Source of the DNA: Candidatus Saccharimonadota bacterium
GTDB lineage: Bacteria > Patescibacteriota > Saccharimonadia > Saccharimonadales > Saccharimonadaceae
DNA: 41,640 bases
NCBI GenBank assembly: GCA_009778675.1
Contig: WRFU01000001.1
Coordinates: 64,797-106,436 of the forward strand
Reading direction: 5' to 3'
The translations under genes were made by a program, and so were the position numbers. Positions within the stretch are counted from its first letter, which is position 1, and the number at the start of each line of letters is the position of its first letter. Below are positions 1 to 41,640 of the stretch, piece after piece. Under the pieces are notes generated by a model, which was not told where the DNA came from, made no database searches, and worked only from the letters and a program-made list of their open reading frames with translations.

Positions 1-2
1 AA

Positions 3-218
3 GATGTTTTAATGTATAATGCTACACCGCTCACGAACCTATATTTTTACGGTGGTATAATTTACGATCCAGGTAACAGCAAAATCGTTGGCACTAATTT
101 AACTAAGAATTCTGCCAAGGAATTTGCTTGCTCGGTAGTTGATGAAGCATCAGCGTTGCGGTTTGACGGCCATAAATTTACTATCGTCGCACAGGATAAA
201 ATCTATCGTTTTGGTTAA
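3..218 (+). CDS. C-terminal end of an unknown protein (5' end outside window)
   Basis: The frame is open from the first bases of the window and ends with TAA at 216-218, so this is the tail of a longer gene rather than a 68-residue protein starting at the ATG at 12. The visible residues alternate short hydrophobic and polar stretches (for example YFYGGIIYDP and FTIVAQDKIYRFG), as in beta-strand-rich extracellular or propeller-like proteins. I do not recognise the family. A strong hairpin follows ten bases after the stop. No function can be assigned from the fragment. Confidence 0.5.
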   Translation, partial: DVLMYNATPLTNLYFYGGIIYDPGNSKIVGTNLTKNSAKEFACSVVDEASALRFDGHKFTIVAQDKIYRFG

Positions 219-227
219 CAATTGAAA

Positions 228-253
228 CCCCCCTCACAACTCAGTGAGGGGGG
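228..253. terminator. Bidirectional hairpin terminator between converging genes
   Basis: A perfect 10-bp inverted repeat (CCCCCCTCAC at 228-237, GTGAGGGGGG at 244-253) encloses a 6-base loop. It lies between the + strand gene ending at 218 and minus-strand nadE ending at 263, so it can serve both. AAA precedes it and TT follows it, giving only a short U tail in either direction. Confidence 0.75.
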
Positions 254-262
254 TTATCAGTG

Positions 263-1051
263 CTAGCCAATAAATATTGATGGAGACGTACGTTTGTGTG
301 CGCTTAGAGCAAAACGAGCTTTAATCTTGGCGTCAATACCACTATCGCCTGAACTGCCATACAGAATCCAGTCGTCGACATTATCATAGCTAAAACCAAG
401 TTCGGTCTCATCGGTCTGACCCTCATATAGGCCAGCCGATGGTGGTTTGGCGATAATCCTGGCAGGTATGCCGAGAGCTTTGGCCAATATATATACTTCA
501 CGTTTGGTCATGAACCCCAGCGGGTTAAGATCGTAGGCATTGTCGCCGTATTTAGTAAAGTAGCCGGTCACAATTTCAGATAAATTACTTGTGCCGATCA
601 CTGACCGACGTTGCAACTGACCAATCTGGTAGAGTATGTCAGCTCGTATTCTCGGTGCAATATTGATGCGCGCCAATTTTTGGTCATTGACTCTGGCGGC
701 TTGTACAATCGGGTCGCTAGCCAGCAGGGTAGTGGCGGTGCAGATTACGCTGATGTCTATGACCCGATAGTCAAAACCAAAAGTCATAACTAGGTCTTTG
801 GCATCAGTAAAATCATTTGGCTGTCTGCAGTAAACACCGTCGCCGTTGGGCATCAATAAAGCCGTAAATGGCATACCGCTGGTTTGTACCAAACGGGCTA
901 CCACAGCGCTGTCTACACCGCCTGATAACCCAAATACTGCACCGTTACGGTGGGAATCAGACAAAAAGTGAAAAATCCATTCGCTGATTTCTTCGATATA
1001 GGTTTGAACATTTTTGGCCGTTATCTCGAAATTTTTTCCTAGATTATTCAT
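263..1051 (-). CDS. nadE: NH3-dependent NAD+ synthetase
   Basis: The protein amidates deamido-NAD to NAD+ with ATP and ammonia in the cytoplasm. The 262-residue product shows the PP-loop SGGVDS near its N-terminus, the central QLQRRSVIGTSNLSE and YFTKYGDNAYDLNPLG blocks, and the C-terminal PPSAGLYEGQTDE signature. There is no glutaminase domain, so it is the short ammonia-dependent form. I place the start at the ATG at 1051 (MNNLGK), preceded by AAGGGGG, rather than at an upstream start that would reach 1117. This gives an 8-base overlap with the end of nadV and suggests translational coupling. It is the last gene of the prs-nadV-nadE operon and would be controlled by the promoter at 3456-3484. 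Confidence 0.93.
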   Translation of the reverse strand: MNNLGKNFEITAKNVQTYIEEISEWIFHFLSDSHRNGAVFGLSGGVDSAVVARLVQTSGMPFTALLMPNGDGVYCRQPNDFTDAKDLVMTFGFDYRVIDISVICTATTLLASDPIVQAARVNDQKLARINIAPRIRADILYQIGQLQRRSVIGTSNLSEIVTGYFTKYGDNAYDLNPLGFMTKREVYILAKALGIPARIIAKPPSAGLYEGQTDETELGFSYDNVDDWILYGSSGDSGIDAKIKARFALSAHKRTSPSIFIG

Positions 1052-2339
1052 AATGTTCCCCCTTTTTGCCATACACTCGATCGGATTCCAAGCTAACGCG
1101 CTGTTTAATGTCGGCAAAAGTTTGAATGTTTACAAACTCACCGTTGGCATATACTTCACGCAATTGATTGGCGTCTGCAAGCTTTTGAATTGTTTGCGGA
1201 TCTAACTCATCTATACATCGGTATTCGCCATCTTCCAACACTACTGCTACCAAACCTTTATGCGACTTTTTAAAGTTGCCGGTATCGGTTTTAGGGTCTT
1301 TGAATATTGGCTTGAACTGACCGTTTCTAACTTCGGCCGTACATTTTAGGGCAAAACCCAGCGTATCCCGCGTATTGTATTGGTAGGTGTATGAACCAAT
1401 ACCGAGCACCACGTTGGTGCTAGCAAAGCCTTTAGTCTTTAATCGTTCGCAGATTTGTCGAGCTCGATCAACAGTTATAGCATCACCATAAACGGCACCA
1501 ATATGTGGGTCTAACTGTTTGTAACCCTTGGTGTTTATCTCGCCGCCAAAAATCTCATATAGGCGCTCAACCAAACCCTTGCGGACTGATTCGCCTTTAG
1601 CATCGTTATCACCGCATAAGATCTTGACTGGATCGCCACTATCAGGGCGAATGCTAACTTTACCGTGTCGTGCTAACACTAAGTCTTTAATGCTGGGCAG
1701 TACGTTATCAACGACACCCCAAAAGTCGTAACTGTCACTAACGATAGTTACATTACCGCTAGGGTAGACCTTAGTGATCAACTGTTTATAGGCTGCTAAT
1801 TCATCACGTCCGTACGAGCACATAACACTGTGCTCGGTTGAAGGTGCATACAGACTAACTTGGCTATCGGCAAGGTAGTAAGTTTTAAGATATTCACGCA
1901 CCGAAATGGTCGAGCTAACATTAAAACTTAACAGATGACCGCCGCCACAACGATAAGCTGCTTCAGGGCTTCCCATGCCGCGCATCGAAAAATCGCCAGC
2001 TTGGTTGTTAACCAAGCTTAAATTTCCGCCAGTTTGCGCTGCGTAATCGCTCAAAATTCGCTTGTAATGATCAGCAATGGTAGCATCAGTAATTGGCTGC
2101 CAAATTGAATCACTCAGTATGACTTCCAAAAAGCCAGGTAGCCAATAAAATTCAGGCAAGGTGTTTTCAATCGTAAACATTGGCACTTGGATTGGTACAA
2201 ATGTGCCTTCCGGTAAAGCTTTAATCCTGATCGGTAGATATCCTAGCTTATAAAGCCTCAAAGTGCGAAAAATCGTAGCTTTCAACCAACTGGGGGTTAG
2301 TTGCCCCGAAAGTCTCGTTAAAGTTAGTTTTGATTTCAC
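1044..2339 (-). pseudogene. nadV: Nicotinamide phosphoribosyltransferase, C-terminal part (frameshifted)
   Basis: This frame holds most of a NAMPT/NadV protein, which joins nicotinamide to PRPP to make NMN. Family motifs from about residue 29 on include GYLPIRIKALPEG, the core VSDSYDFWG, IRPDSGDP, the GDAITVD segment, and LGIGSYTYQYNTRDT. Residues 1-28, read from the ATG at 2339, are only the other-frame reading of the N-terminal part; real similarity starts near position 2255. The matching N-terminus lies in a different frame at 2248-2571. The two frames overlap at GAG GCT TTA TAA, so losing the dinucleotide TA or gaining one G would explain the break. It is downstream of prs and overlaps nadE by 8 bases. 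It could be a true pseudogene, a sequencing error or recoding. Confidence 0.85.
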
Positions 2340-2571
2340 GCATCACATCGCTTAGTAGCCGGTCAAAAAAACCTTCTTTGTAAGCTAAACTAATTTCGGC
2401 CAATGCCCCTTGCAGGCCAAAGAATACAGCGTGGTTAATACCATTCAGTCGTGATTTACGCGCTGTCCAGGTCTCAAACACCCATTCCAATCCGGCTGGA
2501 TACTGGTCTTTGTGCAAAAATTTGTAACCATCAGTCCATAGCACCGGATTATTCGTCATCTTTTTAAACAT
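2248..2571 (-). pseudogene. nadV: Nicotinamide phosphoribosyltransferase, N-terminal part (frameshifted)
   Basis: This is the first part of the NAMPT/NadV protein. It shows TDGYKFLHKDQYP, the family's substrate-site N-terminus (TDSYKxxHxxQYP in known members), then FFGLQGAL. Translation likely begins at the ATG at 2571 (MFKKMTNN), 9 bases after GGAGG, and overlaps the end of prs by 8 bases. The frame stops with TAA at 2248-2250 just after SHFEAL, where family members continue with the sequence found in the other frame. No long homopolymer lies at the break, so a routine run-length sequencing error is less likely here than at the poly-G tract near 30230. The alignment is best restored by two extra bases (TTATATAAG for TTATAAG). 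Confidence 0.85.
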
Positions 2572-3376
2572 AACGATCAACCTCCATTTCTAAATATTGG
2601 ATTTTTTCGTGCGGTTCTTCCATCAATGATTGGCTAGCGTAAACTTTGTCAATTGGGGAATTAGCGTCTAACAGTTGACCAGTAAAAACATTGCGTTCCA
2701 GGTGGGTCACTAGTAGACTAATCGATTTGGCGCCTAGCTCTTTTAGCAACTTGCCAGCAAGCATAAAAGTACTGCCACGACTGCAAAGGTCGTCAATTAT
2801 TAAACATTTGCTGCCCGGTATTATTTGGCCGTTAGTCAGTTGCATGCCTGAAATCTTGGCTGTTATCGGGTCACGTTGTTTGCTAAGAAAGCACAAATTA
2901 TAATTTGGCAGATTCCTATATCTATTAAGCGCACCTTTGTCAGGTAGGACTAGACTGTCCGTGTCTGTGTCGAAGCCCATATCGGTTATGACTTGGCTGA
3001 GCCAATCTTGACTGGGATAAACCACTTTTGCCCCTGTAAGCAGTTCTAGAGTGGCCGGGGAATGAGGTTCGACGACGGTAATACTATCGAATTTTAGATT
3101 GTTCATAAACTCGCAGACGTATTTAAGCGTGAACAACCGATCGTCGATTTTACGATCCATTCGACAATAGGGCATATACCAGATAAACAGGTTACAAAGT
3201 ACGCCCAGTTCGTCTAGTCGTCGTTTTACAAACATCAATCGAACCAGGTCGTTATCACTGCGGTACTTTAGCTCTAGTCGATTACATGTCCGTACTAATT
3301 TGGTAGGGTCTGGTATAAATGCTTCGTTGTTCGGGAAATACAGATCTTCTAACAGGGTGCCATTTAACACTAACAT
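2564..3376 (-). CDS. prs: Ribose-phosphate pyrophosphokinase-like PRPP synthase
   Basis: It probably makes PRPP from ribose 5-phosphate and ATP, supplying the co-substrate of the adjacent phosphoribosyltransferase. The product has 270 residues, shorter than the usual 310-320 of housekeeping Prs. It shows the ATP-site RMDRK-type motif (YCRMDRKIDD, about residue 70), VVEPHS in place of the usual DLHxxQ, and a PRPP-binding loop IIDDLCSRGST near residue 190. The ATG at 3376 has a good Shine-Dalgarno (AAGGAGA). It is the first gene of the NAD operon behind a strong promoter with flanking operators. Short divergent Prs paired with NadV is also known from NAD-salvage cassettes of large phages, so an ancient shared cassette is possible. 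Confidence 0.85.
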   Translation of the reverse strand: MLVLNGTLLEDLYFPNNEAFIPDPTKLVRTCNRLELKYRSDNDLVRLMFVKRRLDELGVLCNLFIWYMPYCRMDRKIDDRLFTLKYVCEFMNNLKFDSITVVEPHSPATLELLTGAKVVYPSQDWLSQVITDMGFDTDTDSLVLPDKGALNRYRNLPNYNLCFLSKQRDPITAKISGMQLTNGQIIPGSKCLIIDDLCSRGSTFMLAGKLLKELGAKSISLLVTHLERNVFTGQLLDANSPIDKVYASQSLMEEPHEKIQYLEMEVDRYV

Positions 3377-3419
3377 GGGTTGTCTCCTTTCGTAACACTG
3401 ATTTTAAAGTTCTAGTACA

Positions 3420-3438
3420 TAGTGTAGACATAACACTA
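3420..3438. promoter_or_regulatory. Probable NrtR operator 1
   Basis: TAGTGT (3420-3425) and ACACTA (3433-3438) form a perfect 6-bp inverted repeat with a 7-base spacer. It lies just downstream of the predicted transcription start of prs. The same half-sites with the same spacing recur at 3474-3496. Assignment to NrtR is inferred from the neighbouring regulator gene and from the doubled site. Confidence 0.65.
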
Positions 3439-3442
3439 AGTA

Positions 3443-3464
3443 CTATATACTACGGAGTATATAG
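3443..3464. repeat. Palindrome over the -10 region of the prs promoter
   Basis: CTATATACT (3443-3451) and AGTATATAG (3456-3464) form a perfect 9-bp inverted repeat with a 4-base centre. The minus-strand -10 box TATACT (3461-3456) lies inside one arm. It may be an extra regulator site or simply a symmetrical promoter core. Confidence 0.6.
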
Positions 3465-3484
3465 CATAGTTATGTTAGTGTCAA
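3456..3484 (-). promoter_or_regulatory. Strong sigma70-type promoter of prs-nadV-nadE
   Basis: On the minus strand TTGACA (3484-3479, perfect consensus) is followed by exactly 17 bases and TATACT (3461-3456). The -35 box falls inside operator 2, and operator 1 lies about 10-30 bases past the start site. This arrangement would let one bound regulator block RNA polymerase. Confidence 0.8.
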
Positions 3485-3496
3485 TAGCACACTAAC
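3474..3496. promoter_or_regulatory. Probable NrtR operator 2
   Basis: GTTAGTGT (3474-3481) and ACACTAAC (3489-3496) form a perfect 8-bp inverted repeat with a 7-base spacer. It overlaps the -35 box of the prs promoter and touches the stop codon of nrtR. It shares the TAGTGT-N7-ACACTA core with operator 1. Confidence 0.68.
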
Positions 3497-4173
3497 TATA
3501 ATAATCTAGATTTAATGACGCCAATCGATAATGAATTATAGGCATATAATTTAGCCGGACGATGGGCGCCACTGGTTTTAACGTGGCCGGTATCGTGCAC
3601 CATATCTAGGCTAGTAATATGCCGACGAAAATTACGACGATCTAATTTTCGGCTTAAAATCGCTTCGTAGACAGTTTGTAGATCAGTTAGTGTAAAACGA
3701 CTAGGTAAAAAAGCCGCTGTTACATTAGTGTAAGCTAGTCGAGTCCGCAGACGATCGCGCGCATGATTAATAATGTCCTTATGGTCGAAAGCGATTTCGG
3801 GCAGGCCGTCGACATCAAAAAACTTAGTTTTTTGCAACGGATTAACAGGTTTAATATCCTGGCCATAACCAGAATAAACAACTGCGACTGCGTGACCACG
3901 TGGATCACGAGCGACTGTATCAAAAGTGTGTAATTGTTCCACGTGGGCTAGTTGTTGGTTGATATCAACCCCAGCTTTACGTTTTACAACAGCAGTGGTT
4001 GATTCTAAAGTGGTATAACCAACGCCGCTATAGCCACCAGGCAGCGCCCAAACATCTTTAAACGGTGGCCTAGCGCGCTGTGTAAGCAAGACCTGTAAGT
4101 GGCCATCTATTATCTGAAAAATTACCATATCAACTGTAAGAGTTGGTGGTACGTATTGTTTGCTAATTTTCAT
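3496..4173 (-). CDS. nrtR: NrtR-type Nudix-related transcriptional regulator of NAD metabolism
   Basis: The 225-residue protein joins a Nudix-fold domain (residues about 1-150) to a C-terminal winged helix-turn-helix (about 155-225, with RRNFRRHITSLDMV and RPAKLYAY), the arrangement of NrtR repressors. The Nudix box is degenerate: after GGYSGVGYTTLES the expected REUxEExG reads VVKRKAGV, without the metal-binding acidic residues. It therefore probably binds a ligand such as ADP-ribose rather than hydrolysing it, as in known NrtR proteins. The start at 4173 has GAGGT just upstream. It sits directly upstream of prs-nadV-nadE, with two matching palindromes in between, and is probably read together with relA. 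Confidence 0.88.
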   Translation of the reverse strand: MKISKQYVPPTLTVDMVIFQIIDGHLQVLLTQRARPPFKDVWALPGGYSGVGYTTLESTTAVVKRKAGVDINQQLAHVEQLHTFDTVARDPRGHAVAVVYSGYGQDIKPVNPLQKTKFFDVDGLPEIAFDHKDIINHARDRLRTRLAYTNVTAAFLPSRFTLTDLQTVYEAILSRKLDRRNFRRHITSLDMVHDTGHVKTSGAHRPAKLYAYNSLSIGVIKSRLL

Positions 4174-4222
4174 ATTTACCTCGACTTAGTGCATCAAGTA
4201 CATTTTAGCATAAATTGTCCGA

Positions 4223-5728
4223 TTAGCGCTTTTTACGTTGGGGGTTTTCGCGTTTAATAGTTTGGATACCTTGCCGTCTTAGCTCGGCGCTAATTTTACT
4301 TCTGGCCTGAGGAGTTTTGACACGGTTTAACCAATCTAGGCTTGGTTTAATATTGTTACGGGTGACAACTTCTACCACATCGCCAGTTTTTAATGGTTCA
4401 TCAAAACCAACAATTTTGCCATTAACTCTGAATGATAGGGCTCGGTTGCCAACATCGCTGTGTACGCGGTAGGCAAAATCGAGTGGCAAAGCGCCAACTG
4501 GTAAGTTAAAAATATCACCTTTAGGAGTATGCACAAAGATTAGATCAGAAAACAAATTGACTTTCATTTTGTCGGTGTCAACTTGCTTACCTTCACGCAT
4601 TTTGGCGGCCATTTCTTGCAAGTCACGAATCCACTGCAGGTTAGCTGGCATGGCAGCAATTTGACCTGTTTTATAGGCGTCGGTTAGCTTTTTTTCGTTA
4701 TAGTGAAAACTAGCGGCTAAACCACGTTCAGCATATTCATGCATTTGGCTGGTTCTAATTTGAAACTCCACAATTTGATCATCGGGTGTAGAAACTGTAG
4801 TGTGCAAACTTTGGTAGCCGTTTAGTTTTGGTTTGGCAATGTAGTCTTTTATACGACCTGGCAGTGGTTCATACAAAGCGTGCAGAGTACCGAGTACTTG
4901 GTAGCAAGCGTTTTTGTCTTCGACGATAATTCTTAATGCTATAAGATCATAAATCGTATCGATATCCCTTTTTTGTAATTTTTTATACAACGAATAAATA
5001 CTCTTGATCCGGCCATCCATTTTGAACTTTATGCCGGCTTGTACTAGGGCTTTCGCCACTTCTTCACGGACATGTTCTAACTGCTGATGCGACCGACTTA
5101 GGCGCTTTTTGGTGAGTTTGCGGAGCAGTTCATATTCATGGCGGTCTAGATACATAAAACTCAATTCTTCGATTTGCACCCGTACTCGTCCCATATTAAG
5201 TCGATCAGCCAGTGGTGCAAAAATAGCCAACGATTCACTGGCGATTTTTTGCTGCACGTCGAGTGGCATATACTGTAGGGTTTGGAGGTTATGCAGGCGA
5301 TCGGCCAGTTTAATAATAATTGCCCTGACATCTTGCCCCATTGCAATTAGCAGCTTGGTTAAATTATCCTTGGTTTGGGGCAGGTAAGTGTCAATGTTAC
5401 GCATACCCGAGCGCGTTTTGTTAAGCTTAGTTACACTATCAACTAAAAATGCAACCGACTGGCCAAAGGCACTTTCGATTTCGGGTAAAGTTAAGCTAGT
5501 GTCTTCGATGGTGTCATGTAGAATACCAGCCACTACAGAGTCACCATCCATTTCCCACTCTATTAGTGTCGCAGCGACACTAAGTGGATGGGACACAAAT
5601 GGTTCGCCACTTTGGCGTTTTTGTCCAGCATGCATTTTGGCAGCTAAATCGGCAGCTTTTTCGATCGTTTCTACCTGCGACGGGCTATATTCCACCTTTG
5701 CTAATTCTAGCAATTGTGATTTTTTCAT
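4223..5728 (-). CDS. RelA/SpoT-family (p)ppGpp synthetase/hydrolase, short form
   Basis: It makes and/or degrades the alarmone (p)ppGpp. The 501-residue protein has an N-terminal HD hydrolase domain with its His-Asp pair intact (GILHDTIEDT, residues 71-72). A synthetase domain follows (YDLIALRII, KLNGYQSLHT and EFQIRTSQMHEYAERG), then a TGS domain from about residue 390. It ends after the TGS and a short basic stretch (RENPQRKKR). The zinc-finger/helical and ACT regions of full-length (about 730-residue) Rel proteins, which report ribosome state, are missing. Its ATG overlaps the TGA of the upstream kinase gene (ATGA at 5725-5728), implying coupling. Confidence 0.9.
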   Translation of the reverse strand: MKKSQLLELAKVEYSPSQVETIEKAADLAAKMHAGQKRQSGEPFVSHPLSVAATLIEWEMDGDSVVAGILHDTIEDTSLTLPEIESAFGQSVAFLVDSVTKLNKTRSGMRNIDTYLPQTKDNLTKLLIAMGQDVRAIIIKLADRLHNLQTLQYMPLDVQQKIASESLAIFAPLADRLNMGRVRVQIEELSFMYLDRHEYELLRKLTKKRLSRSHQQLEHVREEVAKALVQAGIKFKMDGRIKSIYSLYKKLQKRDIDTIYDLIALRIIVEDKNACYQVLGTLHALYEPLPGRIKDYIAKPKLNGYQSLHTTVSTPDDQIVEFQIRTSQMHEYAERGLAASFHYNEKKLTDAYKTGQIAAMPANLQWIRDLQEMAAKMREGKQVDTDKMKVNLFSDLIFVHTPKGDIFNLPVGALPLDFAYRVHSDVGNRALSFRVNGKIVGFDEPLKTGDVVEVVTRNNIKPSLDWLNRVKTPQARSKISAELRRQGIQTIKRENPQRKKR

Positions 5729-6174
5729 AGTTCTACACCGATTTGGTCTAAAATATCATCAATCTTTTGTTGGAGCTGTTGGGTTGTGCCCGAAGAATCA
5801 ATCGTGTAATCAGCGTTAACCATAACTGCGCCAACCCCAAAATGCTCGTGAGTTTGTAGGGGGCCGATTGAACCTAATAATCGTTTAATCCGCTTGTAAC
5901 GCACAGTTTTATTAGGGGTCAGGGCGATAACTGTTAGCATACCCGGAAAAGCGTGTTTTAGCGCTCGATAATCGCCAAAGGTCGGGATACTGTTGATGAC
6001 GATATGACTTTGCCCGGCATCGATAAGATTCTGTAGGTTGTCTTGGGTAGATTTAAAGCTATCAAATACCACCCTGGGCATGCCTTTGCTCGCTAAATAA
6101 TCAGTTGCCGAACTTTTACCAGCACCTGTTAGCCCAACGAAGGCAATTATTTTTACTTTATGATTAGTCACCAT
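5725..6174 (-). CDS. Small P-loop nucleoside/nucleotide kinase-like protein
   Basis: The 149-residue protein carries a Walker A motif GLTGAGKSS near the N-terminus, followed by a compact alpha/beta fold with YKRIKRLLG in the lid region. It resembles short AAA-type kinases and archaeal dephospho-CoA-kinase-like proteins, but is shorter than CoaE (about 200 residues). The substrate cannot be named. It is the first gene of the minus operon with relA (4-base overlap). Its promoter has TATAAT at 6189-6184, nine bases before the start, overlapping the polA promoter on the other strand. Confidence 0.6.
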   Translation of the reverse strand: MVTNHKVKIIAFVGLTGAGKSSATDYLASKGMPRVVFDSFKSTQDNLQNLIDAGQSHIVINSIPTFGDYRALKHAFPGMLTVIALTPNKTVRYKRIKRLLGSIGPLQTHEHFGVGAVMVNADYTIDSSGTTQQLQQKIDDILDQIGVEL

Positions 6175-6183
6175 ATATTAATT

Positions 6184-6193
6184 ATTATATACT
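6184..6193. promoter_or_regulatory. Overlapping divergent -10 boxes for the kinase-relA operon and polA
   Basis: Only 29 bases separate the two start codons. The minus-strand TATAAT (6189-6184) and plus-strand TATACT (6188-6193) share bases, so polymerase can probably occupy only one at a time. No convincing -35 boxes were seen; they would lie inside the opposite coding sequences. Confidence 0.55.
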
Positions 6194-6203
6194 AGTTAAA
6201 GAT

Positions 6204-8732
6204 ATGAAGAAATTGGCAATAATTGATGGCAAGAGCGTGTTTTACCGTGGCTATTACGCGATGCCAGGGTTGAGCCTAAAAGATGGCACGCCAACCGGTG
6301 GTGTTTATGGTTTTGCTAGTTTAGCGCTAGAAGTGATTCGTAAGCTCGAACCTGACTACGTAGTAGTAGCCTGGGACAAATCTAAAACTAATATTCGAAG
6401 ACGAGTCGAAATGTACCCGGCCTATAAAGCCAACCGCAAACCAGCACCGGAAGATTTTTATGTGCAGATACCAATTTTACATAATCTGTTAAAAGCTTTT
6501 GGCTGGCCGCTGTACGAATGCGATGATTACGAAGCCGACGATATTATGGGTACATTAGCTCATCAGGCAGAAGAGTTAGGCTTAGAAACCTACCTGGTGT
6601 CGAGCGATTTAGATATGCTGCAAATTATTGATAAACATACTGAAATGTACGCCCTAAAAAAAGGTGTAAGTAAAATTGAAGAATTTGATTTGAACTGTTT
6701 TGAAGATAAGTATGGTATTACTAAAGATCAATTTTTGGATTTAAAGTCGCTCAAAGGTGATTCCAGCGATAATATACCAGGAGTGCCTGGTGTAGGTGAA
6801 AAAACCGCGCTAGAATTATTGCATCAATTTGGTAGTATGAACAATATTTTTGCTCACCTGGACGAAGTCAAACCGACCTTAGCCGCCAAATTAAAATCAG
6901 GTAAAGAGCTGGCCTATACCAGTCACGAATTAGCGAAAATCTGGTTTGATGCGCCGGTAAAATTAGATTTACAAGCCGCTGATATTTATAATTTAAACTC
7001 ACAAGCGCTATTGGCTGAGTTAAAAAAATTAGAGTTTAATTCACTGATCCGTCGCTTGCCTAAATTTGTCGATCGTACGTCTGACCAAATTGACCTTTTT
7101 AACCTGCCGCTAGCCCCTAGACTAAAGCCACTTGTTATGGCCAACATCTTGCCAGACAGCAAAGCACCTAGTTGGTTTGTGCGTTTTGATCAAACCGACC
7201 AACAGTTATGGTGTAGTGCTGATGGCAAAAAAGCTAGCCGCATTACGGCCGATAAACTAGCTAAATATACGGGTGAGGTTATTGCCTACGATATTAAGGC
7301 GTTATTATACTCTTTGAGCTCACTAGGTGTCACTATGACACTAAGTAAGATTTACGATGTGTCACAAGCGGCATTTTTGTTGAATCCTTTAGGGCGCGAT
7401 TTTTCATTGTCGACCTTAATCCAAGAAGATATCGACGAATCTGATCCGCTACTAGCGCTGGCAGCTTTATGGCAGGTGTACCACACGCAAACAGTTGAAT
7501 TTAAAGATCTGCCGCGTCTGAAAACTATTGCCGAGCAATTTGATTTTCCATTAATCCCAGTGCTCTACAAAATGGAAAAAATGGGTATTAAGATTGATGT
7601 GCCATTTTTTAGCAACATGAGCCGTAGTTTGGGTCAGGAACTGACCGTAATCGAACAAAAAATTTATAAAACTGTCGGGCACGAATTTAATATAAATAGC
7701 CCGAGCCAGTTGGCGAATGAACTCTACGACACCTTAAAACTACCTACGACTGGTATCAAAAAAACCCAACGCGGCTATGGCACTGGTCAAAAAGAGCTGG
7801 ATAAATTAAAAGGTCAGCACCCAATTATTGAATTGATTGAACAGGCTCGTGAACTAGCAAAACTAAAAAATACCTACGTTGATGCGTTGCCTAAACTAGT
7901 AGATAAAAACAGTCGCGTGCACACAACTTTCACTCAAAATGTAACTAGTACCGGGCGGCTGAGTAGTATCAACCCTAATTTACAAAACATCCCAATTCGC
8001 AGTGAATTAGGTAAAAAAATTCGCCATGGCTTTGTAGCCGATAAAGGCAAGGTATTTGTGAGTGCCGATTTTAGCCAATTTGAGCTACGTTTGGCGGCCG
8101 TACTGGCAGATGATAAAGATCTAAAAGCAGATTTTAGCAGTGGGGTAGATATTCACACTAAAACAGCTAGCGACGTGTTTGGCATTGAACCACAAGATGT
8201 CACAAAAAACCAACGTCGCACTGCCAAGGTAATCAATTTCGGGGTACTGTATGGAATGAGCGCCAGAAGTTTAAGCCAAGCGACTGATATGGATTACAAA
8301 CAGGCCAAAGACTTTATTGATCGTTATTTTGAGCTGCGAGCGCCGGTGCGTAAATTTATTGATAAAGTATTAGCTGGCGCTAAAGCTAATGGTTATGTTG
8401 AAACTTTCTTTGGGCGTCGCCGGCCAACGCCAGATATTAATAGTGCAAACTTTGTGGTACGTGAAGCAGCTAAACGAGCGGCAGCTAACATGCCAATCCA
8501 GGGTACAGAGGCTGACTTAATGAAGCGAGCTATGATCCAGCTTGATAAGCAGCTGGAAGGTGTAGGGGATCAATTATTGCAGATCCATGACAGTATTTTG
8601 GTACAGTGTGACAAAAAAGTAGCCAATGATGTTGGCGCCATTTTAAAAGATGTGATGGAAAATATTGCACCAGAGCTTAAAGTTTGTTTGTTGGTCGATG
8701 TTAGTATTGCCACAAATTGGGGTGATTTGTAG
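6204..8732 (+). CDS. polA: DNA polymerase I
   Basis: The 842-residue enzyme fills gaps and removes RNA primers in replication and repair. Residues 1 to about 290 form the 5' nuclease (YPAYKANRKP, ADDIMGTLA and SDNIPGVPGVGEKTA motifs). The middle region has the position of a 3'-5' exonuclease but lacks the DxE and later acidic motifs, so proofreading is probably lost. The polymerase domain shows motif A (SADFSQFELRLAA, near 620), motif B (RRTAKVINFGVLYG, near 673) and motif C (QIHDSI, near 792). The likely -10 TATACT ends 10 bases before the ATG, so the leader would be only a few bases. It is divergent from the kinase-relA operon. Confidence 0.96.
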   Translation: MKKLAIIDGKSVFYRGYYAMPGLSLKDGTPTGGVYGFASLALEVIRKLEPDYVVVAWDKSKTNIRRRVEMYPAYKANRKPAPEDFYVQIPILHNLLKAFGWPLYECDDYEADDIMGTLAHQAEELGLETYLVSSDLDMLQIIDKHTEMYALKKGVSKIEEFDLNCFEDKYGITKDQFLDLKSLKGDSSDNIPGVPGVGEKTALELLHQFGSMNNIFAHLDEVKPTLAAKLKSGKELAYTSHELAKIWFDAPVKLDLQAADIYNLNSQALLAELKKLEFNSLIRRLPKFVDRTSDQIDLFNLPLAPRLKPLVMANILPDSKAPSWFVRFDQTDQQLWCSADGKKASRITADKLAKYTGEVIAYDIKALLYSLSSLGVTMTLSKIYDVSQAAFLLNPLGRDFSLSTLIQEDIDESDPLLALAALWQVYHTQTVEFKDLPRLKTIAEQFDFPLIPVLYKMEKMGIKIDVPFFSNMSRSLGQELTVIEQKIYKTVGHEFNINSPSQLANELYDTLKLPTTGIKKTQRGYGTGQKELDKLKGQHPIIELIEQARELAKLKNTYVDALPKLVDKNSRVHTTFTQNVTSTGRLSSINPNLQNIPIRSELGKKIRHGFVADKGKVFVSADFSQFELRLAAVLADDKDLKADFSSGVDIHTKTASDVFGIEPQDVTKNQRRTAKVINFGVLYGMSARSLSQATDMDYKQAKDFIDRYFELRAPVRKFIDKVLAGAKANGYVETFFGRRRPTPDINSANFVVREAAKRAAANMPIQGTEADLMKRAMIQLDKQLEGVGDQLLQIHDSILVQCDKKVANDVGAILKDVMENIAPELKVCLLVDVSIATNWGDL

Positions 8733-8740
8733 TATTCTGG

Positions 8741-8769
8741 TTGACGCCCGTGCCTTTTAATGCTACTAT
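8741..8769 (+). promoter_or_regulatory. Promoter of the 8776 gene, leaderless geometry
   Basis: TTGACG (8741-8746) is separated by 17 bases from TACTAT (8764-8769). The ATG begins seven bases after the last base of the -10 (six intervening bases), so transcription should start at or next to the A of the ATG. No Shine-Dalgarno is present. Confidence 0.68.
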
Positions 8770-8775
8770 AGAGTC

Positions 8776-9396
8776 ATGAAAAGGACTGTGTTTGCCAAAA
8801 TCGTATTAGTGCTGCTAGGTTTGCTGATTGTAGGGGCGATAGTTGGTCTAATTAGCACAATTATTACTAGTAGCAAAAACAACCAGACGCCCGAAACTGC
8901 AATAGCGCCCAGTGTGTTAACAACAGATTTAGATAGCACCAAGCTTGATCTTACCGTGCGTGGTCCGATTGTTGCTAGGGAAAATTTCCGTACTTATACA
9001 ATATCTATTTCATCAGTCCAGCGAGTACTCACTTTAACCAAGGGCTACCAGGGTGATGTTATCAGCGAAACGACAGAAGACAACGATATGGCCGCGTTTA
9101 AACAATTTGCTTTTGCGCTTGATAGAATAAACGCTGCTAATAAACGACAATCAACCGAGCAGCCAAATGGGCTAGATGGTGTTTGTGCCACCGGTCAAGT
9201 CTACGAATTTAAGATTATTAAAAATGGTAGAACTAACACATCTCTTTGGACATCAAGCTGTAGCGGTTCACCTGGCACACTAGCGGTTAACACCCAACAG
9301 TTATACCAGCTATTTTCACGCCAAATGCCAGATTTTGACAGTATTATTCGTGGTGATAGTACTCCGAAGCTCACTTCCACTGGTTTGAAAGTTTAG
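8776..9396 (+). CDS. Membrane-anchored extracytoplasmic protein of unknown function
   Basis: The family is not recognised. The 206-residue protein begins with two basic residues and a long hydrophobic segment (residues about 8-32), an uncleaved signal anchor or signal peptide. A polar domain outside the membrane follows. Two cysteines (in DGVCATG and SSCSGS) could form a disulfide, consistent with export. It lies between polA and mutM but has its own promoter, so the neighbours say little about its job. The start is set by the -10 box only six bases upstream. Confidence 0.6.
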   Translation: MKRTVFAKIVLVLLGLLIVGAIVGLISTIITSSKNNQTPETAIAPSVLTTDLDSTKLDLTVRGPIVARENFRTYTISISSVQRVLTLTKGYQGDVISETTEDNDMAAFKQFAFALDRINAANKRQSTEQPNGLDGVCATGQVYEFKIIKNGRTNTSLWTSSCSGSPGTLAVNTQQLYQLFSRQMPDFDSIIRGDSTPKLTSTGLKV

Positions 9397-9402
9397 CTGT
9401 AG

Positions 9403-9408
9403 TACAAT
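9403..9408 (+). promoter_or_regulatory. -10 box of mutM, leaderless geometry
   Basis: TACAAT lies exactly six bases before the ATG at 9415 and no Shine-Dalgarno is visible. The -35 region at the expected spacing (CTGGTT) is weak. Confidence 0.5.
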
Positions 9409-9414
9409 AAACCT

Positions 9415-10290
9415 ATGCCAGAATTACCAGAAGTCGAAACTATCCGCTCGGGGCTAGCGAGTCTAATTGTTGGTAAGACTATCAAAAAAATTAGTCACGA
9501 TACCCAAAAAGGCTTTCCGAACTCCGAAGCTGATGTTAAGCAATTTGCTTTGAACAACCAAATTAAAGCTGTCCGCCGACGAGCTAAGGTATTGTTAATT
9601 GATCTTGGTAGTGGCTACAGTTTTATGATTCACTTAAAAATGACCGGCCAGATTGTGGTTCGTTCTTCTAGTAAAACATTTGGCGGTGGCCACCCAACCG
9701 ATAGCTTAATTGGTGATTTGCCTGATAAATCAACCCGAGTCACAATTGAATTTACCGATAGTAGTAAGCTATTTTTTAACGATCAACGCAAATTTGGCTG
9801 GATGAAGCTATTACCAACAGCCGAGATAATGAACACAAAATTTATGCAGCGGGTTGGTCCTGAACCATTGCCTGACGACTTTACGCCTGCCCAGTTTAAG
9901 GCTCGTTTTACCAACAAACAACGTTCAAAAATCAAGGCAGCACTTTTAGACCAAAGCGTGGTAGCCGGAATTGGTAATATCTATGCCGATGAAAGCCTGT
10001 TTTATGCCAAGATTCACCCCGAAAGGTTAGTCGGCAGTTTAAGCAGCGCCGAATTCAAAAAACTATACACTGGCGTACGGGCCACTATGAACCGGGCCAT
10101 TGCTAGCGGCGGTTCTACTGATCGAAACTATGTCCAGGCTGATGGCAGTAGGGGTAATTATCTAGATAAATTCGCTCAAGTTTTTCGTCGCGAAGGCTTA
10201 CCATGTCCGCGTTGCGGCCACGAAATAATTAAAATTCGCGTGGCTGGCCGGGGCACTCATATTTGCCCGAATTGCCAAAAGAACGCATAA
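9415..10290 (+). CDS. mutM: Formamidopyrimidine-DNA glycosylase (MutM/Fpg)
   Basis: It excises 8-oxoguanine and formamidopyrimidines and nicks the abasic site. The 291-residue protein begins MPELPEVETIR, supplying the catalytic Pro after Met removal and the adjacent Glu. It has the helix-two-turn-helix region (LLDQSVVAGIGNIYADE) and the C-terminal zinc finger with CPRCGHE and HICPNCQ, all four cysteines present. Length is slightly above the usual 270-280. The ATG is chosen because the Pro must directly follow it. A -10 box lies six bases upstream. Confidence 0.96.
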   Translation: MPELPEVETIRSGLASLIVGKTIKKISHDTQKGFPNSEADVKQFALNNQIKAVRRRAKVLLIDLGSGYSFMIHLKMTGQIVVRSSSKTFGGGHPTDSLIGDLPDKSTRVTIEFTDSSKLFFNDQRKFGWMKLLPTAEIMNTKFMQRVGPEPLPDDFTPAQFKARFTNKQRSKIKAALLDQSVVAGIGNIYADESLFYAKIHPERLVGSLSSAEFKKLYTGVRATMNRAIASGGSTDRNYVQADGSRGNYLDKFAQVFRREGLPCPRCGHEIIKIRVAGRGTHICPNCQKNA

Positions 10291-10306
10291 AATAGACTAA
10301 AATTGG

Positions 10307-10312
10307 TATAAT
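10307..10312 (+). promoter_or_regulatory. Extended -10 box of holA, leaderless geometry
   Basis: TTGGTATAAT provides a TG-extended consensus -10 (TATAAT at 10307-10312) that ends six bases before the ATG at 10319. No -35 match and no Shine-Dalgarno are visible. Confidence 0.6.
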
Positions 10313-10318
10313 TCATAT

Positions 10319-11230
10319 ATGTTAAAAGTGTTTGTAGGCGAAAATAGTTTTACCGCCGGGCGGGCGATTGAAGATATTATCAAAAATTCCGATCTTACGC
10401 CGGAACGAATTGATGGCGAAACTCTGCGTGTGGTCGATCTGGCCAATGTGTTAATGGGGGGTACACTTTTTGCTGCCCAGCGTCTAATTATTATTCGGCA
10501 TTTAGCCGACAACAGTGTTGTTTGGGCGACTTTAGCGGATTATTCGGATGCACTAAAACAGAGCGATAATTTAGTGATTTTGGTTGAACCTAAACTTGAT
10601 AAACGTTCCAAAACCTATAAAGCCCTGGCTAAAATAGCCGAAATTCGTGAATTTACACCTTTGCCGGTGCGCGATATCGCTGCGCAGTTAAAATGGCTGG
10701 AAGCCGAAAGTAAACGTATGGGGCTAATAATTGATTCATATACTTTGCGACATTTATTACTTAGGGTAGGGCACGATCAATGGCGGTTAGTTTCGGCCTT
10801 AGAAAAACTTAAATTAAAGGGTGAAGTAAATATTTCGGTGATAGATGAGCTGATTGAACCATCCGATGAGCAGAATATTTTTGCTATTTTTGAACTGGCA
10901 GTCAATAAACGCACCAATGAACTATTAGAACGGTTGAACAGGCTTGAATTATCCGAAGACCCTTATATGTTTTTTGGCATTTTGGCCGGCCAGATGTTTT
11001 TACTAGCTAGCCTAAAACTATCTAAACACTCGCCATCTACCTTGGCAAAAAACTTTGCAGTGCACCCGTTTGCTTTATCAAATATGCAGAGCCTAGCTAA
11101 TAGAATGGGTGAGCCACAGGTAAAAGCAGCTTTAAAACTATTCAACAAGACAGACCTTAGCATGAAGACTGCCAATCTAGACCCTTGGCTGTTGGTCAAA
11201 AGTTTACTGACCCAAATATCTAACTTATGA
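10319..11230 (+). CDS. holA: DNA polymerase III delta subunit
   Basis: The delta subunit opens the sliding clamp within the clamp loader. The 303-residue protein has the usual N-terminal MLKVFVGENSFTAGRAIEDI, a central NLVILVEPKLDKRSKTYKAL stretch, and helical collar segments near the C-terminus (GILAGQMFLLASLKL, about residues 220-234). As is normal for delta it lacks a full Walker A motif. It is followed immediately by convergent rpsT, with no spacer between the two stop codons, so termination must occur inside a neighbouring gene. Confidence 0.85.
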   Translation: MLKVFVGENSFTAGRAIEDIIKNSDLTPERIDGETLRVVDLANVLMGGTLFAAQRLIIIRHLADNSVVWATLADYSDALKQSDNLVILVEPKLDKRSKTYKALAKIAEIREFTPLPVRDIAAQLKWLEAESKRMGLIIDSYTLRHLLLRVGHDQWRLVSALEKLKLKGEVNISVIDELIEPSDEQNIFAIFELAVNKRTNELLERLNRLELSEDPYMFFGILAGQMFLLASLKLSKHSPSTLAKNFAVHPFALSNMQSLANRMGEPQVKAALKLFNKTDLSMKTANLDPWLLVKSLLTQISNL

Positions 11231-11605
11231 TTATTTTTTAGCGACCGGTTTTTTAACTGGGGCTTTTTTAGCCACAGACTTTTTAACGGCTGGCTTTTTT
11301 GCAGCAGTTTTTTTGACTGCAGCAGGTTTAGCTGACGCTGGTTTTTTGCTAGTAGCTAATTTGACGCCAGTTTTTTTGCCTAAGGCATGCAGGGCGCTTT
11401 TGCGGCGAGCGGCAGTATTCTTTTTGATTAAGCCTTTTTTTACAGCTTTATCTAGCTCGCTCTGTGCTTTACTAATACTTTGAGCCGTCGGCTTGGCTAC
11501 AAAAGCCTTTGTAGCAGTTTTAATGTCTTTCTTTGTGCCAATATTGCGTGCTTTACGCTTATTGGTTTGGCGCATACGCTTAGCGGCAGATTTTATAATG
11601 GGCAT
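11231..11605 (-). CDS. rpsT: 30S ribosomal protein S20 with a basic C-terminal tail
   Basis: S20 binds 16S rRNA in the body of the small subunit. Residues 1 to about 80 match the family (MPIIKSAAKRMRQTNKRKARN, then KKGLIKKNTAARRKSALHAL). The protein is 124 residues, against the usual 85-90. The extra 40 residues are almost only Lys, Ala, Pro and Val in repeated AxKKPAxKK-like units, like histone H1-type tails. The ATG follows AGAGGAAC, a good Shine-Dalgarno. It has its own promoter at 11667-11639 on the minus strand, divergent from the 11745 gene. Confidence 0.92.
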   Translation of the reverse strand: MPIIKSAAKRMRQTNKRKARNIGTKKDIKTATKAFVAKPTAQSISKAQSELDKAVKKGLIKKNTAARRKSALHALGKKTGVKLATSKKPASAKPAAVKKTAAKKPAVKKSVAKKAPVKKPVAKK

Positions 11606-11638
11606 TTTGTTCCTCTAATTTATATCTTATCTTGCCAA

Positions 11639-11667
11639 ATTATAGAGTAAAGAGGTAAAAAAGTAAA
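11639..11667 (-). promoter_or_regulatory. rpsT promoter
   Basis: On the minus strand TTTACT (11667-11662) lies 17 bases before TATAAT (11644-11639). The predicted start leaves a leader of about 27 bases containing the Shine-Dalgarno. Confidence 0.65.
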
Positions 11668-11685
11668 CACTTTTGTTAAAAAGTA

Positions 11686-11715
11686 TTGACATTTGGGTAG
11701 TACTTATGCTAAAAT
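11686..11715 (+). promoter_or_regulatory. Promoter of the DHH-like gene and truB
   Basis: TTGACA (11686-11691) is followed after 18 bases by TAAAAT (11710-11715), which is extended by TGC. The leader to the ATG at 11745 is about 23 bases, with only an A-rich, weak ribosome site. Confidence 0.75.
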
Positions 11716-11744
11716 GGTGTAGAGTAATCTAAAAGAAAATAAAA

Positions 11745-13493
11745 ATGCCAGAAAATAAAGACCCAAAAACTCAGATACTCCAGCAGATTCAAGATGCTGA
11801 GAATATTTTGGTAACGGTTAATGACAACCCATCAGTCGATGAGCTAACTTCGGCACTCGGGCTAACACTTTTGGTTAATAAACTTGGTAAACGTGCTGTA
11901 GCGGTGGTGAGTGGTAGTATTCCAGATGCCCTAAGCTTTTTGCAACCCGAAAAAACTTTTGAAAATTCGGTTGATAGTTTACGTGATTTTATAATCGCTT
12001 TAAATAAAGAAAAAGCCGATCACCTACGTTATAAGATTGAAGGCGACTTTGTAAAAGTCTTTATTACCCCGTATCATACGACCATATCCGAAAAAGATCT
12101 TGAATTTAGCCAGGGTGAATTCAATATTGATCTGGTGATTGCCTTAAACGTCGAAACGCAAGATAAGCTTGATGCAGCTCTAAAAGTCCACGGGCAAATT
12201 TTGCACAATGCTGTTGTGTCAACCATTAATACCAATGGTACAAAAAGTAGTTTGGGCACTATTAACTGGATCGACAACGATGCCAGTTCGCTAAGCGAGA
12301 TGATTGTTGGTTTAGCTAGCGCCTTTAAACAAGAAAGCGATGGCGAAAGCTTGATGGATGAGGCTATCGCTACAGCATTGCTGACTGGTATCGTGTCGGC
12401 TACTAATCGCTTTAGCAACGAACGGACTAATTCTTTAACCATGGCTATTGCTTCTAAATTGATGCAATTTGGCGCTGATCAACAACTAGTCTCGACTAAT
12501 TTAGATAAACTCAAAAAAGGTACTCCTAGCAACGACATGTTGAGCGTGAAAGGTGGCCACAAAAATGGTAAAAAACCCGCCAAAGAAGCGCAACCTAATG
12601 AACTAATGGTCGAGCATGAAGTACCAGAAGAAGAAACCCCACCAGATTTTGCGGCCGCTGATACAGTCGCCGATAAAACCCAAGAAGCTAATCAAACCCA
12701 AGCGGCTCAGCTGGTCGAGCAAAAATTGACCGATAGTTTAGCCCAGGTTAATCAAACCCCAGCTGCGGCCAATGTTTTGGGTGATCTAAGGCAGCAAACT
12801 GATGACATGCTAGCAGCCGCACCTACAGCACCAGAATCCGCGCCAGAGGCTAATTTACACGGTGCTGTTAGTGATGATAATTGGAAGCCGCAAGTAGCTC
12901 CGTTTGCGCCAGCTGATCAACCAGCCGAAAGCTTTTTACCCCCGGCGGCAGATAACGAAGAGCAGCCAGTGGGTGGTGACGCCATGGCTGGTCAGACCGA
13001 AGGTTTATATGCAGATAATAAACATGGCTATATTGCGCCTTTGGGTGCACCAGCAGCTGTACCAGTCGATGCTGGCACTGCTATGCAAGACCTTTTAAGC
13101 GAGCAACCACCTAGTGTACCAGTACCAGAGCCAGTACCAGATACAATGCCGGTCGCTACAGCGCCAGTTGAAAATCCATTCGCGCCGCCGGCTCCGCCAC
13201 CAATGCCAGATGTAAACGTCGAAAATGGCTTGCCAATGCCGCCAGGCAGCCCGCAACCAATGATTCAACCGCAGGCATCATTTGCTGTCCCAGAACCTAT
13301 GCCCGCCGCTATGCCAGAGCCTGTTATGCCCGTCGCCCCAGCAGAGTCATTTGTGCCACCAGCCCCACTCGCGACCGAACCAGAAGTACCTGCGATGCCA
13401 TCTAATGCTACTATTTCACCGGTCATGCCCGAAGAAGTTTATCCATCGACTCCTGCCAATGATATTGGTTCGTTCCAAATCCCTGGCCAATAA
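11745..13493 (+). CDS. Degenerate DHH-family phosphoesterase-like protein with long Pro/Ala-rich tail
   Basis: Residues 1 to about 255 have the layout of DHH/NrnA-type phosphoesterases: ENILVTVNDNPSVDELTSALGL for the DxDAxGS region, INWIDNDASSLSEMI for the segment after the DHH motif, and ATALLTGIVSATNRFSN for the ALxTGI(x)2DT block. The metal-binding Asp and His residues, including DHH itself, are replaced, so hydrolytic activity is doubtful. From about residue 275 on, some 300 residues are rich in Pro, Ala, Glu and Gln with many MPEP and PAPA-like units and are probably disordered. No signal peptide or membrane segment is visible. The stop codon overlaps the truB start (TAATG), so the two are coupled. 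A scaffold or nucleotide-binding role is possible but unproven. Confidence 0.7.
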   Translation: MPENKDPKTQILQQIQDAENILVTVNDNPSVDELTSALGLTLLVNKLGKRAVAVVSGSIPDALSFLQPEKTFENSVDSLRDFIIALNKEKADHLRYKIEGDFVKVFITPYHTTISEKDLEFSQGEFNIDLVIALNVETQDKLDAALKVHGQILHNAVVSTINTNGTKSSLGTINWIDNDASSLSEMIVGLASAFKQESDGESLMDEAIATALLTGIVSATNRFSNERTNSLTMAIASKLMQFGADQQLVSTNLDKLKKGTPSNDMLSVKGGHKNGKKPAKEAQPNELMVEHEVPEEETPPDFAAADTVADKTQEANQTQAAQLVEQKLTDSLAQVNQTPAAANVLGDLRQQTDDMLAAAPTAPESAPEANLHGAVSDDNWKPQVAPFAPADQPAESFLPPAADNEEQPVGGDAMAGQTEGLYADNKHGYIAPLGAPAAVPVDAGTAMQDLLSEQPPSVPVPEPVPDTMPVATAPVENPFAPPAPPPMPDVNVENGLPMPPGSPQPMIQPQASFAVPEPMPAAMPEPVMPVAPAESFVPPAPLATEPEVPAMPSNATISPVMPEEVYPSTPANDIGSFQIPGQ

Positions 13494-14281
13494 TGAATTT
13501 AGATTCGATTATACTGGTTGACAAGCCGGCTGGCATGACTAGTTTTGGCGTCGTGGCCAGGATTCGGCGGCAACTTACTCAGCAGCTAAAAAAAGAAGGG
13601 GAGCAGACGGAGCAGTTGGCTTCGCCAGTGCCCCGCTCGATGAGGGGAAACATGGTTTCCCTTCATAAACGCCAGCGCGTTAAGGTTGGCCACACAGGTA
13701 CGTTAGACCCGTTTGCCACTGGTTTGATGATCATACTTAGTGGCAAAATGACCAAAAAATCTAACGAATTCTTAAAATTGGATAAAGTTTACGAAGCTAC
13801 GATTCATTTGGGCGCTACCAGCACAACGGGCGATCCGGAAGGAGAAATAGTGCCATATCGTCATTCCAAACTTGTTTCGGAATCTGCACCCAAGATCCTG
13901 AAACAACTTCAGGATGACATAGTCATGCCAAGTCTAGGTGATATTAATGCTGTTCTAAGTAACTTTATTGGTGACATAACCCAAACTCCGCCTGTATTTA
14001 GCGCGATCAAAATTAATGGGCAGCGAGCTTATAAATTGGCGCGCCAAGGTAAAAAAGTCGACATGCCAACCCGAACAGTGCAGATTTATAGTATTGAGCT
14101 GCTTGATTATAATTATCCCGAGCTTAAAATCCGCACGCACGTTAGTAGCGGCACTTATATTCGTAGTTTGGCCAATGATATCGGTGATAAATTAGGCACT
14201 GGTGCTTATTTAACGGCACTTAGGCGGACTAAAATTGGTCAGTACGATCTAAAAGATGCAGTAAAGATAGATCTTGCCTAA
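13493..14281 (+). CDS. truB: tRNA pseudouridine55 synthase with two in-frame palindromic insertions
   Basis: TruB makes pseudouridine 55 in the T-loop of tRNAs. Visible motifs are VDKPAGMTSF, GHTGTLDPFATG with the catalytic Asp at residue 72, QTPPVFSAIKINGQRAYKLAR and SSGTYIRSLANDIG. The catalytic Asp lies about 24 residues later than in E. coli (D48), because an insertion follows the first strand-helix unit. A second insertion, about 20 residues, lies after DPEGEIV. Both coincide with DNA palindromes (13640-13666 and 13860-13918). The rest of the fold is complete, so the enzyme is likely active. It is coupled to the gene upstream and converges on ddl, three bases away. Confidence 0.94.
   Translation: MNLDSIILVDKPAGMTSFGVVARIRRQLTQQLKKEGEQTEQLASPVPRSMRGNMVSLHKRQRVKVGHTGTLDPFATGLMIILSGKMTKKSNEFLKLDKVYEATIHLGATSTTGDPEGEIVPYRHSKLVSESAPKILKQLQDDIVMPSLGDINAVLSNFIGDITQTPPVFSAIKINGQRAYKLARQGKKVDMPTRTVQIYSIELLDYNYPELKIRTHVSSGTYIRSLANDIGDKLGTGAYLTALRRTKIGQYDLKDAVKIDLA
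13617..13666. repeat. Hairpin cluster inserted in truB (insertion 1)
   Basis: A 12-bp stem (13640-13651 with 13655-13666, one G-T wobble) holds the 3-base loop ATG, with GGGAAAC/GTTTCCC at its centre. Just upstream TGGC-TTC-GCCA (13617-13627) forms another hairpin. CCC and CTC at 13632-13638 can pair alternatively with the GAG and GGG at 13642-13647. The stretch encodes residues absent from other TruB proteins and keeps the reading frame. Confidence 0.65.
13860..13918. repeat. Palindromic repeat element inserted in truB (insertion 2)
   Basis: A 59-bp unit begins GTCAT and ends ATGAC. It contains two hairpins: ATTCC-AAAC-TT-GTTT-C-GGAAT (13863-13883) and ATCCTGAA-ACAAC-TTCAGGAT (13895-13915). 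It resembles a widespread class of bacterial palindromic repeats whose translation reads like HSELVSES...KILKQVQDD. Here it is read in frame as RHSKLVSESAPKILKQLQDD. Similar in-frame palindromic insertions are known from Rickettsia. Confidence 0.78.
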
Positions 14282-14284
14282 AAA

Positions 14285-15268
14285 CTATTCTTTGGCTAGC
14301 TGGATTAGTTTTACGACTAACTGATCGTACGACAACCCGGCGTGTTCCCAGAGTTTTGGGTACATTGAGGTATTAGTGAAACCCGGCATAGTATTGATTT
14401 CATTTATGTATATTTGCCCGTTATTAGACAAAAAGAAATCAACCCGCGCCAGGCCACGCCCGCTAATCGCGTTGAAAGCCTGTTGGGCGTAAGTTTGGAT
14501 TTGGCGGCGGGCTTTTGCATCGAGATTTTGGGCTGGGATATCTAAAACGGTTTTACGATTGGCGGCATACTTTTGTTCGTAAGAATAAAAATCGTTGATT
14601 GGCGTTATAACTTCGCCGACATCAGAAACTTCTACTATTGGCGCGTTGCCCAATACGGCGCACTCAAATTCACGGCCGGCAATGGCTTTTTCGATCAGAA
14701 CTTGATTGTCAAACTTAAAAGCTTCGGTGACTTTTTTATGAAACTGCGCTTCGGTTGTAGCCAACCCGACACCAAATGATGAGCCTTCGCGGGCGGGCTT
14801 TACAAATAGGCTAGGTTTAAAGGAACTTTGGTTAAATAGTTGGCCGGCAAGTATGGTTTCTTTGGTAAATTGTCGCTTTATTTCATTAAAACTCGGAATT
14901 CGTATATTACGATGCAGCAAAATCCATGGTACAACTGGCATTTTGTTCAAATGTAGAATGCTTTTTAATATACGCTTATCCCAGCAAATTACGGAGCTTT
15001 CTAGATTACAGCCAACTACTGGTATGTTTAGTAGCTCGCCCAAAGCGGCGATTGCGCCGTCTTCGCCGCCCCGGCCATGAATCAATGGGAAAATCACATC
15101 GTAACTGCGCAAAGTGTCAAATGGTATTGACCACGTGCCGTCTTTTTTAATCTCGCATTCGGTCACTTGATGTTTAGTTTTATGTAAAGCTGCCAAAACG
15201 TTCTTAGCACCCATCTTAGAGACTTCATGCTCATTGCCTACACCACCAAAAATCAATAGAATCTTCAT
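14285..15268 (-). CDS. ddl: D-alanine--D-alanine ligase
   Basis: It joins two D-alanines for the peptidoglycan stem peptide. The 327-residue ATP-grasp protein has IFGGVGNEHEVS at its N-terminus, PLIHGRGGEDGAIAALGE, the KPAREGSSFGV ATP loop, the omega-loop FYSYEQKY and the metal site INEINTMPGFTNTSMYP. The Tyr residues in the omega-loop favour D-Ala-D-Ala over the D-lactate-forming Van-type enzymes. It stands alone on the minus strand, convergent with truB and divergent from an MFS gene. Its -10 box TAAAAT lies six bases before the ATG, with no Shine-Dalgarno. Confidence 0.93.
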   Translation of the reverse strand: MKILLIFGGVGNEHEVSKMGAKNVLAALHKTKHQVTECEIKKDGTWSIPFDTLRSYDVIFPLIHGRGGEDGAIAALGELLNIPVVGCNLESSVICWDKRILKSILHLNKMPVVPWILLHRNIRIPSFNEIKRQFTKETILAGQLFNQSSFKPSLFVKPAREGSSFGVGLATTEAQFHKKVTEAFKFDNQVLIEKAIAGREFECAVLGNAPIVEVSDVGEVITPINDFYSYEQKYAANRKTVLDIPAQNLDAKARRQIQTYAQQAFNAISGRGLARVDFFLSNNGQIYINEINTMPGFTNTSMYPKLWEHAGLSYDQLVVKLIQLAKE

Positions 15269-15274
15269 ATATCT

Positions 15275-15280
15275 ATTTTA
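15275..15280 (-). promoter_or_regulatory. -10 box of ddl, leaderless geometry
   Basis: TAAAAT (15280-15275, minus strand) ends six bases before the ATG. No -35 match is seen at normal spacing. Confidence 0.45.
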
Positions 15281-15293
15281 ACATGCCCAAGCC

Positions 15294-15327
15294 GTAGCTA
15301 AGGGTGGCTGATCTGTAGCTAAGGTGG
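15294..15327. repeat. Direct repeat in the ddl/MFS intergenic region
   Basis: GTAGCTAAGGGTGG (15294-15307) and GTAGCTAAGGTGG (15315-15327) repeat with a 21-base period, two helical turns. They lie between two divergent genes and could be paired regulator sites or a small duplication. Confidence 0.4.
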
Positions 15328-15343
15328 TATATTATAGGTAATA

Positions 15344-16546
15344 ATGGCCAAAACAAAAAAACATATTCTGACCAGACGCTTTTGGCGGTCAGTTAAAAGT
15401 GATGAACTGGCACGCATTTACGTTAGCTGGATGATTCGGAGTCTGGCGATAAGTCTAGTTGGTATATTTGTGCCGATTTTTATGTTAAAACTCGGTTATG
15501 GCTTCATGGATATTGCTTGGTTGCTGGTATGGTATTTTATTCCACGAGCCTTGGGCACAGATTATTTGTTTGGTAAATTGATGACCAAACTGGGGGCTCA
15601 TAAGACTATGAGCTTAGGGTTTATAACCCAAGCTTTAAGCTTGGGCTTGTTTGCTACGCTAGGCAATATATCTTGGCCGCTGTGGCTGCTAGGGGCTATT
15701 TATGGCACTTCTTCGCAGCTAGTATATCTACCGTTTCACTATGCTTTTGCTGCTTTTCACCGGCGTCATTTAGCCGGTAGCGAACTGGGTAACATCCGTG
15801 TTATCGAAAGGGTAGGTAGTGTACTAGGCCCAGTCGTAGGTGGGCTGATTGCGATGTTGTTTGGTGGACAATATATTTTTGCGGTTGGTTTTGTGCTGCT
15901 CATGGTGTCCGGTGTGCCACTACTATTAGCCCGCGAAGTATCGACTAGACAGCAAAATCTAACCATAAAATCGCTGATATTGCCGGGCGTGAGCCGTGAT
16001 TTAATATCTTTAGCCGGTTTGGGTATCAATGGAGTGGCTAGTTCGTCGGTGTGGGCGTTATATTTGGGCATGTTTGTGTTGGCTCGTGATATGGCCTACA
16101 TAAATTTAGGTGTACTGCAGTCGTTATCGGTAGTTGTGGCGATTGCCGTGGCTTATGCGATTGGCCGGTTTACGGATAAAAAAATCGGCCGTACGCTATT
16201 GCGGATTGGCACGACGCTTAATGCGTTGTTTAATTTTTTAAGGATTTTTGTAACAAAATACTTGATGGCGCTAGGGTTAAATATCGCTTACGAAGCGGCT
16301 TATACCGCTATCGATATACCCTATAATAAAGGTTACTATGCCAGCGCTGATGACCGCGATGACCGCCGTTTGGCCTATTTGGTCTTAACTTGCTGGTTTG
16401 ACGCTTTAACTAAAGGCGCGCTGTGGTTGATAATTATTTTAGTCGCGTTAGTTACAGGTTCGAAAGCTGCGTTATTAGCCGGTTTTGTAATTGGGGCTTT
16501 GGTAACATTACTAACTACAACTGAGCGCTTTGAAGCTTTAGATTAA
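15344..16546 (+). CDS. MFS-type transporter
   Basis: The 400-residue protein consists of about a dozen hydrophobic helices separated by short basic loops, typical of major facilitator transporters. FTDKKIGRTLL in the second half resembles the inter-helix loop motif of the family. The substrate cannot be told. The short upstream sequence has TATTAT (15330-15335) eight bases before the ATG and AGG at 15336-15338. Its stop codon lies within the left end of the inverted-repeat element at 16545-16708. Neighbour ddl is divergent, so a link to cell-wall precursors is only a guess. Confidence 0.75.
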   Translation: MAKTKKHILTRRFWRSVKSDELARIYVSWMIRSLAISLVGIFVPIFMLKLGYGFMDIAWLLVWYFIPRALGTDYLFGKLMTKLGAHKTMSLGFITQALSLGLFATLGNISWPLWLLGAIYGTSSQLVYLPFHYAFAAFHRRHLAGSELGNIRVIERVGSVLGPVVGGLIAMLFGGQYIFAVGFVLLMVSGVPLLLAREVSTRQQNLTIKSLILPGVSRDLISLAGLGINGVASSSVWALYLGMFVLARDMAYINLGVLQSLSVVVAIAVAYAIGRFTDKKIGRTLLRIGTTLNALFNFLRIFVTKYLMALGLNIAYEAAYTAIDIPYNKGYYASADDRDDRRLAYLVLTCWFDALTKGALWLIIILVALVTGSKAALLAGFVIGALVTLLTTTERFEALD

Positions 16547-16708
16547 AAATACTAACGGACTTTTTTATCGTCCATAAATTACAAAAACCTCATACATTGG
16601 TACTCCGGCAGAACCGTCCTACAGGACGAACCTGTCGGGTGCGTCAAGAATATAGATTTTTGAAATTTAAGGTAATAACAAACGATAAAAAAGTCCGTTA
16701 GTATTTTT
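16545..16708. repeat. 164-bp element with perfect 27-bp terminal inverted repeats
   Basis: The arms 16545-16571 and 16682-16708 are exact reverse complements (each has AACGGACTTTTTTATCG or its complement). The 110-bp core folds further. CAAAAACCT (16582-16590) can pair with AGATTTTTG (16634-16642) with one mismatch. CCGGCAG pairs with CTGTCGG around the apical hairpin CGTCC-TACA-GGACG. TTAA occurs at both outer edges (16543-16546, 16708-16711), a possible target duplication. It is non-coding. It could be a MITE-like mobile repeat, a large hairpin terminator for the MFS gene, or a structured RNA. Confidence 0.8.
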
Positions 16709-16721
16709 TAACCCAACTATA

Positions 16722-16750
16722 TTGCCTAACAACAATTTTTCTGCTAGAAT
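16722..16750 (+). promoter_or_regulatory. rpsO promoter, leaderless geometry
   Basis: TTGCCT (16722-16727) is followed after 17 bases by TAGAAT (16745-16750), extended by TGC. The ATG at 16758 begins after seven intervening bases, so the mRNA should begin at or just before the start codon. Confidence 0.65.
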
Positions 16751-16757
16751 ACACCAG

Positions 16758-17024
16758 ATGATTACAAAAGAAGATAAATCTAAGGCTGTAGCCGATTTAG
16801 CCAAACATAAAACAGATGTTGGTTCACCAGAGGTTCAAATCTCGATTTTGACCAAACGTATCAAAGAAGTTACCGAACATATGAAAGTCCACAAGCACGA
16901 CTTTATGGCGCGCCGTGGTTTGGTGCAAATGGTCGGTCAACGCAAAAAACTGCTTAAATATCTAAGCCAAACTAATTTCGATAGTTACAAAAAAACTTTA
17001 GAAAAGCTTGGTTTACGTAAATAA
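16758..17024 (+). CDS. rpsO: 30S ribosomal protein S15
   Basis: S15 is a primary 16S rRNA-binding protein. The product matches the family along its 88 residues, with ITKEDKSKAVADLAKHKTD, GSPEVQISILTKRI and HDFMARRGLVQMVGQRKKLL. The ATG at 16758 gives the standard S15 N-terminus and length. A possible TTG start at 16722 would add 12 residues and lies in the -35 box, so it is rejected. It is separated from pnp, its usual partner, by one surface-protein gene. Confidence 0.96.
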   Translation: MITKEDKSKAVADLAKHKTDVGSPEVQISILTKRIKEVTEHMKVHKHDFMARRGLVQMVGQRKKLLKYLSQTNFDSYKKTLEKLGLRK

Positions 17025-17038
17025 TTCTTACCGAGTGC

Positions 17039-17069
17039 TTGTATTCTCCTCATGGGGGGGGGGTATAAT
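17039..17069 (+). promoter_or_regulatory. Promoter with a G10 tract in its spacer, possibly phase-variable
   Basis: TATAAT (17064-17069) is directly preceded by ten G (17054-17063). The best -35 candidate, TTGTAT (17039-17044), is then 19 bases away, while eight G would give the ideal 17. Length changes in such tracts switch promoter strength in known phase-variable genes, for example porA of Neisseria. The -35 is only a 3 of 6 match, so its identity is uncertain. Confidence 0.6.
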
Positions 17070-17121
17070 AGAGGTAAGAGTGTAAAAATATGAATTCTGC
17101 GAGAGAAAGTCTTACTCAGTT

Positions 17122-19464
17122 TTGCATCTACACAAAAAATTGCCTATTAGTTTTATCGCTTGCCTTGCTGTTGTTCTAGCGGCCGGCTTATATTTGATAC
17201 AGACTCGTAGTGCTATTATGGCAGCACCGCCAGCAACTATTACTAATTGGATCCACATTGCACCTAATAACATTGGCACTGTCACTGTAGATTACCAGTC
17301 CGAAACAGCTTTTACTGTTACGGGTTTAAATGGCAGTTCCGACCCAGTTAATGACGTAGTTTTCGATAGTACTACAACTGGCATTCAACTTGATGCTGGT
17401 TCTGGAACGTACAGTCTAGTTGTTGATGGTCGAGACTATCAGATTACTGTGCCGCTACAAGTATATGCAGCTGGTATTGCGTTGACTACTAGTTCTGCTT
17501 CGCCGGTGGCGATAATTGACCAAGCCAACGTGACAATGACGGTAGATGGCAATAATACGTTTACGGCCACTGGCGGTGGTAATGCCGGAATTAACGTGCC
17601 TGGCGGTTGGTTGCCAGATAACACGCTGACTATAACCTCTGATGCTGCTAGCCAGGGTAGCCTGACGGCAACTGGCGGTAACGCTCATATCGGGGCTTAT
17701 GGTGATGCCATGTGTACCGGTGCTGGTATTGGTGGTAGTAACCAAACCTGTCTAGCGGGTAATGTTGTCGGGCAGTCAGCTGGAACGATAAATATTACTG
17801 GTTACGTAAAAGTGGCAGCTCATGGCGGTGATTATGACCCTGGTATGGATGAGGTTTGGGGCAGTACTGTGTCAATTGGCGGTGGAGGCGCAGCTAGCTG
17901 CCAGCTAAATAACGTAACGATTTTGGGTGGTGATGGCGGTTACATTTCAGTCAGCGGCCATGCCACAGTTTATGCCCCAGACGGCATTGGCGGCGGTATT
18001 ATAAATTGGTGCTATAGCGGTGGTAATCCTATTGCTGTAAAATCTGGCGCTGGCCCGACGGCTAATATTAGCGGGCAGGCTTTTGTGATAACCAATAATA
18101 TCGGTTATGGACTCTGTACCTCAGATGATAGTTTTTGTCCTATTAGCTTTGCTGGTGCGGTTAGCCCAAGTATAACTATAATTGGTGGTTCAGTGTACTC
18201 ACTATCAGATAGTAGTATCGGCTTTTCCAGTGGATCAAGGTATTGGTTTTTAGACAAAGCGCCGACCAATGGTAACACGTTAGTATATCCGTTATATATT
18301 CCAACCGTTCTAGGACCGTCTAGCGTTAGCACGGTTAATACTACCATTGATTTTTCTACCGCTAACCCGAGTACCAATTATCAAGTTAATACTTTAACAC
18401 CTGGTCAGCAAAGCTGGTTTAGTACGCAGGGCTATACTTTCCCAGCGACCTATACTGCTGTGCCATGGCTGCCTGCTAATAGTCCAATTGGCATAGTTTA
18501 TAGTGGCGTCCAACTAACTTCACTGGCGGATGATACGGTATTGACTATCACTAGCTGGGCTGATCAGCGCCCAGTTTATCCGATATCTGCTACGGCGTTA
18601 GGTAGCTACTTTAATCATTTGTATTCGAGCGCACCAATTACAGCCACTAACCCTACCGACCAAACCGTCAAATCTGGTAGCAATGTCAGTTTTAGTTCAA
18701 CTATTGCTAATACAGCTGGTTTTTCACCAGCTTATGGCACACCGACTTATCAGTGGCAAGTCAGTACCGATGATGGTATGACGTGGAGTAATGTAGTCAA
18801 CGAAGTCAGTATCACTTTAAATCTGACCAATGTCCAGCCTGCCATGAGTGGTAATATGTATCGTTTACTGGTGCTAACACCAAACGTAGTTAATACGGGA
18901 CCTGGGCTTAATGGCACTGGTGTTTCAGGCGGTGTGCCTGTTATCACCACTTCACCCGCTACCCTCACTGTCACTAGCCAATATATCACCCTAACTTCAT
19001 CTAACAACGTTAATATTAACCTTAACCCAGTTTCTAGCCCACTAGGCAGTACAGCAAGTAACTTGAGCGTTAATACTAACGTGCCTAACGGCTATAGTTT
19101 ATCTATATCGATGTCTGGCACTGACACTAGGCTGACTGACGGCTCAGGGCATTACTTAAACTCCACCACTGGTATATTTACTGCCCCATCAATTTTAGGT
19201 GCTAATACCTGGGGCTTTGCTATGAATAGCTCAGCGGCAGCTGCTGGCAATGGATTTGATGCTAGCTACGCCACACCAGTACCGGCTGGTACTGCTCGAT
19301 TTGCTGGTGTACCAGCTAGTACATCACCACTAACTATTAGTACTACGAATATGGCTAACGAGACTGGGGATAGCTTTAATATCTACTATGCTGCTAATGC
19401 CGATATAACCATGCCAGCCGGAACTTACACTGGAACAGTGTTGTATACAGTAGTAGGCAATTAG
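17122..19464 (+). CDS. Large secreted/surface protein with Ig-like and C-terminal beta domains
   Basis: About 780 residues. After a basic start, the hydrophobic ISFIACLAVVLAAGLYLI forms a signal peptide or anchor. Residues about 40-430 are Gly/Thr/Asn-rich with repeated short strands, like a beta-helix or carbohydrate-binding surface protein. An Ig-like domain follows near 500-600 (TYQWQVSTDDGMTWSNV). The C-terminal domain ends in ITMPAGTYTGTVLYTVVGN, a tail style shared by other CPR surface proteins. The start is uncertain. The frame has no ATG, and the TTG at 17122 has only a weak purine-rich site (GAGAGAAAG) 13 bases upstream. An ATG at 17090 is in another frame and would join if the A6 run at 17134-17139 had seven A. 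The ligand is unknown. Confidence 0.7.
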   Translation: MHLHKKLPISFIACLAVVLAAGLYLIQTRSAIMAAPPATITNWIHIAPNNIGTVTVDYQSETAFTVTGLNGSSDPVNDVVFDSTTTGIQLDAGSGTYSLVVDGRDYQITVPLQVYAAGIALTTSSASPVAIIDQANVTMTVDGNNTFTATGGGNAGINVPGGWLPDNTLTITSDAASQGSLTATGGNAHIGAYGDAMCTGAGIGGSNQTCLAGNVVGQSAGTINITGYVKVAAHGGDYDPGMDEVWGSTVSIGGGGAASCQLNNVTILGGDGGYISVSGHATVYAPDGIGGGIINWCYSGGNPIAVKSGAGPTANISGQAFVITNNIGYGLCTSDDSFCPISFAGAVSPSITIIGGSVYSLSDSSIGFSSGSRYWFLDKAPTNGNTLVYPLYIPTVLGPSSVSTVNTTIDFSTANPSTNYQVNTLTPGQQSWFSTQGYTFPATYTAVPWLPANSPIGIVYSGVQLTSLADDTVLTITSWADQRPVYPISATALGSYFNHLYSSAPITATNPTDQTVKSGSNVSFSSTIANTAGFSPAYGTPTYQWQVSTDDGMTWSNVVNEVSITLNLTNVQPAMSGNMYRLLVLTPNVVNTGPGLNGTGVSGGVPVITTSPATLTVTSQYITLTSSNNVNINLNPVSSPLGSTASNLSVNTNVPNGYSLSISMSGTDTRLTDGSGHYLNSTTGIFTAPSILGANTWGFAMNSSAAAAGNGFDASYATPVPAGTARFAGVPASTSPLTISTTNMANETGDSFNIYYAANADITMPAGTYTGTVLYTVVGN

Positions 19465-19465
19465 A

Positions 19466-19493
19466 TTGTGCTACAATAGAATAGTAATATAAT
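19466..19493 (+). promoter_or_regulatory. Likely pnp promoter
   Basis: TTGTGC (19466-19471) lies 16 bases before TATAAT (19488-19493). An alternative extended -10, TGCTACAAT, overlaps at 19469-19477. Either would give a leader of roughly 65-90 bases containing the hairpin at 19513-19537. Confidence 0.5.
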
Positions 19494-19512
19494 CGCTGTG
19501 GTGGTGGATATT

Positions 19513-19537
19513 AACGTAGGCTTTAGCCTAGGTTTTT
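19513..19537 (+). terminator. Hairpin plus U-tract in the pnp leader (attenuator or terminator of the surface gene)
   Basis: TAGGC (19517-19521) and GCCTA (19526-19530) enclose TTTA. Outer AAC and GTT extend the stem across one G-G mismatch, and TTTTT follows. It could end transcription of the surface gene at 19464 or attenuate pnp. Confidence 0.5.
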
Positions 19538-19567
19538 ACCTGTCACCAAGCAGTAAAGGAGTCAAAT

Positions 19568-21691
19568 ATGGATATTATTAATCCGCTGGATAAAAAAATC
19601 ATAGCGGTCGAGACCGATTGGTGCGGCCAAAAATTAAAATTAGAAGTTAACCGCGTTGGTTTTCGTACCACAGCTAGCGTACTAGTAAGTTACGGCCAAA
19701 CAGTGGTGCTAGGCACGGCGATGGTTGGCGATAAGCCGATTGAATTGGATTATTTTCCACTAAGCATCGATTACGAAGAAAAGTTTTATGCCGCTGGTAA
19801 AATTAGCGGTAGTCGATTTATTAAACGCGAAGGTAGGCCAAGTGACGAAGCAATCTTGATTGGTCGCTTGATAGACCGCCCAATCCGTCCACTATTTCCC
19901 AAGGGTTATCGCCAAGAAGTCCAGGTAGTTAGCACAGTATTATCTTATGATCCAGGTTTCCGCCCAGATGCAATTGCTATGATAGCTGCCAGCAGCGCCT
20001 TAATGCTAACTGGTGTACCATTTGATGGTCCAGTTGCAGGTTTACGTATTGGCCGAGTCAATGGTGAGTTCAAAGCCTTCCTAAACCCAGAGCAACGAAT
20101 CCAAAGTGATCTAGATCTAGTCGTGGCAGGTATAGCTGGCGGTATTACCATGGTTGAAGCTGGCGCTAGCGAAGTAGCAGAAGACGTAATTATTAATGGT
20201 TTGGCTTGGGCATTCGAAAATTACCAGCCAGCGATTAAATTACAGCAAGATTTAGCTAAAGCTGTAGGGGTGGAAGCTAAAGAATACGAACTGGTGTTGC
20301 CCGATGAAAAGATTCAGGCCGAAGCCGCCAAATGGCTAGAAGGTAAGTTAGGTGCGGCGGTACGCCAACCTTACCCACATTACAATGAACTGGTTGATGC
20401 CATTCGGGTTACTTTCCATAACGAAATGGAACAGAAATTAGGCACAGAAGCCTACGCTGAAGTTAAAAGTGACTACGACGACGCCTTTACACTAGCAGTA
20501 CAAAAAGATGCTCGAGCCGGTATTATAAAAGATGGCTTACGCCCTGATGGCCGTAAACTAACAGAGGTACGTCCGCTAAGCAGCCAGGTTGGATTTTTGC
20601 CGCGGGCTCATGGCAGTAGCCTGTTTACTCGTGGTGTTACCCAGGCTATGAATATTGTTACACTAGCACCATTAAGCTACGCGCAGCTAGTTGATACGAT
20701 GGAAGTTACCGATGGTGAACGTCGCTACATGCATCACTACAATGCGCCTGGTTATACAGTCGGCGAAGTTAAGCGTCTAGGTAGCCCGGGGCGTCGTGAA
20801 ATTGGCCATGGCTATTTAGCCGAACGAGCACTAATACCAGTTTTGCCAACAGAAGAAGATTTTCCGTATGCTATTCGTAGTGTAACAGAGATTATGAGCC
20901 AAAACGGCAGTACCAGCATGGCTGCCACTTGTAGCAGCTGTATGGCATTGATGGATGCCGGAGTGCCACTAATTCGCCCAGTTTCAGGGGTAGCGATGGG
21001 TTTAATGATGGATGGTGATAAGCCACATGTGCTAACCGACATTGCCGATGCCGAAGATTTCGCCGGTGATATGGACTTTAAAGTTACTGGTACCACCGAA
21101 GGTATCACAGCCCTGCAGATGGACATGAAAGTGCATGGTCTACCGGTCGAAGTGCTAAAAGACGCTATAAATCAAAGTAATGCCGGCCGATCAGCGATCC
21201 TAGCCCATATGCTAAGCGTAATTGCTGCACCGAAAGCGAGCCTAAGCCCATATGCGCCAAGGATTGAAAAACTAATGATTAACCCCGAAAAAATTGGCGC
21301 TATTATCGGTAAGGGTGGTGAAACTATCAATAAGATCACTACCGAAACCGGTGCCGAAGTTAATATTAGCGATGACGGCTTAGTCACGATTGCTAGCCCC
21401 GACGGTGAGTCGATTAAAAAAGCCATGGATTGGATTAAGGGGTTGGTGGAAGAACCAGAGGTCGGTAAAACTTATACTGGTAAAGTAGTCGGCATTAAAG
21501 ATTTCGGTGCGTTTGTGAATATTATGCCCGGTATCGACGGTATGTTGCATATCAGCAATATATCTAACGAAAGAATTAGCAAAATAGAAGATGTGCTTAA
21601 GATGGGTCAAGAGGTAAAAGTACGGGTTGACTCTATTGATGATAAAGGCCGAATTGGCCTAAATATGAAAGACGTGCCGCAAAATAAGTAG
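19568..21691 (+). CDS. pnp: Polyribonucleotide nucleotidyltransferase (PNPase)
   Basis: PNPase degrades RNA 3' to 5' by phosphorolysis. The 707-residue protein has two RNase PH-like domains; the first includes FIKREGRPSDEAILIGRLID and the second RPDGRKLTEVRPLSSQVG and GDMDFKVTGT. A KH domain follows (GAIIGKGGETI, near residue 578), then an S1 domain from about 632 (GKVVGIKDFGAFVNIMPG). Domain order and length are normal. The ATG at 19568 has an excellent Shine-Dalgarno (AAAGGAG). The leader carries a hairpin (19513-19537), and E. coli pnp is known to autoregulate through a leader hairpin. Confidence 0.97.
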   Translation: MDIINPLDKKIIAVETDWCGQKLKLEVNRVGFRTTASVLVSYGQTVVLGTAMVGDKPIELDYFPLSIDYEEKFYAAGKISGSRFIKREGRPSDEAILIGRLIDRPIRPLFPKGYRQEVQVVSTVLSYDPGFRPDAIAMIAASSALMLTGVPFDGPVAGLRIGRVNGEFKAFLNPEQRIQSDLDLVVAGIAGGITMVEAGASEVAEDVIINGLAWAFENYQPAIKLQQDLAKAVGVEAKEYELVLPDEKIQAEAAKWLEGKLGAAVRQPYPHYNELVDAIRVTFHNEMEQKLGTEAYAEVKSDYDDAFTLAVQKDARAGIIKDGLRPDGRKLTEVRPLSSQVGFLPRAHGSSLFTRGVTQAMNIVTLAPLSYAQLVDTMEVTDGERRYMHHYNAPGYTVGEVKRLGSPGRREIGHGYLAERALIPVLPTEEDFPYAIRSVTEIMSQNGSTSMAATCSSCMALMDAGVPLIRPVSGVAMGLMMDGDKPHVLTDIADAEDFAGDMDFKVTGTTEGITALQMDMKVHGLPVEVLKDAINQSNAGRSAILAHMLSVIAAPKASLSPYAPRIEKLMINPEKIGAIIGKGGETINKITTETGAEVNISDDGLVTIASPDGESIKKAMDWIKGLVEEPEVGKTYTGKVVGIKDFGAFVNIMPGIDGMLHISNISNERISKIEDVLKMGQEVKVRVDSIDDKGRIGLNMKDVPQNK

Positions 21692-21694
21692 GGC

Positions 21695-21715
21695 GTTATG
21701 TTAGGCCAACATAAC
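21695..21715 (+). promoter_or_regulatory. Hairpin covering the start codon of the 21698 gene
   Basis: GTTATGTT (21695-21702) and AACATAAC (21708-21715) form a perfect 8-bp stem with a 5-base loop. The ATG at 21698-21700 lies inside the left arm. It begins four bases after the pnp stop, so it may block translation of the next gene, end pnp transcripts, or bind a regulator as DNA. Confidence 0.55.
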
Positions 21716-22507
21716 AATTTGACTATTGCTGATAAGGTTATTAGGGTATTCTTATGTATCAATGTCACTCTTATTGCGATAACTGGTGTTGCCATCTTTT
21801 ACGCTAAAACCAAAAGTCTAGATACTAAAAAGAACGCTCAACAACAAACCACTGCCCAGCATGAGCAAAGCACTAGCCCAGAACCAGATTATGAGCCCAC
21901 TCTTAAGCTAGTTAATCAATTTGCAACAGATTGGCAAACGCTATGTGGTCATCTAAACTATGAAAACACTAAGGCTATGGAAAGCCCCGAAGCGGTGTTA
22001 GCGGCGCTAAGCGAAGACTCCAATAGGCTTGACACCGATATAGCTGCCATGGATAACGAAGCAGTTTTACAGGGTTCTACCGCTATAGCCCAGGCTTATA
22101 AAGATTTAAAAACTACTTGGGCTAATACAAATGTAAAACTGCAGCAAGGCATTAAGGCTGCTCCGGCGGCCTTAGCGGGATATCGTAACTACTTTAATGT
22201 ACCGGGCGTTGACAAAACACGGTTAGCACAAATAAAAAGCATGAAAGAAATCAATCTTGAAATGGCCATGTTCTGCTCTCAGGTACAATCGTCAGCTTAT
22301 GATAAGGCAGATAGCGCTACTCGTACGTTTCGAGATACTTGTGGCGCCTGGAGTACAGCTCAGGATTCTATCGGCATGGTAGATGCTGCAGTTTGGATTA
22401 GTGGGGCAGCTAATGGTGGAGATACAGTATTAATGCCGATCGATATCGAAAACACTACTACTGCCGTTGATACATTAACTACCATGCTAAGAACTCTGTC
22501 CAAATGA
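21698..22507 (+). CDS. Membrane-anchored helical protein of unknown function
   Basis: The family is not recognised. The 269-residue protein has one N-terminal membrane segment (VFLCINVTLIAITGVAIFY, residues about 17-35), a Gln/Thr/Lys-rich linker, and a mostly helical outer domain. That domain has a few scattered cysteines (TLCGHL, MAMFCSQ, DTCGAW). It begins six bases after the pnp stop codon with only a weak ribosome site, and its start codon is buried in a hairpin. Co-transcription with pnp is likely. Confidence 0.55.
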   Translation: MLGQHNNLTIADKVIRVFLCINVTLIAITGVAIFYAKTKSLDTKKNAQQQTTAQHEQSTSPEPDYEPTLKLVNQFATDWQTLCGHLNYENTKAMESPEAVLAALSEDSNRLDTDIAAMDNEAVLQGSTAIAQAYKDLKTTWANTNVKLQQGIKAAPAALAGYRNYFNVPGVDKTRLAQIKSMKEINLEMAMFCSQVQSSAYDKADSATRTFRDTCGAWSTAQDSIGMVDAAVWISGAANGGDTVLMPIDIENTTTAVDTLTTMLRTLSK

Positions 22508-22524
22508 GGTGCTTATAGATTGTG

Positions 22525-22596
22525 GATCTATTTTTAATAGATCAAGACGCTATATATAGCGTAGGCAAATCAGTCACACTACATGTAGTGTTTGCC
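22525..22596. repeat. Three successive palindromes upstream of the second MFS gene
   Basis: GATCTATT-TTT-AATAGATC (22525-22543) is followed by the perfect 14-bp palindrome CGCTATATATAGCG (22548-22561) and the perfect 16-bp palindrome ACACTACATGTAGTGT (22576-22591). GGCAAA (22564-22569) and TTTGCC (22591-22596) flank the last one and could extend its stem. The 145-bp gap between 22507 and 22653 is filled by these and the promoter. They look like regulator-binding sites or a structured transcript end. Confidence 0.65.
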
Positions 22597-22615
22597 AGAG
22601 GTAAAACTTTGGCTT

Positions 22616-22644
22616 TTGGTTGCGGTGGGAACATTCGTGATAAT
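22616..22644 (+). promoter_or_regulatory. Promoter of the second MFS gene, near-leaderless
   Basis: TTGGTT (22616-22621) is 17 bases before GATAAT (22639-22644), which ends eight bases before the ATG at 22653. No Shine-Dalgarno is present. Confidence 0.55.
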
Positions 22645-22652
22645 ATCAGTAA

Positions 22653-23861
22653 ATGACAGATGAACAAAAACGATTATCACAACGTTATATTATCTATTGT
22701 TTTTTGCTCAGTTTCTTTATGGTTGAAGCTATCTGGTTATACTTTTACCGTTTATATATGAATGATGCTCAGATCGGCTTGCTTGATGCAGTAGCATTTA
22801 GCGTGGGCTTGCTGGTCGAAGTTCCATCTGGTGCATTAGCTGATAAAATTGGGCGAGCCCGAACCATGAAAATTGGTGTAGTACTAGCTTCTGCTGGAAT
22901 TGGGCTACAAGCCCTAGGTGGTTTTTGGCTAATTCTGATCATGCAAGCTATGTTGATGGCTGGTTTTGCGCTAATGTCTGGCGCTGATGAAGCTTTATTT
23001 TTTGAGAAATTAAAATTTAGTCGTGATTCTACTCAATGGCGACAGTTGATTATGCGTTCGGTTCAGGCGATGGCTATAGCAGGTTTTGTTGCCATTCCGC
23101 TTGGCAGCTGGCTGTATGGCGTTTCACCCCAATTGCCATTTATTTTGTGTGGTTTATTTTTTCTATTAGCATTAATACCAATTTGGCACTTACAAGATGA
23201 AAAGTCATCAAAGCAAAAAGTTAAACTGATCACCAGCTTCCGTGATTATGGTAAGGATATTGCGAGCGGCTTTCGTGCTTTTGCGCAACTGAAGTTGCGT
23301 CTTTATGTACCGCTGATTTTGACCGTTTGGGGGAGTTTGTATGTATTTAACTGGGGATTATTAAAGATGATTTTAATGGATCGGTTTGGTTTCTCTGAAA
23401 CATTCGGTGGCATTGTGCTCGGGTCGGCTAGTTTGCTAATGTTAATCGCATTACAGTTAGTGCATAAATACTCTAATAAATTGCATGAAAAACATGTCTT
23501 GAGTGTATTAAGTTTAGTGGTGGCTAGCAGCTTTATACTGTCAGTCCTGCACCTGCCGTTGGGCATTAGTGTCGCTATAATCATATCGCTATACTTAGCT
23601 GATGGTATTTCACGGCCATTTCTTAGTGAAATTCTTCACAACCATACCACAGATAGACAACGTGCTACGGTTGTATCAGTAGGCAATTTCTTCAAAGAGG
23701 CGCCATACGTTATACTGGCACCATTAATCGGTTGGTTGAATACCATAGGCCGACTTGATATCTTTCTTCTAATTTGGCCGGTCTTGATTGTTTTGGCTTG
23801 GTCGTATTACTTTGTGAAAAAGAAGCACGACGAGGTAGTAACAGTCGATTTTGCAGCGTAA
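22653..23861 (+). CDS. MFS-type transporter
   Basis: The 402-residue protein has about twelve membrane helices and the family loop motif between helices 2 and 3 (GALADKIGRARTMKIG). A basic central loop (DEKSSKQKVKLITS, near residue 190) divides the two halves. The C-terminus is basic and cytoplasmic (FVKKKHDEV). The substrate is unknown, and the sequence is not close to the MFS protein at 15344. Three palindromes and a promoter lie upstream, so expression is probably regulated individually. Confidence 0.78.
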   Translation: MTDEQKRLSQRYIIYCFLLSFFMVEAIWLYFYRLYMNDAQIGLLDAVAFSVGLLVEVPSGALADKIGRARTMKIGVVLASAGIGLQALGGFWLILIMQAMLMAGFALMSGADEALFFEKLKFSRDSTQWRQLIMRSVQAMAIAGFVAIPLGSWLYGVSPQLPFILCGLFFLLALIPIWHLQDEKSSKQKVKLITSFRDYGKDIASGFRAFAQLKLRLYVPLILTVWGSLYVFNWGLLKMILMDRFGFSETFGGIVLGSASLLMLIALQLVHKYSNKLHEKHVLSVLSLVVASSFILSVLHLPLGISVAIIISLYLADGISRPFLSEILHNHTTDRQRATVVSVGNFFKEAPYVILAPLIGWLNTIGRLDIFLLIWPVLIVLAWSYYFVKKKHDEVVTVDFAA

Positions 23862-23876
23862 AACAACTGTTTAACC

Positions 23877-23905
23877 TTGACTTATAAAGACGCTTATGCT
23901 ATAAT
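23877..23905 (+). promoter_or_regulatory. Strong upstream promoter of ftsK
   Basis: TTGACT (23877-23882), a 17-base spacer, and a perfect extended -10 TGC-TATAAT (23900-23905) give a near-consensus promoter. The resulting leader of about 53 bases contains the small hairpin CTGGTT (23917-23922) / AACCAG (23931-23936). Confidence 0.75.
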
Positions 23906-23952
23906 GGAGATATAACCTGGTTCTAAGCGTAACCAGATTGTTGATCATATGC

Positions 23953-23958
23953 TAGAAT
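23953..23958 (+). promoter_or_regulatory. Second, leaderless -10 box of ftsK
   Basis: TATGCTAGAAT supplies an extended -10 (TAGAAT at 23953-23958) exactly six bases before the ATG at 23965. The two promoters would give one leadered and one leaderless transcript. Confidence 0.55.
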
Positions 23959-23964
23959 ATGTTT

Positions 23965-26142
23965 ATGGCAAAGAGAAAAAAATCCAGAAAAAAAGCAAAG
24001 GTTGAAAATACAGCCGAGCACGCCCTACCTGGCGGTTTTTGGCCGCAAGTTGGCGCACTGTGCATGCTGGCCATATCTGTTTTGTTAGTTATGACTTGGT
24101 TTCATGCTGGCGGTAATATCTTGCAATGGCTAGGTGATGCGACGAGCTGGCTAATTGGTTATGCCATGTTTTTACTACCGTTATTGTTAGTATTTTTGGC
24201 AGTTAAGATTTTCCGCAGCGAAGAAAATCGCATACCCACAATTGTGGTCATAGCTTCTATATTAGTTGTGCTTTGGTTCGCTGGTTTGTTTGGCGTGTTT
24301 GTCTTAACACTCAACGGGCACTCAGCCGGTGGCATGGTAGGTGAATTGCTAAATAAGTTGGTATTAGCAGTTGTTGATCGTAGCGTGGCAGCATTTTTAT
24401 ATGTTTTATTGGTTTTAATTACAGTTTTATTCATTTTAAGTGTTTCACCAGCCACCTTATTTAAGAAAATTGGTGCAAGTTTAAGGTCGGCTAAAATAGA
24501 TAGTGAAGATGAAAAGAATGCTAAGGTGATGCAAAAAAACGAATCCACATCCGATAAAACCAGCGGATTGAAGCTAAACAAAGGTGTGCCAACTATGGAC
24601 TCGACCGATAGTAAAAATAAAAAGCCAATCGTAAACGAAGCCCCGACGGCCGCCTTGGTATCTGTGTCCGATCCAAATTGGCAAACCCCGCCGTTAGATT
24701 TGCTCGAGAAGCATCAAAGCCCGGCCGATGCTGGTGATATTCAGCAAAATGCCGATATTATAAAAAATACACTTAGTGAATTCAATATTGCGGTGCAAAT
24801 GGAAGGCGCCAACATTGGGCCCAAAGTTACACAGTATACGTTACGTCCGCCGAGTGGTGTTAAATTAACACGTATTACCGCTTTAGAGACAAATCTAGCG
24901 CTTAATTTAGCGGCTAGCAGCTTACGTATCGAAGCCCCAATTCCGGGGCAAAAAGCAGTTGGTATAGAGGTACCAAACATAAAAGCGGCCGATGTGCGCT
25001 TGTATAGCATTTTAGAATCTGATAAATGGGAAAAGGCAACCGATCCACTAAGTTTTGGCATCGGGCGTGATATTTCGGGTGAAGCGATGATCGGTCAATT
25101 AGGTAAGATGCCGCATCTGTTAATTGCTGGGCAGACTGGTTCTGGTAAATCTGTAATGATCAACACATTACTAACTAGCATGCTGTACCATAATAGCCCG
25201 AGTGACATGAAACTGATTTTAGTTGACCCTAAACGGGTGGAAATGACACCGTATGATGACATTCCGCATTTGCTAACGCCGATTATAACTGAGCCCGAAA
25301 AAACTGTTAGTGCGCTTAAATGGGCAGTTGGTGAAATGGAACGTCGCTATCATTTGCTAGCCGAAGAAAAAGCCCGCGATATTGACGGCTATAACCGTAA
25401 AGTAGCTACTAAGGGCAAAAAGGTTGAAGTCACCGACGAAGACGGCAACATACAAGAGCACGATAACGGCAAGATGCCGTATATTGTGATTGTGGTCGAC
25501 GAATTGAGTGACTTAATGATGGCGGCCGGCCGTGATGTTGAAGCGTTGGTGGTTCGTTTAGCGCAAAAAGCTCGCGCTGTGGGCGTACATTTGGTACTAG
25601 CTACGCAGCGTCCAAGTGTTGATGTTATCACTGGGTTAATCAAAGCTAATATCCCAGCCAGGATCGCCTTTACGGTGGCTAGCCAGGTAGATTCGCGCAC
25701 AATTTTAGACCAGATCGGGGCTGAAAAACTGCTTGGCCAAGGTGATATGCTGATGCAAACACCAGATATGAGTAAACCAAAGCGTGTGCAGGGGGCATTA
25801 GTTACAGACGACGAAGTAATGCGAGTGACGGACTTTTTACGTGAACAATCACCACCGCAATATAACGACGAAGTTGTTGCCCAAGAAGTTAACTTAAATG
25901 GCCGGGGCGGGGTAGTTATGAGTTTTAGTGGTGATGATGATGACGATATGTTCCGGGACGCCGTCCAAGTGGTAATCGATAGTCGTAAAGCCAGTGCCAG
26001 TTTGTTGCAGCGTCGTTTGCGTATTGGCTATGCCCGTGCCGCCAGGCTGATCGAAAGTATGGAAGATCGCGGTATCATTGGCCCTGCCGATGGCGCCCGG
26101 GCGCGTGATGTGTTAATTGACAACATTGACGATATAGAATAA
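23965..26142 (+). CDS. ftsK: DNA translocase FtsK/SpoIIIE
   Basis: It pumps chromosomal DNA through the closing septum. The 725-residue protein has a basic start (MAKRKKSRKKAK), four membrane helices in residues about 25-165, and a short acidic/lysine-rich linker. The motor domain has Walker A GQTGSGKS (near 390) and the Walker B segment IVIVVDELSDLMM. A C-terminal winged-helix gamma domain recognises DNA (ASLLQRRLRIGYARAARLIE). I prefer the ATG at 23965 over the ATG at 23959 because the -10 box TAGAAT ends six bases before it; the difference is two residues. The short linker is typical of SpoIIIE-like forms. Confidence 0.95.
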   Translation: MAKRKKSRKKAKVENTAEHALPGGFWPQVGALCMLAISVLLVMTWFHAGGNILQWLGDATSWLIGYAMFLLPLLLVFLAVKIFRSEENRIPTIVVIASILVVLWFAGLFGVFVLTLNGHSAGGMVGELLNKLVLAVVDRSVAAFLYVLLVLITVLFILSVSPATLFKKIGASLRSAKIDSEDEKNAKVMQKNESTSDKTSGLKLNKGVPTMDSTDSKNKKPIVNEAPTAALVSVSDPNWQTPPLDLLEKHQSPADAGDIQQNADIIKNTLSEFNIAVQMEGANIGPKVTQYTLRPPSGVKLTRITALETNLALNLAASSLRIEAPIPGQKAVGIEVPNIKAADVRLYSILESDKWEKATDPLSFGIGRDISGEAMIGQLGKMPHLLIAGQTGSGKSVMINTLLTSMLYHNSPSDMKLILVDPKRVEMTPYDDIPHLLTPIITEPEKTVSALKWAVGEMERRYHLLAEEKARDIDGYNRKVATKGKKVEVTDEDGNIQEHDNGKMPYIVIVVDELSDLMMAAGRDVEALVVRLAQKARAVGVHLVLATQRPSVDVITGLIKANIPARIAFTVASQVDSRTILDQIGAEKLLGQGDMLMQTPDMSKPKRVQGALVTDDEVMRVTDFLREQSPPQYNDEVVAQEVNLNGRGGVVMSFSGDDDDDMFRDAVQVVIDSRKASASLLQRRLRIGYARAARLIESMEDRGIIGPADGARARDVLIDNIDDIE

Positions 26143-26210
26143 GTGGTTGATACTTACTATCAAGTAGAGTGAAACAAACAATGTAGAGTACAATAGAAGG
26201 GAAGTCCTTT

Positions 26211-27788
26211 ATGCGGATTACAAAAAAAGTTAACTTATTCTTGTTGGGTTGGCTAGCGGCTCTGGTACCAGTTTTTGTTACTGCTGACCAAATAATAACC
26301 CAAACTCCAGTCGCTCACGCTGGCATCCCAACCATCACTGCTTGTGCTGGCAACCCCGAGTGCTTTGCCTTTACTATTGACACGCGAATGACGGATACGC
26401 TGGATACTGACCTAACACATTATGATGAGACAGCAACAACTTTTTCTATACCAACTTCGGGCTATGTAAATAGAAATATTCCAGTCAACACCTACAGTTG
26501 GACAATAGATTGGGGAGATAATTCTGCACCACAAACATGCTCTGGCTCTAGTTCAACCACTAGTACAAACTTAGCTTGTGGCACTAATGCCACCACTGCT
26601 ACTGGTGGCATCAGTCATACCTATATCACACCAGGTGAGTATCAAATCACAGTTCGTCCTAGTGCCACAGCTACAATTGGCTGGTTCAATGCTTTTGGGT
26701 TCTATAACGATACCGCTGATGACAACGTCCAAGCCAACCAAAATATGTTCAAATCTATCGACACACCACTCACCAATCTTATGCGCACCCAAGGTTCAAC
26801 CTACCGTTTTGCCTATATGTTCTATGGTGTCAGAAACGCCACTGAAATTCCGGCCAACCTGTTTGATAACATCGATACTACCAGCGACACGGATTTCAGC
26901 TCTATGTTCTACAACACTTTTAACTACTACGCCAGTAGCTCTATCACTGGCACTATCCCCGCCGACCTGTTTGACAACCTAAACACCACCAACGGTACGA
27001 ATTTCAGCTCTATGTTCTACAACACTTTCTCTAACTACGCTCGTCGTACTGCCACCTTCAAAGTTAATGGTTCACAGGTTGGCACAGTGTCGACGTTCGC
27101 CGCTCCTTATTCTACCAAAATCGGCTTCACTGGCATCCCCTCGACCAATCCTACTGTCAACGCCACCACCAGCAGCCAAGTAATTCCCACCTACAACGCC
27201 ACCATTCGTACCATCACTGCGCCCGCCGGTACTGATGCCCATGGCGTTGCCTATGTCGATTACGGTTGGTATCGCACCGACGGCACGTCTTGCGCTGTTA
27301 TAAACCCAACCCCAGATTGTGGTATCCAAGATGCCAGCACCCTCACTGCCTTCCCGAATAGCACCGAATGGACATCAGATACTCCCACCGAGAAGGGTAA
27401 TGTGACATTCTATAGTTTGGCGTCAATCGTGATGGTTAGGTTCGTTTCTAACGGTGGTTCGTTTGTACCTGGCTACTCCCTTGCTATTGGTAGCGGTATA
27501 CCGACACCAATCAATCCAACTATGACTGGATTTGATTTCGTGGGTTGGTTTGCAGATCCAGGGCTCACACAACCTTGGAATTTCGCCAGTGATACAGTTA
27601 CTGACCATATGGCTTTATATGCTAAATGGAAACCAATCTCTGCTATACCAGGTGTGCCTAATACTGGTGTATTTGGCGCAAAAAGTAGCATGGTAGTATC
27701 TTTGATCGACACCATAGCAGCGGTCATAGCTTTGGTTAGTTTGCTAGCTATTGTAGTTCACACCTGGTTACGGTATTATTATAAATAA
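26211..27788 (+). CDS. Surface protein with BspA-like repeats, InlB-type repeat and sortase-like tail
   Basis: The 525-residue exported protein has a signal peptide at residues 1-36 (hydrophobic LFLLGWLAALVPVFV, then AHA). A PKD-like region around YSWTIDWGDNSAPQ follows. Two copies of a DUF285/BspA-like unit are present (FSSMFYNTF, 36-residue period), then a single InlB B-type repeat with FDFVGWF and ALYAKW. The C-terminus has VPNTG, a hydrophobic helix and the basic end RYYYK, which resembles an LPxTG sorting signal. TACAAT (26189-26194) and AAGGG precede the ATG, so this mRNA is leadered. It probably acts in adhesion at the cell surface. Its DNA is richer in C than that of the neighbouring genes. 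Confidence 0.75.
   Translation: MRITKKVNLFLLGWLAALVPVFVTADQIITQTPVAHAGIPTITACAGNPECFAFTIDTRMTDTLDTDLTHYDETATTFSIPTSGYVNRNIPVNTYSWTIDWGDNSAPQTCSGSSSTTSTNLACGTNATTATGGISHTYITPGEYQITVRPSATATIGWFNAFGFYNDTADDNVQANQNMFKSIDTPLTNLMRTQGSTYRFAYMFYGVRNATEIPANLFDNIDTTSDTDFSSMFYNTFNYYASSSITGTIPADLFDNLNTTNGTNFSSMFYNTFSNYARRTATFKVNGSQVGTVSTFAAPYSTKIGFTGIPSTNPTVNATTSSQVIPTYNATIRTITAPAGTDAHGVAYVDYGWYRTDGTSCAVINPTPDCGIQDASTLTAFPNSTEWTSDTPTEKGNVTFYSLASIVMVRFVSNGGSFVPGYSLAIGSGIPTPINPTMTGFDFVGWFADPGLTQPWNFASDTVTDHMALYAKWKPISAIPGVPNTGVFGAKSSMVVSLIDTIAAVIALVSLLAIVVHTWLRYYYK
27751..27779 (+). promoter_or_regulatory. Possible promoter of rpsF-ssb-rpsR
   Basis: TTGTAG (27751-27756) lies 17 bases before TATTAT (27774-27779). 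It is inside the end of the surface-protein gene and would give a leader of about 50 bases with the hairpin at 27799-27818. Confidence 0.45.
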
Positions 27789-27798
27789 TATTAACTCG

Positions 27799-27818
27799 GC
27801 TAATTTTTAAGAATTAGC
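27799..27818 (+). promoter_or_regulatory. Hairpin in the rpsF leader
   Basis: GCTAATT (27799-27805) and AATTAGC (27812-27818) form a perfect 7-bp stem with a 6-base loop. It is followed by CAACACCAGAGGGGG and the GTG start. It lacks a U tail. It may be a control element; leaders of S6/S18 operons often bind those proteins. Confidence 0.4.
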
Positions 27819-27836
27819 AACACCAGAGGGGGAAGT

Positions 27837-28184
27837 GTGAAAGAATACGAATTAACTGTCCTAATCCATCCAGATCTAGAAATGGATCTAGATACGCCGC
27901 TTAAAAAAGTGCGTGAAATTATCACAGAACAAGGCGGCAAGATTACCAAAGAAGATAATTGGGGTAAAAAGAAGCTGGCTTACCAGATACAGAAGCAAGA
28001 TTACGCTGTTTATGTGCTGTTCAGTTTAGAATTGCCAGCCAGTGCACCACTAAAAATTAGCGGTATTTTAAATATCACCGACGAAGTAATTCGTTATTTA
28101 TTAGTTAAGAAAGATGAAAAATTAGAAAAAATGAAAAAGATAGCTAGTGACAAAAAGGACAAGGAGGAACAACATGGCCTTTAA
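27837..28184 (+). CDS. rpsF: 30S ribosomal protein S6
   Basis: S6 pairs with S18 on the small-subunit platform. The 115-residue protein has the family N-terminus (KEYELTVLIHPDLE) and WGKKKLAYQIQKQDYAVYVLF. The start is GTG at 27837 behind GAGGGGG. The C-terminal end is Lys/Glu-rich. The gene overlaps ssb by 11 bases, in the common rpsF-ssb-rpsR order. Confidence 0.95.
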   Translation: MKEYELTVLIHPDLEMDLDTPLKKVREIITEQGGKITKEDNWGKKKLAYQIQKQDYAVYVLFSLELPASAPLKISGILNITDEVIRYLLVKKDEKLEKMKKIASDKKDKEEQHGL

Positions 28185-28620
28185 TAAAGTAATTTTACTC
28201 GGTAATTTAACAGCTGATCCAGAAACACGCACCACACCCAGTGGTCAAAGTGTAACTAGTTTTAGTCTAGCGGTTAATCGCACCTGGAATGACGCCAATG
28301 GTTCACGTCAGGAATCCACCAGTTTTATTAACTGTACCGCTTGGGGTGCTAGGGGCGAAACTATTGCTAAATATGTTAGCAAAGGTCGCCAACTATTAGT
28401 TAGTGGTCGTTTAGAACAACGTAGCTGGGATGACAAAGAAACTGGCAAGAAACGTAGTGCTATAGATGTGATTGTCGAAGAATTTAGCTTTGTCAGTGAT
28501 GGCCGTGGTGGTAGTGGTGATACGCCAGCTACTAAAGCTAAAAAAGCGCCAAAAGATGATGTAGTGGTCGACGACATCAACGAAGACGAACCAATTGATT
28601 TAAGTGAAATACCATTTTAA
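28174..28620 (+). CDS. ssb: Single-stranded DNA-binding protein
   Basis: It coats single-stranded DNA in replication and recombination. The 148-residue protein has an OB fold ([39 protein letters not shown]). A flexible linker and an acidic tail ending DLSEIPF follow; this is the usual protein-docking tip. I use the ATG at 28174, behind AAGGAGGAAC, rather than an earlier one at 28147 inside rpsF, because MAFNKV is the standard start. It is translationally coupled to rpsF. Confidence 0.96.
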
Positions 28621-28628
28621 GGAGCTAT

Positions 28629-28829
28629 ATGACTAAAAAGTACAAGAAAGACGTAAATACTTACTTTGACTACAAAGACGTTAAAACTTTGCAGTATTAT
28701 ATTGACCCGTACGGTCGCATTGAACCAGTTGGCAAAACTGGACTTTCAGCTAAACAACAGCGACAATTAGCTGTAGCCGTTAAACGTGCTAGGCATTTAG
28801 GCCTATTGCCGTTTGTCGCTACTAACTAA
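28629..28829 (+). CDS. rpsR: 30S ribosomal protein S18
   Basis: S18 is the platform partner of S6. The 66-residue protein has [18 protein letters not shown] and the basic C-terminal [21 protein letters not shown]. The start follows AAGGAG, eight bases after the ssb stop. Length is slightly below the usual 75, as in other compact genomes. Confidence 0.95.
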
Positions 28830-28850
28830 GCGTGCTATAGTGTACGTATT

Positions 28851-29411
28851 ATGTATGGGCCGACTGATTTAAAAAAAGGCACGCTCATTCAACTTGATGG
28901 TGCACCGTACAAGGTAGTTGACTACGCCCAAAAAGTCATGGGGCGGGGTGGTAGTATTGTAAACGTACGCCTAAAAAACTTGATTACTGGTTCATTGACA
29001 CCAAAAACCTTTAAAGGGCAAGATAAAATTGAACCAGCTGAAGTTATTAGCAAGCCGGCGCAATATTTGTACGATGATGGTAGTGATTTTTACTTTATGG
29101 ATCCTAAGACTTTTGAACAGTTCCAATTACCGGCCAATATCGTGGATACAGCCGTTAACTATCTAAAAGAAGGCATGACAGTCAACTTGCAATTGTTTAA
29201 TGGTAATACTATCAATATCGAACTACCTAAAAATCTATATTTAGAAGTTACTTACACCGAAACCGCCGTAAAAGGTGACACTAGCAGTAGTGTACAAAAA
29301 GACGCCACACTAGAAACTGGTATGGTAGTTAGGGTGCCAGCTTTTATCAAACAGGGCGATATTGTTTCGGTCGACACCGAAACAGGCACGTACCGTGAGC
29401 GAAAAAAGTAA
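28851..29411 (+). CDS. efp: Elongation factor P
   Basis: EF-P rescues ribosomes stalled on polyproline. The 186-residue protein begins MYGPTDLKKGTLIQLDG, has the three beta-barrel domains, and ends with FIKQGDIVSVDTETGTYRER. The loop tip that reaches the peptidyl-transferase centre reads MGRGGS, with Arg where E. coli has the modified Lys34. No modifying enzyme (EpmA, EarP) is in the window. TGC-TATAGT (28836-28841) lies nine bases upstream, giving a very short or no leader and no clear Shine-Dalgarno. Its 3' end overlaps the methyltransferase gene. Confidence 0.95.
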   Translation: MYGPTDLKKGTLIQLDGAPYKVVDYAQKVMGRGGSIVNVRLKNLITGSLTPKTFKGQDKIEPAEVISKPAQYLYDDGSDFYFMDPKTFEQFQLPANIVDTAVNYLKEGMTVNLQLFNGNTINIELPKNLYLEVTYTETAVKGDTSSSVQKDATLETGMVVRVPAFIKQGDIVSVDTETGTYRERKK

Positions 29412-29976
29412 TAAATATGTTAGCCGGGCTGGTGATAAGTTGGCTGATGCTAATTTAGCTTTTAAAGTAGATTTTCGTGGTAAAACTGTGCTTGATATTG
29501 GCAGTAGCACCGGTGGGTTTACAGACTACGCCTTGCAACAAGGTGCTAGTAAAGTAATAGCAGTTGAAATTGGTACTAACCAGCTGCACCCAAAGCTGCG
29601 GGCAGATAAAAGGGTAGAGCTATACGAAAAAACTGATATTTTCGATTTTTGGCCACAGACACCGATTGACATAGTTGTAATAGATACATCATTTATAAGC
29701 CTTAGAAAAGTGTTGGGTTATTTACAACAGAAGTTAATTAACAGTAGTAATGTTGTAATTCTAGCAATGTTAAAGCCACAATTCGAAGCCAACAGTACAG
29801 AGGTTGTTAATGGCGTTGTTAAAAACTCTACAATACGCCGTAGGATAATTAAGGACTTTGAACAGTGGGTGAAGCCACGCTTTAAAATCTGTAGCAAAAA
29901 AGACAACGCAATTAGTGGTATGCACGGTAACATAGAACGATTTTACATGCTGCGCCCAATAAACGACAACCGCTAA
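29397..29976 (+). CDS. TlyA/FtsJ-like methyltransferase without S4 domain
   Basis: It is probably a SAM-dependent 2'-O-methyltransferase of rRNA or a hemolysin-like TlyA relative. The 193-residue protein has YVSRAGDKL, the SAM motif VLDIGSSTGGFTDYALQQGA, then IVVIDTSFISLRK and LAMLKPQFEA, which is the TlyA order. The N-terminal S4 RNA-binding domain of full-length TlyA (about 270 residues) is absent. The likely start is GTG at 29397, inside the last codons of efp (15-base overlap). A TTG at 29362 is possible but would only translate efp bases in another frame. Confidence 0.8.
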
Positions 29977-30014
29977 ACATTAAATCGAGGCTTGACCATA
30001 TTTAGTTGTAAAAA

Positions 30015-30043
30015 TTGCTCTAAAACTACGGGTTTGCTATGAT
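30015..30043 (+). promoter_or_regulatory. Promoter of the C45-type gene, leaderless geometry
   Basis: TTGCTC (30015-30020), 17 bases, then TGC-TATGAT (30038-30043), with exactly six bases before the ATG at 30050. No Shine-Dalgarno is present. Confidence 0.65.
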
Positions 30044-30049
30044 ACGCTT

Positions 30050-30271
30050 ATGCAGATCATTAATCTTTCTGGTAATCGACAAGAAGTCGGGATTAAGCTA
30101 GGTGAACTATATAAACAAGTGCATCGTGAATTAACGCCAGCCATAGATCAAGTTACGCTAAAAAAACAAATTGCACTGTATCGTAAATTTTACCCAGGAC
30201 TATTAGAAGAAATCAACGGGATTGCTAGGGGGGGGGCTTTAATGTTGAAGAATTACTGTTCGCTAGCATAG
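30050..30271 (+). pseudogene. C45-type acyltransferase/peptidase, N-terminal part (out of frame at a G9 tract)
   Basis: The first 62 or so residues match the start of the peptidase C45 / acyl-CoA:6-aminopenicillanate acyltransferase family, with RQEVGIKLGELYK and the conserved LLEEINGIARGG. After the nine-G run (30228-30236) the frame goes astray and stops at 30271. With ten or seven G the reading continues as INGIARGGGFNVEELLF, the expected family sequence. The gene is therefore one reading frame broken by run length. The promoter with leaderless spacing is intact. Confidence 0.72.
30228..30236 (+). repeat. G9 homopolymer at the frame break
   Basis: Nine consecutive G lie within the codons for Ala-Arg-Gly-Gly. 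The gene is out of frame with nine, in frame with ten or seven. Such tracts are classical slipped-strand switches, and also typical places for sequencing error. Confidence 0.7.
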
Positions 30272-31095
30272 TAGGTGAAGCGATTGCTTCTAAACGGCCA
30301 AAACATACCAGTAACACCGAAGCTTGTACTATATTTGGTGTCCGTGACACAACTGGTCGTATCATAATAGGCCGGAATTATGACTGGATTCCGCAAGCCC
30401 GCGAAGTTTTTCAGGTCTACAGAGTTGATATTAAAGGCTGTCATAAGTTTATCGCTGTTAGTGACGAAAACGTCTGGAATCGTCGTTATACATCAAGTAA
30501 GTGGTGGAATTTTATGCCAGAAGATTATATTAACGACCAAGGGCTTTTTATTGGTCTGACTTATGCCCATAATCCTGCTGCAAGTTATGGGTTAACGCCA
30601 AGCCATATTATGCGATTAATTGCCGAAAAATGTACTACTGTGTCGCAAGCGTTAAAGATTTTTCAAAAAGTACCAGTTTGTTACGCTAAAAACTTTTTTA
30701 TTGCCGATAAGCACGGCGCAATGGCAGTAGTTGAACATGCCGCCGCACATCAATATCAAGTGTTACAACCAAATGCCAATGTTTTGATCCACACTAATCA
30801 TTACTTAGCGCCACGTTTGGTAAGCCATGATCAAGTTTTAATAGAGCATCCGACTCACACGACTTATTTACGTTATTACGAAGCTTTGCGCGGGATTAAT
30901 CGTTGTCTGGAACGTGATGGTCAATTTACACGCAGTGATGCGATGGCAATTTTGCGTCAATCAAATTATGTTTATACCCAAGATTTACCCAGATTTGCAA
31001 CGATTTGGTCGCTAGCGCTGGACTTAGGTGACGCTTGTTATGACTTGCGTTTCGATACTTTGACAGGTGAAAAGTCAGTACGACTAGAGGTTTAG
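30238..31095 (+). pseudogene. C45-type acyltransferase/peptidase, main catalytic part
   Basis: This open frame of 285 codons carries the Ntn-hydrolase part of the C45/AAT family. It includes NTEACTIFGVRDTTG, in which the Cys is the likely autoprocessing nucleophile, GRNYDWIPQAREV, the segment near GLFIGLTYAHNPA, and VLIHTNHYL. It has no start codon of its own until the ATG at 30514, which would leave out the nucleophile, so independent translation should be inactive. It depends on frame restoration at the G9 tract. No signal peptide is seen, so it would act in the cytoplasm on an unknown amide substrate. It converges on ychF with a 4-base overlap. Confidence 0.72.
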
Positions 31096-32159
31096 ACATT
31101 AAATCTAAATTCGACTACGTCGCTGGGTTGCATAACGTAATCTTTGCCACAGGTTTGGATTTTGCCAGCTGCTTTGGCGGCTAATTCGCTACCGGCGGCC
31201 ACTAGATCATCGTAATTAATTATCTGGGCGGCAATAAAACCACGTTCAAAATCGGTATGAATTACCCCGGCGGCTTGGGGTGCGGTTGCGCCTTGTTTGA
31301 TTGTCCAGGCACGAACTTCCTTTTTGCCAGCTGTTAGATAGCTTTGTAAGCCCAGAGTCTTGTAGGCGGCTTTTATTAGTTGATTTAGCCCAGTTTCAGT
31401 AATGCCATAGCTAGCTAAAAATTCTTGTTTTTCGTCGGCGCTTAATTTACCTAGATCTTCTTCTAGTTTAGCGCACACAAATAAACTTTCGGCTGGGGCG
31501 ACTAACTTAGATAATGTAGCTTTTTTGGCATCATCTGCTAAAGTATCTTCGCTAACATTAAAAACATAAATAGCTGGCTTGGTACTGAGCAATGGCAGTT
31601 TTTCGTGCCGAGCAAAAGTAGATAATTCGGCCGAGACTTGGCCAGTTTGTAACGCGTCAAATAATTGTTGGTAGGTTTTCAATTTAGCAGCTGCTGTTTT
31701 GTCTGCTTTGGCTTCTTTGGTAAGTTTCGGCAGCATTTTTTCTAGAGTTTCAATATCGGCTAAAATAAGTTCGGTATTGATAGTTTCAATATCATCTTTA
31801 GGGGACACTTTATTAGCTACATGAACAATATTGTTACTTTCGAATGCTCGTACCAGGTGCACGATAGCATCAGTTTCACGGATATGAGCCAAAAATTTAT
31901 TGCCCAGGCCTTCACCTTTACTAGCTCCAGCTACTAAACCGGCAATATCGATAAATTGCACAGTTGCAGGCACGATTTTATTACTATCGTACATGTGGGC
32001 TAAAACTTCTAGCCGTTCGTCTGGTACCGGTACGATACCGGTGTTAGGATCAATTGTGGCAAAAGGGTAATTAGCAGTTAAAATATCATTTTTGGTCAGC
32101 ACATTAAACAAGGTTGATTTACCAACGTTTGGCAACCCGACTATACCGATACTTAACAT
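31092..32159 (-). CDS. ychF: YchF/Ola1-type ribosome-associated ATPase
   Basis: YchF is a conserved P-loop protein that binds ribosomes and prefers ATP. The 355-residue protein has the Walker A GLPNVGKST (residues 7-15), NYPFATIDPNTGIV, FIDIAGLVAGASKGEGLGNKF and the NVSE motif in place of NKxD. The C-terminal TGS-like domain ends AGKIQTCGKDYVMQPSDVVE. Length is normal. TAAAAT (32174-32169, minus) lies nine bases before the ATG, with no Shine-Dalgarno. It is divergent from the P-type ATPase gene, 47 bases away. Confidence 0.96.
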   Translation of the reverse strand: MLSIGIVGLPNVGKSTLFNVLTKNDILTANYPFATIDPNTGIVPVPDERLEVLAHMYDSNKIVPATVQFIDIAGLVAGASKGEGLGNKFLAHIRETDAIVHLVRAFESNNIVHVANKVSPKDDIETINTELILADIETLEKMLPKLTKEAKADKTAAAKLKTYQQLFDALQTGQVSAELSTFARHEKLPLLSTKPAIYVFNVSEDTLADDAKKATLSKLVAPAESLFVCAKLEEDLGKLSADEKQEFLASYGITETGLNQLIKAAYKTLGLQSYLTAGKKEVRAWTIKQGATAPQAAGVIHTDFERGFIAAQIINYDDLVAAGSELAAKAAGKIQTCGKDYVMQPSDVVEFRFNV

Positions 32160-32193
32160 TATATTTAGATTTTATCATGTCACCAAACTGATG

Positions 32194-32199
32194 TATACT
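32194..32199 (+). promoter_or_regulatory. -10 box of the P-type ATPase, leaderless geometry
   Basis: TATACT ends seven bases before the ATG at 32207. A weak -35 (TTATCA, 32172-32177) is present at 16-base spacing. No Shine-Dalgarno is visible. Confidence 0.5.
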
Positions 32200-32206
32200 A
32201 GAGTGC

Positions 32207-34510
32207 ATGGTAGAGTTAAAGGGGTTAAGCCTAGCAGAGGCAAAAGCTAAGCAGGCCGAAGGCTTGGATAATTCATATAAAGTTGATGCCAGTAAATCCA
32301 CCTGGGAAATCATACGTGAAAACACTTTTACCCTGTTTAACGCCATCAACTTTTTTATTGCTTTTTGTTTAATCGCCGTTCAATCTTATATGAACGCGCT
32401 GTTTATTTTGTTTATCATTAACAATATTGTTGTGGGTATTATTGTTGAAATCAGAGCGCGTAATATCGTCGATAAATTAACGTTACTAAACAAAGAGCCA
32501 GTTAGGGTTATCCGTGGTGGTGAAGAATTCAGGATTGATCCAGATGAAATTGTCCTTGGCGATCTGCTAAAACTGTCGACCGGCGATCAAATACCATCTG
32601 ATGCCATCGTCAAACAAGGTTTTATAGAGGTTAATGAAGCCCTACTTACGGGCGAGTCTGACCTTGTTACTAAAAAACCAGATACTCATTTATTGTCGGG
32701 CAGTTTTGTATCGAGCGGACAGTGCCTAGCCGTAGTTGAACACGTTGGTAAAGACAGCTATTCAACCAAACTTGCTATCGAGGCTAAAGTCCATAAACCA
32801 TTGAATTCTGAGCTACTTAATTCGCTCAAAACTATTACTAAATTCACTAGCCGGGTAGTTTTGCCACTTGGTATCATATTACTGCTCGAATCCTTGTTTA
32901 TGCGGCATGCTGGTATACAGTTATCAGTGGTTACTACTGCTTCGGCAATGCTGGGTATGTTGCCAAAAGGTATGGCGGTGTTAATTGTAATTTCATTAAT
33001 AACGGCTGTTATAAAATTAGGGCGTAAAAAAGTCCTTGTACAAGAAATGTATTCGATCGAAACCATGGCGCATATTGATACTTTATGCCTAGATAAAACC
33101 GGTACAATAACTCGTGGTGAAATGCGCGTAAGCAAGTGTGACGTTTTGGGTGATTACAGTCGCCAAGACGTTATAGGGTTAATGGGCGCTTATATGAAAA
33201 ATAGCAGTGATAACGATTCTACGACTTTGGCCTTAAGAGCCTATTTTGCCGAAAACGAAGCTTACAAAGCTAGCAAAACTGTCTCGTTTTCGTCGCAGCG
33301 TAAATGGAGTGCTATGCATTTTAAAGACGTTGGTACATTGGTACTAGGTGCACCAGAAAAATTAACTGATAAACTGCCAACTAAGGTTACTAAAGCTCAG
33401 GCCGAAGGTTCGCGAGTTTTGTTACTAGGTATAACCTCCCATGTTTTAACCGGCGCTAGTGAGCTAAAAGACATAACGCCCATTGCTATGATTGCGCTCG
33501 AGGATTCAGTGCGAAAAGATGCCAAAAAGACGTTAAGGTATCTGAATGACCAGGGTGTCGATTTAAAAATTATATCTGGTGATAATCCAGCCACAGTGTC
33601 GGTTATCGCTAAAAAAGCTGGTTTTAAAAATCATACTCAGTATGTTGATGCCTCGACATTGTCAGATGCCGAGCTGAAAGATATAGTGGCCGATACAGCA
33701 ATTTTTGGTCGTGTATCGCCTGGCCAAAAGAAATTGATTGTCGGCTTTCTAAAGTCAAATGGCAAAAAAGTTGCTATGACAGGCGATGGTGTAAATGATA
33801 TATTGGCTTTTCGCGAAGCCGATCTTTCTATTGCTATGGCTACAGGCGATGCCGCCACTAAACAAATTGCTAATCTAGTATTACTAGAATCTGATTTTAC
33901 CGATTTACCGCACGTGCTATTCGAAGCGCGTCGCGTAGTCAATAATATGTTCCGTGCTGCTGCTGTATTTTTTATAAAAACTATCTACTCATTTTTGTTG
34001 GTAATATTAAGTGCGTTGAGCGGTTTAACGGCCAATGTAGCAGTGTTTCCATTTTTAGCAATCCAGATCACATTGGCTGATCAAGTTATCGAAGGTTGGC
34101 CATCTTTTTGGTTATCATTTGAAAACGACCGCAGCCCAATTTCCAAAAACTTTCTAAAAACATCACTACTTAGAGCTTTACCAAATGCTTTACTGATCGC
34201 CGCCTGTGTAGTTTTTATCCATTTTTATGGTCCAGCTCAGGGGTGGGGTCAACTAGAAACCACAACTTTAATGTTCTATCTACTTGGTGCAATCACAATT
34301 TTCAATGTTATCAAAGCCTGCTTGCCACTCAATAAACTGCGTATTTTTTTAATCGGCAGTACTATTGTGGGCTTTTATACGGCCGCAATATTATTCCACT
34401 CGTTTGTTAAAATCGGCTTTTTAACAACCAATACCGCTGGTATTTTTGTGATACTACTAGGTATTAGCGCTGTTATCAGAGTGGGGACATACAAAGTATT
34501 TAAAGTCTAA
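32207..34510 (+). CDS. P-type (E1-E2) cation-transporting ATPase
   Basis: The 767-residue membrane pump has the actuator motif LLTGESD and LPKGMAVL in the ion-binding helix 4. The phosphorylation site is LDKTGTITRGE and the hinge is AMTGDGVNDILAFREADLSIAM. There are two N-terminal helices, the pair around residues 215-270, and about six near the C-terminus. The VLVQEMYSIETMAHIDTLCLD stretch before the Asp resembles the CtpE/calcium-type branch, and there is no N-terminal metal-binding CxxC domain. Calcium or another divalent cation is a guess. A hairpin with a T-rich tail overlaps its stop codon. Confidence 0.85.
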   Translation: MVELKGLSLAEAKAKQAEGLDNSYKVDASKSTWEIIRENTFTLFNAINFFIAFCLIAVQSYMNALFILFIINNIVVGIIVEIRARNIVDKLTLLNKEPVRVIRGGEEFRIDPDEIVLGDLLKLSTGDQIPSDAIVKQGFIEVNEALLTGESDLVTKKPDTHLLSGSFVSSGQCLAVVEHVGKDSYSTKLAIEAKVHKPLNSELLNSLKTITKFTSRVVLPLGIILLLESLFMRHAGIQLSVVTTASAMLGMLPKGMAVLIVISLITAVIKLGRKKVLVQEMYSIETMAHIDTLCLDKTGTITRGEMRVSKCDVLGDYSRQDVIGLMGAYMKNSSDNDSTTLALRAYFAENEAYKASKTVSFSSQRKWSAMHFKDVGTLVLGAPEKLTDKLPTKVTKAQAEGSRVLLLGITSHVLTGASELKDITPIAMIALEDSVRKDAKKTLRYLNDQGVDLKIISGDNPATVSVIAKKAGFKNHTQYVDASTLSDAELKDIVADTAIFGRVSPGQKKLIVGFLKSNGKKVAMTGDGVNDILAFREADLSIAMATGDAATKQIANLVLLESDFTDLPHVLFEARRVVNNMFRAAAVFFIKTIYSFLLVILSALSGLTANVAVFPFLAIQITLADQVIEGWPSFWLSFENDRSPISKNFLKTSLLRALPNALLIAACVVFIHFYGPAQGWGQLETTTLMFYLLGAITIFNVIKACLPLNKLRIFLIGSTIVGFYTAAILFHSFVKIGFLTTNTAGIFVILLGISAVIRVGTYKVFKV

Positions 34511-34524
34511 CGACTTTTTGTTTT
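34502..34524 (+). terminator. Terminator after the P-type ATPase
   Basis: AAAGTC (34502-34507), loop TAAC, and GACTTT (34512-34517) form a perfect 6-bp stem followed by TTGTTTT. The stop codon TAA forms part of the loop. Confidence 0.6.
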
Positions 34525-34528
34525 ATAG

Positions 34529-34557
34529 TTGAACTTTATTGCCACAAGCATTATACT
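34529..34557 (+). promoter_or_regulatory. Promoter of the type IV pilus operon
   Basis: TTGAAC (34529-34534), 17 bases, TATACT (34552-34557). The -10 ends 11 bases before the ATG at 34569, so the leader would be only about five bases. Confidence 0.68.
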
Positions 34558-34568
34558 TGGTGTTAGTT

Positions 34569-35618
34569 ATGAAACTAGTAAAAGGCGTGGGCGATTTCTT
34601 TGCACTAGATATTGGTACGGTCTCGGTTCGGGCGGTACAGCTTGGTGGTGACGATAAAAAAGGTTGGTCGCTACAAGGGTATGGCTATGCTACGGTAGAA
34701 TCGCACTTAACGCAAAGTGATTCCGAAGACAGTAAACATCGTTTAGGTGAGGTGATTAACACTATTTTGGGTCAAAGTGGTATTAAAACTCGTGATGTAG
34801 CCGTTAATTTACCAGCTGGTAAAACTTATACCACAGTAATAGATGTGCCCAATCAGTCGCCGGCTGAACTACAATCTACAATTCAATACCAGCTTGATCA
34901 ATATATACCAATGGCAGTCGAAGATGCCAAAATCGACTGGCATGTACTAGGACCATCACCTAAAGATGCCAACATGCAAGAGGTATTAATTGCAAGTACC
35001 AATAAAGAATACGCCGAAGAGCGCATGGAATTTATCGAATCACTAGGCCTTAATGTCATAGCCTCGGAACCAGATCCAATCGCTATGGCACGAGCGCTTA
35101 ACCCAGTGGGTATTGGTGATGCTCGTTTAATAGTCGATTTTGGTGAAGAATCGGCAGATTTGGTGGTTACTTACGGTGACGCGCCACGACTGGTTCGTTC
35201 TTTGCCAGGTGGTTTGCATTCGCTAGTCCGTACCGCAGCCCAAACCTTAACCGTTAAGGATGATCAAGCAAGGCAGTTTATCATCAAGTTTGGGTTGGCT
35301 CAAGATAAGCTGGAAGGTATGGTGCCCAAAGCTTTAACTTCTACGCTAGACAATTTCGCAGCCGAACTAGTAAAATCTGTTAAATTCTTCCAAACGAAGT
35401 ACCCAGCTATTACGGTTGGGGGCATTATTCTTTCTGGCTTTGCTGGGTCGATACCATACATGAGCGAATATATCGAAGCAAAAACTTCTATCAACACGGT
35501 TCAAGGCAACCCATGGCAGCGGGTAAATGTACCTAGTCAGTACCAAGATAAGTTGCAGCCAATAGCGTCAGAATTTGCGGTAGCAGTCGGCTTAGCCGAA
35601 AGGAGCAATCGTGATTGA
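34569..35618 (+). CDS. pilM: Type IV pilus assembly ATPase-like protein PilM
   Basis: PilM is an actin-like cytoplasmic protein that holds the PilN tail and links it to the motor. The 349-residue product has the phosphate-1 motif FFALDIGTVSVRAVQL, DVAVNLPAGKTYTTVIDVPN, LIVDFGEESADLVV and GGIILSGFAGSIPYM. The start at 34569 (MKLVKGVGDFF) is chosen over an upstream one at 34539, which lies within the promoter. It is the first gene of a tight operon, and its stop overlaps the pilN start. Confidence 0.92.
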   Translation: MKLVKGVGDFFALDIGTVSVRAVQLGGDDKKGWSLQGYGYATVESHLTQSDSEDSKHRLGEVINTILGQSGIKTRDVAVNLPAGKTYTTVIDVPNQSPAELQSTIQYQLDQYIPMAVEDAKIDWHVLGPSPKDANMQEVLIASTNKEYAEERMEFIESLGLNVIASEPDPIAMARALNPVGIGDARLIVDFGEESADLVVTYGDAPRLVRSLPGGLHSLVRTAAQTLTVKDDQARQFIIKFGLAQDKLEGMVPKALTSTLDNFAAELVKSVKFFQTKYPAITVGGIILSGFAGSIPYMSEYIEAKTSINTVQGNPWQRVNVPSQYQDKLQPIASEFAVAVGLAERSNRD

Positions 35619-36330
35619 GATTAACCTGATACCAGATGTCAAACGAGAACTACTAAAGGCTCAAAAAATCCGCAATCTTATAATATCGATTTCTATATTA
35701 GCCAGTTTAGTGGCGGCTGGTGTGGTGGTGCTATTAGCCGTAACAGTGTATGTAGGCCAAGTATTAGCTTCACAAATGGCAGACAATTCCATAAACGACG
35801 AATTTAACAAATTTAAAAGTCACCAAAACGTTAGCCAGGTTTTAACAATCCAAGATCAGCTTAATAATCTAGCTCAGCTAGATTCTCAGCGTTACACAGT
35901 ATCAAGAATATTTGGTATTTTAGACGTAATTTCGCCATCCAACCCGAACCAGATCACTGTTTCGGAATTACGCTACGACAAGGCTACGCGCACCGTGTCA
36001 ATTGAAGGCCAAGCGGCCAATGGCTTTGTGGCACTAGAAGCTTTTCAGAAAACTATCACTAGCACCACTTATGAATATGCTCATGGCAAGGGTAATCTAA
36101 TTACTAGCCCGGTAGTAGTCGGTGAGCAATCAATGGGTCAAGATAGCGGCGGTAATTTAGTGCTTAGATTTAGCCTGTCGTTCACTATCGACGAAAATGT
36201 ATTGCTATCTAGTTCAAAGAGTATGAAGATTATTGGTCCAAACGAACAAAATGCGACTGATTCGCACTTACAAATCCCCGACGATATCTTTGGCGCTAAA
36301 GCAACGGATCTTCCAAAGGAGAATCAATAA
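35611..36330 (+). CDS. pilN: Type IV pilus alignment protein PilN
   Basis: PilN anchors PilM to the membrane. The 239-residue protein opens with the conserved IEINLIPDVKRELL peptide that docks into PilM. One membrane helix follows at residues about 23-50, then a periplasm-type domain of coiled-coil and ferredoxin-like fold. The start is GTG at 35611 behind AAAGGAG, overlapping pilM by 8 bases. It ends in a TAATG overlap with pilO. Confidence 0.88.
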   Translation: MIEINLIPDVKRELLKAQKIRNLIISISILASLVAAGVVVLLAVTVYVGQVLASQMADNSINDEFNKFKSHQNVSQVLTIQDQLNNLAQLDSQRYTVSRIFGILDVISPSNPNQITVSELRYDKATRTVSIEGQAANGFVALEAFQKTITSTTYEYAHGKGNLITSPVVVGEQSMGQDSGGNLVLRFSLSFTIDENVLLSSSKSMKIIGPNEQNATDSHLQIPDDIFGAKATDLPKENQ

Positions 36331-37034
36331 TGGCCGAAAAACAAGCCCCCGCACGTAAACGTCAGCTAATTGACAAAGCCAGCCGTAACATGTTTATTGC
36401 TGTTGCGGTGGCATCGGTAGTGGTTGGTTTTTCGTTAGTAGGTTCAATCTTCTTGTTCCAAAAAATGGTATTTAACGCCAAGGTGATTGGTGAAAAAAAT
36501 AATACTGTATCGATTTTGCGCGACAATAATAACACGATAGCAGAACTAGAAAATCGAGTAAAAGCCCTAAGCGCTAATACGGCGTTGCGTGAAGTCATGA
36601 ATGGCGAAGATGGTGATGCTTTGCGCGTTATCCCAGATGCCTTGCCAGCTACCAATAACCCAGCTGCTCTTGGTGCTAGCTTTAATAACAGACTTCTGAA
36701 TGTACCAGGGTTAACCATTGAGTCAATCGTGATTAGTCCAGTTGCAGCAGATGCAACGCCACCAACGGGTGACACCACTGGCACAACGGCCGATACTAGT
36801 GCCGTAGCCACCATAAATGAAATACCAGTTAGCTTTTCGGTTAAAGGCGATCGTAGTGCTATTGAAAAAGTTATCAGTAATCTAGAAAAGTCAATTCGTA
36901 CTATAGACATCATATCTTATACTTTGTCGTATGATACAAGTGGTAGTGGGTCGTTAACACTCAGTGTTGAAGCTAAGGCTTTCTACTCGTCAGAAATCAA
37001 ACCAGCGCTTATTAAGAAAGAGGTAAAACCATGA
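36330..37034 (+). CDS. pilO: Type IV pilus alignment protein PilO
   Basis: PilO forms a heterodimer with PilN. The 234-residue protein has a basic start, one membrane helix (FIAVAVASVVVGFSLVGSIF, about residues 17-36), a coiled coil around LRDNNNTIAELENRVKAL, and an outer ferredoxin-like domain (IPVSFSVKGDRSAIEKVISNL). The family is weakly conserved; position and layout carry the call. AAAGGAG precedes the ATG, and its stop overlaps the next gene by four bases (ATGA). Confidence 0.8.
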   Translation: MAEKQAPARKRQLIDKASRNMFIAVAVASVVVGFSLVGSIFLFQKMVFNAKVIGEKNNTVSILRDNNNTIAELENRVKALSANTALREVMNGEDGDALRVIPDALPATNNPAALGASFNNRLLNVPGLTIESIVISPVAADATPPTGDTTGTTADTSAVATINEIPVSFSVKGDRSAIEKVISNLEKSIRTIDIISYTLSYDTSGSGSLTLSVEAKAFYSSEIKPALIKKEVKP

Positions 37035-37354
37035 AGAAAACCGACATAGCTGCCGTAATACTAATTGCCGCATTTAGTGTGTTAATAGCTTATTTCGTGG
37101 CCAAAGCAATAATCGGCGACCCTGCACAAGAAAGTGTACAGGTTAACACCGCTACTCGCATAACTAGCGCTCTATCCAACCCAAACAAAGACGTCTTTAA
37201 CTCTGACTCTATCAACCCGACAGTAGAAGTCGTGATTGGTAATGGTTCGACATCCAACGATAGCACCGATACGGGTAACACCAACAATCAAGGTTCAACT
37301 AACAACGACCAATCTACCAACAATGGCACCAATTCTGGTGCACCTACGGAGTAG
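37031..37354 (+). CDS. Small membrane-anchored protein in the pilP position
   Basis: The 107-residue protein has one N-terminal helix (IAAVILIAAFSVLIAYFVAKAI) and an outer stretch. It ends in about 40 residues of almost only Asn, Thr, Ser, Gly and Gln, probably disordered. It overlaps pilO by four bases and precedes pilB by five, so it belongs to the pilus operon. It occupies the place of pilP but shows no PilP-like beta domain. Its role is unknown; a link between the inner-membrane complex and the wall is a guess. Confidence 0.65.
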   Translation: MKKTDIAAVILIAAFSVLIAYFVAKAIIGDPAQESVQVNTATRITSALSNPNKDVFNSDSINPTVEVVIGNGSTSNDSTDTGNTNNQGSTNNDQSTNNGTNSGAPTE

Positions 37355-37359
37355 CTAAC

Positions 37360-39120
37360 ATGGCGCTACTAACTAAAGACATCCAAGATAAACTGGTTGA
37401 TTTATTGACAAACGAAGGTTTGGCAGATCCTGAAGCCTTAAAAAAGGCGGTGACCGAAGCCGGTAAAGACAACAAACCACTAATACCTCTTTTAATTAGT
37501 CAACATATAACAGATGACGAAACCCTGACCCACGTTATTTCACATATTTCGGGTGTGCCGTATGTGGATTTATCTGACGTTCAGGCGGATCAAAAATTAT
37601 TAGATCTCTTGCCATTTGATATAGCATCTCGCACCATGGCAGTACCCATTGCCATGATTCAAAATCGCTTAGCTGTAGCAATGCTAGACGCCACTAATGT
37701 GCAGGCAGTTGATTATTTATCATCGCTGGTACAACGGCCAGTCAAAGTTTATATGGCTTCGCAAAACGGTATCAAGCATGTTTTAGACCAGTACAAAACA
37801 GATCTTTCTAGCGTTGATGAAGCCGTTGAAGCCTCGTCAGCTGGGGTAGAACGTAACGATGATAATGTTAAAACAATCGTCCAAGATTCGCCTATTAGCA
37901 AAGCTTTAAACACAATTTTAGAATCAGCTGTGCGTCAAAAAGCATCAGATGTTCATATTGAACCACTCGAAAACGCCTTAAAAATTCGTTTTAGAATCGA
38001 TGGCGTGTTACGTGAAGTTATGCAGTTACCGTCGTCCATCGAACCGGCATTAGTCAGCCGTATTAAAATTATGGCTAATTTAAAAATTGATGAACACCGC
38101 ACACCACAAGACGGCCAGTTTGCGGTGCGGGTTGGTGATGCCGAAGTAGATTTACGTATTGCGATTAGCCCAGTAGTCTGGGGTGAACAAGTGGTAATCC
38201 GTTTGCTAGATAAAACTGGCAGTTCATTCGCACTAGAAGAAATGGGTTATGCTGGGCGAGCGCTGCGTATGATCCGTAAAGGTATTGCCAGGCCAAACGG
38301 CATGGTGCTAACGTCTGGCCCAACTGGTAGTGGTAAATCAACCAGCATGTATGCGCTTATCAAAGAAATTAAAAGTGATGCCATAAACATCGTAACGCTT
38401 GAAGACCCAGTTGAATATAAAATGGACGGTGTCAACCAGATTCAGGTAAATGTTGATGCTGGATTAACGTTCGCTTCGGGGTTACGTAGTATTTTACGTC
38501 AAGATCCAGATGTAGTGCTAGTGGGTGAAATTCGCGACTCCGAAACTGCCAACTTGGCGGTTCAGGCCGCACTTACTGGTCACTTAGTGTTTAGTACCCT
38601 GCACACTAATTCGGCTGCTGGAGTGTTGCCACGTTTGCTGGATATGGGTATTGAGCCGTTCTTAATTGCTAGTACAGTTAACACCGTAATTGGCCAGCGC
38701 CTAGTGCGTCGGGTGGCTGAACACCGGGAATCATACCAATCTAATCCCATTGAAACCGAGGCCATAAATCAAACAATTGGTAGTATTTTACCCAAGACTC
38801 AGGCCGATGTAGCGCGAGTTTCCGAAGATCTAGGCTATAAAGACTTGCCAGTAACGGGGCAAAACGCTTATACTTTAGTAAGAGGCATCGATATGCCTCA
38901 AGCACCTGGTGGTTACTCGGGGCGGGCTGGTCTATACGAAGTGATGGATGTCAGTGAACCGATTCAACAACTTATTGTTTCGCACGCCACAAGCGCCGAA
39001 ATCCAAAGGGCAGCTATGGCCGAAGGCATGGTAACTATGCGTCAAGATGGTTACCTCAAGGCTTTGTCGGGTATTTCAACAGTCGAAGAAGTTAACCGGG
39101 TAACATCAGATACAGCGTAA
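37360..39120 (+). CDS. pilB: Type IV pilus extension ATPase PilB (GspE family)
   Basis: PilB powers pilus assembly. The 586-residue protein has an N-terminal MshEN-like domain (residues about 1-140) and a GspE core. The core has Walker A GPTGSGKST (near 320), the Asp box VTLEDPVEY, Walker B QDPDVVLVGEIRD and the His box ALTGHLVFSTLHTNSA. After IGQRLVRRV, where most family members have a four-cysteine zinc finger (CxxC...CxxC), the sequence reads AEHRESYQ, and I see no cysteine in the whole protein. GGAG precedes the ATG. Confidence 0.94.
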   Translation: MALLTKDIQDKLVDLLTNEGLADPEALKKAVTEAGKDNKPLIPLLISQHITDDETLTHVISHISGVPYVDLSDVQADQKLLDLLPFDIASRTMAVPIAMIQNRLAVAMLDATNVQAVDYLSSLVQRPVKVYMASQNGIKHVLDQYKTDLSSVDEAVEASSAGVERNDDNVKTIVQDSPISKALNTILESAVRQKASDVHIEPLENALKIRFRIDGVLREVMQLPSSIEPALVSRIKIMANLKIDEHRTPQDGQFAVRVGDAEVDLRIAISPVVWGEQVVIRLLDKTGSSFALEEMGYAGRALRMIRKGIARPNGMVLTSGPTGSGKSTSMYALIKEIKSDAINIVTLEDPVEYKMDGVNQIQVNVDAGLTFASGLRSILRQDPDVVLVGEIRDSETANLAVQAALTGHLVFSTLHTNSAAGVLPRLLDMGIEPFLIASTVNTVIGQRLVRRVAEHRESYQSNPIETEAINQTIGSILPKTQADVARVSEDLGYKDLPVTGQNAYTLVRGIDMPQAPGGYSGRAGLYEVMDVSEPIQQLIVSHATSAEIQRAAMAEGMVTMRQDGYLKALSGISTVEEVNRVTSDTA

Positions 39121-39130
39121 AAGGGGGCAT

Positions 39131-40201
39131 ATGCAAGATCAAACATTAAGGATCGAGAATTTACTCGAAGAAACAATCAAGAAGAAAGCTTCTGATCTTC
39201 ATTTACAGGTGGGCACACCGCCGATTTTGCGTATTGATGGTGTTTTGGTGCCAGTAGCCAACGCGCCGGCTCTAAATAGTGCCATGGTGGAATCTTTGGT
39301 ATTTTCAATTTTAGACCAAGATCAACAACAGATGCTCTTAAAAGATAAAGAATTTGATTTTAGCTTTGCGTTTGGCGATCTTGGGCGTTTTCGTGTTAAT
39401 GCCTTTCACGAACGGGGTAATTTAGCAGCTGCTCTTCGTTTGATTCCGACCGAAATTAAAACTATTAACGAACTTGGTCTACCGGCCGTGGTATCGTCTT
39501 TTGCCGACTACCCACGTGGCTTAATACTAGTCACTGGCCCAACTGGTAGTGGTAAATCTACCACTTTAGCGGCGTTAGTCGACAAAATTAACACCGAAAA
39601 AGCGATGCATATTATAACTATTGAAGATCCAATCGAATTTACCCACACATCCAAAAAATCGCTGGTTATTCAGCGTGAAGTTCACTACGACACCTATTCA
39701 TTTTCGGTCGCTTTGCGTAGCGCCCTACGTCAAGATCCAGATGTAGTACTAATCGGCGAAATGCGCGATCTTGAAACTATCGCTGCAGCTATTACCATTG
39801 CCGAAACTGGCCACTTAGTATTTGCCACTTTGCACACCAACTCGGCGGCGCAGAGTATCGATCGTATGACAGATGTTTTCCCGCCGCACCAGCAGCCACA
39901 AATCAAGGCTCAGTTAGCTAATATTTTAACCGGTATTTGTTCACAGCGCTTAGTGCCAGCCATTGGTGGTGGGCGTATTGCTTCTGCCGAAATTCTGATT
40001 GCTAATTCAGCGGTACGTAATATTATTCGTGAAGGTAAAACCCATCAATTAGATGCCGTTATCCAAACTGGGCTAGACCAAGGCATGCAAACTATGGATC
40101 GTACACTAGTTAAATTGGTGCAAACAGGTGTTATAACAGTTGATAACGCCCGCGACTTTGCCAACGATATCACTGAATTTGAAAGGTTAATGAGAAGCTA
40201 A
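39131..40201 (+). CDS. pilT: Type IV pilus retraction ATPase PilT
   Basis: PilT depolymerises the pilus for twitching and DNA uptake. The 356-residue protein has the PilT start (KKKASDLHLQVGTPPILRIDG), Walker A GPTGSGKSTT (near 136-145), QDPDVVLIGEMRD, and ETGHLVFATLHTNSAAQSIDR. The AIRNLIRE-like motif of PilT appears as AVRNIIREGKTHQL. Length is normal. It lies 10 bases after pilB, with AAGGGGG upstream. Confidence 0.95.
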   Translation: MQDQTLRIENLLEETIKKKASDLHLQVGTPPILRIDGVLVPVANAPALNSAMVESLVFSILDQDQQQMLLKDKEFDFSFAFGDLGRFRVNAFHERGNLAAALRLIPTEIKTINELGLPAVVSSFADYPRGLILVTGPTGSGKSTTLAALVDKINTEKAMHIITIEDPIEFTHTSKKSLVIQREVHYDTYSFSVALRSALRQDPDVVLIGEMRDLETIAAAITIAETGHLVFATLHTNSAAQSIDRMTDVFPPHQQPQIKAQLANILTGICSQRLVPAIGGGRIASAEILIANSAVRNIIREGKTHQLDAVIQTGLDQGMQTMDRTLVKLVQTGVITVDNARDFANDITEFERLMRS

Positions 40202-40202
40202 T

Positions 40203-41408
40203 ATGCTAAGGTTTGATTACAAAGCTAGGGACATAAAAACCAACCAAGTCGTAAAGGGCAGCTTACAGGCCGAAACCGAGCATGCCGCTGGCAAACTACT
40301 TATCGACCGCGGTTTTGCGCCGATTTCTGTGCAAGAGGTAAAAGAAGGTGGCATTTTAGGCAAGTTTTTAAATCGCATTTCGACTAAAGATAAAATTGTC
40401 TTTACCCGTCAGTTTGCCACCCTAATCGGTGCTGGCCTGCCACTGGCTCAAAGCCTTAACACGGTGGCCGAACAAACCCAAAACAAAGCCCTAAAAGCCG
40501 TCGTCGAAGATATCATTGCTTCGGTCGAAGGTGGTAAATCGCTTTCAGAGTCGTTCGGTAAGCACCCCGAGGTGTTCGACAAAGTCTACCTGGCGCTTAT
40601 TGCTGCCGGTGAAGTGTCAGGTACGCTAGATGAATCGCTAAAACGTATCGCTTCTCAGCAAGAAAAAGATGCCGCCATGATGAGCAAAGTCCGTGGTGCC
40701 ATGATCTATCCGGCCATCGTGCTGGTTGTTATTGGGTTAGTTATGGCCTTTATGCTATTTACGGTTGTGCCACAGGTTGAAAACCTATATAAAGATATGA
40801 ACCAAACCCTGCCGCTATTAACCCAGATTATGGTTGATTTTGCTAACTTTATATTGCATTTTTGGTGGCTAATTATCATTGTGGTTGGCTTTGTTATCTT
40901 TTTTGCTCGTCAGTACTTTCAAACCGACAGCGGTATCAAGTTCAAAGACACTTTCAAGCTCAACGTGCCAATCTTTAAGGGCTTATTTAGGCGTTTATAC
41001 ATGGCTCGTTTTACTCGTACGGCTCAAACGTTGCTGTCAACTGGTGTGGCGATGCTTGACACGCTGCAAATTTCGTCCGATGCTGTCAGCAATACCATCG
41101 TGTCTAAAAGTATTCTAAACGCGGCCGACAAAGTCAAAGGCGGCAAAGCGCTATCGGTAGCTATTAAGCCCGAAGATTATATTTTGCCACTGGTGCCACA
41201 AATGGTCAGTATTGGTGAACAATCTGGTAAAATCGACGAAATGCTCGGTAAGGCCGCCCAGGTATACGAAGACGAAGTGGACGAACAAATCCGCACCATT
41301 TCTACCATGATCGAACCTATCCTAATGGTAGTTCTAGCGATTGTCGCTGGTGGTATGATCGGCGCCATTCTTTTCCCAATCTACGGCCTGGTTAACACTG
41401 TTGGTTAA
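40203..41408 (+). CDS. pilC: Type IV pilus platform protein PilC (GspF family)
   Basis: PilC is the inner-membrane platform turned by PilB and PilT. The 401-residue protein has two GspF domains: the first begins with FTRQFATLIGAGLPLAQSL, the second with FTRTAQTLLSTGVAMLDTL. Three membrane helices are at about 170-195, 215-240 and 370-395. The end AIVAGGMIGAILFPIYGLVN is typical. It lies one base after the pilT stop. It is the last gene before a separate pilin promoter. Confidence 0.95.
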   Translation: MLRFDYKARDIKTNQVVKGSLQAETEHAAGKLLIDRGFAPISVQEVKEGGILGKFLNRISTKDKIVFTRQFATLIGAGLPLAQSLNTVAEQTQNKALKAVVEDIIASVEGGKSLSESFGKHPEVFDKVYLALIAAGEVSGTLDESLKRIASQQEKDAAMMSKVRGAMIYPAIVLVVIGLVMAFMLFTVVPQVENLYKDMNQTLPLLTQIMVDFANFILHFWWLIIIVVGFVIFFARQYFQTDSGIKFKDTFKLNVPIFKGLFRRLYMARFTRTAQTLLSTGVAMLDTLQISSDAVSNTIVSKSILNAADKVKGGKALSVAIKPEDYILPLVPQMVSIGEQSGKIDEMLGKAAQVYEDEVDEQIRTISTMIEPILMVVLAIVAGGMIGAILFPIYGLVNTVG

Positions 41409-41430
41409 TCCACAACCTTATATAAAACTA

Positions 41431-41459
41431 TTGCTTTTTGCGGTTTTGCCCTATACAAT
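41431..41459 (+). promoter_or_regulatory. Promoter of the pilin gene
   Basis: TTGCTT (41431-41436), 17 bases, TACAAT (41454-41459). The leader of about 50 bases has an A/G-rich Shine-Dalgarno (AAAGGAAAGGG). This lets pilin be made in excess over the machinery. Confidence 0.65.
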
Positions 41460-41515
41460 CTAAGCATAAGCCCCTTAAAGCGGGTGGATTAATAAAAAAG
41501 GAAAGGGAAACTTCC

Positions 41516-41640
41516 ATGAATAAACATTTTAAGACAAGGCAAGGCTTTACGATCATCGAAGTTGTATTGGTTCTAGCAATTGCTGGCCTAATCTTCTTGA
41601 TGGTCTTTATTGCACTACCAGCCTTGCAGCGTAGTCAAAG
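41516..41640 (+). CDS. Type IV prepilin (cut by the window end)
   Basis: The visible 41 codons show a class III signal: a basic leader ending in Gly10, then FTIIEVVLVLAIAGLIFLMV. Cleavage after Gly10 would give mature Phe1 and Glu5, the residues needed for pilin processing and assembly. The gene follows pilC with its own promoter and a strong ribosome site. The globular domain is outside the window, so major and minor pilin cannot be told apart. Confidence 0.9.
   Translation, partial: MNKHFKTRQGFTIIEVVLVLAIAGLIFLMVFIALPALQRSQ

Follow-up and report, generated by a model that had tools for sequence, protein, structure and literature searches.

A G10 tract in a promoter spacer as a candidate phase-variation switch of a secreted surface protein in Saccharibacteria

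In Neisseria meningitidis, the porA promoter carries a poly-G tract between its -35 and -10 boxes, and the length of the tract sets the spacer and hence transcription (van der Ende 1995, as cited in PMC5084427 and PMC7864442). The tp0126 gene of Treponema pallidum, which encodes an OmpW homolog, likewise has poly-G between the two boxes and is transcribed best at a spacing of 17 (PMC7864442). A promoter homopolymer also controls a surface protein in the cases of opc (N. meningitidis) and tprL (T. pallidum) (PMC7864442), but there the tract overlaps the -35 or the -10 without setting the spacer, whereas the tract described here does set it. Repeat-based variation in a CPR bacterium is represented by Gracilibacterium, where a coding repeat in a hypervariable PTD-repeat gene alters protein length (PMC6851277), but this repeat is neither in a promoter nor a homopolymer. 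It was the only case that our search of the phase variation literature on Saccharibacteria, Patescibacteria and the CPR returned, with subscription papers mostly outside the search. The first-pass annotation of the DNA considered here knew of no described case in Saccharibacteria, and none was found in the literature searched either.

The promoter lies on the forward strand of a 41,640-nucleotide stretch of DNA (the window), between rpsO (stop codon at 17022-17024) and a gene for a 780-residue protein, with pnp next. A -35 box, TTGTAT (17039-17044), is followed by a nine-base segment, TCTCCTCAT (17045-17053), nine being the commonest length in the family. Then come the G10 tract, which is the proposed length switch (17054-17063; read off the sequence and supported by run statistics), and a TATAAT -10 box (17064-17069; recognized from the sequence and the family pattern) that abuts its 3' end. 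The spacer is thus 9 + 10 = 19 bases, and the usual promoter scan with spacers of 16-18 omits this promoter because of that length. The positions and spacing first given for these elements are exact to the base. As in porA and tp0126, a pure homopolymer of at least 8 bases stands between the two boxes. The -10 is perfect; the -35 is weak at this site, sharing just 3 of its 6 bases with TTGACA, and strong across the class of promoters described below. The caveat that had been attached to this box is therefore upheld, yet TTGTAT fits CTTGYATT, the usual -35 of genes that share the leader of this transcript, one tract-less gene among them. Switching of a reading frame by the tract at 17054-17063 was ruled out, as the surrounding open frames are short. 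Just 5' of rpsO, about 110 bases lie between the arms of an inverted repeat, each about 26 bases long (AAAAATACTAACGGACTTTTTTATCG and its reverse complement, at ~16544-16571 and ~16683-16712). The arms may represent a MITE or a pair of terminators; an Rfam scan of the window gave no matches.

The conserved leader bears on whether this TATAAT is used. Its start, AAGAGTGT (17076-17083), begins 6 bases past the window -10 and coincides with the predicted transcription start region, the start site itself being inferred; a second motif, TGCGAGAGAAAGT (17098-17110), is common to other secreted-protein genes. The leader AAGAGTGT...GCGAGAGAAAG stands 6-9 bases past the -10 in genes with a tract as well as in those without, which puts the transcription start at the position expected from TATAAT and supports, on comparative grounds, the window TATAAT as a real -10. 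Genes of the source genome and of genome G039 have AAGAGTGTAAA...GCGAGAGAAAG in common; as a 5' leader, AAGAGTGTAAA-N-GCGAGAGAAAG is found on large secreted-protein mRNAs of two genera (window 17076-17110; loci L033, L034, L146, L153, L168, L201, L205 and L206). No unusual folding and no stable fold were found for the leader RNA.

The G10 tract in this promoter is not a product of chance. The source genome (825 kb, 39 contigs) holds about 25 distinct G9-11 tracts where about 0.2 are expected, and the window has two G runs of at least 8 bases, giving five overlapping hits compared with a mean of 0.35 and a maximum of 2 in shuffled sequences. In 244 kb sampled from the source genome, in part from stretches picked for their tracts, G/C runs of length 5, 6, 7, 8, 9, 10 and 11 numbered 104, 11, 1, 1, 11, 10 and 1. 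This spectrum is bimodal with a gap at 7-8, and in the same sample no A/T run went beyond 8. Over 101.6 kb of contig C1, taken without selection, four runs of at least 9 were found against 0.025 expected from a log-linear fit; for runs of at least 8 the figures were 4 and 0.16.

Judged by its architecture, the window site is one member of a whole class. Elsewhere in the source genome, G9-10 tracts lie in promoter-like spacers ahead of genes for a paralog of the window protein (C4:39774), two membrane proteins (C5:5837 and C5:32813), a 771-residue TIG-domain protein that shares the C-terminal domain of the window protein (C10:4367) and a secreted RCC1/TIG protein (C29:3897), and one more lies at C22:6338. 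A retron-type reverse transcriptase gene (L150 4119-5895) has G10 in its promoter-like spacer (C30:4119, TTGACT-6-G10-2-TTTAAT); about 470 bases separate this tract from the ATG, and Rfam gave no retron RNA ahead of the gene. G10 and G11 also occur in two similar sequences at contig ends, the end of C6 (L148 10052) and the start of C19 (L154 36), which suggests that the assembly broke there on tracts that were repeated or variable.

In the family, the pattern G8TATNNT occurs at about 123 places by row tally, in 50 of 295 genomes and 22 of 61 genera, compared with 9 for the reversed-pattern control; in 356 genomes from elsewhere in the phylum, the counts were 36 vs 11. C8TATNNT occurs only 12 times in the family genomes (control, 2), so the run is one of G on the non-template strand. 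This bias of G over C (~123 vs 12) is not explained by slippage alone. At 87 of 114 distinct sites a TTG lies 3-10 bases ahead of the tract, and at 39 it lies exactly nine bases ahead, where the background is about 2.6 per position; TTGACA is the commonest hexamer at the nine-base sites (17 of 39). The -10 boxes are chiefly TATAAT (33) and TATACT (24), tract lengths run from G8 to G15 with G9 and G10 most frequent, and total spacers are 18-21 in most sequenced states. The tract-less TATAAT sites of the source genome have merely a modest TTG excess at 17, and the -35 boxes of that genome are therefore poorly defined, which weighs against the switch reading set out below.

The large protein noted downstream in the first reading is confirmed, its export being inferred from sequence. 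It has 780 residues, a TTG start (17122-19464, forward strand), an N-terminal hydrophobic segment and paralogs in the genome, one of them at 45% over the full length. Its C-terminal domain (residues 601-780; 18922-19461) is widespread in the family and is predicted to be an Ig-like beta sandwich. The full-length AlphaFold model was poor (mean pLDDT 41.5), so only this domain was used structurally. Its model (pLDDT 81) resembles TLP-1, Csu, type 1 pilus and TasA-like fibre subunits with Z of 5-7, a predicted likeness that is suggestive only, with Z of 7 at best. SCPU was matched by 3 of 27 relatives of the domain (best 1.6e-4) and not by the window domain itself. A cell-surface location is inferred from the hydrophobic segment and the fibre-subunit-like domain. 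Across the class, exported proteins and type IV prepilins are over-represented among the products: an N-terminal hydrophobic segment is present in 36 of 80 products of tract promoters with a -35, compared with 42 of 198 neighbours (Fisher p = 1e-4). Type IV prepilins account for seven of the 80. These prepilin genes stand behind G8-G12 promoters in related genomes (L177, L203, L208, L212, L238, L240 and L241). Several have their ATG 6-10 bases past the -10, and their mRNAs are probably leaderless.

Orthologs and paralogs differ in tract length between conserved flanks. In five sister species, the promoter of a secreted-protein gene consists of TTGACA, nine conserved bases and G11, G12, G9, G10 or G11, followed by TATTAT or TAATAT; the genome with the G10 promoter holds a second, near-identical copy with G11. 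One pair (L280 and L281) is identical at 15 of 15 positions upstream of the tract and at 19 of 20 downstream, with G12 vs G9. An hhalign comparison (probability 97.6) relates the C-terminal domain of this secreted protein to the one in the window protein. Paralogous promoters within single genomes read G10/G12/G13 and G10/G15. Tract-free homologs have spacers of 17, 17, 17, 17, 17 and 18, so nine bases plus G8 restore the tract-free 17; the initial proposal that the loss of two G from the window tract would give 17 thus matches five of six such homologs. For the window locus itself, the genomes compared, with a single one from its genus, contained no ortholog that differs in tract length. Many relatives have unrelated genes in the rpsO-pnp interval, so no counterpart of the surface gene was found at this position. 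For a second gene, a pure tract, interrupted tracts and tract-free forms with spacers of 15-17 were seen, which by comparison looks like the birth and locking of a switch. The interrupted tracts at orthologous promoters (L319-L322) are G6AG5 and, in fixed form with a spacer of 16 in three species, G6AGGA, which is likely a locked switch. As comparisons between species, the ortholog differences show evolutionary lability and provide no measured switching rate.

The optimal distance between -35 and -10 boxes is 17. We propose that the promoter is of the sigma-70 type and that its G10 tract acts as a switch by slipped-strand mispairing, a reading in which we have high though not complete confidence; switching within the population and an effect on transcription are inferred. 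During replication, the pure G run would gain or lose bases, with a changed distance between the boxes as the result. Nine bases plus G8 would give the optimal 17 and a strong ON state, G9 would be intermediate and the sequenced G10, with its spacer of 19, weak or OFF; G7 (spacer 16) may be active too. This ON/OFF assignment of tract lengths is inferred; for a dependence of transcription on tract length, the 17-base spacers of the tract-free homologs lend indirect support. The population would then be a mix of cells with and without the secreted surface protein. The MutS_V domain (PF00488) is missing from 100 of 101 family genomes, the source genome included, in a search that detected the domain in 11 of 14 control genomes; as far as domain content can tell, slippage would be permitted, with no MutS-dependent repair found. 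Because the G-run design recurs in related species with differing lengths, random switching of surface proteins is very probable. The recurrence, and the length differences between fixed flanks, bear out the earlier suggestion of a candidate phase switch, with variation within a population and an effect on transcription not shown.

The bias towards G on the non-template strand (123 vs 12), which slippage alone does not demand, and the predominance of G9 and G10 would also suit a fixed spacer element that provides rigidity or a contact for RNA polymerase and whose length is not used for switching. We consider this unlikely: such an element would hold its length, whereas orthologs and duplicates within one genome differ by 1-5 G between conserved flanks, homologs without a tract function with 17-base spacers, and tracts are found in coding frames too, dividing them. 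Alternatively, the tract might act chiefly by displacing a regulator site or upstream contact and not through spacer length, a mode suggested for tprL, opc and nadA with their poly-G or repeat tracts, and a second factor could indeed be involved since most sequenced spacers (18-21) exceed the textbook optimum. It is improbable, however, given that the tract lies between the boxes and touches the -10 in nearly all cases and that nine bases plus G8 equal exactly the 17 of the tract-free homologs.

The end of rpsO is only 15 bases ahead of the -35, and no terminator was detected between rpsO and the surface gene, so read-through may allow expression even in the weak state. This leaves room for a relic, a formerly variable tract that is now unused while the gene is served by rpsO read-through; but the leader and the -10 are conserved, the tract is still a pure G10 and locked tracts elsewhere (L319-L322) are interrupted, and we regard a relic as very improbable. 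Chance, or a sequencing or assembly artefact such as poly-G calls from two-colour chemistry, might be raised on the ground that the genomes are mostly metagenome assemblies without reads. We give it almost no credence in view of the count over the reversed control (123 vs 9), the fixed position of the tracts relative to TTGACA and their presence in many independent assemblies. A slippage switch acting through the spacer remains our preferred explanation.

Further tracts of the source genome lie inside reading frames, some preserving and others splitting the frame. A G9 run at window positions 30228-30236 divides an acyl-CoA:6-APA acyltransferase-like gene (30050-31092, PF03417) between two frames, with the ATG at 30050 out of frame with the AAT domain (PF03417, 2e-23), and looks like a coding phase switch in its OFF state. 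At C17:1496 (L027/L277), G9 divides a reverse transcriptase gene between two frames, with one half matching RVT_1 8-93 and the other the adjoining 117-203. Near it is a 197-base repeat (L277 3029-3225 and 3733-3929, 85%), which was rejected as a template/variable repeat pair: its mismatches lack A-specificity, and the repeat copies part of a der-like GTPase gene. This partial duplication of the start of the GTPase gene surrounds an inserted reading frame of 139 residues and looks like a target duplication by a mobile element. We lean towards, without being sure of, a genome-wide phasome in the Saccharibacteria of this family, in which G tracts, on the non-template strand of promoter spacers and within reading frames, would together control the switching of surface proteins, type IV pilins and reverse transcriptases. 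If so, each episymbiont cell would get its own surface state, and perhaps its own defence state, without regulators, and MutS loss would favour this.

Saccharibacteria live on other bacteria. A role of the window switch in host attachment, host range or phage evasion is inferred. If surface proteins are switched at random, this would account for the heterogeneous attachment of cells in clonal cultures. In TM7x, type IV pili matter for host binding (PMC12206443), and in related species of the present set pilin genes follow G-tract promoters. The window switch most likely works like porA and tp0126; the sequence features of those systems are met, and population variation and transcription are inferred. 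With porA it shares poly-G in the promoter spacer of a gene for a surface protein, the surface location being inferred here, and it differs in phylum, in protein, in the many such promoters per genome and in a tract that abuts the -10. Tract length sets transcription in porA, whereas here that effect is inferred only. With tp0126 it shares poly-G between the boxes and 17 as the best spacing, here predicted and without expression data, but its host lineage and its product are different. The switch would carry a strategy of animal pathogens over to bacteria parasitising bacteria: the mechanism is already known, and its use and scale in Saccharibacteria appear to be new.
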